Assembly (NCBI GenBank): GCA_937128055.1
Contig: CAKZMC010000150.1
Coordinates: forward strand, 1 to 51,059
Direction: 5' to 3'
Length of the DNA stretch: 51,059 nucleotides
Source: an uncultured Actinomycetes bacterium
GTDB taxonomy: Bacteria > Actinomycetota > Geothermincolia > Geothermincolales > RBG-13-55-18
Made by a program: the position numbers and the translations under genes. The notes beneath the pieces are model-generated. The model had not been told where the DNA came from and searched no databases. It was given only the letters and a program-made list of their open reading frames with translations. Shown piece by piece: positions 1 to 51,059 of the stretch. Within the stretch, counting starts at the first letter, position 1; each line of letters starts with the position of its first letter.

Positions 1-205
1 TCGCTGCGACCGACCCCATAGTTCTCCGGGCAAGCTGGGTGGGAATCCCTTCTTCTTCCGGGCCGGGCCGGGGGATAGGGCTCGCTCCGCGACGCGCGGC
101 CTCCCATGACCCCTTCCCTCTCCCGCAAGGCATGCCCTATCGCAGCCTCCGCCCCCGCAACATAGCCGGCCAGGAGGCCGCTTGCGGTGCCGCTCGCCCG
201 GCCCC
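1..205 (-). repeat. Dispersed repeat, edge copy A
   Basis: On the minus strand this stretch matches the first half of the repeat at 35900-36315. Shared blocks include GCGTCGCGGAGCGAGCCCTAT, the core CCGGAAGAAG and the distal block GGGCCGGGCGAGCGGCA (188-204). The copy runs off the left edge of the window. No protein reading is convincing here. From 206 to 282 I see nothing else. Confidence 0.75.
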
Positions 206-282
206 CGGTCCCGACATGGCGAAAGACGGGCATAAGTGAGAAGGCAAGGACGAAAGGGGAACGGGTTGCCACAAGGGAATTG

Positions 283-1422
283 TCACAGTGGAAGGAAGAT
301 CCCGGGATGGGAACGGGGGTGTGCATCCGGAAACAGGTTGCCGAGCGGAGGGAATCTGCTTTCGAGACGGGGGCCGATGAGGTATTTCCATGAAGCGTCC
401 CCTTCCTGGGAATAGTCTACGTCCGCCGTTTCCTTTTCCAGTGCCTGGAATGCCCCCGCAATCTTGCAGGCCAGCAACCTGGGGAAGGGAACGTCCTCGA
501 TATGCGCCTCCATGAGGAAGGGCTTGCGTGTGACTTTCCTGGGCTTTCCCCACCCCAGCAAGGGGAGCCCCATGAAGAAATTCCGGTAGGCGGTCTTATA
601 ATTGCCACTGCTCAGGCCGGCGAACTCGGAAACCGTGGAGGCGGAGATGGCCTCGCTTATGGGTGCCGGCAGTTCCCCTGTGCGCGAGCCGTTTATCTCG
701 TTGAGCACGCGCTCCCATCCCTCCACCGAGGTTAGGACCAGGTGGCGGTGGGTATCCGCGTGGTAGATGGTGCCCAGTTCGGGGTCCCAGCGCAGTTTAT
801 AGGGGAAGGACGGGAGGCGGCACTTTTCACAGACGTCGAGGTCGTAATCGCGCTCGGGACGGCGTGGCGGGCGCTCCTCGCTCGCCGCCTTTTTCCTCTT
901 GCTTACCGTCTTCACCGTTATCTCCCACTCCCTTTCGGAGATATGTTCCAGTGAAAACAACGCTTCCACACCGAAGAAGCCCTCCCAGAAACCCCATATG
1001 TCACCCGCGAGGAGGTGGGGATGGTAGGGACGGCGTGCCGAGACCGCAAGCTCTTTTCCCGGCTTGAGGCGGGTGATGGCGATGTTCCCGCAACCGTAGT
1101 AGGCGGCTTCCCGGAAAGTAGCATGGATGATGCGCTTTACCAGAGGGCGGTGGCGGAGGAAAAGCCGGCGCATCCCGCTCATCTGTGATGCCACCCGGCC
1201 GCGCGTGAAGGTCCGGCGCACCTCGCACAGCGTATCCAGGACCTTTTCGCCCCGCAGGCGGACGCCTTCCTGGATGATGGCGGAGATGTCCTCCTCACCC
1301 AGGAAGACCAGCCTTTCCGAGTGGCGGTTGCGGAAGTACACCCCCCCGTTCATGGCCCACACCAGTTTGCGGTTGAGCGAGCGCGGAAGGCCGCAAAGCT
1401 CACACAGGTCCACCTTGGCCAT
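283..1422 (-). CDS. Hypothetical protein with two CxxC-containing repeats
   Basis: A 379-residue protein of unknown function. The ATG at 1422 is preceded by a clear AGGAGGT (1428-1434), so longer upstream readings are rejected. The protein looks internally duplicated: an N-terminal CELCGLP segment followed by a tyrosine/histidine-containing stretch recurs near residue 230 as CEKCRLP followed by a similar stretch. The two CxxC pairs could bind one metal or form a zinc ribbon. The middle part (about 130-210), with the phrases YYGCGNIAI and HPHLLAGDIWGFWEG, faintly resembles V4R/heme-NO-binding-like ligand folds. That resemblance is only pattern recognition. It stands alone, with an 840-base gap upstream. 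Confidence 0.7.
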   Translation of the reverse strand: MAKVDLCELCGLPRSLNRKLVWAMNGGVYFRNRHSERLVFLGEEDISAIIQEGVRLRGEKVLDTLCEVRRTFTRGRVASQMSGMRRLFLRHRPLVKRIIHATFREAAYYGCGNIAITRLKPGKELAVSARRPYHPHLLAGDIWGFWEGFFGVEALFSLEHISEREWEITVKTVSKRKKAASEERPPRRPERDYDLDVCEKCRLPSFPYKLRWDPELGTIYHADTHRHLVLTSVEGWERVLNEINGSRTGELPAPISEAISASTVSEFAGLSSGNYKTAYRNFFMGLPLLGWGKPRKVTRKPFLMEAHIEDVPFPRLLACKIAGAFQALEKETADVDYSQEGDASWKYLIGPRLESRFPPLGNLFPDAHPRSHPGIFLPL

Positions 1423-2261
1423 ATGCAACCTCCTTTTCCCAAGGTTACTGAAGAGGGGGGGCGGGCGCAACCTTCCTCTGGCCCGGTGGACCGGACTTTT
1501 CCAGTACGTTTTCTGCCGGTTCGCCCGGGCCGCCTTCCGAGCGCTCGACCGGTGCACCGTAACGCGGGCTGGGGGCGATAGCGAGGGCATGATAGGGCGT
1601 CAGGAAAAACACGGAAAAGGAAAAGGCCCCGCAGGGGGGACGGGGCCTTCCGCTAATGCGGACTCCATTGGGGATTCAGGGGATACCTCAGGGATGATCG
1701 GTTTAGCTGCGATTGTGCTGCGATCATTGCTGTGTCAGTTGCTGTGTCTATGCTCCGTTGTTTGCTGCAAAATTTAGCGTCATGGGCGAGGGTCGTTAAG
1801 TAGTCCGTCTGGGCTGCATTCGATTGCAAATGGGGTAGATGGCTGTCTCGGCTAGTCGGCTTCGGATGGTGCTAGGGGAATGCTAATGCGTCTACTTAAG
1901 GGGGCTGCGACTGTTGCTGATACCGGCTCGCCCACGACGTCCAAGCTTCTTATCTGGCGCTATATCCCCGGCGTCCGCTTGGGGCCTTTGTCAAAGGTCT
2001 TGTTCCTTATCAAAAATAGGGCATTGGGGGTTCGGATGACTATTCCTCGCCGGTAGTAATTGCGCGGGGGGTCTAATACCCTGGTATTAGAGTGCTAAAT
2101 AGACGTGATATGCAGGTAAAACGGGGGGCGGCGGGCGCATAACGGTCCTCCCGCGAGCATGGTACGATAGTGCGGGTGGCCGAAAGCGGAGTCATCGTTG
2201 CGGGAGACGGGGAAGGTAGCGCCCCCCGAGCTCCCGCCCCGGCGAGTGAGAGGTTACCGAA
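1423..2261. other. Long gap with a minus-strand terminator-like hairpin and a palindrome
   Basis: No gene is recognised in these 839 bases. At 1623-1649 the arms AAGGCCCCG and CGGGGCCTT enclose a 9-base loop. Read on the minus strand the hairpin is followed by TTTTCCTTTT, so it looks like an intrinsic terminator for minus-strand transcription started inside the gap. At 2073-2090 there is a perfect palindrome, CTAATACC-CT-GGTATTAG, immediately followed by GAGTGCTAA. The palindrome could be an operator for the zincin gene that starts 170 bases downstream. The composition of 1650-2100 is less GC-rich than the surrounding genes. Confidence 0.4.
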
Positions 2262-3491
2262 GTGAACGAAGAAAAGGAAAATACCTGGGACCGCAGCCTG
2301 CGGGAAGTAAACGAGTTCATGGAAGCGGTGGCCAGGAAGATACCCCTGCTCAGGTCGCTGCGGGCGGCATTCCGCGAGCGCGGAGACCAGATGATCGACT
2401 GGGACCAGGCCAGGGAGATCGCAATAGTCGTGGCGCAGGCGGACGGGGTGGTATACGCGCCGCCCGGCCCGGAAGTGCAGCGCGACTTCGAGGAAATGAG
2501 GCGGCGCAGCGAGGAGCTGGTGCGGAGTTACTCCCACCTCCAGCCGCGGGAGGAGGTTGGGCCCCTCTTCGTCTTCGACCGCCAGCAGTGGATCGAGGCC
2601 AACCTATCCGGTTTCCAGCTCATGTTCCAACCTCTCGCGGAGAGTTACGGCAAGGCCTTGCAGGGCCTGGAAGAGCAGAGGAACCGCAGGTTCGGCCTGG
2701 GGCGCAAGTTCACCAAGGGATTGCTCACCGCCCAGCTGGGCATGGTCATGGGATACCTTGCCCGCAGCGTGCTGGGCCAGTTCGACCTGGGGCTGCCGAG
2801 GCTGGAGGACAGCGGGAAGCTTTACATCGTCTATCCCAACCTGGTCAAGGCGGAGGGCAAGATGCGCCTGGACCCGGGCGATTTTCGCCTGTGGATAACG
2901 CTGCACGAGGTGACCCACGGCTTCGAGTTCGCCGCCAATCCCTGGTTGCGCTCGTACTTGAGGTCACTGATGGAGAGGTATTTCCGCAGCGTTTCCCTGC
3001 GCCTGGAGGAGATGAGCCTCCGACTCAAGCCCGAGGAGCTGCGCGACGCGGGGCGCCTCAACGAGATCATCAACCAGGGCGGCCTCCTCTCCATCGTGCA
3101 TACCCCCGAGCAGAGGGAGATTCTCGCGCGCATCCAGGCTTTCATGTCCCTGGTGGAGGGTTACAGCAACCTGGTCATGGACCTGGTGGGAAAGGACATC
3201 ATCTCCACCTTCCAGGAAATGAGCATGGCCTTCCGCCACCGGCGGGAAGCGAAGACGGGGGCGGAGCGGTTGGTGGAGAGGATGCTGGGATTCGACCTCA
3301 AGCTGCAGCAGTACCAGGTGGGAGAACTCTTCTGCCGCGAGGTGGTGGAGAAGAAAGGTCTGGATTTCCTCAACCTGGCCTGGAAAAGGGAGGAAAACCT
3401 GCCCGGCGCGGAAGAGATACGCCACGCCTTCCTGTGGATCGAGCGCATGGAGGAAAGCGAGGGCAAGAGGGTGGTGCACCACCGCATCTAG
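2262..3491 (+). CDS. Zincin_2 / DUF2342-type putative metallopeptidase
   Basis: A 409-residue protein with the zincin motif HEVTH at residues 215-219. The surrounding phrase LHEVTHGFEF is characteristic of the actinobacterial DUF2342 / Zincin_2 family, whose members are often annotated as coenzyme-F420-biosynthesis-associated hydrolases. The motif implies a zinc-dependent hydrolase, but substrates are not established for the family. No signal peptide is visible, so it is probably cytoplasmic. The GTG start at 2262 has GAGAGG about 10 bases upstream. Its stop overlaps the convergent peptidase gene: both stop codons share the four bases CTAG at 3488-3491. Confidence 0.85.
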   Translation: MNEEKENTWDRSLREVNEFMEAVARKIPLLRSLRAAFRERGDQMIDWDQAREIAIVVAQADGVVYAPPGPEVQRDFEEMRRRSEELVRSYSHLQPREEVGPLFVFDRQQWIEANLSGFQLMFQPLAESYGKALQGLEEQRNRRFGLGRKFTKGLLTAQLGMVMGYLARSVLGQFDLGLPRLEDSGKLYIVYPNLVKAEGKMRLDPGDFRLWITLHEVTHGFEFAANPWLRSYLRSLMERYFRSVSLRLEEMSLRLKPEELRDAGRLNEIINQGGLLSIVHTPEQREILARIQAFMSLVEGYSNLVMDLVGKDIISTFQEMSMAFRHRREAKTGAERLVERMLGFDLKLQQYQVGELFCREVVEKKGLDFLNLAWKREENLPGAEEIRHAFLWIERMEESEGKRVVHHRI

Positions 3492-4495
3492 CCGGCGAGG
3501 ATCCACGTGGCGGCGACGATGACCCGCGTGGCCTTGCGCAGGCCCTCCTGGTTTATCCTTTGCGGTGTGTCGGTGGTAAGGTGGAAATCCGGATGTTCAT
3601 TCCGCTCGAACCAGGACCAGTCGCAGGTTACGGCGGGGATGTGGTATAGGAAAAAGGTGCCCGCCGACGAACCGGGGTCCTCGCCTCCCAGCTCGAGGGT
3701 CACCCCCAGCAGGTCCGCGGCCTCCTCCACGGCCTTTACCGTCTCGCGGTTGCGCCGGTAATTGAGGTCCCACACGTCCATGTAATCCCCCTCGCCGGCG
3801 CCCAATCCCTCCAGGTTGATCACCCGCACGCGCTCGCGCATCCCCCTCTCTTCAAGGGCTTCGGAGAGGGCGGCGGCCCCGAAAGAGCCGCATTCCTCGG
3901 CTCCCAGCAGCGCGAAGACCACGTTTTGCCGGGGCGTACTCTCCACGGTTGAGAGCACGGCGGCAACCTCCAGGAGGGCGCTAACCCCGGAGGCGTTGTA
4001 ATCGGCGCCGGCGTAGATGGCGCCGCTCTCGGGGTCTCTTCCCATGCCGTCATAGTTGGCGGTAAGGATCACCATGTCCTGAGATTCGCCGCGGATCATG
4101 CCCAGGAGGTTGCATGCCGTCACCACCTGGTCCGGTTGCGTTTCCCCCTCGAGGAAGCACCTATCCGCCGGGACCGGGAACTCCTGGCGGTAGCCCGAGA
4201 GGCCGAGGGGTTCCACGGGCTCCAGGCCGAGTTCCTGCAGGCGTGATGCCAGGGATCCCTCCAACGCGGCGCTCTGGGGAGAGCCCGCCGGCCTGCCCCC
4301 CAACTCCTCGCCGGCGAGATACTCGATCACGCCCATCATGCGTGACGTGTCCACGCGGTTGGCGAGGGAGACCAGGAAGGGATCGCCATCACCGGGGGAG
4401 GAGGAAGGGCCGCATCCGCACGCGGCCGCAAGGGATAAGGAGACGGTGGCGCAGACCGCGATTGCCCGCCACAGCGCCCCCCGCGCGCTACGCAT
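3488..4495 (-). CDS. M28-family peptidase-like lipoprotein with altered metal site
   Basis: A 335-residue exported protein. Hydrophobic residues after a short basic start lead to ACGCG, consistent with a lipoprotein signal. The fold is M28 (Zn-dependent aminopeptidase). The motif that normally reads HxD is NYD (N147, D149). The block normally reading G-A-x-D-N-A-S-G is GADYNASG, with tyrosine (Y166) where the bridging aspartate is expected. GAEECGS keeps the Glu pair, and the C-terminal FHLTTDT keeps its histidine. At least two of the five usual zinc ligands are therefore replaced. It starts one base after the stop of the GerMN gene upstream (ATG 4495, GGGAAGG ribosome site), so the two are probably co-transcribed. 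It may be a non-catalytic member or use other ligands. Confidence 0.85.
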   Translation of the reverse strand: MRSARGALWRAIAVCATVSLSLAAACGCGPSSSPGDGDPFLVSLANRVDTSRMMGVIEYLAGEELGGRPAGSPQSAALEGSLASRLQELGLEPVEPLGLSGYRQEFPVPADRCFLEGETQPDQVVTACNLLGMIRGESQDMVILTANYDGMGRDPESGAIYAGADYNASGVSALLEVAAVLSTVESTPRQNVVFALLGAEECGSFGAAALSEALEERGMRERVRVINLEGLGAGEGDYMDVWDLNYRRNRETVKAVEEAADLLGVTLELGGEDPGSSAGTFFLYHIPAVTCDWSWFERNEHPDFHLTTDTPQRINQEGLRKATRVIVAATWILAG

Positions 4496-4496
4496 T

Positions 4497-5276
4497 TTAA
4501 CTGCCCTTCCCTTTCCCGCCGCGCTTGCCGGTGCGCTTTTCCGGCCGCGGACGTGACTTCCCCTCTCCCGGCCGGGATTTCTTCGCGGCGCCTTTACCTC
4601 CGTTGGGGCCGGGCTTCTCGCTCCTCCGCGCGGCATGAAGCGCCGCCGCGGCGAGGATGATGAGGGCGGGGATGCCCAGCGCCAGGAGGAGGACCAGCCA
4701 TGTGCCGTCGCCTTTCTCGGTTTCCGGCTCCACCCCCGAGATCTCCGCCTCCACGTCCTGGGCGCTTATACCGAGTGCGGCGAAGGCGTCCTCGGGCATC
4801 CCCGTTATGTCCTCCGAGGCAACGGTGACCCCCACTACCGGGATGTCGCCGGCTTCCCGCACCGTCTTGACCAGTTGGGCAAGCGCCCTCACCGCCGCGG
4901 TCCTGTCTCCGGCAAGGGCCAGGAGGTCGCGAGAGAGGTTCACGCTGTACTCGCTGCGGTCCTGCTTGATGGTGGTGTACTGCAGTTTGACCTCCTCCGG
5001 AAAGTAGGTGACGTAGCCGGCGGCGCGCTCCTCCTCGGTGGGGCCGTTGAGCAGTTCTATGACCGCGAACTCCAGCGTCTGCCCCCCTGCGGCGATATCC
5101 CTGGGCACGGGGGAGAGCTGGTCCTGGAGGTAGAAATAGACCTGGCCCGTTTCGGGGGTTCCTTCCCCCGTAGTCTCCCCCTCCTGCGGGAGTTCCTCCT
5201 GCGCATGGGCAGAGCCCACGCAGACCGCGAGGGCGAACAGCAACGACAGGCTCAAGACGAGAGCCGCCCTTCTCAT
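4497..5276 (-). CDS. GerMN-domain exported protein
   Basis: A 259-residue protein with a signal peptide (MRRAALVLSLSLLFAL, cleavage near AHA). A GerMN domain lies at about residues 45-150, recognisable from QVYFYL, FAVIELLNGPTEEE and the SVNLS strand. A transmembrane helix follows at about 195-218, then a very basic Gly/Lys/Arg-rich tail. GerMN domains occur in spore germination lipoproteins and in non-sporulating bacteria as extracytoplasmic modules, probably binding cell-wall polymers. The domain faces outward and the basic tail lies inside. The ATG at 5276 has GGGAGGT upstream; an earlier in-frame ATG at 5366 would destroy the signal peptide. It leads into the M28-like gene. Confidence 0.85.
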   Translation of the reverse strand: MRRAALVLSLSLLFALAVCVGSAHAQEELPQEGETTGEGTPETGQVYFYLQDQLSPVPRDIAAGGQTLEFAVIELLNGPTEEERAAGYVTYFPEEVKLQYTTIKQDRSEYSVNLSRDLLALAGDRTAAVRALAQLVKTVREAGDIPVVGVTVASEDITGMPEDAFAALGISAQDVEAEISGVEPETEKGDGTWLVLLLALGIPALIILAAAALHAARRSEKPGPNGGKGAAKKSRPGEGKSRPRPEKRTGKRGGKGKGS

Positions 5277-5794
5277 CGCCACCTCCCTTCCGCGCGCCGT
5301 GTCCGGCGAGCCTCGCTGCGACCTCCGGCTTTGCACCCCTGCGCTTTCCACGCGGGGATTGCCCATTCATTTTATTGATCACGGGAGGACGAGGGCAAGC
5401 GGATGTCCGTGGTTCTCGTGTGCCCGGGTCGGCGGAAAGCGGCCGCCCGCTCCGCGGAGCGGCGGCGGATCTTCCGGCAACGGAGGCCGCGCCATGGGCT
5501 GTTCCTCCCCTTGTCCGCAAGGTGGTGGCCGGTTCCTTGCACGGACCCCGCGGGAGCGGGATTGCGCGTCACGGCCAGGACCGCACTGCCGCGGAGATTA
5601 ATACCATGTGATTTTCAGAGCCCATCAGAGCCGCATGCGGTAGGCTCGCGGCGTTCTCGCGGGATACTTCCCGCGGGATGTTGTATATTAAGGGGAGCCG
5701 GGTCCCGGGATGGCGAGCGAAGGGCGCGTGCGGCCTGGAGATAGACGGGGGGGCGGCTGCAGGCATCGCTTTCCGAGTCATGGGGGTGTGCGGT
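5277..5794. other. Divergent intergenic region
   Basis: About 518 bases between the leftward GerMN gene and the rightward TIGR04076 gene. Open frames here are short, overlap in several frames and lack good ribosome sites. No RNA, repeat or clear promoter was recognised. Confidence 0.4.
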
Positions 5795-6082
5795 ATGGAG
5801 GAGAAAGCGCAGGTCGGTTGTCGCGTGGTGGGCACCGTCAAGGCGGTTAAGGGCGTCTGCTCTGCCGGGCACAAGGTGGGGGACCAGTTCGAGCTCAGCG
5901 GCTACAGCTCGGCGGGTTTGTGCGGGTTCTTCTACCACGACATCTTCCCCTACCTCATCATGCTGCAGTTCGGCGGGGGATTTCCGCCGGAGTGGGGGGA
6001 TCCTGAGGTGGTGGTGTTGGACTGCCTGGACAAGGCGAACGCGGTGACCCTGGAGCTGAAGAGGGTGGGCCCGGGGGCCTGA
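5795..6082 (+). CDS. TIGR04076 family protein
   Basis: A 95-residue protein matching the small TIGR04076 family found in anaerobes. The visible pattern is a V-G-x-V-K segment, then VCSAGHKVGD, then GLCGFFYHDIFPYL, and a C-terminal VVLDCLDKANAVTLELKR. Its cysteines are regularly placed (in GVCSAGH, GLCGF and LDCLD), which suggests metal or cofactor binding. No function is established. The ATG at 5795 has GGGGGTG upstream; an in-frame ATG at 5780 is an alternative that adds five residues. It lies 146 bases before the DUF2229/HgdB-like pair on the same strand and may be transcribed with it. Confidence 0.8.
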   Translation: MEEKAQVGCRVVGTVKAVKGVCSAGHKVGDQFELSGYSSAGLCGFFYHDIFPYLIMLQFGGGFPPEWGDPEVVVLDCLDKANAVTLELKRVGPGA

Positions 6083-6228
6083 AGGCGCCCCGGTAGGCGC
6101 GGTGCCCGGCGCGTTGCCGGTGCCGGAGGTTTCCCTTTCGGAGGAGGGGAGATAATGATAGGTGGCCCCGGAGGGGGAGGTGCATTGCACGCAGGCGGAT
6201 CGCCTGCGGCAGGGGAGGTGTTTTTCGC

Positions 6229-7377
6229 TTGAGGATCGGGATTCCCCGCGCGCTCATGTTCTACCGCTATTACCCGTTCCTGAAGACCTTCGTGGAGGGA
6301 TGCGGCCACGAGGTGGTGACCTCTCCGCCCACCGACCTGAGGATCCTGGAGAGGGGGACGGAGTGCTGCGTGGACGACATCTGCGTGGCGGTCAAGGCCT
6401 TCTTTGGGCACGTGGATTACCTCAAGGACGGGGTGGATGCCCTGCTGGTCCCCCGCCTGGTGAGCGTGGAGAAGCGGGAATACGACACCTTCACCTGCCC
6501 CAAGCTCATCGCCGCGCCGGACATGGTGCGCTTCTTTCCCCACCGCCCCCCCTTGCTCCTCGAGTGGGTCCTGGACGTGAAAAGGGCCCCCTGGTGGTGG
6601 GGATGCCTGAGGCTCGCGGTGCAGCTCGGGGCGATGCCGTGCCGCGCTTACGAGGCCTATCGCGCGGCGCGGAAGGAGCAGGCAAGGTACGAGGAGCTCC
6701 TGCAGGGCGGCTTGCTCCCGCACGAGGCCCTGGAGGAGATGGCGGGCGTTTCATGTACGCCGGCAAGCGGGGGGAGAAAGGGCGGGCCACCGGGAGGCAG
6801 CGGCATGAGCGGGGCGGCTGGCGCGCGGGGGGGCCGCGGTATGGTCGGAGAAAGCCGGGCGGGGGCTGGTGGCCGTCGCCTGTGCCCGGCGCGGGGGGAC
6901 TCTCCGGGCGGACTCACCGTGGCGGTGGTAGGGCACCCGTACCTGCTGGGTGACCAGTTGCTCAACAAGAACCTCATTCTCTGGTTGCGGCAGAGCGGGG
7001 CTACCGTGCTGGCCAACACCGCCTTCGGCGCGGAGGAGCTGGAACGGGAGGCAAACCTGCTGCCCGACCTCTCCTGGACTTACGAGAGGGAGCTCCTGGC
7101 GGCCGCTTCTCTCTTCACCAGGCGCGAGGAGGTCGACGGCGTCGTCTACCTCACCAGCTTCGGCTGCGGCCCCGATTCCATGGTCATGGAGATGTTCAAG
7201 CGCGAGATGCTTCCCTCTGGGGGCAAGGCCTTCATGGAGGTGGTGCTCGACGAGCACAGCGCGGAGTCGGGGGTGCGCACGAGGGCGGAGGCCTTCGTCG
7301 ACATGCTGCGCTACCGCGAGGCGAAGAGGGCAGGCGAAAGCGCAGGGGCGGGCGCGGGGACGGGAGGAAGGGCGTGA
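6229..7377 (+). CDS. DUF2229 / CoA-enzyme-activase-associated protein
   Basis: A 382-residue protein of the DUF2229 type (COG3580-like), related to the components that accompany 2-hydroxyacyl-CoA dehydratases and their ATP-dependent activases. The N-terminus IGIPRALMFYRYYPF and the cysteine cluster CCVDDIC near residue 47 are diagnostic. The C-terminal third contains VVYLTSFGCGPDS and DEHSAESGVRTR, typical of HgdB/HgdC-like Fe-S subunits. Between them, roughly residues 178-225, is an unusually Gly/Arg/Ala-rich linker absent from ordinary members. The start is TTG at 6229, eight bases after a strong GGGGAGGTG. The next gene starts inside its stop codon (GTGA overlap), showing translational coupling. 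The BadF-type ATPase is not encoded here. Confidence 0.8.
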   Translation: MRIGIPRALMFYRYYPFLKTFVEGCGHEVVTSPPTDLRILERGTECCVDDICVAVKAFFGHVDYLKDGVDALLVPRLVSVEKREYDTFTCPKLIAAPDMVRFFPHRPPLLLEWVLDVKRAPWWWGCLRLAVQLGAMPCRAYEAYRAARKEQARYEELLQGGLLPHEALEEMAGVSCTPASGGRKGGPPGGSGMSGAAGARGGRGMVGESRAGAGGRRLCPARGDSPGGLTVAVVGHPYLLGDQLLNKNLILWLRQSGATVLANTAFGAEELEREANLLPDLSWTYERELLAAASLFTRREEVDGVVYLTSFGCGPDSMVMEMFKREMLPSGGKAFMEVVLDEHSAESGVRTRAEAFVDMLRYREAKRAGESAGAGAGTGGRA

Positions 7378-8558
7378 GGATAGCCTTTCCCCACATGGGG
7401 AACGCCTACATACCGCTACGGGCCCTGGTGGAGAGCCTGGGCGCGGAGGCGGTGGTGCCGGAGAGGCCCAACGCGGAAACCCTGAAGAGAGGCCTCCTTC
7501 ACGCCCCTGAGTTCGCCTGCCTCCCCTTCAAGGTCACCCTCGGAGATTGCCTCAACGCCCTCGACCGTGGCGCGGATACGCTGGCCATGGTATGCGGTAT
7601 GTGGGCCTGCCGCTTCGGGAACTACGGCCGGGTGCAGCACATGATCCTCAAGGACCTGGGACACGAGTTCGATTCTGTGCTCATCGGGAGGGAGAACGTG
7701 GGCGAGGTGGCGGAGAAGTTCCGCTCCGGCCTGGGGCCGGGCGTCTTCCGCAGGCTCCCGGGGGCGCTGGCCATCTTCCGCTGCAAGGCGGCTGCGGTGG
7801 ACGAGATGGAGCGCCTGGCGCGGTGGGCGCGCCCCCGGGAGGAAAAATATGGCAGCACCGATGCCCTGCTCTTCCGGTACCTGGATTTGCTCGACGGGGC
7901 GGATTCCCTCCGCCAGGTGCGCGAGTTGCGCGGGAGCTTCCGCGATGAGCTTCTGTCCCGGCCCCTGGACGGCGAGGATGGCGTCACCAGGATCCGCCTC
8001 GTGGGCGAGCTTTACGTGCTGCTGGAGCCCTCCCTAAACTGCGACCTGCTGCGGCGGCTGGGCAGCGTCTTCCGCGTGGAGGCGCACCCGGTGCTCTCCA
8101 CCTACCGCTGGCTGTTGGGCCCGTTGTGGCTGGACCCGCGCATCCAGCTTCACGGCTATCGCGCTCGCAGGCGCACGCGCCCCTACCTCCCCTACGTGCT
8201 GGGCGGCGAGGAGCACATGACCATCAGCGGTATCCTGGACGCGCGCCGGCAGGGCTTCGACGGGGTCATCCACGCCTACCCCCTCACCTGCATGCCTGAG
8301 AACATCTGCCGCACCGTCATACCGAGCATAACCGCCCGCACCCGCCTGCCCCACCTGGGGCTGTGCTTCGACGAGCATACCTCGCCCGCGGGCGTTGAGA
8401 CCAGGCTGGAGGCTTTCCTGGATCTGGTGAGGGACCGGAGGAGGATCCAGACGGGAGGCCTTGGCGAGCAGGGCGATGTCATGGCCGGCGACGTATCGGC
8501 TGCCGCGGCTGCGGGTGGGGGCCGCTACCCGCTTTGCCGCAGCGGCGCCGGCGGTTAG
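7374..8558 (+). CDS. 2-hydroxyacyl-CoA dehydratase (HgdB)-like protein, COG3581 type
   Basis: A 394-residue partner of the preceding DUF2229 protein. Near the N-terminus it has FPHMGNAY and LHAPEFACLPFK, then MVCGMWACRFGNYGRVQ, and near the C-terminus YPLTCMPENI and LCFDEHTSPAGVETRLEAF. The conserved cysteines (in FACLP, VCGMWACRFG and LTCMPE) are suitable for an Fe-S cluster shared with the partner. Families of this kind act around the activation of radical acyl-CoA dehydratases or benzoyl-CoA-reductase-like enzymes. The precise reaction is unknown. It starts at GTG 7374 overlapping the previous stop by four bases. The last 35 residues are low-complexity Ala/Gly. Confidence 0.8.
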   Translation: MRIAFPHMGNAYIPLRALVESLGAEAVVPERPNAETLKRGLLHAPEFACLPFKVTLGDCLNALDRGADTLAMVCGMWACRFGNYGRVQHMILKDLGHEFDSVLIGRENVGEVAEKFRSGLGPGVFRRLPGALAIFRCKAAAVDEMERLARWARPREEKYGSTDALLFRYLDLLDGADSLRQVRELRGSFRDELLSRPLDGEDGVTRIRLVGELYVLLEPSLNCDLLRRLGSVFRVEAHPVLSTYRWLLGPLWLDPRIQLHGYRARRRTRPYLPYVLGGEEHMTISGILDARRQGFDGVIHAYPLTCMPENICRTVIPSITARTRLPHLGLCFDEHTSPAGVETRLEAFLDLVRDRRRIQTGGLGEQGDVMAGDVSAAAAAGGGRYPLCRSGAGG

Positions 8559-8810
8559 GGTCGCGGCGCCCTCCCTTCCTGCAAGACGGCATCTTCCTCC
8601 CGGGGATGGGTTTCGCGAGCGAGCGAGCGGGCGGCCGGCCACGGGCCCTCTCCGTGAAATAACCTTCCCGCGGCTTCGGGAGCGCGGGAGCGTCGTAAAG
8701 CCATCCCGCATGCAGGCCCCATTCGTGAACCGGAGTACCTGCCGCTGCGGGAAAAAACCGTCATCCCGGCAGGGATCGCTGCTTCGCCATGCCGCCGGGT
8801 GGGCCGGCTT

Positions 8811-9473
8811 TCAGTAGCGGAAGCCGGCGCCCCAGGCGATGAAGGTCATGACGAGGGAGACGGCGTATACCCCGCCCAGGAGAAGCAGCTTGCTCTTGAG
8901 GGATTTCATCTTCAGCATGAGGTTGATGCCCGCGAACCAGTAGAAGTATCCCAGGAGGAAGATCAGCCATATGCCCCCGAAAGTGCGGTTCCACCATGAA
9001 TACTCCCACACCAGCTGGTCGCCGAGGTTCAGCAGCACCTCGATGAAGACGCAGAAAGCGGCGAAGAAGACGGCCATCAGCCAGCGGACGGGCATTCCCA
9101 GGAATTTCCTTTTCTCGTCTGGGAGCAATGAGTGGTAGTAAACCAGGCCCAAGAGCAGGAAGGTGAAGATGATCTCGATATTCCACCCCACCGTGACGCG
9201 GTAAGCGGTGTCTCCCGGCGTGGTCCAAACCGCGGAGCGCTTGCTGAGGTGGAAGACCCAGCCGTTCCAGGTCTCGTTGAAGAAGTCACAGCCGAAGAGG
9301 AGAAGCGCGGCGAGTACGGGGTCCCAGTTACCCGTCTCCCGCGAGTTCTTGACCTCGCGGGCGTAGATGTAGGCCGCCAGCGCCAGCAGCGGCACAGCGT
9401 ACCATTTCAGCGTGGAGAGATCGCGCAGTCCCTCCAGTGCCCTGCGGGAAGCCTCCGTCAGCTCGGGGAACAT
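8811..9473 (-). CDS. Polytopic membrane protein, unknown function
   Basis: A 220-residue integral membrane protein with about six hydrophobic segments, for example WYAVPLLALAAYIY, FTFLLLGLVYYHSLL, WLMAVFFAAFCVFIEVLL and GGIWLIFLLGYFYWFAGI. It is rich in Trp, Tyr and Phe, with acidic residues inside or next to the membrane segments (CDFFNETWNGW, GWNIEIIFTF). I do not recognise a family. The ATG at 9473 is preceded by AGGAGGT with ideal spacing, which excludes the longer upstream frame. It is monocistronic and convergent with the HgdB-like gene; the 250 bases between them hold nothing recognisable. Confidence 0.75.
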   Translation of the reverse strand: MFPELTEASRRALEGLRDLSTLKWYAVPLLALAAYIYAREVKNSRETGNWDPVLAALLLFGCDFFNETWNGWVFHLSKRSAVWTTPGDTAYRVTVGWNIEIIFTFLLLGLVYYHSLLPDEKRKFLGMPVRWLMAVFFAAFCVFIEVLLNLGDQLVWEYSWWNRTFGGIWLIFLLGYFYWFAGINLMLKMKSLKSKLLLLGGVYAVSLVMTFIAWGAGFRY

Positions 9474-9983
9474 GCAACCTCCTTCACCTCGAGTGATCCG
9501 GCACGGAGAGTACGCACTGCCGTTCCCACGTGCCTCGCCACCATGGCCTTTCGACACCGTACCTCGCCTTCCGGAACAGGACGTGTCCCCTGCCGGCAAG
9601 CCTATCTGACTTATCCTTCGCCGGGTGGTCGAGATAACCTTCCACGCCCCTTCGACTCCCCCTTCGTGCCCTTGGGAAAAGAAGATGTGCGGCACGTGAC
9701 GGCAAGCCGCTTGCGGGTGCGGGCGCGGTGAAGAGGGCATGGCGCGGGAAAGTCCTCCTCGCCCTTTTCGAGATGCCCCCCAACACATATGGCAATAATC
9801 ACCATGGTTCGGGGAACGGCGAGCAGGGGGCTTTGCGCGGGGAGGAGCAGCATCTCATCCAGTGGCGGCCTGCGGCGACTGCCGTCACGATAAAGAGGGG
9901 TGGGGACCGGGAAGAATAGACGGGAAGGATAAAAGATCATGTTGCCGTTTGGAGCAAGGTAAGACACGAGGGGTGATGACGGC
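9474..9983. other. Divergent intergenic region
   Basis: 510 bases separating the leftward membrane-protein gene from the rightward thioesterase gene. Several overlapping open frames exist on both strands but none has a ribosome site plus protein-like composition. No hairpin or promoter stood out. Confidence 0.4.
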
Positions 9984-10460
9984 ATGGAGAAAGAGATGCT
10001 GGTGCGGGTTGTCGAGCAGGCTTGCCCTTTTGCGCACCACGCGAGCATGCGCGTGGCCGAGCTCGACGAGGATAAAGGCAGTGTGACGCTGGCCATGGGG
10101 GACGACCCCGCCAACCTCAACGCCTTCGGCCTGGTACACGCCGGCGCCATCTGCGGGCTGGCGGAGACCGCGGGCGGCATGGCCATCATGCGGCATTTTG
10201 ACCCCCGGGAGACGCTGGTCCTCAATACCGTCTTCAACATAAGGTACGTACATCCGCTCCGGGGCGAGCTGAGGTGCACCGCCCGCGTGGTGGAGGAAGA
10301 AGCCCGCGCGCTGCGGGAGGACTTCGAGCGGGAGGGAAGGGCGGACAAGGCCATGGACCTCAAGGTCTTCGGCTCCTCGAGGGTACTGGTGGCGCAGGCC
10401 CAGGCTACCTACCGCCTAATCAGGACCCCCGAAGAATACCGCAGGTACTTCGGTGCGTGA
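9984..10460 (+). CDS. Hotdog-fold thioesterase (PaaI/YiiD-C-like)
   Basis: A 158-residue single-domain hotdog protein, probably an acyl-CoA thioesterase. The segment NAFGLVHAGAICGLAETAGG is the hotdog helix with the catalytic-type Asn/His and acidic residue. It is followed by strand phrases NIRYVHPLRGELRCTARVV and VAQAQATYRL. The usual length for the family is 130-160 residues. The start ATG has GAGGGGTGA upstream. About 30 residues between the last strands (EDFEREGRADKAMDLKVF) form an insertion not usual in PaaI proteins. Substrate unknown. It is followed by a 413-base gap before the FmdE-type locus and is probably a separate transcript. Confidence 0.85.
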   Translation: MEKEMLVRVVEQACPFAHHASMRVAELDEDKGSVTLAMGDDPANLNAFGLVHAGAICGLAETAGGMAIMRHFDPRETLVLNTVFNIRYVHPLRGELRCTARVVEEEARALREDFEREGRADKAMDLKVFGSSRVLVAQAQATYRLIRTPEEYRRYFGA

Positions 10461-10679
10461 GCAACGGGGCGGAAAGGCCAGGCGCGGTCGATATCACGCC
10501 GCGGCGCTCCCTTCCGGCACGGCCTTTGTATGCGTGCGTGGTCTGCGGTCCTGGAGGCAGGAGTGGCTGCATGGCGGGCTTGCAGGGGCGGATGCAGCGT
10601 TGTCTCGGTAGGCGCCTATATCGTCACGGTCGCGGCAGACGCTGACCCATGCCTACATAACGTTCAGAACGGGTGCTAT

Positions 10680-10873
10680 CGGGGTTGAAATCTCTCCCGG
10701 GGCTGTGGTAGTTTTATCCCCGCAAGGAAGGAGAGTCATGAAAAGCCGGGCGAGAAGTCCGGATCACCCTCTCTCCTTGGTACCAGGTCCTTTGGTGGTA
10801 ATAGGGGCCAAGAAGGCCTTTATAAGGAAGGTCTTCCTGGCCCTTTCAATTTGGGGAAAGAGAGGGGCGAGAG
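10680..10873 (+). promoter_or_regulatory. Structured leader with alternative hairpins (attenuator or riboswitch candidate)
   Basis: GGGCCA at 10805-10810 can pair with TGGCCC at 10838-10843 to make a long hairpin followed by TTTCAATTT, a weak terminator. The same GGGCC can instead fold locally on GGCC (10815-10818) around an AAGAA loop. Upstream, GGAGAG and CTCTCC arms enclose an inner CCGG/CCGG hairpin. A well-placed ribosome site at 10727-10734 precedes an ATG at 10738 that opens a 76-codon frame (10738-10968) running through the hairpin and 95 bases into the next gene; it could be a leader peptide. The 14-mer GGGCCAAGAAGGCC recurs in the second leader at 12774-12787. From 10461 to 10680 I see nothing. 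Confidence 0.4.
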
Positions 10874-11593
10874 ATGAACGCTTGGACCGTCGTGGCATGG
10901 CTCGCGGCGATGCCCGCTTCCGCCCTTGCCTGCTCAGCGTTGGCATTGTGGCCGCTGAGGGGCAGTAGGGCAGCCGCGATGGTCGCCGTCCCCGCCTCGC
11001 TCGCATTCCTCGCCGCCGGATTGACACGGGTCTCGGCAGGCCTGCGGCGGGCCACGGGCGCCTGTCTACAGGGTGGATGTACGGCGGCGTTCGTGGTCAT
11101 GGGAGCGGCAATCTTCGCCGCAGGCTTCTATCTGCTGGAGGGAGAGGGAAAGGTTGGGAAGGAGATAGGGGCGTGGAGGGGGACGGCATTGAGATGGGCC
11201 CCCGTCTTCGCTGCCTCTTCCCTACTGCTTCTGGTGGGGATGCTCTTCCTGGGGGCTGTCGTGCCACGGGCGGAGGAGCTCTCCTGGACGTGGGAGTGGG
11301 GCGCCGCCATAGCTGCGCTGGCAGCCGGCACCGTCTTCTACCTGCTATCCGGGAGGCTACCAGCGGAAAGGGTGGAGGAGGCCAGGAGGACAGCGGGACA
11401 ACTCTTGCTCACGGGAGCGCCCTCCTTCCTCCTTGGCTCAGTGTTCGCCCATCGGCTCCTGAGCCCGGATGGCGAGAGTTTCTCCCCTCTATTCTTACCC
11501 TCGCCCTGGGCCATGACCGCCCTCGTGGCGGGGGCGGCGGCGCTCGTAGGCATCGGCGCCATGGCCGCTCGCCGCAGGGGCCTGCTCGGGTGA
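10874..11593 (+). CDS. Polytopic membrane protein of the ExbB/FmdE locus
   Basis: A 239-residue membrane protein with about six hydrophobic helices (near residues 3-25, 35-52, 70-88, 108-132, 141-160 and 210-232) joined by short charged loops. No catalytic motif is visible. Its place directly before an ExbB-type subunit and a DUF2149 subunit suggests a membrane component of the same complex. In methanogens a DUF2162 predicted transporter often accompanies DUF2149 and MotA/TolQ/ExbB genes; whether this protein is a distant counterpart cannot be decided by eye. The ATG at 10874 has GAGGGGCGAGAG just upstream. The next gene follows after 93 bases with its own strong ribosome site. Confidence 0.75.
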   Translation: MNAWTVVAWLAAMPASALACSALALWPLRGSRAAAMVAVPASLAFLAAGLTRVSAGLRRATGACLQGGCTAAFVVMGAAIFAAGFYLLEGEGKVGKEIGAWRGTALRWAPVFAASSLLLLVGMLFLGAVVPRAEELSWTWEWGAAIAALAAGTVFYLLSGRLPAERVEEARRTAGQLLLTGAPSFLLGSVFAHRLLSPDGESFSPLFLPSPWAMTALVAGAAALVGIGAMAARRRGLLG

Positions 11594-11686
11594 GTCTACG
11601 ATTCCCGGGCCGGGAAGAGAGCGTATGGGCGAGAAGGCAGGCGGTGACTGAGGTAAACGCATGAGGAGAGCGGAGGAGAGAGCGAG

Positions 11687-12358
11687 ATGTACCTGGCGGG
11701 CAGCGAGTGGTTGGTGAGGATACTACACATCGTGTCCCAATGCTTTCTGGTCCCGGTGATAATAGCGCTCCTGGCTTTCTTCGCCCATGCCCTACTGGAA
11801 CTGGGGATGCTGGCGGCGGAGTCCAGGTCTCGCAGGCGTGTGACCTCTGCCCAGATCGGTGAGCTGATGCAGGCCATGCAGGCCACGGGGGATGTGAGGA
11901 GGGCCCTGGAGGGACCCTACCTATCCGGGGGGCACAAGGAAGTGTTGGCGCGCTTTCTCGCGCTCGGCCACCTAGGAAGCGCCTCGCGGAGGGCTTATGC
12001 CCGCAGGCTGCTGGAAGAAGAGGAGCATAAGCGGGCACGCTCACTGGACAGGACGGAGATGGTGGTCAAACTGGGGCCGGCCCTGGGTCTCATGGGTACG
12101 CTCATCCCTCTTGGCCCGGGACTCGCGGCGCTCAGCAGCGGCGACGTGAGAGGCCTGGCCCAGGCGGTGATCATCGCCTTCGACACCACGGTGGTGGGGC
12201 TTGCCGCGGGCGGAGTCGCCTTCTTGGTGTCCAGGGTGCGCAGGCGCTGGTACGACGACTACATGTCCACCCTGGAAACGGCGACCGAAGGCATACTGGA
12301 GGTCCTTGAAGATGCTGAGAAAGAGAAGGTACTTGCGGGCTGGAGAGGAGGATCTTGA
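11687..12358 (+). CDS. MotA/TolQ/ExbB proton-channel family protein
   Basis: A 223-residue ion-channel subunit. The first helix lies at about residues 14-38 and a cytoplasmic domain follows (about 40-120). Then comes the family signature VVKLGPALGLMGTLIPLGPGL with the following AQAVIIAFDTTVVGLAAGG helix, the two pore-lining segments of ExbB/TolQ/MotA proteins. These use proton or sodium flow to drive work on a partner across the membrane. Small and hydroxyl residues (T in GTL, T in FDTT) occupy the positions typical of the pore. ATG 11687 follows GGAGGAGAG. Its 3' end overlaps the DUF2149 gene by 47 bases, which indicates tight coupling of the two subunits. Confidence 0.9.
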   Translation: MYLAGSEWLVRILHIVSQCFLVPVIIALLAFFAHALLELGMLAAESRSRRRVTSAQIGELMQAMQATGDVRRALEGPYLSGGHKEVLARFLALGHLGSASRRAYARRLLEEEEHKRARSLDRTEMVVKLGPALGLMGTLIPLGPGLAALSSGDVRGLAQAVIIAFDTTVVGLAAGGVAFLVSRVRRRWYDDYMSTLETATEGILEVLEDAEKEKVLAGWRGGS

Positions 12359-12707
12359 CCCCCTGTCGGGGGTGGCCAACCTGGTTGACGCCATGCTGGT
12401 CTTCGCCTGCGGCCTGATCGTGGTCCTCATCCTCTCCTGGAACCTGCACAGCATCCTGTTGAGCGATATGACGGAAGCGGAGAAGGAGGAGGTCATGCGG
12501 ACCATCTCCAGGGTGGTGCAGGTGAGGCAGGGAGAGGAGCTCGACCGGCTCCCGCGTCTGGCACAGGGTCAGGGAGAGGGCTACCAGGAGATGGGAACCG
12601 TGTACATGGACCCCAGGACGGGCAAGCTCATCATGGTGACGGGATACGAGCGAGAGAACGGCAGGACGGAAGAGCGGCCCCCGGGAGGGGGAGAGCAAGG
12701 GCAATAA
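12312..12707 (+). CDS. DUF2149 protein (ExbD/TolR-like partner)
   Basis: A 131-residue protein starting at ATG 12312, eight bases after a perfect GGAGGT that lies inside the ExbB gene. The N-terminal basic patch MLRKRR is followed by DPLSGVANLVDAMLVFACGL, the DUF2149 signature: a short cytoplasmic segment and one membrane helix with an aspartate at its start (LVDAM). This topology is that of ExbD/TolR, where such an aspartate takes part in proton transfer. The rest (about residues 45-131) would be extracytoplasmic. It contains a short YQEMGTVYMDPRTGKLIMV strand pair and an acidic/Gly tail. Together with the ExbB subunit it should form an energised motor. Confidence 0.85.
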   Translation: MLRKRRYLRAGEEDLDPLSGVANLVDAMLVFACGLIVVLILSWNLHSILLSDMTEAEKEEVMRTISRVVQVRQGEELDRLPRLAQGQGEGYQEMGTVYMDPRTGKLIMVTGYERENGRTEERPPGGGEQGQ

Positions 12708-12919
12708 CCAGAAAAGAGAGGCCCCGGTGAAGGGGTGTCTCGTTCCGAGAGCTCAAGGTCCAGAGTTCCTACAGGGCCAAGAAGGCCCGGGATCCCCGGG
12801 AAGGGGAGGCCGGGCCTTTTGATGTTCGAGGGGAGGTGATGTGGTTGACGCGATGATTGCATGGTTGGAGCGGGAATGACGGTCTTCCGTGAATCGGACG
12901 AAGGAGGTGAGAGTGGCTT
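12708..12919 (+). promoter_or_regulatory. Second leader with terminator/antiterminator hairpins
   Basis: GGCCCGG (12784-12790) pairs with CCGGGCC (12810-12816), followed by TTTTG: a good intrinsic terminator between the DUF2149 and FmdE genes. The 5' arm can instead pair in GGGCC-AAGAA-GGCCC (12774-12788), which would break the terminator. The 14 bases GGGCCAAGAAGGCC are identical to those in the leader at 10805-10818. A further hairpin GAGAGGCCCC/GGGG..TCTC lies at about 12714-12742. The strong AAGGAGGTGA at 12901-12910 then drives the FmdE gene. The arrangement looks like conditional read-through. Confidence 0.45.
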
Positions 12920-15900
12920 ATGGACGGTAGAAGCGGGCTGAAGCCCGGCAAGCTGATCGGCTTTCTGCTGGTATTCTCGGCATGCCTACTAGTGGTCCTG
13001 GCCATGGGAGGAAAAGCCGAGGCCGATGACTCAGGAGGAGTGGGGGGCCAGGGCCAAGGTCCTGCCGTGTCCTCCCTGGAGGGCGACGGAGGCGCCTTGG
13101 AGCCTGCCCCGGAGGATAATGCGGTGCCTCCTGCCGTTCAGGAGAAGGGCATGCTGGAAGGGGGGTTGGCCGGCGACGGAGTGGAGGCGGCCGACAAGGA
13201 CGACGATGCCGCGGTGTTGGGAGATGGGAAGGCCGGTGGAGGAGGGGGACCAGACACCACCGCCGCCGGAGGCGCCGTTGACCCCAGGATAGGGGTGAAG
13301 GTCGGCTTCGAATACGAGGACGATGCCTCGAATGTCAACCCCGTGGTCACGGTGTACGATAAGGCGGGAGATCCCATACCGGTCCCCAAGGTATATAACC
13401 CGTTGTACAGCACCTACGAGCTGTCTTTCGACTATGCCGTGGATCCGCAGAACCCCGTGTTTGTGGTGAAGGTGACCGCCCCCGGGTACCTGCCCGTGGA
13501 AAGGGACGTCACCTTGTACCGCAATGACAGTGACCCTGATGATCCCAACTGGTACGGGTTCCTGCAGGTCACCTTGGAGGCTACGCCCGCCTACAGGCTG
13601 GGCCGGGAGATGGCCAGGAAAGCCGACGAGAAACTCGATTTCGGCGCATCCCAGGGCGTGCTGTGCATTACAACAGCGGGGGGCGTCTACTTCCTGGGAA
13701 CGAGCAGCGAGGACGCCCTCGAGGGAGTGCTCAACCACGCGCGTGGCCTGATCGCTTTCGGGGAGGGCAGCCTCCTCGCACTGCGCAGGACCCGCTACGA
13801 GCCTCTTGACTTCGCTTTCGTGGCGAAGAAGGGTGGCGACCTTGTCATGGCTTTCTTCCGCGAGGGAAACGCCGGGCCCCTCTACGTGGGGTCGGTTTCC
13901 AGACACCTCATGGGCGAGGCGCGGTGGGAGCAGCTGGTGGCCGCGCTGGGGCGGGCGGATGCTTTCGCGTTCGCAAGTCTTGCCAACGCATGGGCGGAAG
14001 GGCTTTCCACCGATGTCCTGAACTCCGCCGCCTTTCATGGCCATCTATGCCTGGGCACCATAAGCGGTTTCGCCATGGTGGAGGTGCTTTTAAAGTACTT
14101 CCCTCCCGGCACCGTCGGCGAGGGGATCGAGAGCACCAGTTACAAGGTCCTGGGGGTACCCGGTGGCTCCGACGACGACGTCTTCCAGTGGGTGATGGAT
14201 GCCACTCCCGGGAAGAGGGCTTATGTGGGCCGCGACAGCGAGGAAGATTCCAACATGGTAGGGTTCCTCAGGTGGAACTCCTCCACCAATACCGGCACGC
14301 TGGCCATTATGAGGTACGACCTGGTGGCCCTGGCTTCCGCCTTTCAGGCGGAGACGGACATACGGGTGAGGGAGGACTGCCTCTCGGAGCTCCACTTCAA
14401 CGCCTGGCTGGTCAACAGGCTCATGGTCCTTCCTGAGTCCCTCGTAGAGTTGGTGCTGGCCCTGGACGGCCTGACGCGGGACGAGTGCGATCACCTCACC
14501 GGGGGCGTTTCCTCCTCCACCGTGGAGACCGCATGGGGTCTGGACATGGAATACATCTCGATATTGAGAGGGTCGGGGCACATCACCGATATCACCGATT
14601 CCGTGAAGATGGCGATGGGCTCCGCCGCCCCCGCCTCGCAAAGCCCAGCCCTTACCCCGGAGCAGATAAAGGGGATCGGTCGCGATGCCGCGCTCCTAGC
14701 GGAGCAGCTCTTCCTCCGGGAGTTGGGTATCCGCCTGGAGAAAGACGACCCCCGGCTATACGCCCTCACCAGTTCCGGTTTCGCCCGCATCCACGGCCTC
14801 TCCACAACCATGGCCTGGGACGGGGTCTTCGATGTGCTGGGCTCCCGCTTGAGCCGGAAGACCCTGCTTCCCGTTCACTCCTCGCTTCTGGGGACCCTGT
14901 GGTTCAGCTTTGCGCTTGCCAGGGACGGGAAGCTGTACGCCGTCTACATCCGCTACGATTCCGCCACCGGGCAGTTGGTGGTGGGGAGAGCCTCGGACGG
15001 CAAGGCGGTGCAGGACATCGGCCCGGAGACCCTCAACGATAATAACAAGCTCCGTGTGGCCAGACCGGTGTTCGGCAGCAGCTTTAACGGCATACAGAGC
15101 ATCGCCAACGCCATGAGGTACGACCCCCCTTACGAGATGGTGCTGGCCTACCTCTTCCACAACCACGTGTGCCCGGGGGTCTCCCCCTCCTACCTTATCG
15201 CGGACATGGTCTACAGGGAGTTCCCCCTGGGCGAGGACGAGAGGTACATCTACATTACCACCGTCAACTACTGCAAGGAGGACGGCCTCATATTCCTGCT
15301 GGGGCTTTCGGCGGGAAGCGGCAGCTATTATAACTTCAGGTTGAAGGAGGGGGACGACACTAGGTCACAGGTCATCCCCGGGGGCAACCTGGAGGGCATA
15401 CTCATAAGGTGGGACGACGCGCTCGGTGTCGGTGAGGCGGTGGTAATAAGCTTCGCCTGGCCACAGTGGAACACCCAGGGCCTCACGACCAACGAGGCGC
15501 GGAGGGAAGCCCAGATAGGCGGGTTTATCCAGTACTACAAGGGGATCGTGAGCCCCTTGATGACGGCCGCTCCCCAGGTGGCCAAGGAGGCGGTCAAGTG
15601 GATCACCCGGGAGGAGTTGGACTCCATCCTCTCGTGGTCTCCGGATGACCCGCGGGGGAACGTGCTGCAGTTCGTCATGGGGCTTCCGGACCGCAGCCGC
15701 TCGGACCTCATCCCGGATGAAGCGGGTCAGGGCGATGGGGAAGCGGAAGGCGGTCCGCAGCCTGCCGAGATGGTAGCGGGCGAGGAAGGCATACCATCCT
15801 CGGAACCCTCTTCCGGAGCCGCCAGGGTACGGCGCGCTGTTTACCGCGTGCCAGGGACGACTCCCCGAACCGTGGAGGAGGCAAACCCCGAGGTTTCCGG

Positions 15901-16108
15901 CAACCCGGCTCTTGAGCCTGAGACGGAAACCCCTTCCGCCTCGGAAGGCGACGTGGAAGAGAAGATAGAGGGAAGGGCCTACGAGGTGGAGGAAGTGGGA
16001 AGCGAGGAGCGTGCCGGGAACTACCTGGCCCTGGCCCTGGGTGGGCTTGCGGCCATGCTGATCATGGGGGTTGCCGGCTTCTACCTGGCGAAGAAGAGAG
16101 CGCTTTGA
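12920..16108 (+). CDS. Surface-anchored protein with two FmdE domains
   Basis: A 1062-residue protein. A signal peptide (hydrophobic residues 13-30) is followed by a disordered Gly/Asp-rich linker to about 120 and a beta-rich carboxypeptidase-regulatory-like domain near 125-215. The first FmdE region starts at FHGHLCLG (372-379); the second starts at FHNHVCPG (746-753). The FHGHxC motif binds a metal ion, zinc in structurally known FmdE proteins, which are named from molybdenum formylmethanofuran dehydrogenase loci. An acidic, Pro/Glu-rich stalk (about 930-1030) leads to a C-terminal helix (about 1035-1055) ending in KKRAL. The bulk is therefore outside the cell and anchored. It follows the ExbB and DUF2149 subunits, which could power it. 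Confidence 0.85.
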   Translation: MDGRSGLKPGKLIGFLLVFSACLLVVLAMGGKAEADDSGGVGGQGQGPAVSSLEGDGGALEPAPEDNAVPPAVQEKGMLEGGLAGDGVEAADKDDDAAVLGDGKAGGGGGPDTTAAGGAVDPRIGVKVGFEYEDDASNVNPVVTVYDKAGDPIPVPKVYNPLYSTYELSFDYAVDPQNPVFVVKVTAPGYLPVERDVTLYRNDSDPDDPNWYGFLQVTLEATPAYRLGREMARKADEKLDFGASQGVLCITTAGGVYFLGTSSEDALEGVLNHARGLIAFGEGSLLALRRTRYEPLDFAFVAKKGGDLVMAFFREGNAGPLYVGSVSRHLMGEARWEQLVAALGRADAFAFASLANAWAEGLSTDVLNSAAFHGHLCLGTISGFAMVEVLLKYFPPGTVGEGIESTSYKVLGVPGGSDDDVFQWVMDATPGKRAYVGRDSEEDSNMVGFLRWNSSTNTGTLAIMRYDLVALASAFQAETDIRVREDCLSELHFNAWLVNRLMVLPESLVELVLALDGLTRDECDHLTGGVSSSTVETAWGLDMEYISILRGSGHITDITDSVKMAMGSAAPASQSPALTPEQIKGIGRDAALLAEQLFLRELGIRLEKDDPRLYALTSSGFARIHGLSTTMAWDGVFDVLGSRLSRKTLLPVHSSLLGTLWFSFALARDGKLYAVYIRYDSATGQLVVGRASDGKAVQDIGPETLNDNNKLRVARPVFGSSFNGIQSIANAMRYDPPYEMVLAYLFHNHVCPGVSPSYLIADMVYREFPLGEDERYIYITTVNYCKEDGLIFLLGLSAGSGSYYNFRLKEGDDTRSQVIPGGNLEGILIRWDDALGVGEAVVISFAWPQWNTQGLTTNEARREAQIGGFIQYYKGIVSPLMTAAPQVAKEAVKWITREELDSILSWSPDDPRGNVLQFVMGLPDRSRSDLIPDEAGQGDGEAEGGPQPAEMVAGEEGIPSSEPSSGAARVRRAVYRVPGTTPRTVEEANPEVSGNPALEPETETPSASEGDVEEKIEGRAYEVEEVGSEERAGNYLALALGGLAAMLIMGVAGFYLAKKRAL

Positions 16109-16428
16109 GCACTGGGTGCGCAGGGCGACGGTCTCCGCTATGCGCGGCGGCCGCGCCCTTTTTCTTTCCCCAACCGTCTCGACTACTCGCGTGACCGCTG
16201 CGGCGGCGAGAAGGTGGTTTGCGGCGCCACTCCCGGGCTCCCTTGCCGTTCCCCTCCACGTCTCCCACTGCAGCGCCTCCGCCCGGGTGGACGCCTCTGA
16301 GCCAGTGGTATGCGAGCGCTCCGTGTGAGGTCCTGGCAATGCCTGGGTCTTTGAGCCGGTGATGATCCTGTGGTGACCCGGAAAGAGTTGCATCCAGGAG
16401 ACCTGAAGCGACTCGCAGAGGAGATGAG

Positions 16429-16449
16429 GGCCCCCGCAGGGCGGGGGCC
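16429..16449. terminator. GC hairpin after the FmdE gene
   Basis: Arms GGCCCCCGC and GCGGGGGCC around an AGG loop form a 9-bp hairpin about 320 bases after the FmdE stop. No U-run follows on either strand, so termination is only a guess. The rest of 16109-16579 holds nothing recognisable. Confidence 0.35.
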
Positions 16450-16579
16450 GGAGGCCATCGTTGTGAGGCCATCTTCCGACAAAAACCCTGGGGGCTATCC
16501 CCGGCTTACGTTTAGTTGCGTGGGGTAGAAGGTAGATTAATGAGTATATGGTGAATGAGGGAGAGAACTCAGGGGTTGA

Positions 16580-16843
16580 GAGTCTGCGGAGGAGCATGCG
16601 GCGAGAAGGCGGCATGAGGGCGGCTACGATGCGGAGAAGCCCTTCCAGGACGTCCAGGGGGACATCTTCCTGGTGAGGGTGGAGCCGACGAGTGGCCTCA
16701 AGCAGGTGGAGAAGGGGCAACGGGGATACGTTCTCGCCCTGGGGGAGGTCACGGGACACGCGCACGTCGCCGAGGGGGACGTCACCCTTTTCGAGGAAGG
16801 CGGCGTTCGGCGCCTATTACCCGCCTTTCTCAAAGTGGAATAG
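16580..16843 (+). pseudogene. Truncated gene relic with GEVTGHAH motif
   Basis: One frame from just after a stop at 16577 to TAG at 16841 reads as protein-like sequence containing GDIFLVRV, GYVLALGEVTGHAH and VTLFEEGGVRRLL. This resembles a small phage/plasmid-associated family of roughly 90-110 residues whose members usually go on to a His-rich segment and a C-terminal QREY-type phrase. Here the frame ends before that part. It also has no ATG, GTG or TTG before the conserved portion; ATG codons at 16596, 16614 and 16629 are in another frame. The simplest reading is a gene truncated at the 3' side and frameshifted or truncated at the 5' side. Confidence 0.4.
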
Positions 16844-17080
16844 AAGGATCGGCCTCGGTTTCATGCATGGTGATCCCGCGGGCCGGGTGGGCAGGGATAG
16901 CCGGCCTCCCGCTTGCGAGGCGCCTGAAAAGCGGGGGTTCACGGGATTGGCATCTGCAACATGCCTATATTTTCCATACGATGTTCTTCGCGTGTTCTAA
17001 GGCGGTTTTGTATCGGGAGGCTTTCCCCTGGGGTCCCATCCGTTCTTTCGGATGCCCACCGTCTACGGGGGCGCATACAC

Positions 17081-17189
17081 GTTGCGCACGGCCCCGCCTT
17101 CGAGGTACTCGTGGTGGTTGGGCGGCATTGCTTTGCTCCGTAAGACGCTTTGGTTGCGCACGGCCCCGCCTTCGAGGTACTCGTGGTGG
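17081..17189. repeat. Two direct copies of a 37-bp sequence
   Basis: The 37 bases at 17081-17117 recur identically at 17153-17189, beginning GTTGCGCACGGCC and ending CTCGTGGTGG. The offset is 72 bases, a multiple of three. On the minus strand both encode HHEYLEGGAVRN in one frame, but that frame has no plausible start or known homology. The remaining sequence of 16844-17213 holds nothing else I can name. Confidence 0.7.
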
Positions 17190-17213
17190 CCGCCCGGGCG
17201 GACCTGCGGCCGG

Positions 17214-17378
17214 TCAGATCCCCCAGAGGCCGTCCTCGGCCTCGTCATCCTCTTCGTCCGGGCCCTCGTCGCCCTCGTCGCCCTCGTCGTACTCGTCCCT
17301 GAAGGGCCGCTCCTCCTCGGCTTCCTCTATCTCGTGGATCAGCCCCGCCGCGAGGAGGATCTTCAGAAGGTCGTCCAT
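17214..17378 (-). CDS. Small acidic hypothetical protein
   Basis: A 54-residue frame from ATG 17378. A hydrophobic/amphipathic N-terminus MDDLLKILLAAGLIHEIEEAE is followed by a strongly acidic Asp/Glu/Gly tail ending DGLWGI. The amino-acid pattern is protein-like, but the ribosome site (GGGAG) is weak and there is no recognised family. An in-frame start at 17483 would give 89 residues with an unconvincing basic N-terminus. Confidence 0.35.
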   Translation of the reverse strand: MDDLLKILLAAGLIHEIEEAEEERPFRDEYDEGDEGDEGPDEEDDEAEDGLWGI

Positions 17379-17599
17379 CCCGGCACTCCCGCAAAACGGA
17401 TGATCCCTATACCCTCTGGACCAGGACCTGAAGCCCTTTCCTCTGACTGCCCTTTTCGGCCATGACCCTCTTTCCGCGGGCACGCGGTCATCGCCATCCT
17501 GCCGTTCGGGTCAGTGCATCCGGGCTTCTAACAATAGGATACGGCATGCCCCTCGCTGTTTCCAGGCGGAGCGAGGCGCCCGCCCCGTTTCGCGGACAT

Positions 17600-17628
17600 G
17601 GCCGCGGGCGGCTTCACCGCCCGCGGCC
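17600..17628 (-). terminator. Perfect 12-bp hairpin downstream of the small lipoprotein gene
   Basis: GGCCGCGGGCGG and CCGCCCGCGGCC are exact complements around a CTTCA loop. The hairpin lies about 40 bases past the stop of the leftward lipoprotein gene. It lacks a U-run, so it may stabilise the 3' end or stop transcription inefficiently. Confidence 0.45.
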
Positions 17629-17666
17629 TGTTGAGGTAAGATCGCCGGCGCTTACGTGAGGGGCGC

Positions 17667-18086
17667 TCAGTCCTGTACCTTGACCTCCACCGTGCAGTCG
17701 TCCGGGAAGATCTCCATGTAGTAGGTCCCGGGCGCGAGGTAGATCGTATTCTGGTGGGGACCGGGCTCGAAGGCGTACGCCCCTGCCTGCATCTTTTTGT
17801 CCGGATATGAGTGCACGGTGATGGTCACACCCGCGTCCTCTCCACCAGTCACGTTGTAATGGAGCACCTGTGATGACGTGGTGACCTGGAAGGTGTCGGT
17901 CGCAGTGTCCTCGCTCACCGTGACGGAAAACACGTAATCTTGCGGCTGGGAAGCCTGCGGCGCCGACCCGGTACCCGCGGTTTCACCCGCGCTCTCTTCC
18001 GCGCCGGGAGCCTCCGTCGCCTCCTCGGAGCCGCAACCGGCCATGGTGCCGGCAAGGAGCAGGGCTATGGCGACTCCGATGATCAA
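17667..18086 (-). CDS. Small lipoprotein, unknown function
   Basis: A secreted lipoprotein: the hydrophobic run IIGVAIALLLAGTMAGCG ends in a lipobox-like cysteine. A Glu/Ala/Gly-rich spacer follows, then a beta-rich domain of about 90 residues with VFSVTVSEDTATDTFQVTTS and IYLAPGTYYMEIFPDD, like jelly-roll domains of surface proteins. The conventional start used here is TTG 18086, which gives a signal peptide with no positive residues and no nearby ribosome site. A perfect AGGAGG (18126-18131) lies upstream with a suitable six-base spacing to an AUA codon at 18119. Starting there adds the basic stretch AGRKANGTH and completes the signal peptide, so the true start may be AUA. Confidence 0.75.
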   Translation of the reverse strand: MIIGVAIALLLAGTMAGCGSEEATEAPGAEESAGETAGTGSAPQASQPQDYVFSVTVSEDTATDTFQVTTSSQVLHYNVTGGEDAGVTITVHSYPDKKMQAGAYAFEPGPHQNTIYLAPGTYYMEIFPDDCTVEVKVQD

Positions 18087-18415
18087 CAGGTGGGTTCCGT
18101 TTGCTTTTCTGCCGGCTATTTCACACCTCCTCGATACGCGTCTTTTTTGGATCTGATTTTAATATCCACGGCATATGGCTCGCAAGCGTGGAGCGCTATG
18201 TGCTATGTATATCTTCCGGAAGAACCGTGGGTCGGTGCGCGATAACAGCAGCGATCTTTTCCTTGGTTACCGCAGCAGGGCCGTTGATGATTTCGGTTTG
18301 CCCATGCGGTGATCGCACGGATGCTCACCACGAAAAGGCCTCGGGGGTGCATGGCCCCCGATACACGGGAGAGCAGCGTTGAGGCGAAACCCCGGTGCCC
18401 GCGGAGAACAGGCCT

Positions 18416-18439
18416 GGCCGGAGGAAACGGCCTCCGGCC
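18416..18439 (-). terminator. Hairpin downstream of tRNA-Ala
   Basis: GGCCGGAGG (18416-18424) is complementary to CCTCCGGCC (18431-18439) with a six-base loop. It begins 13 bases beyond the 3' CCA of the leftward tRNA gene and probably helps end its transcript. There is no long U-run. Confidence 0.45.
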
Positions 18440-18451
18440 GGGCTTTTCATC

Positions 18452-18526
18452 TGGTGGAGATGAGCGGATTCGAACCGCCGACCTCCTGCTTGCAAGGCAG
18501 GCGCTCTCCCGCTGAGCTACATCCCC
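18452..18526 (-). tRNA. tRNA-Ala (anticodon UGC)
   Basis: Read leftward, the 75 bases fold as a full cloverleaf. The acceptor arm is GGGGATG with CATCTCC, including the G3-U70 wobble that is the alanine identity element. There is a D-arm (GCTC..GAGC), an anticodon arm CCTGC-CTTGCAA-GCAGG with anticodon TGC, a five-base variable loop, and a T-arm with TTCGAAT. The 3' CCA is encoded. Confidence 0.97.
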
Positions 18527-18614
18527 GCGTGCCTTCGCGGCGCGAGCGCCCCGCCCTGCCTCGCTGGGGCCCGTCACGGCGCCAGCCAGGGGGCGGGAGG
18601 GCCCGCCTAAGGGG

Positions 18615-18620
18615 ATTATA
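18615..18620 (-). promoter_or_regulatory. Candidate -10 box for the tRNA-Ala gene
   Basis: On the minus strand these bases read TATAAT, about 90 bases before the tRNA. No good -35 box is seen at the expected distance, so the site is tentative. Confidence 0.3.
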
Positions 18621-18705
18621 TACCATGGGGTCAGGCGGAGGCGCTGCCGTCTTGCCCTTCTGCGGCAGCCGCGCCAACCTGGCAAACGCTGCGGCAGCCG
18701 AGGGT

Positions 18706-20031
18706 TCAGGAGGACTCGCTTTCCCGCCGCTCCCTTGTGAACTGCCAGATTAGGTAAGGAGTATATAAGGCCATCATGCTTCCGATTACCAAGATGATTA
18801 TGGTGGCCGCGTTCACGGCGAGCTTGTCAAGCAACCAGCAGATCACGATGGTGGAGATCGCCGCGCAGCCGAAGAAGATCATCAGGTGCACGCTTAACCT
18901 GGAGATATAGAGGCCGAGGGTGCTGCCCGGTCTCCCCATCTCCGCCTTGGCCATGAGCATGTCCATGCGGTAGATGTCGCTGTCGTCGTACCAGGTCATG
19001 TCCCTGGTCGCTCGCTCCACTTCTTGCGCGGCCTCCACCACCTCCTGCGGGACATGGGAAAGCCGGTCTGTGACACGCGAAAAGAGCTTAGTGATGACTA
19101 TGAAGAGGAATATGGTGCTGCAGAAGATGTACAATATGACGTCATTCCAGGGAGTGCGACCCTTCCTCTCCGGCTCCTTCACCGCCCCCGGAGGCTTGGC
19201 GGCGGAGATGCTATAATTCCAATCCGGCAATACCTCTTGCGAGGCCGCCCAGTATCCCACGTTGTCGTTGTTGGGGTTGTTGGCGGGGGTCACCCAGCCC
19301 GTGACCATCAGCTCCCGGTCCAGCCGCACCATTACGATGGGGGCGTTCCTTTTCCACTGGTTGACGCCTCCTTCGAGCCCGAGATCGCTGCCCCTGCCCG
19401 GCGGGTTCGCGACCCACCCCCCTTGAGGTATGCTCAGCTTTTCCTGCCCCAGGAGGCAGTACTGCGCGTCCCAGGCCTCGTCCGACACGTGCATGGAGGA
19501 GAGCATCACCGGCTTGAAGGCTTCGCCCGGGCGGTCGACATCCGGGGTCGCCTCGCTCTCCACGCGCGCCGTGACGTCAGCGCATATGAGGTCGTCTCCG
19601 GGAGGGTGGAGGGTCGCTGCTCCCTGGACCTGGAGCTGCGACACCGTGCCCGTGTACGAGATCACCAGGTCGTCCCCGTCGATGTTGTAGCTGGCGTCGA
19701 TCTCGCCACCCTGGTAGTATTTGCCATCTTCCCGCATGCAGGGGAGCAGTATCACGGAAGTGCCCCATCCGGACTCAGGCCCGTAGTTGAGGCGGAGATA
19801 GCCGCTCTCGAGATCCAGGGCGGCGTACTGCGGCTGCTTGTTGTCTTTGCAGTATATGATTTCCATCATGCTTCCGCCCTCTCTCACTTTCCAGCCGATG
19901 TAGTCGCGCTGCAGCCATTCGCATCCATCCAGGCAGAGGGAGGATGCCGCCAGCATGAGCAGCGCCGCAAATGACAGAGCCTTTTTACGGCCCGTCCCAT
20001 TCCTGCCCCAGGAGGATGTTCCTGCAGGCAC
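18706..20031 (-). CDS. Membrane-anchored exported protein, unknown function
   Basis: A 441-residue protein with an N-terminal signal segment (ALSFAALLMLAASSLCL, followed by DGC, a possible but imperfect lipobox). An extracytoplasmic region of about 250 residues is rich in beta strands and tryptophan. Its central part (YAALDLESGYLRLNY, ASYNIDGDDLVISYTG, DDLICADVTARVE) resembles lipocalin/carotenoid-isomerase-type hydrolase domains only vaguely. Three membrane helices follow near residues 300-320, 375-397 and 400-425, with a cytoplasmic helical stretch (HVPQEVVEAAQEVERA) between the first two. The GTG start at 20031 has AAGGG upstream. No family recognised, and no operon partner. The gap 20032-20336 upstream shows nothing but a short TTGACCCCC-like repeat fragment near 20080. 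Confidence 0.75.
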   Translation of the reverse strand: MPAGTSSWGRNGTGRKKALSFAALLMLAASSLCLDGCEWLQRDYIGWKVREGGSMMEIIYCKDNKQPQYAALDLESGYLRLNYGPESGWGTSVILLPCMREDGKYYQGGEIDASYNIDGDDLVISYTGTVSQLQVQGAATLHPPGDDLICADVTARVESEATPDVDRPGEAFKPVMLSSMHVSDEAWDAQYCLLGQEKLSIPQGGWVANPPGRGSDLGLEGGVNQWKRNAPIVMVRLDRELMVTGWVTPANNPNNDNVGYWAASQEVLPDWNYSISAAKPPGAVKEPERKGRTPWNDVILYIFCSTIFLFIVITKLFSRVTDRLSHVPQEVVEAAQEVERATRDMTWYDDSDIYRMDMLMAKAEMGRPGSTLGLYISRLSVHLMIFFGCAAISTIVICWLLDKLAVNAATIIILVIGSMMALYTPYLIWQFTRERRESESS

Positions 20032-20336
20032 GATCCCTGACCCTTATCGCCGGGCTAGATCAGCGCAAGCCCCTACACCTTGACCCCCATTCGATTCTTA
20101 TCAAATCCATTGCTTCCTAAACGTGGGCGGCGAGGCAAGCGCCACCGTCACCCGTGGCAGGTTCGCGCGCCTTACGCCTCGAGCGCCGTGAGCCTGGAGG
20201 CGGGGGGCGCCAGGGCGCACCCTTTCATGCGGCAGGTTTAAAGCGGCGCCCTGCGGCGAATAAGAAATAATAGGTAATATCCTGGTGATTATGAACCCGC
20301 GATGTGCAGGGAGAGGTGAGCGCAGGAGGTGAGAGC

Positions 20337-20570
20337 ATGAAGGCCTTCGTTCTCATCAAGGTCGAGCCTGGAAGGCTGAGGGAGGTGCTGGAGAAGCTGT
20401 CTCGCATGGATGCGGTGACCGAGGTGCACTGCATCACCGGGCCGGACGACATCATCGCGGTGCTCGATTCCGATGACGCCCGCGGCATCTCGGAGGTGGT
20501 CATCGCCGGACTGCACGGCGTGGAGGGCATACAGGCCACGGACACCCGGCTGGTGGTCGAGATACCCTGA
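20337..20570 (+). CDS. Stand-alone Lrp/AsnC ligand-binding (RAM) domain protein
   Basis: A 77-residue protein consisting only of the alpha/beta sensor domain of Lrp/AsnC regulators: MKAFVLIKVEPG, EVLEKLSRMDAVTEVHCITGPDDIIAVL and the C-terminal GLHGVEGIQATDTRLVVEI. The helix-turn-helix domain is absent. Such small proteins form oligomers that sense amino acids or modulate full-length Lrp proteins. The ATG at 20337 follows GGAGGTGAG; the earlier in-frame ATG at 20304 lacks a site and would add residues not seen in the family. Monocistronic. The 287-base gap downstream holds nothing identified. Confidence 0.9.
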   Translation: MKAFVLIKVEPGRLREVLEKLSRMDAVTEVHCITGPDDIIAVLDSDDARGISEVVIAGLHGVEGIQATDTRLVVEIP

Positions 20571-20857
20571 ACAGGCACTTCGAGGAGCGCCCCCGGGAAG
20601 CCTTCCTGCAGCACCGGGTCACAGCGGGATATCCCAAAGGGCCGCAATGCACTGCCGGGCGGGCACCCGCAAGGGCGTCCCGGAACGGTCTTGCCCCGGC
20701 GACGATCGGCGAGCCCGCAACATGCGAAAGAGAGAGCGTTCAGTTCCAGCCAACGCCCTTGACGCTGCGGACAGATATCATTGGTATATGGCTGGGCTGG
20801 GTGGTAAACTTTTGCAAGAGCCGCAGTTCATAGCTTATATTGGCTCTCGGAGGCCGC

Positions 20858-22003
20858 ATGACGGAGGAAGTCAAGGAAGCACGTGCGCCGCGCGCTCCCC
20901 GGGGGACGCGGAGCCGAGTTTCGCCAGCGAGATCCCGCGGAAGACGCCCGCGCAACCGCCTCAAGTTCACGAGGCGGTTCTATATACTGCTGGGATTTAT
21001 TGCCTTGGCCGTCCTGGTCATCGTCCTGGTCGCGGCGCTTGCCTCATCGGGAGGCGAGGAGGGATTCCAGGAGACGCTCACACAGGCCGTCGGGCTGATG
21101 GAAAGCGAACTGCACAGGCTCAAGGTCAACGAGCTGGGGGCGGTGATGATACTCGAGTACCACCGCATCGCCGAGGAGGGAAGATGGTCGCGCGCCCCCG
21201 ATAACTTCCGGGCCGACCTGGAGTTCCTCTACGAGCATGGATACCGCTGCGTAAGCCTCAAGGACCTGGTCACCAACAACATCTCGGTTCCGGCGGGGTA
21301 CACTCCGCTGGTGATAACCTTCGACGACGCGGACCCCAGCCAGTTCCGCTACGTGGAGGAAAACGGGGAGCTGGTGATCGATCCCCGCTGCGCGGTGGGA
21401 ATCATGGAACAATTTTCCAAGGAGCACCCCGACTTCAACATGACTGCGACCTTCTACGTGCTGCCGGTGCTCTTTGGCCAGGAAGAGTACGTGGAGAAGA
21501 AGCTGAGCTACCTCGTGGAGCACGGGTACGACATCGGCAACCACACCGTGAACCACGTCCCCCTGGGGGAGGCGACTCCGGAAGAGATCCTGGAGGAGCT
21601 CTCGGGCAACATCAGCATGGTCCAGGAATACTTGCCGGAATACCAGCAGGCCAGCATCGCCCTCCCCCTCGGCTCGGAACCCAAGGACTACTCGCTCTTC
21701 AAGTACGGGGACTACGAGGGCGTGAAGATCGACTTCCTGGCCTCGCTGCTGGTGGGGGCGAACCCATCCCCCGCTCCCTGTGACCGCTCCTTCGATCCGA
21801 TGCGCCTTCCCCGCATACAGGCAATCGATCCCTCGCTGGACACCGGTGACAGCGGCCTGTACGCCTGGGCCCAGTATTTCATGGAGAACCCTGAGAGGCG
21901 CTACGTGAGCGATGGCGATCCCAATACGGTGACCATACCCAAGCATATGGCGGACCGGGTGGACACGGAAAGACTGGGAGAGAAACGCCTCAGGGCCTAT
22001 TGA
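20858..22003 (+). CDS. Membrane-anchored polysaccharide deacetylase (NodB homology)
   Basis: A 381-residue type II membrane protein. A basic cytoplasmic N-terminus (about 1-42) precedes one helix (about 46-68). The extracellular catalytic domain belongs to carbohydrate esterase family 4: motif 1 is ITFDDAD with the Asp pair at 156-157, and motif 2 is NHTVNH with metal-binding histidines 229 and 233. These enzymes remove acetyl groups from N-acetylated surface glycans or peptidoglycan. The phrase MILEYHRI before the domain is typical of the PgaB-like subgroup. ATG 20858 has CGGAGG upstream. The following glycosidase-like gene begins 15 bases after its stop, and both proteins are anchored alike, so they probably process one envelope polysaccharide. 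Confidence 0.9.
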   Translation: MTEEVKEARAPRAPRGTRSRVSPARSRGRRPRNRLKFTRRFYILLGFIALAVLVIVLVAALASSGGEEGFQETLTQAVGLMESELHRLKVNELGAVMILEYHRIAEEGRWSRAPDNFRADLEFLYEHGYRCVSLKDLVTNNISVPAGYTPLVITFDDADPSQFRYVEENGELVIDPRCAVGIMEQFSKEHPDFNMTATFYVLPVLFGQEEYVEKKLSYLVEHGYDIGNHTVNHVPLGEATPEEILEELSGNISMVQEYLPEYQQASIALPLGSEPKDYSLFKYGDYEGVKIDFLASLLVGANPSPAPCDRSFDPMRLPRIQAIDPSLDTGDSGLYAWAQYFMENPERRYVSDGDPNTVTIPKHMADRVDTERLGEKRLRAY

Positions 22004-22018
22004 TCGCCGGGAACAGGA

Positions 22019-23707
22019 ATGGCGCATTACCCGAGAAGTGGCAGCAGGATCTTCACCCGCCGGCGCTGGCGCTCGCGGCTGGTTCCCCGTGCCAAGATAA
22101 CAGGGGCCCGCGTGACCGGCGGACGGCCAGGCGCAAGATCCTCCCAGCTGCGCATGCGCAGGCGCAGGTTAAGACTCACCCCGCGCGCCGTCTGGTCGTT
22201 GCTGGGGATCGGCACGGTGATTTTCCTCATCATATTGCTCGCGCTCATTTTAAGCTCGCCGCCGGTGAAAGAGCTGTGGCCGGCGGAGGGCGCCTGTGTC
22301 AGCGGCTCCCCCTTGCGTATCCAGGCCGCCATGCGAGGAGGCATAGGCCTCGACCAGGTAACGGTCTTGCTGGACGGCCAGGACATGACCGGCCAGGCTA
22401 TCATGGAGGGAACATCCTTGTCCCTCGATGCCGCTCTCCCGGACGGCGAACACCTGGTTGAGGTGCAGGTCGAGGGCAAACCGGAGGCCTCCGCGCGCTT
22501 CACCGTGGACAACACCCCTCCCGTGGTGCAGGTGGACGAGTGGGAGCTCCGGGACGACGGCAAGACCGTCCTGCACGGCAGCGTGCAAGATGCGCAGGCC
22601 CTCTTCATGGGGGAACACAGGGTCAAGGTGAACCCCGACGGCACCTTCCGCATCGAGGTGGACCGCTACGAGTACTCAACGGTGACCATCGCCGCTGTGG
22701 ACGCCGCCGGCAACCGCCGGGAGCTGCTGGTCAACACCTCCCCGCCCCCCGAAATAAAGGGCATACACGTCTCCATATGGGTGGCGGCCGACCGCGCTTT
22801 TTTCAAGCAGATGGTGGACCTGGTGGAAAGGACCGAGTTGAACGGCATGGAGATAGACGTCAAGGACGAAAGCGGCAGGGTTGCGTATCCCAGCCAGGTG
22901 CCGCTGGGGGTGGAGGTGGGAAGCCCGCTGACCAAGGGCGGCGTGGATATAGAGAGGATCATGGACAAGTGCTGGTATAACGACATCTATCCCATCGCCC
23001 GCATCGTATGCTTCAAAGACCCCATCGTGGCTACCAAGCGCCCTGACCTGGCGGTGCACGCCGCCGGCGGGGGGCTGTGGGGGAACGGACAGTGGCTGGA
23101 CCCCTATAACCGGGAAGTGTGGGATTACTTGCTGGGGTTGGCCGTGGAGGCGTCGCGCAAGGGCTTCAAGGAAATCCAGCTCGATTACGTGCGTTTCCCC
23201 TCCGATGGCAACACCGCGACCTGTGTCTATCCGGCCAACGACGGCAGGTCCAAGGAGGATACCATCGTGGATTTCCTGAGGTACATACGCCAGGGCTTGA
23301 AGCCCCTGGGTGTCGTCCTCTCCGTTGACGTGTTCGGCCTTACCGCCTCCGACCAGGGCTCCATGGGCATCGGGCAGGATATCGGCGCCATGGCGCATAT
23401 CGCCGATTACATGTGCCCCATGGTCTACCCCTCGCACTACAATCCGGGGGAGTACAAGATCGCCAACCCCGAGGCCAACCCCCACGACACTGTCTACCTG
23501 AGCCTGGTGGATTTCCAGAAGAGGCTGGAGGGGACGAACTGCAAGCTGCGCCCCTGGCTGCAGGATTTCTCCCTGCGCATCAACTACGGGGTGGCCGAGG
23601 TACAGGCGCAGATACGCGCCTGCTACGAGCTGGGGATCACGGAATGGCTCTTGTGGGACCCCAACTGCACCTTCACCGAGGGGGCCATCCAGCCCGCCTC
23701 GAGCTGA
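22019..23707 (+). CDS. DUF4015 putative glycoside hydrolase, membrane-anchored
   Basis: A 562-residue protein. A very basic N-terminus of about 55 residues precedes one membrane helix (about 58-80). Two Ig-like beta domains follow (about 85-245; VDNTPPVV and VDAAGNRRELLVNT are typical). The C-terminal DUF4015 TIM-barrel-like domain contains KGIHVSIWVAAD, LNGMEIDVKDESG, GFKEIQLDYVRFPSDG, LSVDVFGLTASD and the closing LGITEWLLWDPN. Acidic residues in LDYVRFP and VDVFG are candidates for catalysis. The family is predicted to cleave surface polysaccharides but is poorly characterised. It follows the deacetylase gene closely, with a weak ribosome site. Confidence 0.85.
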   Translation: MAHYPRSGSRIFTRRRWRSRLVPRAKITGARVTGGRPGARSSQLRMRRRRLRLTPRAVWSLLGIGTVIFLIILLALILSSPPVKELWPAEGACVSGSPLRIQAAMRGGIGLDQVTVLLDGQDMTGQAIMEGTSLSLDAALPDGEHLVEVQVEGKPEASARFTVDNTPPVVQVDEWELRDDGKTVLHGSVQDAQALFMGEHRVKVNPDGTFRIEVDRYEYSTVTIAAVDAAGNRRELLVNTSPPPEIKGIHVSIWVAADRAFFKQMVDLVERTELNGMEIDVKDESGRVAYPSQVPLGVEVGSPLTKGGVDIERIMDKCWYNDIYPIARIVCFKDPIVATKRPDLAVHAAGGGLWGNGQWLDPYNREVWDYLLGLAVEASRKGFKEIQLDYVRFPSDGNTATCVYPANDGRSKEDTIVDFLRYIRQGLKPLGVVLSVDVFGLTASDQGSMGIGQDIGAMAHIADYMCPMVYPSHYNPGEYKIANPEANPHDTVYLSLVDFQKRLEGTNCKLRPWLQDFSLRINYGVAEVQAQIRACYELGITEWLLWDPNCTFTEGAIQPASS

Positions 23708-23807
23708 GGATGGTCTGCCCTTCCATTTCATGATATGGCAATATTTGCCGACTCACCCTTGCCTTCGCTGCGGGGTCGTGGCGCCCGCGCGGAGCGCCGC
23801 CGTGGTT

Positions 23808-26516
23808 TCAGCGGCGGCGGAGGAACTTCAGGCGGTCGATGAGCGCGACCGGGAGGAGAGAGCAGGCAAGCGCGAGGCCCCATCCTGCGGCCCCGATGTA
23901 CTCGGTGCCGAAGAGGCGCATCACCGGGGGTACGGTCACCACTAGCACCTGAAGGCCCGCCGAGGCGGCCAGGGCGGCCAGCAGGGCACGGTTGTCGGTC
24001 ACGGATGTCTCCGAGAGGGTGATGGTCTCGGAGCGCGAGTTGAAGGAGTGCAGGAGCTCGGAGAAGACCAGGGTGACGAAGGTCACCGTCTGGGCCATGG
24101 CTATGTGGGAGGGGAACATGACGTAGAGCGAGATGAAGAAGGCGGCAAGCCCCCCCAGGGAGAGTATGGCCCCCTGGAGCACGACAAAGACCTGTTTTTC
24201 CCACGAGAGCATCCTTTCCGAGGGGTCTCGCGGCGGGCGGGACATGATATCGGGGGCGGGAGTGTCCACGCCCAGGGCCAAGGCCGGGAAACCGTCGGTC
24301 ACCAGGTTCATCCACAGTATCTGCACCGGCCGTAGGGGGATCACCGAGGTGACGATCATGCCGATGAACATGGTAATCACCTCGCTTATGTTGCAGGAGA
24401 GCAGGAAGTAGACGAACTTCTTGAGGTTGTCGTAAATGACCCGGCCCTCCTCGACGGCGTTGACGATGGTGGCGAAGTTGTCGTCGGAGAGGACCATGTC
24501 CGAGGCCTCCTTGCTCACGTCCGTCCCGGTGATGCCCATGGCCACGCCTATGTCTGCGTTCTTGAGGGCCGGGGCGTCGTTGACCCCGTCCCCAGTCATG
24601 GCCACCGTCTTGTCGTGGCTCTTCCAGGCCCGGACTATCTTCACCTTATCCGCTGGGGATACTCGCGCGAAGGCGGCTATGTCCTCCACCCGTTCGGCCA
24701 GGTCGTCCTCGTCCATGCGCGCCAGCTCGGCGCCAGTGACCACCTCTTTCCCCGGCGTGAGGATGTCGAGCTCGCGGGCTATGGCCCTGGCGGTGGCGGC
24801 ATGGTCCCCGGTGATCATCACCACCCGGATGCCGGCGCGCCGGCACCTGTCCAGGGCCTCGAAGACCTCCGGCCGCGGAGGGTCTATCATGCCCACCATC
24901 CCCAGGAAGGCGAGGTCTCCCTCCAGACCCTCCAGGGGCACGTCCCTGGGTATTTCTTCCAGAGGACGACAGGCGAAGGCCAGGGTGCGAAGCGAACGCC
25001 CCGCCATGTCCTCGGCCGCCTTCTCCAGGCGCTCCCTCGCCTCTCCGGTGAGCTCCCGCAAGCCGTCCGGGGTGACGACGCGGTCGCAGCGGTGGAGTAT
25101 GGCCTCGGGGGCTCCCTTGGAGAGGAGGATGTAAGGGGCTCCATAGGAGGGCAGGGAATAGGGGTTTCCGTCCGCGCCGGCATGCGCATGGACCGTGCTC
25201 ATCATCTTGCGCTCGCTCTCGAAGGGGATCTCCTCCACCCGTGGCAGCAGGCCCTCCGCCTCCTCCCGCGAGAAACCCAGGCCGCGGGCCATGCGCAGTA
25301 GCCCCACCTCCGTGCCCTCGCCGAGGAACTCGCCTTCCTGTTCCCGGGCGTCGTTGCAGAGGACGGAGGCGGCGAGGAGCGCCTGGAGGGCGGGCATTTC
25401 CTCGCCTCTTCCGGACTCCGCCTCCGCCGGTATAAAGGGAGGGAGGTCCGGGAGATGGATCTCCTGGGCCTCAATCTGGTTGCGGGTGAGGGTGCCCGTC
25501 TTGTCCGTGCATATGACGTCCGCGCACCCGAGCGTCTCCACCGCGGGCAGCCGCCGCAGGAGGGCGTTGCGGTCGGCCATGCGGCGCACTCCCAGGGCCA
25601 GGGCGATGGTTACTATGGCCAGCAGGCCTTCGGGTATGGCGGCCACGGCCAGGCTCACGGAGAAGAGGAATAACTCGGACCATTCCTGGCCTCTCAGTCC
25701 GCCCAGGATGAAGACCACCACGCATACCCCGAGGCACAGCACGGCGATGCGCTTCCCGGTCTTGGCCAGCTCCTTCTGCAGGGGGGTCTTCTCCTCCTCC
25801 GCCTCCCCGAGCATCTCCGCTATGCGGCCCAGCTGGGTGCTTTTGCCGGTCTCCACCACCACCGCGGTCCCCCGGCCATGTACGATGTGGGTCCCGGTGA
25901 AGACCATGTTCACCTGGTCGCCGAGGGGGAGGTCCTCCCCCCGCAGGGTCTCCGGCCTTTTTTCCACGCTGTCCGATTCCCCGGTGAGGCTGGCCTCCTC
26001 GGCGCGCAGCCCGTGTGATTCCAGCACCCGGGCGTCGGCGGGTATGCGATCACCGGCTTCCAGGAGTATGATGTCCCCGGGGACCAGTTTGTGGGAGGGG
26101 ATGACCCGCTCCAGGCCCTCCCGGATGACCCTGGCCGTCGGGGCGCCGAGCACGCGCAGGCTCTCCAGGGCCTTTTCCGCCCGGTATTCCTGGATGAAAC
26201 CCAGGATCCCAATGAGCGCTACGATGAACAGGATCACCGCGACGTCCAGAAGCTCGCGGAGCACAAGGCCGGACACCAAGGCCGCGACGAGGAGGAAGTA
26301 GATCATGAAGTCCCGGAACTGGTTAAGGAAAAGGAAAAAGGGATGGGTGGGCTTTTCCTCGTGTATGCGGTTATGCCCGTAGGTATGCAGGCGGGAGGAT
26401 GCCTCCTCCAGGGAGAGCCCCCTCTCGGCGGACGTCCCCAGGAGGCTCACCACACGGGTGGTATCTAGCTCGTGCCAGGCGACCTTCTCCTCCGACGACC
26501 TCAAGTTTTCCCCCAC
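23808..26516 (-). CDS. Ca2+-type cation-translocating P-type ATPase
   Basis: A 902-residue P2-type ATPase. In order: an N-terminal cation-ATPase domain, helices M1-M2, an actuator domain with SLTGES, M3-M4 with the ion-binding AAIPEGLLAI, the phosphorylation site DKTGTLT (Asp338), a nucleotide-binding domain with KGAPE, the hinge TGDGVNDAPALK, and six C-terminal helices including LWMNLVTDGFPALALG. PEGL in M4 and N..D in M6 are typical of calcium pumps (SERCA/PMCA-like) that export Ca2+ using ATP; Mn2+ transport is possible. The GTG start at 26516 has a poor ribosome site. A TTG at 26505 lies at a good distance from AAAGGTGGGGG and may be used instead. It is divergent from fbp. Confidence 0.93.
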   Translation of the reverse strand: MGENLRSSEEKVAWHELDTTRVVSLLGTSAERGLSLEEASSRLHTYGHNRIHEEKPTHPFFLFLNQFRDFMIYFLLVAALVSGLVLRELLDVAVILFIVALIGILGFIQEYRAEKALESLRVLGAPTARVIREGLERVIPSHKLVPGDIILLEAGDRIPADARVLESHGLRAEEASLTGESDSVEKRPETLRGEDLPLGDQVNMVFTGTHIVHGRGTAVVVETGKSTQLGRIAEMLGEAEEEKTPLQKELAKTGKRIAVLCLGVCVVVFILGGLRGQEWSELFLFSVSLAVAAIPEGLLAIVTIALALGVRRMADRNALLRRLPAVETLGCADVICTDKTGTLTRNQIEAQEIHLPDLPPFIPAEAESGRGEEMPALQALLAASVLCNDAREQEGEFLGEGTEVGLLRMARGLGFSREEAEGLLPRVEEIPFESERKMMSTVHAHAGADGNPYSLPSYGAPYILLSKGAPEAILHRCDRVVTPDGLRELTGEARERLEKAAEDMAGRSLRTLAFACRPLEEIPRDVPLEGLEGDLAFLGMVGMIDPPRPEVFEALDRCRRAGIRVVMITGDHAATARAIARELDILTPGKEVVTGAELARMDEDDLAERVEDIAAFARVSPADKVKIVRAWKSHDKTVAMTGDGVNDAPALKNADIGVAMGITGTDVSKEASDMVLSDDNFATIVNAVEEGRVIYDNLKKFVYFLLSCNISEVITMFIGMIVTSVIPLRPVQILWMNLVTDGFPALALGVDTPAPDIMSRPPRDPSERMLSWEKQVFVVLQGAILSLGGLAAFFISLYVMFPSHIAMAQTVTFVTLVFSELLHSFNSRSETITLSETSVTDNRALLAALAASAGLQVLVVTVPPVMRLFGTEYIGAAGWGLALACSLLPVALIDRLKFLRRR

Positions 26517-26596
26517 CTTTCTCTGGGTATGATAATCTACGGGACCGGCCGACAGGTCCGCGGCGGGAGCGGGTTTGTTTATGCTACCGCAGTGCT

Positions 26597-26604
26597 ATTA
26601 TAAT
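26597..26604. promoter_or_regulatory. Symmetrical TATAAT box between the ATPase and fbp genes
   Basis: ATTATAAT is its own complement, so a perfect -10 hexamer is present on both strands. Rightward it lies about 160 bases before fbp, with TTGTTT 18 bases upstream. Leftward it lies about 80 bases before the ATPase gene. A second leftward -10-like TATCAT at 26529-26534 would place the transcript start almost at the GTG. Confidence 0.35.
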
Positions 26605-26766
26605 GGCCACTGTCCGCCTCCGGATACGGGGAGGCGCGGGGGCTGTGAGAAGTCGACGCGGGCGCGGCCGGCGCCAGCACCTGACGGACGGGGGCATGAG
26701 ACGGCGTTAAAAAGAAAGACAGAAGATTTCGCCGAGAAGAAAGTAAGGAGTAAGGAGGTATAAGGG

Positions 26767-27882
26767 ATGAAGGTGACGCTTAGCATCATCAAGGCTGATG
26801 TGGGTGGATACGTGGGACATTCGGACGTCCATCCGGCCATGCTCAGCAAGGCGAGGGAGGCTCTGGCCGAGGCCAAGGAGCAGGGGCTGCTCATCGACGC
26901 TTGCCAGGCCAAGTGCGGCGACGACATCGCCCTCATCATGACCCACACCAAGGGGCCGGACAACGAGGAGATCCACCGCTTCGCCTGGAACACCTTCGAA
27001 ACCATCACGGAGATCGCCAAGAATCTGGGGCAGTATGGCGCGGGACAGGACCTCCTCACCGACGCCTTCTCCGGCAACCTGCGGGGCATGGGCCCCGGTT
27101 TCGCGGAGATGGAGTTCGAGGAGCGCAAGTCGGAGCCGGTCATCTGCTTCCTGGCCGACAAGACCGAGCCGGGATCGTGGAACTTCCCCCTCTACAAGAT
27201 CTTCGCCGATCCCTTCAACACCGCAGGGTTGGTCATCGATCCTTCCATGCACGACGGCTTCCGCTTCGAGGTGCACGACCTCATCGATGAGAAGAAGATC
27301 ATCTTCAACTGTCCCGAGGAGCTCTACGACATGCTGGTTTTCATCGGTGCCCCCTCGCGCTACGTGATCAAGCACGTCTTCCGCAGCGAGGGCGACGAGC
27401 CGGTGGCGGTCACTTCCACGCAGCGCCTCTTCCTCATGGCGGGGCGTTACGTGGGCAAGGATGACCCCGTGATGGCGGTGCGCTGCCAGAGCGGGCTTCC
27501 CGCGGTGGGCGAGGTGCTGGAGCCCTTCGCCTTCCCCTACACGGTGGCCGGCTGGATGCGCGGAAGCCACCACGGGCCTTTCATGCCGGTGGGAACGCAG
27601 TGGGACACCCCTACCCGTTTCGACGGCCCTCCGCGGGTGGTGGCCCTGGGGTTCCAGCTCAAGGACGGCAAGCTGGTGGGGCCGCGGGATATGTTCGCCG
27701 ACCCCAGCTACGACAACGCGCGGCGCCAGGCATTGGACGTCGCCGACTACCTGCGCCGGCACGGCCCCTTCGAGCCGCACCGCCTGCCCCTGGACGAGAT
27801 GGAGTACACCACCATGCCAGCGGTGGTGGAGAAGCTAAAGGACCGCTTCATCCCGCTGGTGGGGGACGAGAGGGACCACTGA
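26767..27882 (+). CDS. fbp: Fructose-1,6-bisphosphatase, archaeal type (class V; likely aldolase/phosphatase)
   Basis: A 371-residue protein of the FBPA/P family of archaea and deep-branching thermophilic bacteria. It catalyses fructose-1,6-bisphosphate hydrolysis and, in characterised members, the preceding aldol condensation, making gluconeogenesis one-way. The N-terminus MKVTLSIIKADVGGYVGHS, the CGDDIALIMTHTKG segment with Mg-binding aspartates, GAGQDLLTDAFSGN, and MRGSHHGPFMPV near residue 270 are all characteristic. The length is standard. Start ATG 26767 follows AAGGAGGTATAAGGG. It is monocistronic, with its own promoter candidate and a terminator. Its presence supports an anaerobic, probably autotrophic or thermophile-derived lifestyle. 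Confidence 0.95.
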   Translation: MKVTLSIIKADVGGYVGHSDVHPAMLSKAREALAEAKEQGLLIDACQAKCGDDIALIMTHTKGPDNEEIHRFAWNTFETITEIAKNLGQYGAGQDLLTDAFSGNLRGMGPGFAEMEFEERKSEPVICFLADKTEPGSWNFPLYKIFADPFNTAGLVIDPSMHDGFRFEVHDLIDEKKIIFNCPEELYDMLVFIGAPSRYVIKHVFRSEGDEPVAVTSTQRLFLMAGRYVGKDDPVMAVRCQSGLPAVGEVLEPFAFPYTVAGWMRGSHHGPFMPVGTQWDTPTRFDGPPRVVALGFQLKDGKLVGPRDMFADPSYDNARRQALDVADYLRRHGPFEPHRLPLDEMEYTTMPAVVEKLKDRFIPLVGDERDH

Positions 27883-27944
27883 GACAGCGAGACGGCGAGC
27901 AGGGATCCCTATCCTCCGGCGTTTGTTGGGATAGCGGAGAAGAG

Positions 27945-27974
27945 GGCCGCCCGGAGCGGCCTTCCTTCCTTTCC
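27945..27974 (+). terminator. Intrinsic terminator after fbp
   Basis: GGCCGC (27945-27950) and GCGGCC (27956-27961) form a hairpin with loop CCGGA, followed by TTCCTTCCTTT. It lies 62 bases past the fbp stop and faces a convergent gene. Confidence 0.65.
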
Positions 27975-28011
27975 GTGCGTTAGACGGCGACGCCCGTCCC
28001 CGCGCCGTTGC

Positions 28012-29958
28012 TCATGGCAGGAAATCGTCCAGGTCCGCGTGGGCCCAGGCGTCATCGTAGTGACCGTGCAGGGACCACATCTCCTTGCACCTGTTGTCCA
28101 TGAGCACGTGATGCCCTTTCACCGTCTGCGAGGTGTCCGTCCCGTAGTATTCGCAGCGGGCCGGGTTGAGGAAGTCGATGATCCACATGGCCCTCATGCG
28201 GTCGATCCTGCCGTAGGCCTTTTGCAGCAGCGTGAGCATAGCCTGGTATCTCCACAGGGTATCGCCCTTCTTCGTGCCCGTGGACGGGTAGGTGATGGCC
28301 TTCCAGGGAAGCAGGTAGTGGTTGGTCATGGCCACCAGGTCGGGGTAAGTCTCTTCCTGCAGGGGCAGGATCTTTCCGATATTCGTGGTACCATTATCTT
28401 CCATATATTCGACGAGGCCCGTCAGCCAGGGCGGGTCCGTGTAGGCCATCCCCCTGACCATAACCCCCCGCACGTCCCGCACGTCGCTGCCGCCCTGCAG
28501 GAGACCCTGCAGTTCTTGGGCGGAAAGAGGCGGCGGCCCAGACCGGCTGGCCGGCGCCGTGCCGTACTGCTCGCCGCTCGCCTGGAAGCACGGGAAGATC
28601 AGGCGCAGCATCCCCGAGATGAGCCTGTCGAGAAAGGCTTTGCCCTGGTCTTGGGGAGGAAGCAGGCTGCTTGCCGTGGTTTCCAGCACCACGGCTTCGC
28701 CCCGCTCCCCGTCGGCGATCATGTACAACCAGGGGACCGCCCGGTCGGAGTCCCTTATCAGGGACACCGCCTCTTCCAGGGACCCTCCGTACTGGACCGC
28801 CTTGCGGCAGAGGAGCAGGGTCCCCTCCCCCGTGATGATGGGCCGGGAGAGTATGGAGGCCACCATGTCCATGCCGCAGCTTATCCCCCGGGAATTGAGG
28901 GCCGTGGGCACCCCGACGAAGCCGGGGGCGGCGGAGGCGATGAAGGGGTAGCCGCTTGCGGGATTGTGGATGATGAGCATCGCCTCGTCTGAGAAGACGC
29001 CCCCTCCGGTAGGGAACATGAAGTCCCTGCCGTGGAAGACCCGCCCGTCACGGGTGGCCTTGCCCGCCACGGCGAACTCGTTACAGGCTATGGCGGCGAA
29101 GGACACGAAGATGCTCTCCAGCACATCGAATCCCAGGTTGAGGGTGAGGACGTCCAGGAAGGAAACGTTGTAACCCTCCTGCCGGCAGGCCTCGGAGATG
29201 CCCCTCATCTCCTCCAGGAATTCCGGTGGCACCGTGTCCATGTTGGCCGAGACTATCACCTGGAGGATGGGCCAAATCATACGCAGCAGTTCTTTGAGGG
29301 TCCTGGGGTCGAGGTTGATTCCCACCGTCGGGAGCATCTCCCCGACGATGTTGGTGACGAAGTCGTGGGTCATGCGGTAGACGGAACGGGGGCACAGCTT
29401 TCCGGTGGCGTACCCCCTCTCGCGGGCGCTCCCCTCCAGGTAAAGCAGCCGCTTGCCCGCCCCGTTCTCCGCCAGGTACGATTTTCCGAAGCTCGCCACA
29501 GGCCGGTAGTCGTCGCTGGAAATGGGGTTTGACAGTCGCCCGAAGACCACCCTTGTCTCCGCTGTCGCCGGGCGGCTGGCCCGTTTCCCGTCGCTCACCA
29601 CCAGCCTCACGCGGTAAAACCCCTCCATGTCCGCGAGGAACCAGGGGTTGGGGGAAGCGGCGTCGCTCATCACCGCCGCGCTCCCCGCCGGCTTTGCCGC
29701 CAGGTACCACGTGTAGGTCAGGGGGTCGCCGTCGGCGTCCGAGCTCGCGGTGCCGTCGAGTTCCACCCGTTCTCCCTGCACCGCTTCCGGCGGTGCCGAG
29801 ATGCGGGCCTCCGGGCGATGGTTGGCCACCGCAAGCGCCCTCTCCTCCCTTGCCGCGTAGGGCGCGAGTACGGTGAAGGAGACGGCAAAGGCGAGGAAAA
29901 AGGCGAGTGATCTCACGTAAAGAGCGCAACGCTTATCGAGAGAGACAGGACGACCCAT
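28012..29958 (-). CDS. Exported C45-family Ntn hydrolase with PKD-like domain
   Basis: A 648-residue secreted protein. The signal peptide (SLAFFLAFAVSFTVLAPYAA) is followed by a PKD/Ig-like domain at about 45-140 with ELDGTASSDADGDPLTYTWYL. The main domain is of the C45 autoproteolytic acyltransferase / phospholipase-B-like class. ACNEFAV holds the likely nucleophile Cys292, followed by TRDGRVFHGRDFMF and ALNSRGISCGMD. In this fold the precursor cleaves itself before the Cys, which becomes the N-terminal nucleophile for amide-bond hydrolysis. The substrate is unknown. The ATG at 29958 is chosen because GGGGGG lies just upstream; an in-frame ATG at 29997 adds 13 residues. It is monocistronic and convergent with fbp. 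Confidence 0.85.
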   Translation of the reverse strand: MGRPVSLDKRCALYVRSLAFFLAFAVSFTVLAPYAAREERALAVANHRPEARISAPPEAVQGERVELDGTASSDADGDPLTYTWYLAAKPAGSAAVMSDAASPNPWFLADMEGFYRVRLVVSDGKRASRPATAETRVVFGRLSNPISSDDYRPVASFGKSYLAENGAGKRLLYLEGSARERGYATGKLCPRSVYRMTHDFVTNIVGEMLPTVGINLDPRTLKELLRMIWPILQVIVSANMDTVPPEFLEEMRGISEACRQEGYNVSFLDVLTLNLGFDVLESIFVSFAAIACNEFAVAGKATRDGRVFHGRDFMFPTGGGVFSDEAMLIIHNPASGYPFIASAAPGFVGVPTALNSRGISCGMDMVASILSRPIITGEGTLLLCRKAVQYGGSLEEAVSLIRDSDRAVPWLYMIADGERGEAVVLETTASSLLPPQDQGKAFLDRLISGMLRLIFPCFQASGEQYGTAPASRSGPPPLSAQELQGLLQGGSDVRDVRGVMVRGMAYTDPPWLTGLVEYMEDNGTTNIGKILPLQEETYPDLVAMTNHYLLPWKAITYPSTGTKKGDTLWRYQAMLTLLQKAYGRIDRMRAMWIIDFLNPARCEYYGTDTSQTVKGHHVLMDNRCKEMWSLHGHYDDAWAHADLDDFLP

Positions 29959-30315
29959 ACCGGCAACCCCCCCTTTTGTCAGCAACCGCGCTTCCATAGC
30001 AAGCGGTTTCCCCCAGCATCAACATGTCGGAGAGTGAATTTCAGGCATTATGGCGGTGCTTCGTAAGCAAAAACGAAAGCCTTATGCCTACACGTAAGAT
30101 AACACGAACGTCTCGAGGCCTCAACGTGCGTGCGCGTGCGCCTGGAGAGCCGCCCGCTACTGCGGCTTTCCTCGCACATGGAGCGCTCATGCCCCCTTAT
30201 GCGCGGCGGGCCCCAGGCACGAGTTGAGGCGGACCCCGGTTCTGCTGCCTCTTGCCTGGGGCGTACATTGGCTCACTTGCGCCGGGTCTCTATATACCCG
30301 CTGGGGTATCAAAAT
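29959..30315. other. Gap with a short dispersed-repeat fragment
   Basis: No gene is seen in about 357 bases. At 30309-30341 the sequence around ATTCAAGACCTGACCCCTAT carries the CTGACCCC motif found in the repeat modules at 36.3 and 38.0 kb, so a degenerate copy may end the PRC-barrel gene. Confidence 0.35.
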
Positions 30316-30897
30316 TCAAGACCTGACCCCTATCAAAATAGCTTCGTCGTCCACGCGGAGGATGGCCTCGTAGGGTATCACGTTCACCTCTTCCGCACGG
30401 TTGTAGCGGCGGCGCAGCTTGCCCACCAGCCTCTGCAGCCTCTTCCCGGCGGGAAACCATTCCGTTCCCACCTGCAGCCCCTCGAGGAAGAGCAGGACGC
30501 CCTCCCTTCTGAGGATCACCGCGTCCACGCGGTGCAGGCGGTTGCCCTCCTCGTCCACCATCTGCTTGTTGAGGATGTCCCGCCGCACCAGCACCTTCCC
30601 CTCGCTGGAGATGACCTCGAAATCGGGATGGGCATGGCGCAGGTACACCGCCTCCTCCTCGATGGATTCCAGCTCGGACCACGGCAGCAGGAGCACGATG
30701 TCCTCCACGGGGCGGGGAAGAAGCATATCCCCGATACGGTCGGTCCATGCGAGGTGCACGGCGATGTCGGTGGATACCGGAGGCCTGGCGGAAAGGTCGA
30801 AGGCCAGGTCCTCCAGGTGTCCGATCTCCCTGTCCTCCGCGTCCCTCACCTCGCGTTTCAGGAGGGACGCGAGCATTATGTGCCCTTCTTCGTTCAA
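30316..30897 (-). CDS. PRC-barrel domain protein, partner of the Nramp transporter
   Basis: A 193-residue soluble protein. The PRC-barrel near residues 8-80 shows LASLLKREVRDAEDREIGHLEDLAFDL. A second beta-rich part follows at about 90-190 (YLRHAHPDFEVISSEGKVLVRRDILNKQMVDEEGNRLHRV, a second PRC-like unit). Such PRC and MgtE-N-like modules accompany Nramp-type magnesium transporters and probably act as cytoplasmic regulators. Start TTG 30897 has GGGGGGTGA at good spacing; ATG 30876 is a possible alternative. It begins 80 bases after the Nramp stop on the same strand, consistent with one operon. Confidence 0.8.
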   Translation of the reverse strand: MNEEGHIMLASLLKREVRDAEDREIGHLEDLAFDLSARPPVSTDIAVHLAWTDRIGDMLLPRPVEDIVLLLPWSELESIEEEAVYLRHAHPDFEVISSEGKVLVRRDILNKQMVDEEGNRLHRVDAVILRREGVLLFLEGLQVGTEWFPAGKRLQRLVGKLRRRYNRAEEVNVIPYEAILRVDDEAILIGVRS

Positions 30898-30977
30898 GCC
30901 ATCACCCCCCTCTCGGTGAGAGAAGACATCATCGCTAGATGATTCCATGCAGAAGACCGGATTTCCTATCACCTCCT

Positions 30978-32252
30978 TCAATCGGCGGGCAGGAAGGTGG
31001 ATATTATCATAGCCAGGTTTATCAGGTAGAGGACCGCGACCACCACCCACATGATGGTGTTGAACCGCGGCGAGTTGGCATACTCTCCCATCAGCTCGCG
31101 GTCGTTGGCCAAGATCATCATGTAGGTCACAATCACCGGCAGCAAAATGCCGTTGAGGGTCTGCGAGGCAACCATCACGAAGACCAGGTTTATGCGGGGG
31201 ATCATCACCAGCAGAGCGCTACCCACGATGAAGAGGGTGTATGTGAGGTAGAACTGGGACGCCTCACTGTAGGGGCGATCCAAGGTCGCTTCCCACCCGA
31301 AGGCCTCGCACACCGTGTAGGCGGTGGTCAGGGGGAGGATGGAGGCGGCGAAAAGGGAGGCCGTGAAGAGGCCGATGCCGAAGAGGTACGAGGCATACTT
31401 CCCCGCGATGGGGGCTAGCCCGGCGGCCGCTTCCTCAGCGGAGGTGATGCTGAAGGCCCCGACGCCGGGCTTGTAATAGAAGGCCGCCGCGCAGCAGATG
31501 ATAATGAACATTCCCACCACGATGGCGAAGAAGACTCCCACCAGGGTGTCGACTCGCTCGTAGCCCATCTTCTCGGCGTCCAGCCCCTTGTCCACGATGG
31601 AGGCCTGCTGGTAGAAGAGCATCCAGGGAGCGATGGTGGTGCCGATGTTGGTCACTGCCAGCACCAGGTATGAAGTCTCCATGCTGAACCTGGGCAGCAC
31701 CAGCGACCGGCCTACCTCTGACCAGTCGGGGCCGGCCATGAAGGCGGAGATGAAGTAGGCCACGTAGACCAGACTGATCACCAGGAAGACCTTCTCCACC
31801 CTCTTGTAGGTCCCCTTGACCACCAACCACCACACTGCGAAAGCCAGCAGGGGGATGCCCACGAGGACAGGGAGGTGGAAGAGCTGGAGGCTGGCCGCCA
31901 GCCCGGCGAAGTTGGAGACGGTGTTGGCGAAGTTGGTGAAGAGGAGGGCGAGCATCACCAGGGCGGTGACCCGCAGGGAGAAGCGCTCCCTTATCAGCGC
32001 AGCGAGGCCTTTACCGGTTACCATCCCCAGGCGGACGATCATCTCCTGGATGAGGGCGAGGAAGAGAGCGGTGATAGTGAGCACCCAGAGGAGGTTATAC
32101 CCGTAGCGTGCCCCGGAAACCGAGTAGGTGGCGATGCCCCCCGCGTCCGTGTCCACCATGTTGACGATGATGCCGGGGCCCAGCACGGCCAGGAAGATGA
32201 GGATCTCCCTGCGGCCCAGCCGCCTTTTCCGGCGCCCTTCCCTGCCGGGCAT
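30978..32252 (-). CDS. Nramp-family (SLC11) divalent metal transporter, atypical, probably Mg2+
   Basis: A 424-residue membrane protein with 11-12 helices. The first-helix motif, DPGN in ordinary manganese/iron Nramp transporters, is DAGG here (36-39, in NMVDTDAGG). The sixth-helix MPH motif is replaced by APW (in NIGTTIAPWMLFYQQ), so the soft-metal methionine is lost. These changes match the Nramp-related magnesium transporter branch known from actinobacteria such as Eggerthella. That assignment rests on pattern recognition. The start ATG 32252 follows GGAGGAG; a GTG at 32276 lacks a site. The PRC-barrel gene follows on the same strand. Confidence 0.88.
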   Translation of the reverse strand: MPGREGRRKRRLGRREILIFLAVLGPGIIVNMVDTDAGGIATYSVSGARYGYNLLWVLTITALFLALIQEMIVRLGMVTGKGLAALIRERFSLRVTALVMLALLFTNFANTVSNFAGLAASLQLFHLPVLVGIPLLAFAVWWLVVKGTYKRVEKVFLVISLVYVAYFISAFMAGPDWSEVGRSLVLPRFSMETSYLVLAVTNIGTTIAPWMLFYQQASIVDKGLDAEKMGYERVDTLVGVFFAIVVGMFIIICCAAAFYYKPGVGAFSITSAEEAAAGLAPIAGKYASYLFGIGLFTASLFAASILPLTTAYTVCEAFGWEATLDRPYSEASQFYLTYTLFIVGSALLVMIPRINLVFVMVASQTLNGILLPVIVTYMMILANDRELMGEYANSPRFNTIMWVVVAVLYLINLAMIISTFLPAD

Positions 32253-32391
32253 GGCTCTCCTCCAACCTTTGATCACCCCTGCTTTCAGGATGCTTCGACG
32301 AAAGTCCTGGTTGATTATACCCCAAGGGATGAAGTGCGGAAAAACCTCTCCCGTTTTTTACCGTGCGGCGGGGTACGGGCCGGCGGGCGGT

Positions 32392-32991
32392 TCAGTGCGT
32401 GATACAGGTCGCCGGGCAGTCTATGACCCGCTTCTCGGTCACGATCTTGTGGATGTGGTGGTCGTGGTCGGCGCAGGGGACGTGCTCCACGATCTGCAGC
32501 TCGAAGGCCAGGGCGATGAGCCGGCAGCGCGGTCTGCATCTTTCCAGGAAACGGTCGTAATAACCGCCTCCGTATCCCAGCCTTCCTCCGGTGAGGTCGA
32601 AGGCCACCCCCGGCATGAGCACGATGTCGATCTCCTCCGGAGGCACGGGGTCAAGGCATTCCCGCCGGGGTTCCAGTATGTTGTAATTCCCCAGGCGCAG
32701 GTCTTTCTCCAGGTCGTGCAGCCGGGAGGCCACCATGGACTTTTCTTCCATCTCGGTGCAGGGAACGCAGACCCTCTTCCCCTCCGCCAGGGCGCGCTCG
32801 ATCATGGGCAGGGTGTTGACCTCGCTGCGGAAGGAGATGAAGAAAAGCACCGTCTTGGCAACGGCGAATTCCGGCACGGACCACAGGTTTTCGGAGATGC
32901 GGGCGGAGAGTTCCTCCCTCTTCTCCAGCGGAAGGGCGTCTCGCAACTCCTGGACCTTCTTGCGCAGCTCCTTCTTCCTCTTGTGGATCAT
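32392..32991 (-). CDS. 5-formyltetrahydrofolate cyclo-ligase
   Basis: A 199-residue protein of the 5-FTHF cyclo-ligase family, which converts 5-formyl-THF to 5,10-methenyl-THF using ATP. The N-terminal helix MIHKRKKELRKKVQELRDAL, LFFISFRSEVNT, VLMPGVAFDLTGGRLGYGGGYYDRFL (ATP/folate-binding signature) and the C-terminal ALAFELQIVEHVP are typical. The length fits the family. The ATG at 32991 has AAGGAGAAAGG upstream. It is divergent from the phosphodiesterase gene, with an ATTATAAT box at 33042-33049 between them. A one-carbon salvage role is expected. Confidence 0.93.
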   Translation of the reverse strand: MIHKRKKELRKKVQELRDALPLEKREELSARISENLWSVPEFAVAKTVLFFISFRSEVNTLPMIERALAEGKRVCVPCTEMEEKSMVASRLHDLEKDLRLGNYNILEPRRECLDPVPPEEIDIVLMPGVAFDLTGGRLGYGGGYYDRFLERCRPRCRLIALAFELQIVEHVPCADHDHHIHKIVTEKRVIDCPATCITH

Positions 32992-33153
32992 GCCTTTCTC
33001 CTTAGGTCCCCGGCGATACGCGAGAAAAGGCCCGCAGCAAGATTATAATATGCGATGAGGGGCGTAAAGCAAGTCAGGCGGGCGGCGCGGGAGGCGCTTT
33101 GCGGAGCGGGTTTGCGTTGGATGCCGGGCGGGGATAGGAGGCGTGGCAGAGGC

Positions 33154-33642
33154 ATGCGGAAGGTGGTGGCCATTTCCGACACCCATATACCTAAGGTGGG
33201 GTCCCTCCTCCCTCCCGTCCTGCGGGAGGCCATGCGGGAAGCGGACCTCGTCCTGCATGCCGGCGACCTGGTGGACCTCTCCGTGCTGGAAGAGCTGCGC
33301 GGGCTGGCGCCGGTAGAGGCGGTGGCGGGGAACATGGACTACCCGGCGGTGAAGGCTGTCCTGCCCGAGCAGACGGTAATCGAGGTGGAGGGGAAGCTCA
33401 TCGGCCTGACCCACGGTTGGGGCCCCCCGCTGGGGATAGAGAGGAGGGTGCTCTCCCGCTTTTCCGGGGTGGACGTGGTGGTCTTCGGACACACGCATGC
33501 GGCGCTTGTGGAGGAGAGAAAGGGCACGCTCCTAGTGAACCCGGGGACCCCCACGGACAGGCGCTTCTCCAAGCGCCTGTCCTACGCCGTCATCACGGTG
33601 GACGGAGGGCGCGTGAGCGCGAGGATCGTCTGGTTGGATTAG
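33154..33642 (+). CDS. YfcE/MJ0936-type metallophosphoesterase
   Basis: A 162-residue phosphodiesterase of the calcineurin-like superfamily. Metal-binding motifs are visible in order: SDTH (D-x-H), GDLVD, GNMDYP (GNxD), LTHGWGPP and FGHTHAAL, ending with NPGTPTDRR. This is the full set for a two-metal (Mn/Ni) active site in the YfcE/MJ0936 subfamily. The natural substrate is unknown; members hydrolyse artificial phosphodiesters. ATG 33154 is preceded by AGAGG and, further up, AGGAGGC. The in-frame upstream start at 33055 adds an arginine-rich tail and is rejected. Confidence 0.92.
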   Translation: MRKVVAISDTHIPKVGSLLPPVLREAMREADLVLHAGDLVDLSVLEELRGLAPVEAVAGNMDYPAVKAVLPEQTVIEVEGKLIGLTHGWGPPLGIERRVLSRFSGVDVVVFGHTHAALVEERKGTLLVNPGTPTDRRFSKRLSYAVITVDGGRVSARIVWLD

Positions 33643-33696
33643 GGCGCGCATCCTGTCCGGCGGGATGGGGCCGAGGCGTTTGCGCGGGGGCGTCCT

Positions 33697-34317
33697 TCAG
33701 GGCGTTATTCCCCAGGTTTCCTTTTCGGAGAAGTCCAGCCCTCCCACCACCACCCAGCGTCCCTTGCCGGCTATGTCTTGGAAGCCCGCGACGTGGAGCA
33801 GGGGGTCGTTGACCGGGTCCTCATACCACTCGAGGTAGACCTCCCCCTCCTTGTCATTGAAGCTGTCCATCTTGTACTCGACGCTCTTGAAGATCTCGTC
33901 GCCTATGTAGCGGATGTTTCCGCCCGTTATCTTGACCACCGCCTCCGTCTCGCCCACGCTGGCCTCCACCAGCTGGATCTCGTGGAACTCCACTTCCCAT
34001 TCCTTGGAATTCCACTTTTCTCTCAGGGCGTCCAGCTGCTCGAGGCCGATGAACTGGCCGTTGTTGTCCAAGAGCACGACCGGGTTCACGACCTGGAGGA
34101 AAAGGTTGAAATCGCGGCCGTTATCCGGGTTGCGGACCCCGTCCTCGCCCTCTATCCATTCCATGGACTTGAACCATTTCTTCACGGCCGTCACCGGGCT
34201 TGTGTCTTGCGGGTCGAATTCGTCTAGGAACGATACCCCGCTCTGCCAGCCGCATCCCGCGGCAAGCAGGAGGACGGCAACGGCCGCTATGTAAACGGCG
34301 GTCTTCTTCAATCGCAA
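33697..34317 (-). CDS. Lipoprotein, NTF2-like-type domain suspected
   Basis: A 206-residue lipoprotein starting at TTG 34317 with GGGAGGT upstream. The signal peptide MRLKKTAVYIAAVAVLLLAAGC has a good lipobox. The mature part has TAVKKWFKSMEWIEG, NLFLQVVNPVVLL, WEVEFHEIQLVEASVGETEAVVKITGG and a final GRWVVVGG strand. The order of helices then strands resembles an NTF2-like/DUF4878 fold, as in the next gene upstream on the same strand, but homology cannot be shown by eye. No catalytic residues recognised. Confidence 0.8.
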   Translation of the reverse strand: MRLKKTAVYIAAVAVLLLAAGCGWQSGVSFLDEFDPQDTSPVTAVKKWFKSMEWIEGEDGVRNPDNGRDFNLFLQVVNPVVLLDNNGQFIGLEQLDALREKWNSKEWEVEFHEIQLVEASVGETEAVVKITGGNIRYIGDEIFKSVEYKMDSFNDKEGEVYLEWYEDPVNDPLLHVAGFQDIAGKGRWVVVGGLDFSEKETWGITP

Positions 34318-34451
34318 GTCCTACCTCCCGTGCATGTGTCCGCGCGGCCTAACCACGCGCGCCTTCGCTTCCTCGCGGGGCATTGCCCCGCTTTCCCACG
34401 TTTCCCGCGGGCTTGGGCGTCTTCAAGTATAGGGCAAGGGAAAGGGAGATG

Positions 34452-35174
34452 TCAGCCGCCCCCTCCTTCCTCCGCCTCGGGAAATTCAGGTTCGGCGGGA
34501 ACGACTTCCTCCACGGGGTAGGGCAGCTTGGCGGTGGCGTAATCCTGCACGATCCATGTCCCCTCGATCTTCACCAGCTTCACCAGCCGGGGATACTTAC
34601 CGAAATCCACCCCACCGCTGTTCACCCCGTTATCGTAGAAGCCCTCGAAGAACCCTCCCGTGACCTCTACCTCGGCGTATTCCCCTTCCTCCTTGACCAG
34701 CCGGGTGCGCAGGTCCTCAAGGACGTAGGAGTCGTAGTCTATCCCCTCCGTGTAGGGGTCGGGCTGGTACTCTCCGCTCTTGGCCATCTTGAAGACGTCG
34801 GGCTCGGTGTGTTTCAGGTAGGTGAGGACGTCCCTGTCCTTGATAGCCTGGTAGAAGGCCTTCACCGCCCTCTCCGGCTCGCTTACGCCGCCGGTAAGGG
34901 TTACGACCAGCACCACCGCCAGTACTATGAGCCCCAGGAGGAGGGTAACACCCATCCATGGCTTGGTGCGGCGCCTTGCCCTGCGCAGACGGCGCTCCAC
35001 CTCCGCCCGGTCCAACCCCTCTTTCTCCAGCTCTATCCGCAGGCGCGCGGCCTCGCGCAGGGCCTTGCGGCGCGCACGCGCCTTCTCGGCTTCCAGGCGC
35101 GCTATTCTCTCGCCGCACTCCTCGCAGTAGCGGCGCCCCTCGGGGTTTTCGTAACCGCAGTTGGGACAGCGCAA
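34452..35174 (-). CDS. Zinc-ribbon membrane protein with NTF2-like extracytoplasmic domain
   Basis: A 240-residue protein starting at TTG 35174 (GGAGG upstream). The N-terminus CPNCGYENPEGRRYCEECG is a four-cysteine zinc ribbon. A charged coiled-coil (about 25-70) and one membrane helix (about 74-96) follow. The outside part starts SEPERAVKAFYQAIKDRD, typical of DUF4878/NTF2-like lipoprotein domains, and ends with VKIEGTWIVQDYA and an acidic Gly tail. The layout (cytoplasmic zinc ribbon, helix, sensor-like outer domain) suggests signalling or scaffolding across the membrane. Function unknown. It is followed by the related lipoprotein and preceded by another zinc-ribbon gene. Confidence 0.82.
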   Translation of the reverse strand: MRCPNCGYENPEGRRYCEECGERIARLEAEKARARRKALREAARLRIELEKEGLDRAEVERRLRRARRRTKPWMGVTLLLGLIVLAVVLVVTLTGGVSEPERAVKAFYQAIKDRDVLTYLKHTEPDVFKMAKSGEYQPDPYTEGIDYDSYVLEDLRTRLVKEEGEYAEVEVTGGFFEGFYDNGVNSGGVDFGKYPRLVKLVKIEGTWIVQDYATAKLPYPVEEVVPAEPEFPEAEEGGGG

Positions 35175-35308
35175 CCGTTTCCTCCTCTCGTCAGCGTCGC
35201 TCGCCGGCAGGCCCGGCGCATCGGCCCTCGCTCGTCGCTACTCCTCGCTTTTCCCGCCATAGGACGATTTATGCGCGAAGGCGGTTTCCGCCGCGGCGGG
35301 CCGGCGCG

Positions 35309-35773
35309 TCAGGCCATCTTGTTGCCGCAGTTGGGGCAGAAGGCCGAACCTTCCGGGATCTCTCCTCCGCAGTTGGGACAGGTGGCGGCCGTGGCGGGCG
35401 CCGGTCCAGGCGGGGCGGGCGCGGCGGCCGGTGGAGGAGGAGGGGGTGGAGCCGACGCAGCGGGTTGGGGGGGTGCCGCGGCTTGGGGCGGAGCCTGCGC
35501 GGCCGCCTGCTTCTGGGCCTCGATCTGCCTCTCCACCTCCATCATCTCCCGCTCCATGTTGAAGATCTGTTCCACCTGGGGACGCAGCTCCTCGGGGTTC
35601 ACCTGGCTCTGCCGGAACTGGTTGAGCAGCGCCTCGCCCAGCTGGGTCACCATATCGTCCCTCTGCTTGCGCATGGTATTGAGCTGCGATTTCTGCTTGG
35701 TGCTGTCCAGGGCCTGGTCCAGCTGGGCACCTATGCTGGAGGCCTGTTCCTTCAACTTGTCAAAAAAACCCAT
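35309..35773 (-). CDS. Coiled-coil protein with C-terminal zinc ribbon
   Basis: A 154-residue cytoplasmic protein. MGFFDKLKEQASSIGAQLDQAL is an amphipathic N-terminal helix and a coiled-coil region continues to about 90. An Ala/Pro-rich linker (about 90-128) leads to a zinc ribbon CPNCGGEIPEGSAFCPNCGNKM at the C-terminus. ATG 35773 has GAGGTGA upstream; GTG 35782 is possible. Proteins with this layout are common near envelope-stress or secretion genes, but no role is established. Together with the preceding membrane zinc-ribbon gene it suggests a small functional group. Confidence 0.8.
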   Translation of the reverse strand: MGFFDKLKEQASSIGAQLDQALDSTKQKSQLNTMRKQRDDMVTQLGEALLNQFRQSQVNPEELRPQVEQIFNMEREMMEVERQIEAQKQAAAQAPPQAAAPPQPAASAPPPPPPPAAAPAPPGPAPATAATCPNCGGEIPEGSAFCPNCGNKMA

Positions 35774-35899
35774 GACACTCACCTCGTTCCTCTCGCTGCT
35801 TGGAGTTCATCGCCGAAAATCATCCCGATGACATTATAAAGCATTCCCGGCGGCTACGGTCATAAGAGGGGCGTGGTTCAGGCCGACCGGATATGGACA

Positions 35900-36315
35900 G
35901 GGCCGGGCGAGCGGCATCGCAGGTGGCCTCATGATATTTGGACATGGGAATGGAGGCAGCGGAAGGGCGCGGAGGTAGCGAAAAGGCTGTTCCCTACGGA
36001 AAAGGAGGTGCTTGCGGGGGGACGCGCGTCGCGGAGCGAGCCCTATCTCCCGGCCCGGGCCGGAAGAAGTAGGGATTTCCACCCACCTTGCCCGTGAACG
36101 GCAGAGTTGGTCGCAGCGCAGCCTGCGGAGCGATACCACTGCACGGCGGCCCGGGCCGGAAGAATGTGGTATTCGCTGCTTGCGGGGGATGGGTGCGGCG
36201 AAGGCCCGTCCAGAGGGCCGAGACGCACTCCATCCCCAGGAACGACCCCTCTCGGACATGAACGCGGTTTGACCCCAAAGTATGTCTGGTTTGAGGCCTG
36301 GCCCCGAAGTGTTGA
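35900..36315 (+). repeat. Dispersed repeat, full copy B
   Basis: The longest copy of the dispersed repeat. Its first half matches the window start (minus strand) and its second half (about 36094-36286) matches the window end (minus strand). Inside are two hairpin units sharing the core CCCGGGCCGGAAGAA. The flanks differ yet pair in both: CCCTA/TAGGG (36041-36045, 36070-36074) and ATACCAC/GTGGTAT (36133-36139, 36166-36172). It ends with an inverted-repeat module GACAT...ATGTC (36255-36286) and a second module containing CTGGCCCCGAAGTGTTGA (36298-36315). No coding frame is credible, and the element separates the zinc-ribbon gene from the flavoprotein gene. From 35774 to 35899 I see nothing. Confidence 0.75.
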
Positions 36316-36328
36316 AACCGGGCCAAGA

Positions 36329-37753
36329 TCAGAAGGGGGGTTCTTCGCCGGTGAGGAGGCGGTGGATGGCGCGGGCGGAGCGTTTCCCCGCCCCCATGGC
36401 CTCGATCACCGTGGCCGACCCGGTGACGATATCGCCGCCGGCGAAGACGTTGGGTATGGAGGTCCTGCCGGTTTCGGGGTCGGCATCGATGTACCCCCAC
36501 TTGTTCAGCCGCAGTTCGGGCAAGGTGGAGGGGAGCAGCGGGTTGGCACGGGTGCCGATGGCCATGATAACCAGGTCCACCTCGATCTCGAATTCGGATC
36601 CCGGGATGGGTACGGGACGGCGGCGTCCGCTCTCGTCCGGTTCACCCAGCTCCATCTCCAGGCACTCCATGGCCCTTACCCAGCCCCTCTCGCCCAGGAT
36701 GCGCTGGGGCAGGGTGAGGTATTTGAAGACGACGCCCTCCTCCTCGGCATGGGCTATCTCCTCCGCCCGCGCGGGCATCTCGGCGCGGGAACGGCGGTAG
36801 ACGATGGAAACCTCCTCCGCGCCCAGGCGCAGGGCGGTGCGGGCGCTGTCCAGGGCGACGTTGCCTCCGCCGATCACCGCCACGCGCCTGCCCCGCTTGA
36901 TGGGGGTGTCGTACTCCGGGAAGAGGTAGGCCTTCATGAGGTTGGAGCGGGTTAGATACTCGTTGGCGGAGTAAACGCCGTTCAGGTTCTCGCCGGGGAT
37001 GTTCATGAACATGGGAAGGCCTGCGCCGATACCTATGAAGGCTGCTTGGTAGCCGGAAGCCAGCAGTTCCTGGAGGGTGGTGCTGCACCCGATGACCTGG
37101 TCCAATAGGATCTCCGCTCCCAGGCTGCGGATATACTCCACCTCGCGTTCCACGATGGCCTTGGGAAGGCGGAACTCCGGTATTCCGTAGGTTAGGACAC
37201 CCCCGGATGAGTTGAGGGCCTCGAAGACAGTCACCTCGTGTCCCATGCGGGCGAGGTCGCCGGCGCAGGTGAGTCCAGCGGGGCCGGAACCGATCACCGC
37301 TATGCGCTTCCCCGTAGGCTTGGGCCTGGAGGGCGCCGTCGCTTTTCCGTGGGCCGCCTCATAGTCTGCCGCGAAGCGCTCCAGGCGCCCGATGGCCACC
37401 GGCTCGCTCTTCTTGCCCAGGGTGCACACGGCTTCACACTGGGTTTCCTGGGGGCATACACGGCCGCAGATGGCCGGGAGGTTGTTCTTCTCCTTCAGCT
37501 TCGCCGCTGCCGCTGCGAAGTCCCCCTTCTCTATGGCGGCGATGAAGGCGGGGATATCGATCTCCACCGGGCAGCCCGCGACGCAGGGCTTCTTGCGGCA
37601 CTGCAGGCAGCGCGACGCCTCGGCCATCGCTTCCCGCTCCCCGTAGCCCAGGGTGACTTCATCGAAATTCCTGACTCTCTCCCGCGGATGCTGCTCCGGC
37701 ATGGGATTCCTTGGCAGCCGAGCCCTTTCTTTCTTCTTTCCATTATCTGCCAA
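36329..37753 (-). CDS. gltA: NADPH-dependent glutamate-synthase-small-subunit / NfnB-like flavoprotein
   Basis: A 474-residue oxidoreductase. An N-terminal Fe-S domain carries CLQCRKKPCVAGCPV and CGRVCPQETQCEAVC (two 4Fe-4S clusters). Then come an FAD-binding GSGPAGLTCAGDLA and a NADPH-binding GGGNVALDSARTALRLG, ending AMGAGKRSARAIHRLL. This is the archaeal/anaerobe GltA type, equally close to NfnB, the large subunit of electron-bifurcating ferredoxin-NADP reductase. An NfnA-like subunit is encoded at 45978-46793 rather than adjacent, so the NfnB role is likely but unproven. TTG 37753 is chosen because GGAGGT lies nine bases upstream and the N-terminus then matches the family. Confidence 0.92.
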   Translation of the reverse strand: MADNGKKKERARLPRNPMPEQHPRERVRNFDEVTLGYGEREAMAEASRCLQCRKKPCVAGCPVEIDIPAFIAAIEKGDFAAAAAKLKEKNNLPAICGRVCPQETQCEAVCTLGKKSEPVAIGRLERFAADYEAAHGKATAPSRPKPTGKRIAVIGSGPAGLTCAGDLARMGHEVTVFEALNSSGGVLTYGIPEFRLPKAIVEREVEYIRSLGAEILLDQVIGCSTTLQELLASGYQAAFIGIGAGLPMFMNIPGENLNGVYSANEYLTRSNLMKAYLFPEYDTPIKRGRRVAVIGGGNVALDSARTALRLGAEEVSIVYRRSRAEMPARAEEIAHAEEEGVVFKYLTLPQRILGERGWVRAMECLEMELGEPDESGRRRPVPIPGSEFEIEVDLVIMAIGTRANPLLPSTLPELRLNKWGYIDADPETGRTSIPNVFAGGDIVTGSATVIEAMGAGKRSARAIHRLLTGEEPPF

Positions 37754-37963
37754 TAGATGACCTCCTGCTCCATCCCGGGCCACCGGCGGCATGTTGCACC
37801 GCTTGCTTCCGCCTCGGCGGTATTCTAACAACCTCCCAGCCGATTTTAAAGTTGCCCTTGCAAGCATGAGGTCAACGGAGCAAGCAAACGCAAGGGTCGT
37901 TCATCGCCCATGTGTCCCATGGGAATGTGGGGTTACTGGCTCCGGGACGGAAAAGCCACGTCC

Positions 37964-38064
37964 AGATATGAACGCGATTTGACCCCAGTATATGTCTGCG
38001 GCGGAGTCCCCTGCCTTGGGTCCGCCTAAAAGGCGACATGCGAGGCCTGACCCCAAAGTGTTGA
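37964..38064 (+). repeat. Copy of the inverted-repeat and CTGACCCC modules
   Basis: The 34-base module AGATATGAACGCG...ATGTCT (37964-37997) and the second module GAGGCCTGACCCCAAAGTG (from 38042) occur in the same order and strand as in copy B, but spaced further apart. The long left part of the element is missing here. It lies between the flavoprotein gene and the divergent DUF4349 gene. Confidence 0.7.
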
Positions 38065-38134
38065 CAGGGGGGAACCGCGGAGGTTGGGAAAACATCCTAA
38101 GAACAGGTCTGGGAAACGGGGAAGGGAGGAGAAG

Positions 38135-39073
38135 ATGGCCCGGTTGCGGATATGCAAAGTAGCGGTACCGGCGTTGGTAATCCTGGCCATATGCGCGGGA
38201 GCAGCCGTGGCCGGCTGCGGTGAGGAGACGGTCGAGGCCGTGCGGGACGAGGACAACACGTTTAGCTTCGATAAGAAAACGGGTGGCGAGGAATCAATCG
38301 TCGACTCCGCGGAATATGGACCACACGAGCAAGGGGAAGTGAGAACGGAAGAGCCGGCATCGCTGGGCACGTCAGGCGGATCCACCCTCCCGGAACTGCA
38401 ATTGAGGGTGATCAAGAACGCCCTGGTGAAGATGGAGACGGGCAAGGGCGGCTACGCAGATGTAAGGGAAGACGCGGTAGCCCTGGCCGCAGGGGCGGGA
38501 GGTTACGTGCAGAGCGAGAGTTCCGGCCGCGATGACGACGGTCTCACCCACGCCACCCTTACCCTGAGGATCCCGGCCGCGAAGTTCGACGAGGTAATGG
38601 AAGGGATCGCCTCGTTGGGGGAGGTCACCTCCGCGCAGGTATCGACCAGCGACGTCAGCGCAGAGTACGTGGACCTGGAGAGCAGGCTGCGCCACCTGCA
38701 GGCGGAGGAGGCATTTTACCTTTCACTCATCGGGGAGGCCAAGTCGGTGCAGGAGATGATCTCCATCCGCGAGCACCTCTCCTCGGTGCAACTGGAGAAG
38801 GAGCAGGTGCAGGGAAGGATGAACTTCCTCGACCAGCAGGTGGAGTTCTCCACCCTCACCCTCTCCTTGGACGAGGTGGGCGAGGAAGACGGTGAGGGGT
38901 TCTGGGATTCCGTGGCCAGCGGGTTCAAGGCCTTCGGCAGGGGACTGCGGGCGGTTGCCCTGGGCCTCTTCTACGCGTTGCCCTACCTCGTTCTCATACT
39001 GGTGGTGGCGGGGATCGTCTATTCGGTGGTGCGCCGCAGGCGGCGCGCGTCACGGCAAGCGGGGGAAAGCTGA
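38135..39073 (+). CDS. DUF4349 lipoprotein
   Basis: A 312-residue lipoprotein. Signal peptide MARLRICKVAVPALVILAICAGAAVAGC ends in a good lipobox. The DUF4349 domain spans about 90-300: NALVKMETGKGGYADV, YVQSESSGRDDDGLTHATLTLRIPAAKFDEVM and the STSDVSAEYVDLESRLRHLQAEEAFYL helix, followed by a coiled coil. A C-terminal membrane helix (about 277-300) is followed by RRRRR. It should be anchored at both ends of the outer-surface domain. Function unknown in the family. The ATG at 38135 has GGGAGGAGAAG upstream; the earlier ATG at 38084 falls next to repeat sequence and is rejected. Confidence 0.88.
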   Translation: MARLRICKVAVPALVILAICAGAAVAGCGEETVEAVRDEDNTFSFDKKTGGEESIVDSAEYGPHEQGEVRTEEPASLGTSGGSTLPELQLRVIKNALVKMETGKGGYADVREDAVALAAGAGGYVQSESSGRDDDGLTHATLTLRIPAAKFDEVMEGIASLGEVTSAQVSTSDVSAEYVDLESRLRHLQAEEAFYLSLIGEAKSVQEMISIREHLSSVQLEKEQVQGRMNFLDQQVEFSTLTLSLDEVGEEDGEGFWDSVASGFKAFGRGLRAVALGLFYALPYLVLILVVAGIVYSVVRRRRRASRQAGES

Positions 39074-39106
39074 GAGCGGCCGCCTTCCGCGCATGGCGGG
39101 CACGCC

Positions 39107-39301
39107 TCACCCCTCGCGGGGGCGCAGCAGGACTTTGTGGTCCAGGAAGGTGATGGCGGCGATCTCGGCGTCCAGCACGCTCTCCTCGCCTATGATGCTG
39201 GAGAGGTAAACCTTGCCCCCCTCCTCCTTGATGTTGACCACGTCCTCCATGACCAGCTTTTCCTGGCCACCCTCTACCATGTAGGCATGGGATTCACACA
39301 T
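39107..39301 (-). CDS. cooT: CooT-family nickel-binding protein
   Basis: A 64-residue protein matching CooT. MCESHAYMVEGGQEKLVMEDVV has the Cys2 that in characterised CooT binds nickel in a dimer. It continues with small beta strands and ends ITFLDHKVLL. CooT helps load nickel into carbon-monoxide dehydrogenase in organisms that have it, although cooT-like genes also occur without CODH nearby. The ATG at 39301 lies inside the end of the DUF5318 gene (eight-base overlap), with GAGAGGGAG just upstream, so translation is coupled. A CooC-type ATPase lies at 46871-47665. Confidence 0.88.
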   Translation of the reverse strand: MCESHAYMVEGGQEKLVMEDVVNIKEEGGKVYLSSIIGEESVLDAEIAAITFLDHKVLLRPREG

Positions 39302-39677
39302 CTCCCTCTCCCCTCGAGTTGTCGAAGCTGATGCTGCGCACCAGGTGGTTCCAACTGCATCCCACGCAGACCTCCACGACGTAGCAGGTGAAGCTGCGGT
39401 ACTTTTCCCGCAGCCCGTCGAAGACGATGCGGGTGGGAAAGACCCTGCCGTTGTCGTAATCGAGCTCATCCCCGTAGACGAAGTTCAGCAGGCGCAGGTT
39501 CTCGCGGCGGCAGATGGGGCACACGGCGCGCGTATCCTCCCCCACGTTCCTGGCGATGCGGCGTATCTCGGGGTGGGCATCGCAAACGTCGTAGATGGAG
39601 ATGCGGCCGGTGCGGTAATCGCGCAGGACCGACCGCTTGCGCAACGTGTAATCGACGGTGGTGGCTACGCTTCTCAT
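39294..39677 (-). CDS. DUF5318 protein
   Basis: A 127-residue protein of the actinobacterial DUF5318 family: VDYTLRKRSVLRDYRTGRIS, VCDAHPEIRRIARNVGE, CPICRRENLRLLNFVYGDELDYDNGR and YVVEVCVGCSWNHLVRS. The four cysteines in two CxxC pairs probably form a zinc ribbon. No function is known. Its 3' end overlaps the cooT gene. The family is mostly seen in Actinomycetota, making it the best single lineage marker in this window. Confidence 0.93.
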   Translation of the reverse strand: MRSVATTVDYTLRKRSVLRDYRTGRISIYDVCDAHPEIRRIARNVGEDTRAVCPICRRENLRLLNFVYGDELDYDNGRVFPTRIVFDGLREKYRSFTCYVVEVCVGCSWNHLVRSISFDNSRGEGDV

Positions 39678-39783
39678 GCGGCTTTCCTCGCTCGTGCTAT
39701 GCCTCCAACGGGTTAATTATACCCCATGGCCCGTAGATACCATTCTTGTGCCCTGTACGGGGGAGCGGATCGGCCGCGCAAAG

Positions 39784-40410
39784 TCATGTGCGCTGGTCCG
39801 CGCTCTCCATGCCCTTGAGATGGCTTATGTCGTTCATGCTTCGCAGCATCCATCCTCTCTCCCCGTGTGCGATGACGTTGATGGCCCCGTTGGACTGGTC
39901 CACGCGCCAGAAGCCGGCGGTGGGGAGTTCTAAGACGATGCAGAGGATCAGGCGGTTGATGAGTTTGTGCCCCACCAGGAGCACCATACCGTCGTGCTGC
40001 CCCGCTAATCTCTCCAAGCCTGCCTGCAGTCTCTCCCGCACCGAGAGCAGGGACTCGCCCTCCGGGAAGACCACCGCCTCCGGGTTTTCCACCCATTTGG
40101 AAAATATCTCGGGCCAACCCTCGCGCACCTCGTCCACGCTCTTGCCGCTCCACAGCCCGTAATCGACGTCGTTGAAGTCCGCGAGCGGCTGCACCTCGCC
40201 GCCGTGCTGCTCGGCTATGGCACGCGCCGTTTCCAGAGAGCGCTTCAGGGGGCTGGAATAAAAGGCCTCGAAACTATGCTCGGAGAGGCGGGAAGCCGCC
40301 GCGCGCGCCTGCATCCTGCCCCGCTCGTTCAGGGGAAGGTCCACGCGTCCCCGGAATACGTCCGCCCGGTTGTACTCCGTCTCCCCGTGCCTGACCAGTA
40401 TCAGCTCCAC
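39784..40410 (-). CDS. Histidine phosphatase (phosphoglycerate-mutase-like) family protein
   Basis: A 208-residue phosphatase. The catalytic motif LVRHGETEYN holds the phospho-accepting His near residue 8, FYSSPLKRSLETA supplies phosphate-binding arginines, and the second catalytic histidine is in LLVGHKLINR. This is the branch that includes CobC-like alpha-ribazole phosphatases and broad-specificity phosphatases; the substrate cannot be assigned. The GTG start at 40410 has GGGGAGAAGAG upstream. It is not clearly linked to neighbours. The gap 40411-40661 is unremarkable. Confidence 0.9.
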   Translation of the reverse strand: MELILVRHGETEYNRADVFRGRVDLPLNERGRMQARAAASRLSEHSFEAFYSSPLKRSLETARAIAEQHGGEVQPLADFNDVDYGLWSGKSVDEVREGWPEIFSKWVENPEAVVFPEGESLLSVRERLQAGLERLAGQHDGMVLLVGHKLINRLILCIVLELPTAGFWRVDQSNGAINVIAHGERGWMLRSMNDISHLKGMESADQRT

Positions 40411-40661
40411 GCTCTTCTCCCCTCCGCGTCTTCCCTGCCGTGATGACGGAGGATATATGGAGATGTCCTTTCCTGCACGTCCTCAAGAATATATAGTAGT
40501 CGGGGACGTCGCGGCAACGACGTCGGGCATCGCCTGTTATCAAGAGGTACTTTGGCCGGACGGGTTGTGGGGCGGAAATGGGGAAAAACGCGGGGCTTTC
40601 GGGAATCGCTGCCGTTAGCCGCTGCGCGCGATCGGTTTGGGCAACCGTTCGGAGCGGGAGG

Positions 40662-41117
40662 TCACTGGTTGATGACCTTGGCGGCTTCCACCGCCTCCAT
40701 GTAGCCTTGGGTTGTGTAATAGATCGCGCGGTCGAAGTAGAGCACCACCTGGTTGTTGAGCTCCAGGGCCTGGTATAGCTCCAGGTTGGTCTGGGTGAGG
40801 CCCTCTGAGATCACCTCGAGCCAGAGGTAGCGCTTGAGCAATATGAGGGCCATGATGACCTCTTCCAGTCGGAATCCCTCCTGGTAGCGCCTCCGTCCCA
40901 GGTTCATGTAGAAGTGCCTTATCTCCTCCTTCTGCGTCTCCGGGCTCAACCAGTAGCCCAGGCGCTCGTAGACCGCCATAGCCCTCTCGAAAAGGAGTTC
41001 TTCCGGAAAGTGGTGGTAGGTGGGTGTGTACCTGGACTGCCTGACTTCCTTAAGCCATAGTTTCGCCACTTTGTCCGCCCTGGTTTCGATCATCTTGATG
41101 AATCGTCTGGTCAGCAC
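40662..41117 (-). CDS. RsbRD-N-like sensor protein
   Basis: A 151-residue all-helical protein resembling the N-terminal domain of RsbRD sensors (histidine-kinase-N/globin-like four-helix fold): TRADKVAKLWLKEVRQSRYTPTY, LSPETQKEEIRHFYMNLGRRRYQEGFRLEEVIMALILLKRYLW. The STAS output domain is absent. Stand-alone versions are found in anaerobic actinobacteria and deltaproteobacteria and may act as partners in stress signalling. The GTG at 41117 follows GGAGGTTAAC. It has one of the best promoters in the window (41176-41203). Confidence 0.8.
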   Translation of the reverse strand: MLTRRFIKMIETRADKVAKLWLKEVRQSRYTPTYHHFPEELLFERAMAVYERLGYWLSPETQKEEIRHFYMNLGRRRYQEGFRLEEVIMALILLKRYLWLEVISEGLTQTNLELYQALELNNQVVLYFDRAIYYTTQGYMEAVEAAKVINQ

Positions 41118-41175
41118 GTTAACCTCCAGAGTGAGAACATCGCTCCTTGTTCCCTGTTGGGCGAAAGACAGAGAT

Positions 41176-41203
41176 ATTATACCTTTTTCGAACCCCTTTT
41201 CAA
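41176..41203 (-). promoter_or_regulatory. Sigma-70-type promoter of the RsbRD-N gene
   Basis: On the minus strand: TTGAAA (41198-41203), 16 bases, TATAAT (41176-41181). Transcription would start near 41169, giving a leader of about 50 bases with the ribosome site. The rest of 41204-41421 shows nothing else. Confidence 0.6.
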
Positions 41204-41421
41204 ATTGATCGCGCCGCTTCGCCGCAAGGGTGACAACCTCTCGCTTGGCCCGCGCCTCGCTATTGGTTATGCGGGTTCTGCCGCTGTTGCCGGATGATCG
41301 CGGCCTCGACGGGAGTCACCCCCTTCGGGGACGCGGCCCGCTCGCCGAGGGGAAACCGCGCCCGTTAAAACGAGGCGGCGTTTCCGAGCCGGGTCGAAGG
41401 TTGCGGAGGCTTTGCCGGCCC

Positions 41422-41991
41422 TCAGGGGTTTTCGGGAGCGCACTCGGAGGTGTCGCCGCGCAGCTTGTCCAGCCCGTGGTCGAGGGCGGGCAGGATGACC
41501 TCCAGGTTCTCCCTGGCCGCCCGCGGGCTCCCCGGCAGGTTGACGATGAGGGTAGACCCGCGGATACCGCTTACCGCCCGGGAAAGCATGGCGTGGGGAG
41601 TCTTGCGCAGCGATGCGACGCGCATGGCCTCGACGAATCCGGGGGCCTCCCTTTCCAGCACCTGGCGCGTCGCCTCGGGGGTGACGTCGCGGGGGCTTAA
41701 CCCCGTGCCCCCGGTGGTGAGCACGAGGTCCACGCGCAGGCGGTCGCAGTAGAAGCGCAGGCGTTCCTCGATCCTCACCGCCTCGTCGGGGACGACGTCG
41801 CGCATCTCCACCTTCCAGCCCTGGGCGAGGACCAGCTCCTCCAACGCGCGGCCGGAGAGGTCCTCTCTCTCGCCCGCGGACCCCCTGTCGCTCACCGTGA
41901 GTATGGCCACGCGGAAGTCATGTGCGCCCATTGCCAGGTCACTCGCCCCCCGCTTCGCTGCACGACCGCGCGTTCGTGATAGGTTCTCCAT
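41422..41991 (-). CDS. mogA: MogA/MoaB-type molybdopterin adenylyltransferase
   Basis: A 189-residue protein of the MoCF-binding family that adenylates molybdopterin before molybdenum insertion. FRVAILTVSDRGSAGEREDLSG, VLTTGGTGLSPRDVTPEA and VNLPGSPRAARENLEVILPALDHGLDKL are the family signature. ATG 41991 lies six bases after the MOSC stop, supporting co-transcription; ATG 41931 would remove a basic 20-residue extension not found in relatives but has no ribosome site. It is the last gene of the moaC-MOSC-mogA run. Confidence 0.92.
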   Translation of the reverse strand: MENLSRTRGRAAKRGASDLAMGAHDFRVAILTVSDRGSAGEREDLSGRALEELVLAQGWKVEMRDVVPDEAVRIEERLRFYCDRLRVDLVLTTGGTGLSPRDVTPEATRQVLEREAPGFVEAMRVASLRKTPHAMLSRAVSGIRGSTLIVNLPGSPRAARENLEVILPALDHGLDKLRGDTSECAPENP

Positions 41992-41997
41992 GGCGCT

Positions 41998-42442
41998 TCA
42001 CGTTCGGTCCTCCACCGCGATGATCTCGTCACCCGGCCTTACCCACCCGCCGTGCACGACGCGCGCGAAGATGCCCTCACGGGGCATGATGCAGTCGCCG
42101 GCGGCGTAGTAGATGGCGCAGCGGTCCACACATTCCTTGCCTATCTGGGTGACTTCCAGCAGCACCTCTTCTCCCACCTGCAGGCGTGTGCCGACCTCCA
42201 GGCCGACGAGATCCATGCCCCGGGTGACCAGGTTCTCCCCGAAAGCCCCCGGGCGCAGGTCCTGCAGGCCCAGAGCGCGCATCTTGTCCACGCTTTCCTC
42301 CGCCAGGAGGCTGACCTGGCGGTGCCCGAAACCGGCGTGGGCGTCACCCTCGATGCCCAGCTCCTCCACCAGGAGCACCTCGCTCACCTCGTCCTTCTGC
42401 ACGTGCTTCTCGGTGCTCAGGCAAACGGCCACGATCTCGCCC

Positions 42443-42450
<8 letters not shown>
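41998..42450 (-). CDS. MOSC domain protein
   Basis: A 150-residue stand-alone MOSC (molybdenum-cofactor sulfurase C-terminal) domain. IEGDAHAGFGHRQVSLLAEES, the FGENLVTRGMDL segment and the cysteine-bearing GKECVDRCAIYYAAGDCIMPREGIFARVV place it with the small bacterial MOSC proteins that sit in moa operons, thought to handle sulfur transfer or cofactor carriage. The ATG at 42450 overlaps the end of moaC by eight bases. The protein is cytoplasmic. Confidence 0.92.
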
Positions 42451-42964
<514 letters not shown>

Positions 42965-43007
42965 ACCTCGACCTCCCGTCAAACATCCTTGGGCCCGTGT
43001 CCCTTCC

Positions 43008-43041
43008 AGACATGAACGAGGTTTGACCCCATTTCATGTTT
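43008..43041 (+). repeat. Inverted-repeat module between moaA and moaC
   Basis: AGACATGAACGAGGTTTGACCCC...ATGTTT is a diverged copy of the 34-base module at 36255, 37964 and 50862. It fills most of the 95-base gap between moaA and moaC, and a second CATTTCATGTTTGG/CTTTCATGTCCTG echo follows at once. Confidence 0.65.
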
Positions 43042-43059
43042 GGCCCCTTTCATGTCCTG

Positions 43060-44031
43060 TCAGCCTCCTATCTGGTACATGGCTCTACCGGCGAAGGAGG
43101 AGAGGCCGCCGTGGTCGCGGGGTTTCTTCTCCAGGCAGCGCACGATGGCACGTAGGATGTCTTCGTCCGCGCACCCCTTGCGCAGCACCGCTTTTATATC
43201 CGTCTCGTCACGTGAGAACAGGCAGGGCCTCATCCTTCCGTCGGCGGTGAGCCGCAGGCGGTTGCACTCCGGGCAGAAATGGGAGCTGACGGGAGATATG
43301 AAACCGAACAAGCCCTTGGCGCCGGGAAGGCGGAAATAGCGCGCCGGCCCCGCTCCCGGCGGCGGCGCGGCCTTCTGCAAGTTGCCATATGGTACCAGCT
43401 TACTCATGATCTCGCCGGCGGGCACGTAATAGGGCCGGTCCATCGCCCCGCAAGGGCTCATGTACTCGATGAATCTCACGTGCACCGGCAAGCGGCGCAC
43501 CAGGTCCACGAAACCCTCCAGCTCTTCCGGGAGATGCGCGAGCACCACCACGTTGACCTTCACCGGGCTGAGCCCCGCTTCCAGGGCGGCTTCCAGGCCT
43601 GCGAGGGCATCTCGCAGTTCGCCCGTGCGGGTTATGCGGCGGTAGGTTTCGGGCTGCATGGAATCGATGCTGACGTTTACCCTTTTCAGCCCGGCACGCG
43701 CCAGCTTCTCCGCCTTCGTGGGAAGGAGGATGCCGTTGGTGGTGAGCGAGATGTCCAGGCTGGGCAGCAGGGAGGCGATGCCCTCCACGAGATGCTCCAC
43801 GTCCTTGCGCACCAGGGGTTCCCCACCCGTGAGGCGCACCTTGCTGACCCCCGCTTTCACCGCCACGCGCAGGAAACGCAGGATCTCCTCGTAGCTGAGG
43901 ATCTCCTCGTGGGCCAGGTGGGTGACTCCCTCGGGGGGCATGCAGTAGATGCACCTGAGGTTGCAGCGGTCGGTCACCGCAAGGCGGAGGTAGTTTATGG
44001 GCCTGGAAAAGCGGTCAATGAGAGAGCTCAT
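43060..44031 (-). CDS. moaA: GTP 3',8-cyclase
   Basis: A 323-residue radical SAM enzyme that starts molybdenum-cofactor synthesis. The N-terminal cluster motif is CNLRCIYC (Cys23, 27, 30). The C-terminal cluster has CPECNRLRLTADGRMRPC with a third Cys. The protein ends in IGG, the two glycines needed for activity in trans. LTGGEPLVRKD is the SAM-binding GGE motif. The length fits the family. Its ATG at 44031 has GAGGAAGG upstream. moaC follows after a 95-base gap holding a repeat module, so one transcript is likely but not certain. Confidence 0.97.
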   Translation of the reverse strand: MSSLIDRFSRPINYLRLAVTDRCNLRCIYCMPPEGVTHLAHEEILSYEEILRFLRVAVKAGVSKVRLTGGEPLVRKDVEHLVEGIASLLPSLDISLTTNGILLPTKAEKLARAGLKRVNVSIDSMQPETYRRITRTGELRDALAGLEAALEAGLSPVKVNVVVLAHLPEELEGFVDLVRRLPVHVRFIEYMSPCGAMDRPYYVPAGEIMSKLVPYGNLQKAAPPPGAGPARYFRLPGAKGLFGFISPVSSHFCPECNRLRLTADGRMRPCLFSRDETDIKAVLRKGCADEDILRAIVRCLEKKPRDHGGLSSFAGRAMYQIGG

Positions 44032-44095
44032 CGAAAGGCCTTCCTCTTTCTTCTATCTTGTTGTGGCATGCAGGCTCGCGACGCGACGCGCATCG

Positions 44096-44485
44096 CTACT
44101 CCTTCAGCGCCTTTTCGATGTGGGAACGCATGGTGTCCATGGATTGCTTGCCCAGCAACCTGGATACCTCCTTCCCGCCCGTGTCCAGGAAGATGAAGGT
44201 GGGGGTGGCCCTGATGCCGTACGATTCGGCTTCTTCCCACGCCTCGTACACGTTGTAGGAGAAGAAGTCCACCCGCCCCCCGTACTCTTCTTCCAGCTGC
44301 TCCAGCAAGGGTTCCATGGCATCGCAAGGGGGGCAGCCCGGTTGCCAGAAATCGAGAACCGCCGGCTTTCCCGTGGTTTCCCGTTCCACCGCGACCTGCT
44401 TACCGCAGCCCGCTTCGAATGCCAGTGCCGCCAATACCAGAATGATCGTGACAACTTGCAAGGCTGCCTTTTGCGCGCGCCGCAT
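44096..44485 (-). CDS. Exported thioredoxin-like protein
   Basis: A 129-residue protein. MRRAQKAALQVVTIILVLAALAFEAGCG is a signal segment with a possible lipid-modified Cys. The thioredoxin fold follows: PAVLDFWQPGCPPCDAMEPLL holds the active-site CPPC and ATPTFIFLDTGGKEVSRLLG the cis-proline. It should act as an extracytoplasmic thiol-disulfide oxidoreductase or in c-type cytochrome or cofactor maturation. ATG 44485 has GGAGGAAAG upstream. The intergenic space to glycerate kinase is not shared, because both read leftward from separate starts. Confidence 0.88.
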   Translation of the reverse strand: MRRAQKAALQVVTIILVLAALAFEAGCGKQVAVERETTGKPAVLDFWQPGCPPCDAMEPLLEQLEEEYGGRVDFFSYNVYEAWEEAESYGIRATPTFIFLDTGGKEVSRLLGKQSMDTMRSHIEKALKE

Positions 44486-44597
44486 ACGCTTTCCTCCGCT
44501 TCCGGATGGTCGATTACGCAGCGTAATTATAGCATAGCGCCCGCTGGGCCCGGCTGGACCACACCATGCCAGGCCGGGGCCGGGGGTCGGGCGAGCG

Positions 44598-45734
44598 CTA
44601 TCCGGAGAGCGCACACAGCAGGCCGGCCACCTCACGTGCGGCGCGACGCAGCAAGGGCGCCGCATGCGCCATGCACTCCTCCCGGCTCATGGGCCTGGGG
44701 CATATGCTCAAGAGGGCGGTGACTCCCAGCGCGCGCAGGGCCTCCGCCTCCTCCGCCACTTCCCCGCCCAGAGCCAGGACGGGGAGGCCTAAACGGAAGG
44801 CTTCCCTCGCCACCCCGATTACCGTCTTGCCTTGCGCTGTCTGTTCGTCCAGCCTGCCCTCCCCGGTCACTACGAGGTCGCAGGAAGGCAGCAGTTCGGC
44901 GAAGCCCAGCGTCTCCATGACCACCTCTATGCCCGGCCTCATGCGGGCTCCCAGGAAAGCCACGAGGCCGAAGCCCAGCCCCCCGGCGGCGCCCGCGCCG
45001 GGTGTTTCCTCCAGTCCCCGAGCGACGAAGGCGGAGGCCACCTCGGCGAGGCGCGCCAGGCCCTTTTCCAGGACCTCCATGTCGTGTGGCCCCGCGCCTT
45101 TCTGGGGGGCATAGACGCGCGAGGCCCCCCGGGGGCCCAGAAGGGGATTGGCGACGTCGCAGGCCACGACGATCTCCGCCTCCCGCACGCGGGGATCCAG
45201 TGCCGAGAGGTCGATGCGCGCCAGCCTCTCCAGTTCCCTTCCTCCCGGCGGAAGCTCGCGCCCCTCGCCGTCCAGGAAGCGCGCCCCCAGCGCGGATGCC
45301 ATGCCCGTGCCGCCGTCGTTGGTGCCGCTGCCCCCGATGCCCACGATGATGCGCCGCAACCCCAAATCGAGTGCCGCGCGTATGAGGTCTCCCGTTCCCC
45401 TGGTGGTGGTCACCTTGGGGTCCCTGCGCTCGGGGGGGATGAGCTCCAGGCCGGAGGCGGCGGCCATCTCCACCACCGCGGTCTCGCCGTCGCCGGCGAT
45501 GCCCAGGGGGGCCGAGCGAGCCTCGCCCAGGGGCCCCGTGACCTCGGTGGGCACGACCCGGCCGCGAGTGGCGTTGACCAGCACCTCAAGGGTGCCCTCC
45601 CCGCCGTCGGCCAGGGGGCAGACGACCGTCTCCGCCTCCGGCCAGCCATCGGAGACTCCCCGGGCGATGGCCTCCGCCGCCTCGCCGGCGGTGAGGGAGC
45701 CCTTGAACTTGTCGGGGCACACGAGAATGCGCAT
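44598..45734 (-). CDS. Glycerate kinase (type II/GarK-like)
   Basis: A 378-residue kinase that phosphorylates glycerate, feeding it into glycolysis. The whole-length signature is visible: ILVCPDKFKGSLTAGEAAEAIARG, VCPLADGGEGTLEVLV, GIGGSGTNDGGTGMASALGA, VACDVANPLLGPRGAS, and near the end LVVTGEGRLDEQTAQGKTVIGVA. The ATG at 45734 has GGAGGCGG upstream; a longer frame to 45809 lacks a site. It is the glxK/garK family; 2- or 3-phosphoglycerate cannot be decided by sequence alone. Confidence 0.95.
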   Translation of the reverse strand: MRILVCPDKFKGSLTAGEAAEAIARGVSDGWPEAETVVCPLADGGEGTLEVLVNATRGRVVPTEVTGPLGEARSAPLGIAGDGETAVVEMAAASGLELIPPERRDPKVTTTRGTGDLIRAALDLGLRRIIVGIGGSGTNDGGTGMASALGARFLDGEGRELPPGGRELERLARIDLSALDPRVREAEIVVACDVANPLLGPRGASRVYAPQKGAGPHDMEVLEKGLARLAEVASAFVARGLEETPGAGAAGGLGFGLVAFLGARMRPGIEVVMETLGFAELLPSCDLVVTGEGRLDEQTAQGKTVIGVAREAFRLGLPVLALGGEVAEEAEALRALGVTALLSICPRPMSREECMAHAAPLLRRAAREVAGLLCALSG

Positions 45735-45854
45735 GGACCGCCTCCGCTTACTCCACCACCGGGTCCGCATCGCCGCCTCGAGTATATCCGAGCGGCGTGG
45801 CGCCCGCACCCCATGCGCGTACGGCGCGTAAGCGGCACCGGGGAACCATTCCCT

Positions 45855-45893
45855 GGGGAAGGACAGTTCCCCGGGGGAAGGACAGTTCCCCGG
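45855..45893. repeat. Tandem duplication of a small palindromic unit
   Basis: GGGGAAGGACAGTTCCCC occurs twice in succession. Each unit is an imperfect inverted repeat (GGGGAA...TTCCCC). A weaker echo, GGGAACCATTCCC, lies just before (45841-45853). It stands in the 240-base gap before the glycerate kinase start. No other element is visible in 45735-45977. Confidence 0.7.
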
Positions 45894-45977
45894 GGGCGGC
45901 CGAGGGGTAAATCATGTCATGGAAAATATTACCAACAATTCCGGAGCTTGAAGCCGCTCGCAGGCTTCTCCCTCTTC

Positions 45978-46793
45978 TCAGGGAAGGTTGCGGGCGACCT
46001 CTTCCTCCTCCAGGTACTGGTCGAGGCGGGAGAGGAGGAGGTTCCAGTCCACCAGGTGGCCGTCGAACTCGGGGCCGTCCACGCACGCAAAGCGGGTCTT
46101 CCCGTCCACCTCGCAGCGGCAGGTCCCGCACATGCCCGTGCCGTCCAGCATGATGGAGTTCAGGCTGACCTTGGTGGGTACGCCGAACTCCCGCGTGACC
46201 GCGGAGGCGAACTTCATCATGATCGCCGGCCCGATGGCCATGACCAGGTCCGCCTTCTCGCGCTTCAGCCTCTCCTCCAGCGCCCATGTTACGCGGCCCT
46301 TGAGCCCCCGCGACCCGTCGTCGGTGGAAACCAGGAGCTCGTCCGTGACCTCCTCCATCTCCTCCTCGAGGATGAGGAGATCGGCGGTGCGGGCTCCGAT
46401 GATCCCCGTGACGCGGTTGCCCGCCTCGCGCAGCGCGCGGCAGATGGGGTGGGTGGCTGCGATGCCCACGCCGCCTCCCACGCAGATGACGTGCCCGAAA
46501 CGCTCCACCTCCGTGGGCCTTCCCAGGGGGCCCACCAGGTCGAGGACGGCCTCTCCCGGCTCCATGCGGCTCAGCTTGCCGGTGGAGCGGCCCACCACCT
46601 GGAAGACCAGGCGTATCCAGCCCTCCTTTGCCGACCAGTCGCACAGTGTCAGGGGAAAGCGCTCTCCCCGCTCGTCGAGGCGCAGGATGACGAACTGTCC
46701 CGCCCGTGCTCGCCGGGCGATCCCCTCCGCCTGCACCCTGGTTGAGAAGATCTTTTCCGCGAGGTTTTCCTTGTCCAGTATGGCGTAACTCAT
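45978..46793 (-). CDS. NfnA-like FAD/NAD-binding electron-transfer subunit
   Basis: A 271-residue protein of the dihydroorotate-dehydrogenase-electron-transfer / sulfide dehydrogenase subunit alpha type. It has an FAD-binding barrel (AGQFVILRLDERGERFPLTL), a nucleotide-binding HVICVGGGVGIAATHPICRAL, and a C-terminal [2Fe-2S] cluster LDGTGMCGTCRCEVDGKTRFACVDGPEFDGHLVDW. It pairs with GltA/NfnB flavoproteins to form bifurcating ferredoxin-NADP reductase. Here its partner candidate is 8 kb away at 36329-37753. The ATG at 46793 follows AGCGGAGGA. The CooC gene lies 77 bases upstream on the same strand. Confidence 0.93.
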   Translation of the reverse strand: MSYAILDKENLAEKIFSTRVQAEGIARRARAGQFVILRLDERGERFPLTLCDWSAKEGWIRLVFQVVGRSTGKLSRMEPGEAVLDLVGPLGRPTEVERFGHVICVGGGVGIAATHPICRALREAGNRVTGIIGARTADLLILEEEMEEVTDELLVSTDDGSRGLKGRVTWALEERLKREKADLVMAIGPAIMMKFASAVTREFGVPTKVSLNSIMLDGTGMCGTCRCEVDGKTRFACVDGPEFDGHLVDWNLLLSRLDQYLEEEEVARNLP

Positions 46794-46870
46794 TCCTCCG
46801 CTCCCGGTTCCGTATCCGTATCCCGCGACTCCTCCGCTCCACGCAACGCCTTTTTCCTTTGCGGCCTTCC

Positions 46871-47665
46871 TTACTCCTCCCCGGCGTTTATTCCCAGTTC
46901 CTGGAAAAGCCTTTCCTTGATGGACCGTATCTCATCCACGAAAGCGGGGTCGGCGTCGAAGGGGCTGGTCCCCTCCAGGTCGGCGCGGCGCACGCTCTGG
47001 TTGTAGGAGATGGAGCCCAGGAAAGGCAGGCCGTCCAGGCGGCTTTTCACCAGTTCCTCCTCCTCGGCGCTCTGCACTTTGTTGAGGACCACGAAGACGC
47101 GCTGCACCTTGAGGTCCCCCGCCAGGCGGCGGATGGAATTGGCCGTCTGCAGGCTGCGCATGCCCGGCTCGATGACCACGATCATGGCGTCCACCGCCCC
47201 CGCCGTCCCGCGCCCCAGGTGTTCCAGGCCGGCCTCCATGTCCATGATCACCACGTCCTTGCGGGCCAGGAGGAGGTGCTGCAGCAGGGCCTTGAGCATC
47301 ACCGATTCCGGGCAAACGCAGCCCCCTCCCCCCTCCTTTACCGTCCCCATAACCAGGAGTCTCACGCCCTCGTGCACCTTGGAGAGGGCTTCCGGCAGGT
47401 CGTCCACCTTGGGGTTCATCTTGAAGTAGGTGCCGAAGGTTCCCGGCTTGGAATCCGTGCGTTCCGCGATGAGCTCCTTCATGTCCGCGATGGGGACCAC
47501 GCCCTCCATCTCCTCGTCCGGTATGCCCAGGCTGGAGGCGAGGTTGGCGTCGGGATCGGCGTCCACGGCCACCACGTTGTAGCCTTCGCGGGCCAGCAGG
47601 CGCGCCAGCCCCCCCGCAAGGGTGGTCTTTCCCACCCCTCCCTTGCCGGTCACCGCTATCTTCAA
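46871..47665 (-). CDS. cooC: CooC-type nickel-insertion ATPase
   Basis: A 264-residue MinD/ParA-like ATPase. The P-loop is TGKGGVGKTT (6-15) with the deviant Walker A lysine, followed by AVDADPDANLASSLG. GGGGCVCPES has the CxC pair (Cys116, Cys118) that in CooC dimers binds nickel or zinc between subunits. This distinguishes it from chromosome-partition ATPases. Function: ATP-dependent nickel loading of carbon-monoxide dehydrogenase/acetyl-CoA synthase. The start TTG 47665 is chosen because it falls right after GGAGTGAGGGGG and gives the standard N-terminus; 44 more codons upstream have no such site. Confidence 0.92.
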   Translation of the reverse strand: MKIAVTGKGGVGKTTLAGGLARLLAREGYNVVAVDADPDANLASSLGIPDEEMEGVVPIADMKELIAERTDSKPGTFGTYFKMNPKVDDLPEALSKVHEGVRLLVMGTVKEGGGGCVCPESVMLKALLQHLLLARKDVVIMDMEAGLEHLGRGTAGAVDAMIVVIEPGMRSLQTANSIRRLAGDLKVQRVFVVLNKVQSAEEEELVKSRLDGLPFLGSISYNQSVRRADLEGTSPFDADPAFVDEIRSIKERLFQELGINAGEE

Positions 47666-48030
47666 CCCCCTCACTCCTTCCTGCGGGATCTTCCTGCGGG
47701 ATGCGCATGTTCCCGCATGCCCTGAAACCTGCGCCGCTCTGCGAGAGGTCACGCACGCGGGATTCCGCGCGCGAGCAGGCAAGCAAGTTCCACGCAAGGA
47801 TTATACTATAAGACCCTCCGCCGCCCTCGCGGGTCGGATCATGCCCCACTTGCATCACCGGGCGAAGGGGCGCGGTGCCGGAGCCGTGGGTCCCCATGCC
47901 CGGCAGCCCGGCTTGCCCTTGGTTGGCGAGCGAACAAGGGAGCCAATTGTGTTTACCCGCAGCACGGCCGCGTGCTAATATCTTCCCATCGGTCCGTACG
48001 CCATGAGCCGATGCATCAGGGGGGTTGCCC
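47666..48030. other. Divergent promoter region of cooC and the lipid-kinase gene
   Basis: 365 bases without a gene. On the minus strand TATAAT occurs at 47800-47805, about 135 bases before cooC; no good -35 box is seen. Nothing clear marks the rightward promoter. Confidence 0.35.
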
Positions 48031-49242
48031 ATGCCCAAGGAGGGGGAGGACAGAAGGTACCTGGTCATCGTGAACCCCGTTTCCCGTGGCGGCAAGGCAC
48101 AGGAGGAAGGGGTATGGCTCATCAACCGCCTCAAGCGCGCCGGCGTGGATTACGAGGCCCTCTTCACCGAGCGTGCCGGGCACGCCGAGGAGATGGTGGT
48201 CAAGTGGGCTGAGGACTTCGACGTGGTGGTCTCCGTGTCCGGCGATGGAACCACCAACGAGATCATCAACGGCATCATGAAGGTGCCCCGCGCCGACCTC
48301 AAGCTGGCCATGTTCCCCGCCGGGACCGCGGACGACTTCGCGTGCAACATGGGATACGACTGCAAGGACAAGGAACAGGCCCTGCGCGCCATCCTGGGTG
48401 ATACCTACCGCACCATCGACCTCATCCGCTACGGCGACCGCTACGCCGCCGTCTCCTTCGGCCTGGGCGTCGACTCGGAGATCGCCGACGGGGCGTACAA
48501 GTGGAAGCGTTTCCGCATCCCCGCCTATTTTTACAGCGGACTCAGGAAATGTTTCCTCGAGGACCGCAAGCGCTACCACGTGCGCTTCGACTACGAGGAC
48601 CAGACCTTCGACGACTGGGTGCTCATCGCCATCCTCTGCAACGCGCCGCTTTTCGGCAAGTATATAAAGATCCACCCCGAGGCCAAGATGAACGACGGCA
48701 TCCTGGGACTGACCATCGGAAGGGAGATGCCAAACGTCTACGGCCTTGTCCTCTTCGCCTTCGCCTGCTTAGGGGGCAGGCACGGTTTCTCGCGCAAGGT
48801 TTCTTTCCACCAGGTGCGCCGCATGCGCGTGGAGTGCAAGTCGGACACCTACGCTCAGATCGACGGCGAGGTGTACAAGTTCGATGCCGGAAGGGTGATA
48901 GAGCTTTCCGTGGTGCCCATGGCCCTCCGCGTGCTGGTGCCCGCCGCCTCCCTGCGCAACAAGAAACTGCCCTTCGTTGCCCGCGAGGAGCCGCCCGAGC
49001 CGGTGCAGCTGCGCCTCATTCCTCGGCGGGAGGGCGTCGCCGAGGACCTGGAGCTGCTGTCCCGCAGGGTGAAGGAGAGGGTGGAACGGGCCATGGAGGC
49101 GACGAGGGCGCGCCGGGGGGGCTTTATGCGCCGCGAGAGGGTCCCGGCAGGGAAGCAGCAGGCGTTCGACTTCGAGCGCGAGGAAAGGCGGTTGGTGCGC
49201 CGGGCCAGCAGGTTCCTGAGGAAGGAGATGCAGCGCGGGTGA
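48031..49242 (+). CDS. Diacylglycerol kinase-like / lipid kinase (DagK) protein
   Basis: A 403-residue protein of the DAGK/YegS family. YLVIVNPVSRGGKA, the nucleotide-binding VVSVSGDGTTNEIINGIM, FPAGTADDFACNMG and the C-terminal beta-sandwich part ending VECKSDTYAQIDGEVYKF are characteristic. Members phosphorylate diacylglycerol or related lipids (including long-chain bases) at the membrane. The last 90 residues, Arg/Glu-rich with a coiled-coil look, exceed the usual family length of about 300 residues. ATG 48031 has AGGGGGG upstream; TTG 48025 is an alternative. Convergent with the radical SAM gene. Confidence 0.9.
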   Translation: MPKEGEDRRYLVIVNPVSRGGKAQEEGVWLINRLKRAGVDYEALFTERAGHAEEMVVKWAEDFDVVVSVSGDGTTNEIINGIMKVPRADLKLAMFPAGTADDFACNMGYDCKDKEQALRAILGDTYRTIDLIRYGDRYAAVSFGLGVDSEIADGAYKWKRFRIPAYFYSGLRKCFLEDRKRYHVRFDYEDQTFDDWVLIAILCNAPLFGKYIKIHPEAKMNDGILGLTIGREMPNVYGLVLFAFACLGGRHGFSRKVSFHQVRRMRVECKSDTYAQIDGEVYKFDAGRVIELSVVPMALRVLVPAASLRNKKLPFVAREEPPEPVQLRLIPRREGVAEDLELLSRRVKERVERAMEATRARRGGFMRRERVPAGKQQAFDFEREERRLVRRASRFLRKEMQRG

Positions 49243-49451
49243 CGGGCCAGGGCGTGCGGGCGCAAGCTTACGCGCAGTAGCGGGACAGGGCATGATTTGA
49301 ATCAATACGGAAGCATACATGTTTACCCTCTTTATCTTGACAGTTGTTAATATCTCTGATAGTTTCAAAACGGTGGGTGGGGATCGGACGAAAAGAAGAA
49401 ACAATGCCCCATCCTAGGCTGATTATTTTTGTACTTTGACATAAGCCCTAC

Positions 49452-49583
49452 GCTATTAGCTGCCGGCCAACCCCATATGCCCTATAGCATGAGATGGAAT
49501 AAGCACATTCCACCCCCTGAATAGCCCTATCCGCCGGTGGCTAATAGCTCTTTTTGGAGGCGCTACGGCGCCTCCTTATTTTT
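49452..49583 (+). ncRNA. Putative structured RNA in an AT-rich island
   Basis: GCTATTAGCTGCCGGC (49452-49467) pairs with GCCGGTGGCTAATAGC (49533-49548): nine pairs, one 2x2 mismatch, five pairs. The helix encloses two small hairpins: ATGC/GCAT (49477-49490) and TGGAAT/ATTCCA (49495-49512), separated by C-rich linkers. The closing helix is followed by TCTTTTT and then by the terminator at 49556. A possible promoter (TTGACA at 49337-49342, GATAGT 15 bases on) lies upstream, giving a transcript of about 210 bases. No family is recognised. The T-runs indicate the plus strand. The sequence is much less GC-rich than its surroundings. Confidence 0.4.
49556..49583 (+). terminator. Strong intrinsic terminator
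   Basis: GGAGGCGC-TACG-GCGCCTCC gives an eight-base perfect stem with a four-base loop (49556-49575), followed by TTATTTTT. It faces right, so it ends either the lipid-kinase transcript or the putative RNA before it. Confidence 0.85.
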
Positions 49584-49623
49584 GGTTCCTCTCCCTTGAG
49601 CGAGGTTGGATTGCAGAATGAGG

Positions 49624-50784
49624 TCAAGGTGTTGACCCCGGGCGTTTGCCGCTACGGCTGCCCGCACTTGAGGGCGAAAAGCCTTGATCCTTGAGCGACC
49701 GCGGCTTGAAGGGCTGGGGCTGGGCGAGCTCGGCCGTCCCGCAGGGAGGGGCGGAGGACCCCGCGCAATGGACGTGGCAGTTGGCGGTGCAGCCCGGTAT
49801 GGGAACGAATTCTTGCGGTCCTGCGCGCCGGGAGAATGGCATGGGGAAGGCCTCGCAGTGGGGGAGGCCCTGGGTGTCCCCCTCGCTCGCGGGAAGCTCC
49901 TGGCAGACGGCGTAGGTCATGCCCAGTTCTTCAGCGGCTGCCCGCGCCTCGCGGTGGAAGGCCAGCCGCAGGGGAAGGCGGAGCATGAAACCGCGCGAGG
50001 TCTGGGAGCGGTCGTAGAGGTAATCATCCCGCATGGCGCGCGCCTCGCGGGGGGAGAGTGAGGAAGTGATGTTTTCCAGGGCTCTGAGGGTCGGCCCGGT
50101 GAAGCGGCCTGTGGAGCTCACCACATGGCCCGCCCCCGCCCGCGAGCAGTCCTCTAGCACCCCTGCCAGGGGTTCCTTCCACTTGGCGCCGTATAGTGCG
50201 CGCCAGAGTGGGGGGATAACCGGGTCCAGGCGCACCAGGGCGGGCAGGCCGCGCGAGGCGGCCCAGCGCAGCGCCTCCAGCCTGCGCTCGTAGGGGGGCG
50301 CGGCAGGGGAAAGGATTCCCAGGACCCCCGGGGGTCCCTCTATGGTCACTGCAAGGAAGAAGTGTCCCCTCCCCGGGAAACCATCCACTTCCCCCAGGAA
50401 GGAAGGGTCGCCCTTGGTGATGACGTGGAAGCTCACTCCCCAGCGCACCAGCACTTCCACCAGCGCCGTGACGGCGCGGCGCAGTTCTGGAAGATCCTGG
50501 CAGGGGTCGGTTATGTTGGAGATGGAGACGGGGGGGCAGAGCGCCAGCCCGGCAAGCTCTCTTTCCACCAGGCGGGCCAGGTTCCCGTATACGGCGGGGC
50601 CGTCACCGCCCTTGCGTGAATAGACTGCGTCGCGCGCGTAGCAGTAGACGCAGGCGTGCGTGCAGTGCTGCTTCCCCGGGGGAGTGACGTTCACGATCCA
50701 CTTGTGGTAGCACTTGCGGCCTTCTCCCCGGTAGGGGAAATCGTGCAGCGTCGGCGTCTGCCTGCATATCACGCTCACCTTCAT
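49624..50784 (-). CDS. SplB-like radical SAM protein
   Basis: A 386-residue radical SAM protein of the spore-photoproduct-lyase-like (COG1533) group often seen in actinobacteria. The [4Fe-4S] motif is CTHACVYC (Cys41, 45, 48); VSISNITDPCQDLP and FHVITKGD are family features. C-terminal CTANCHVHC suggests an additional metal or cluster site. Distinct from true SPL, its reaction is unknown. ATG 50784 has CGAGGT close by. The last 25-30 residues (RSLKDQGFSPSSAGS...) look like read-through into non-conserved DNA and may be an accidental extension. Confidence 0.88.
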   Translation of the reverse strand: MKVSVICRQTPTLHDFPYRGEGRKCYHKWIVNVTPPGKQHCTHACVYCYARDAVYSRKGGDGPAVYGNLARLVERELAGLALCPPVSISNITDPCQDLPELRRAVTALVEVLVRWGVSFHVITKGDPSFLGEVDGFPGRGHFFLAVTIEGPPGVLGILSPAAPPYERRLEALRWAASRGLPALVRLDPVIPPLWRALYGAKWKEPLAGVLEDCSRAGAGHVVSSTGRFTGPTLRALENITSSLSPREARAMRDDYLYDRSQTSRGFMLRLPLRLAFHREARAAAEELGMTYAVCQELPASEGDTQGLPHCEAFPMPFSRRAGPQEFVPIPGCTANCHVHCAGSSAPPCGTAELAQPQPFKPRSLKDQGFSPSSAGSRSGKRPGSTP

Positions 50785-50861
50785 ACCTCGATGATAACAC
50801 CCGGGGTCAGGCCCCATTCGTTGCCTTTTATAGGACCAAGGGAGAGGCTCCGCCCCTCCCT

Positions 50862-51059
50862 AGACATACTTTGGGGTCAAACCGCGTTCATGTCTGGGAG
50901 GGGTTCTCCGGGGATGGGGTGCGTCTCGGCCCTCTGGACGGGCCTTCGCCGCATCCACCCCCCGCAAGTTAAGGAATCTCATTTCCTTCTTCCGGCCCGG
51001 GACGCCGAGTAATGGTCTCGCTCCGCAGGCTGCGCTGCGACCAACTCGGCCGTTCCCGG
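50862..51059 (-). repeat. Dispersed repeat, edge copy C
   Basis: On the minus strand this matches the second half of copy B: CCCGGGCCGGAAGAAG core, GCGAAGGCCCGTCCAGAGGG, then the inverted-repeat module at 50862-50895 (AGACAT...ATGTCT, six perfect end pairs). It runs off the right edge in the part that overlaps copy A's left edge. The 77 bases before it (50785-50861) carry only a short GGGGTCAGGCCCC echo. Confidence 0.8.

Follow-up and report, generated by a model that had tools for sequence, protein, structure and literature searches.

Four adjacent open reading frames lie on the forward strand of the window (the whole stretch of 51,059 nucleotides that was analysed), at positions 10874-11593, 11687-12358, 12312-12707 and 12920-16108, in a host genome that is 99% complete. 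The open reading frames and their Pfam matches confirm the original prediction of four genes in a row, in which the genes for ExbB and DUF2149 share exactly 47 bases (12312-12358). The profile searches proposed there for all four proteins placed ExbB, DUF2149 and FmdE above the cut-off and the DUF2162 match of the first gene below it.

Gene 1 (10874-11593, +) encodes a polytopic membrane protein that is probably a divergent DUF2162 (HmuT-like) protein, an assignment that is not firm. Because the Pfam match to DUF2162 (PF09930) is sub-threshold (E 0.0039; 17.1 bits versus a cut-off of 34.4) and a DUF2162 HMM built without any window sequence gave no match, the name reflects position, weak similarity and topology. 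Position and topology fit the DUF2162 protein that comes first in the operon, and the gene is syntenic with DUF2162 in L004, L032, L190, L211 and other loci. Gene 2 (11687-12358, +) encodes a MotA/TolQ/ExbB channel subunit (HmuU-like; PF01618, 2.4e-9, above cut-off) that matches MotA structures by profile at 2e-4 and in which T138, D166 and T168 are invariant. Gene 3 (12312-12707, +) encodes a DUF2149 ExbD-like subunit with a single transmembrane (TM) segment (HmuV-like; PF09919, 2.6e-19), in which D26 of NLVDAMLV is invariant among 12 diverse homologs; a profile comparison of DUF2149 with solved ExbD gave no match. The polar TM residues of ExbB and DUF2149 are invariant across bacteria and archaea. 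HMMs built without the window recover ExbB (2.3e-79), DUF2149 (1e-46) and the full FmdE protein encoded by the fourth gene (1.3e-258).

A gap of 213 bases, with no overlap and with a terminator-like hairpin, separates the DUF2149 gene from the FmdE gene, which may therefore be a separate transcript. Upstream of gene 1 lies a leader hairpin with GCCAAGAAGGCC (10805-10846, +), and upstream of the FmdE gene a leader/terminator-like hairpin with the same 14-base GGGCCAAGAAGGCC (12774-12822, +). One arm of the hairpin, GCCAMGAAGGCC, has exactly two copies in the 51-kb window, one at each of these places, and exactly two in the 12.3-kb contig of G003 (a genome of the same family) at the same two positions; at locus L005, from a related genome, the element is found at 10197-10208 and 12137-12148. 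Two matches are not unusual by number when one mismatch is allowed, and it is their placement before both units that is notable and hints that the triad and the FmdE gene are controlled together. No known riboswitch was detected by Rfam in the window leaders, even at E 1. Elsewhere in the window, two adjacent genes with matches to DUF2229/HGD-D (2-hydroxyacyl-CoA dehydratase activase type) are located upstream of the operon at 6229-8558. A gene at 18706-20031 (-), adjoined by a tRNA gene (18455-18526), encodes a 441-residue protein that has a signal-like segment at its N-terminus and TM segments at its C-terminus and that matches no Pfam family convincingly.

The surface FmdE protein and its juxtamembrane tag

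Gene 4 (12920-16108, +) encodes a 1062-residue surface protein with PF02663 (1.9e-20) in two stretches. Behind a signal peptide come a tandem pair of units, both of which close with an FmdE core, then a low-complexity linker, an AYEV tag and a TM anchor. The N-terminal signal-like segment is hydrophobic from residue 12 and ends in KAEA/DD, a signal-peptidase-like site, while the C-terminal anchor (16025-16081, +) starts at about residue 1036 and is followed by KKRAL. As all folded parts lie between these two segments, they are predicted to be outside the cell and not in the cytoplasm; the signals, the anchor and the two FmdE stretches thus support, at the level of predicted topology, the extracytoplasmic double-FmdE partner beside ExbB/DUF2149 that had been proposed.

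The two halves, each with a helper region ahead of its FmdE core, are a tandem duplication (residues 205-500 versus 560-900; 244 columns, hhalign probability 99.6, E 7e-24). Core 1 (14033-14248, +; residues 372-443) begins with FHGHLC at residue 372, misses the distal Cys and has GGSDDD in the second Cys position. The PF02663 metal site (HxHxC plus a distal Cys) is present in core 2 (15137-15529, +; about residues 740-870, with approximate ends), which contains FHNHVC at 746 and C785/D788, and H747, H749, C751, C785 and D788 are invariant in seven homologs. Read from the motifs, these correspond to His15, His17, Cys19, Cys55 and Asp58 of the FmdE protein B8FYU2, in whose crystal structure His15, His17, Cys19 and Cys55 are the Zn/Ni ligands (PMC2954224). 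A PDB search with the FmdE protein as a single sequence gave no match although the Pfam match is clear, and an AlphaFold model of residues 560-900 from a single sequence was discarded (mean pLDDT 36). The name FmdE derives from Mo formylmethanofuran dehydrogenase; a role with this enzyme was set aside, as no such gene occurs among the genes read around the operon.

The AYEV tag (15977-15988, +; residues 1020-1023) stands just before the C-terminal TM segment, where the sequence reads GRAYEVEEVG in the window, MRAYEVEEEE in G003 and KAYEV or KSYEV in methanogen FmdE proteins. RAYEVEE plus the TM segment are kept in both the window and G003, whose linkers can scarcely be aligned. The window protein has the features of the methanogen-type surface tandem-FmdE proteins: signal peptide, tandem FmdE, a [KR][AS]YE[VI] tag and a C-terminal TM segment. 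Related tags precede the anchor in CobN-like proteins found beside the same motor (KKAYEV, QKAYEI, PRAYEI, TKAYEL) and in other Clostridia anchors (RVFEMS, QIYELK, QVFEVS). A pattern written after inspection of the data, [AVIQWS][YF][EQ][VILM] within the 40 residues before the TM segment, matched 45 of 46 FmdE proteins, 23 of 27 CobN proteins and 13 of 20 further anchored proteins encoded no more than 600 bp from the motor. Together, 81 of 93 clients match, versus one of 67 anchored control proteins encoded more than 2.5 kb from the motor, with a shuffle expectation of 1.3% and a Fisher p-value (3e-31) that is only a guide, since the pattern is post hoc and the rows are related. Judged by these sequences, unrelated client domains share an [AS]YE[VIL]-like tag just before the C-terminal anchor, and the tag is a candidate docking motif for the motor. 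Methanogen proteins near a motor that carry NAYEL or KAYEI before a C-terminal TM segment were also seen at L144 794-7012, L145 4231-7134 and L150 3730-5664; their domains are PKD, propeller or beta-helix, with none recognised in L145.

The motor module and its partners in other genomes

In Bacteroidota, hmuSTUV encodes a DUF2149 protein, a MotA/TolQ/ExbB protein, a membrane protein and a CobN-like protein, and its expression rises strongly when iron is limiting (PMC10434189). The HmuS protein, which is held in the membrane by a helix at either end, acts as a heme de-chelatase (PMC12583661, PMC13227078). The triad of the window is this hmuTUV-type module, which is known, though uncharacterised, and whose most familiar partner is the CobN-like HmuS (PMC10434189, PMC12583661). 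The triad, or most of it, adjoins CobN-like anchored proteins in Actinomycetota (L004, L032, L033) and Firmicutes (L008, L009, L070, L071, L074-L078, L080), and one of these proteins matches solved HmuS at 2.7e-145. The recurrence of the triad beside CobN across both phyla marks it as a conserved module, in which FmdE takes the place of CobN in the window. The possibility that the FmdE gene of the window adjoins a CobN gene, or what is left of one, was rejected, as tblastn found none in the window and PF02514 has no match in its genome. In the monoderm and archaeal stretches that were read, we noticed no gene for a TonB-dependent receptor next to the module.

A cobalamin riboswitch is present in seven Firmicutes CobN-type loci, mostly just upstream of the operon. 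Those before DUF2162-ExbB-DUF2149-CobN are located at L070 11705-11891, L071 12277-12460, L074 129-418, L075 12208-12401, L076 7845-8307 and L080 8953-9136. Small FmdE genes adjoin CobN-type motor operons at L070 13158-13709, L071 12941-13552 and L075 12848-13462; the L070 and L071 proteins, which were tested, contain a zinc finger, and the L071 and L075 genes come after a family-5 solute-binding ABC transporter. Some Clostridia ExbB/DUF2149 loci have molybdenum/tungsten cofactor riboswitches (L087 18386-18504, L089 1924-2042, L090 2176-2296 and 8446-8565) and exported proteins with weak molybdopterin-binding-domain or Shr heme-interaction domains, and are possibly a cofactor-scavenging version of the motor.

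Homologs of the FmdE client (E<=1e-10) occur in 64 of 152 sampled Methanobacteriota genomes, where some matches are partial, and in one of 396 genomes of the sampled Firmicutes phylum. Within the phylum of the window, only G000 and G003 contain one among 356 genomes. Many archaeal homologs are full-length, with 34-36% identity over 824-885 residues and up to 46%. The original proposal holds up in large part, but the FmdE partner is not a new use of the motor confined to this cell, since these homologs occur in methanogens; the motor module, too, was already known, with CobN as its partner. The proposed neighbourhood survey did bear out that the gene set is conserved together in relatives, namely G003 and many methanogens. 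The triad contig of G003 ends at a ribosome-binding sequence matching the one that the FmdE gene has in the window, which makes it very likely that the genes follow in this order in G003 as well. The FmdE-motor system is rare in the class and is absent from many of its genomes, among them G001, which belongs to the same genus as the window.

The archaeal loci connect the client with metal transport. In L152, L153 and L154, the operon runs FmdE, small TM protein, CbiM, small TM protein, DUF2162, ExbB and DUF2149, with CbiM identified by PF01891 (about 1e-37 to 1.3e-42; two tested). Among 41 archaeal FmdE loci, many on truncated contigs, the motor is present in 17, CbiM in 21, either in 26 and both in 12. 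About a third of the archaeal FmdE genes, several of them on short contigs, have neither in the stretch seen. The original suggestion of an uptake role gains a link to metal uptake from CbiM in these methanogen operons, a link that the window operon itself does not repeat, as neither CbiM nor another transporter lies alongside; the host carries a set of CbiM, CbiN-like and CbiQ-like genes, for a Co/Ni importer, on another contig (CbiN and CbiQ named from their sequences and gene order).

The window and G003 group together in the ExbB tree (100/98); they fall outside the supported archaeal clade, and the window is nearest to bacterial CobN-linked motors. The FmdE-only pairing requires four changes on this tree, three of which are forced by strong branches. 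As the nearest relatives found are archaeal for the client and bacterial for the motor, a recombination of the two is probable; the FmdE tree, which has no root, gives no direction.

Proposed powered metal acquisition and competing explanations

Our favoured reading, which we hold to be probable, is that of a surface system of monoderms with exchangeable clients: an ExbB/ExbD-like motor (DUF2162-ExbB-DUF2149, the hmuTUV arrangement) that here has a tandem-FmdE metal-binding surface client, is driven by ions and hands metal to an importer. The relatives in methane-making archaea that lie beside cobalt/nickel importers point to an energised scavenging of metals in cells that have no outer membrane. 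As to mechanism and ALTERNATIVES, the FmdE units would capture Ni, Co or a related metal outside the cell, on a client that is exported, carried on a flexible linker and held by a single C-terminal helix. The AYEV tag just outside this helix would engage the motor, ion flow through ExbB/DUF2149 would change the state of the client via the tagged helix, and the metal held by the client, most probably Ni or Co, or a metal compound would be passed to a membrane importer. Motor residues and gene order are what suggest the ion coupling, and the handover to an importer is likewise a deduction. Ion-powered metal acquisition in a one-membrane cell is the most likely function, and the metal taken up by the window copy is probably Ni/Co or else a different transition metal. 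According to work cited in PMC7689651, the diderm Helicobacter pylori offers a precedent for nickel uptake energised by ExbB/ExbD.

The main rival, to which we give perhaps one chance in a handful, places the FmdE client in extracytoplasmic tetrapyrrole chemistry together with (de)chelatases of the CobN/HmuS type, with the motor driving an enzyme complex. Metal would be taken from or given to a tetrapyrrole (heme, corrinoid or F430-like), and the lineage of the window would have lost CobN and kept a reduced version. Such a role would accord with the gene order in Methanothermobacter-like genomes (L190, L193, L196), where FmdE comes first, then CobN, then the DUF2162-ExbB-DUF2149 triad; with G003, where the N-terminal part of CobN follows the FmdE gene (HMM 2.6e-38); with the cobalamin riboswitches over CobN-type operons; and with the heme de-chelatase activity of HmuS (PMC12583661). 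However, the nearly complete window genome is without CobN, and CobN is found in only six of the 41 archaeal FmdE loci versus 21 for CbiM. Moreover, the DUF2162 proteins of CobN-linked loci carry a PCPxC motif, G003 excepted, that a comparison of Cys motifs showed to be absent from gene 1 and from the other FmdE-only loci, including the archaeal ones. The FmdE-only form therefore looks like a stable type, with G003 as the exception.

Powered metal acquisition by the FmdE client may be one instance of a wider arrangement. We give slightly less than an even chance to a general, ion-driven system, independent of TonB, in which the DUF2149/ExbB modules of monoderm bacteria and archaea power exchangeable surface proteins that capture metals and cofactors (CobN, FmdE, molybdopterin-domain, heme-domain and others), docked by a common [AS]YE[VIL]-like tag. 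If true, HmuUV of Bacteroidota would act on HmuS and not only on an outer-membrane receptor. We find it improbable that the module is instead a general surface-protein motor unrelated to uptake, whose task would be to move anchored proteins through the cell wall or S-layer, or to unfold or position them there, with FmdE as one of many clients. Surface proteins next to the motor do include Big_2, NosD/beta-helix and PKD/propeller proteins, several of them with the tag, yet the links with FmdE, CobN, SBP5, ECF and riboswitches cluster on metals and cofactors. A chance or operon-neighbour association of a functionally unrelated FmdE protein and motor, for which possible separate transcription units and the rarity of the arrangement in the class might speak, is very improbable and already disfavoured by a linkage repeated in two domains of life, the shared leader element and the shared tag.

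Divergent ExbB/DUF2149 pairs were also observed in G363, of the same phylum, by very large Big_2, MucBP or leucine-rich-repeat surface proteins (L037 5300-17219, L038 4534-11215).

Significance and relation to known systems

TonB-type energised uptake is regarded as a solution to the outer membrane, and an ExbB/ExbD-like motor with exchangeable metal or cofactor surface proteins in one-membrane cells would widen this class. Methanogens need nickel and cobalt in quantity, and the reading bears on how they acquire both. It would also give a function to DUF2149, DUF2162 and the surface FmdE proteins, and it offers a testable docking motif. The protein families and the motor module are already known; for the FmdE client with the motor, the CbiM link and the tag shared across clients, no description outside Bacteroidota was found in the part of the literature that was searched, and they are new to that extent.

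The closest system is hmuSTUV of Bacteroidota, in which the same three-gene motor lies beside a large extracytoplasmic protein that has a membrane helix at each end (PMC10434189, PMC12583661, PMC13227078); the client is FmdE in the window, in contrast to the CobN-like HmuS of the hmu operon. The Methanobacteriota FmdE operons share with the window a homolog of the same architecture, tag and anchor and the same motor. They differ in that cbiM is commonly, though not universally, inside the operon, and in that the window motor belongs to the bacterial side of the ExbB tree. Known PF02663 proteins (2GLZ, 2GVI, 3D00) have the FHGHxC motif, the second Cys and the Asp in common with core 2 (PMC2954224), but they are small, without surface architecture and often equipped with a zinc finger, whereas the gene 4 protein is exported, tandem and anchored. 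With TonB-ExbB-ExbD, TolQR and MotAB, the window shares an ExbB-family channel and a single-TM subunit with an invariant TM Asp; it differs from them in a DUF2149 subunit without sequence match to solved ExbD and in having no identified outer membrane partner.
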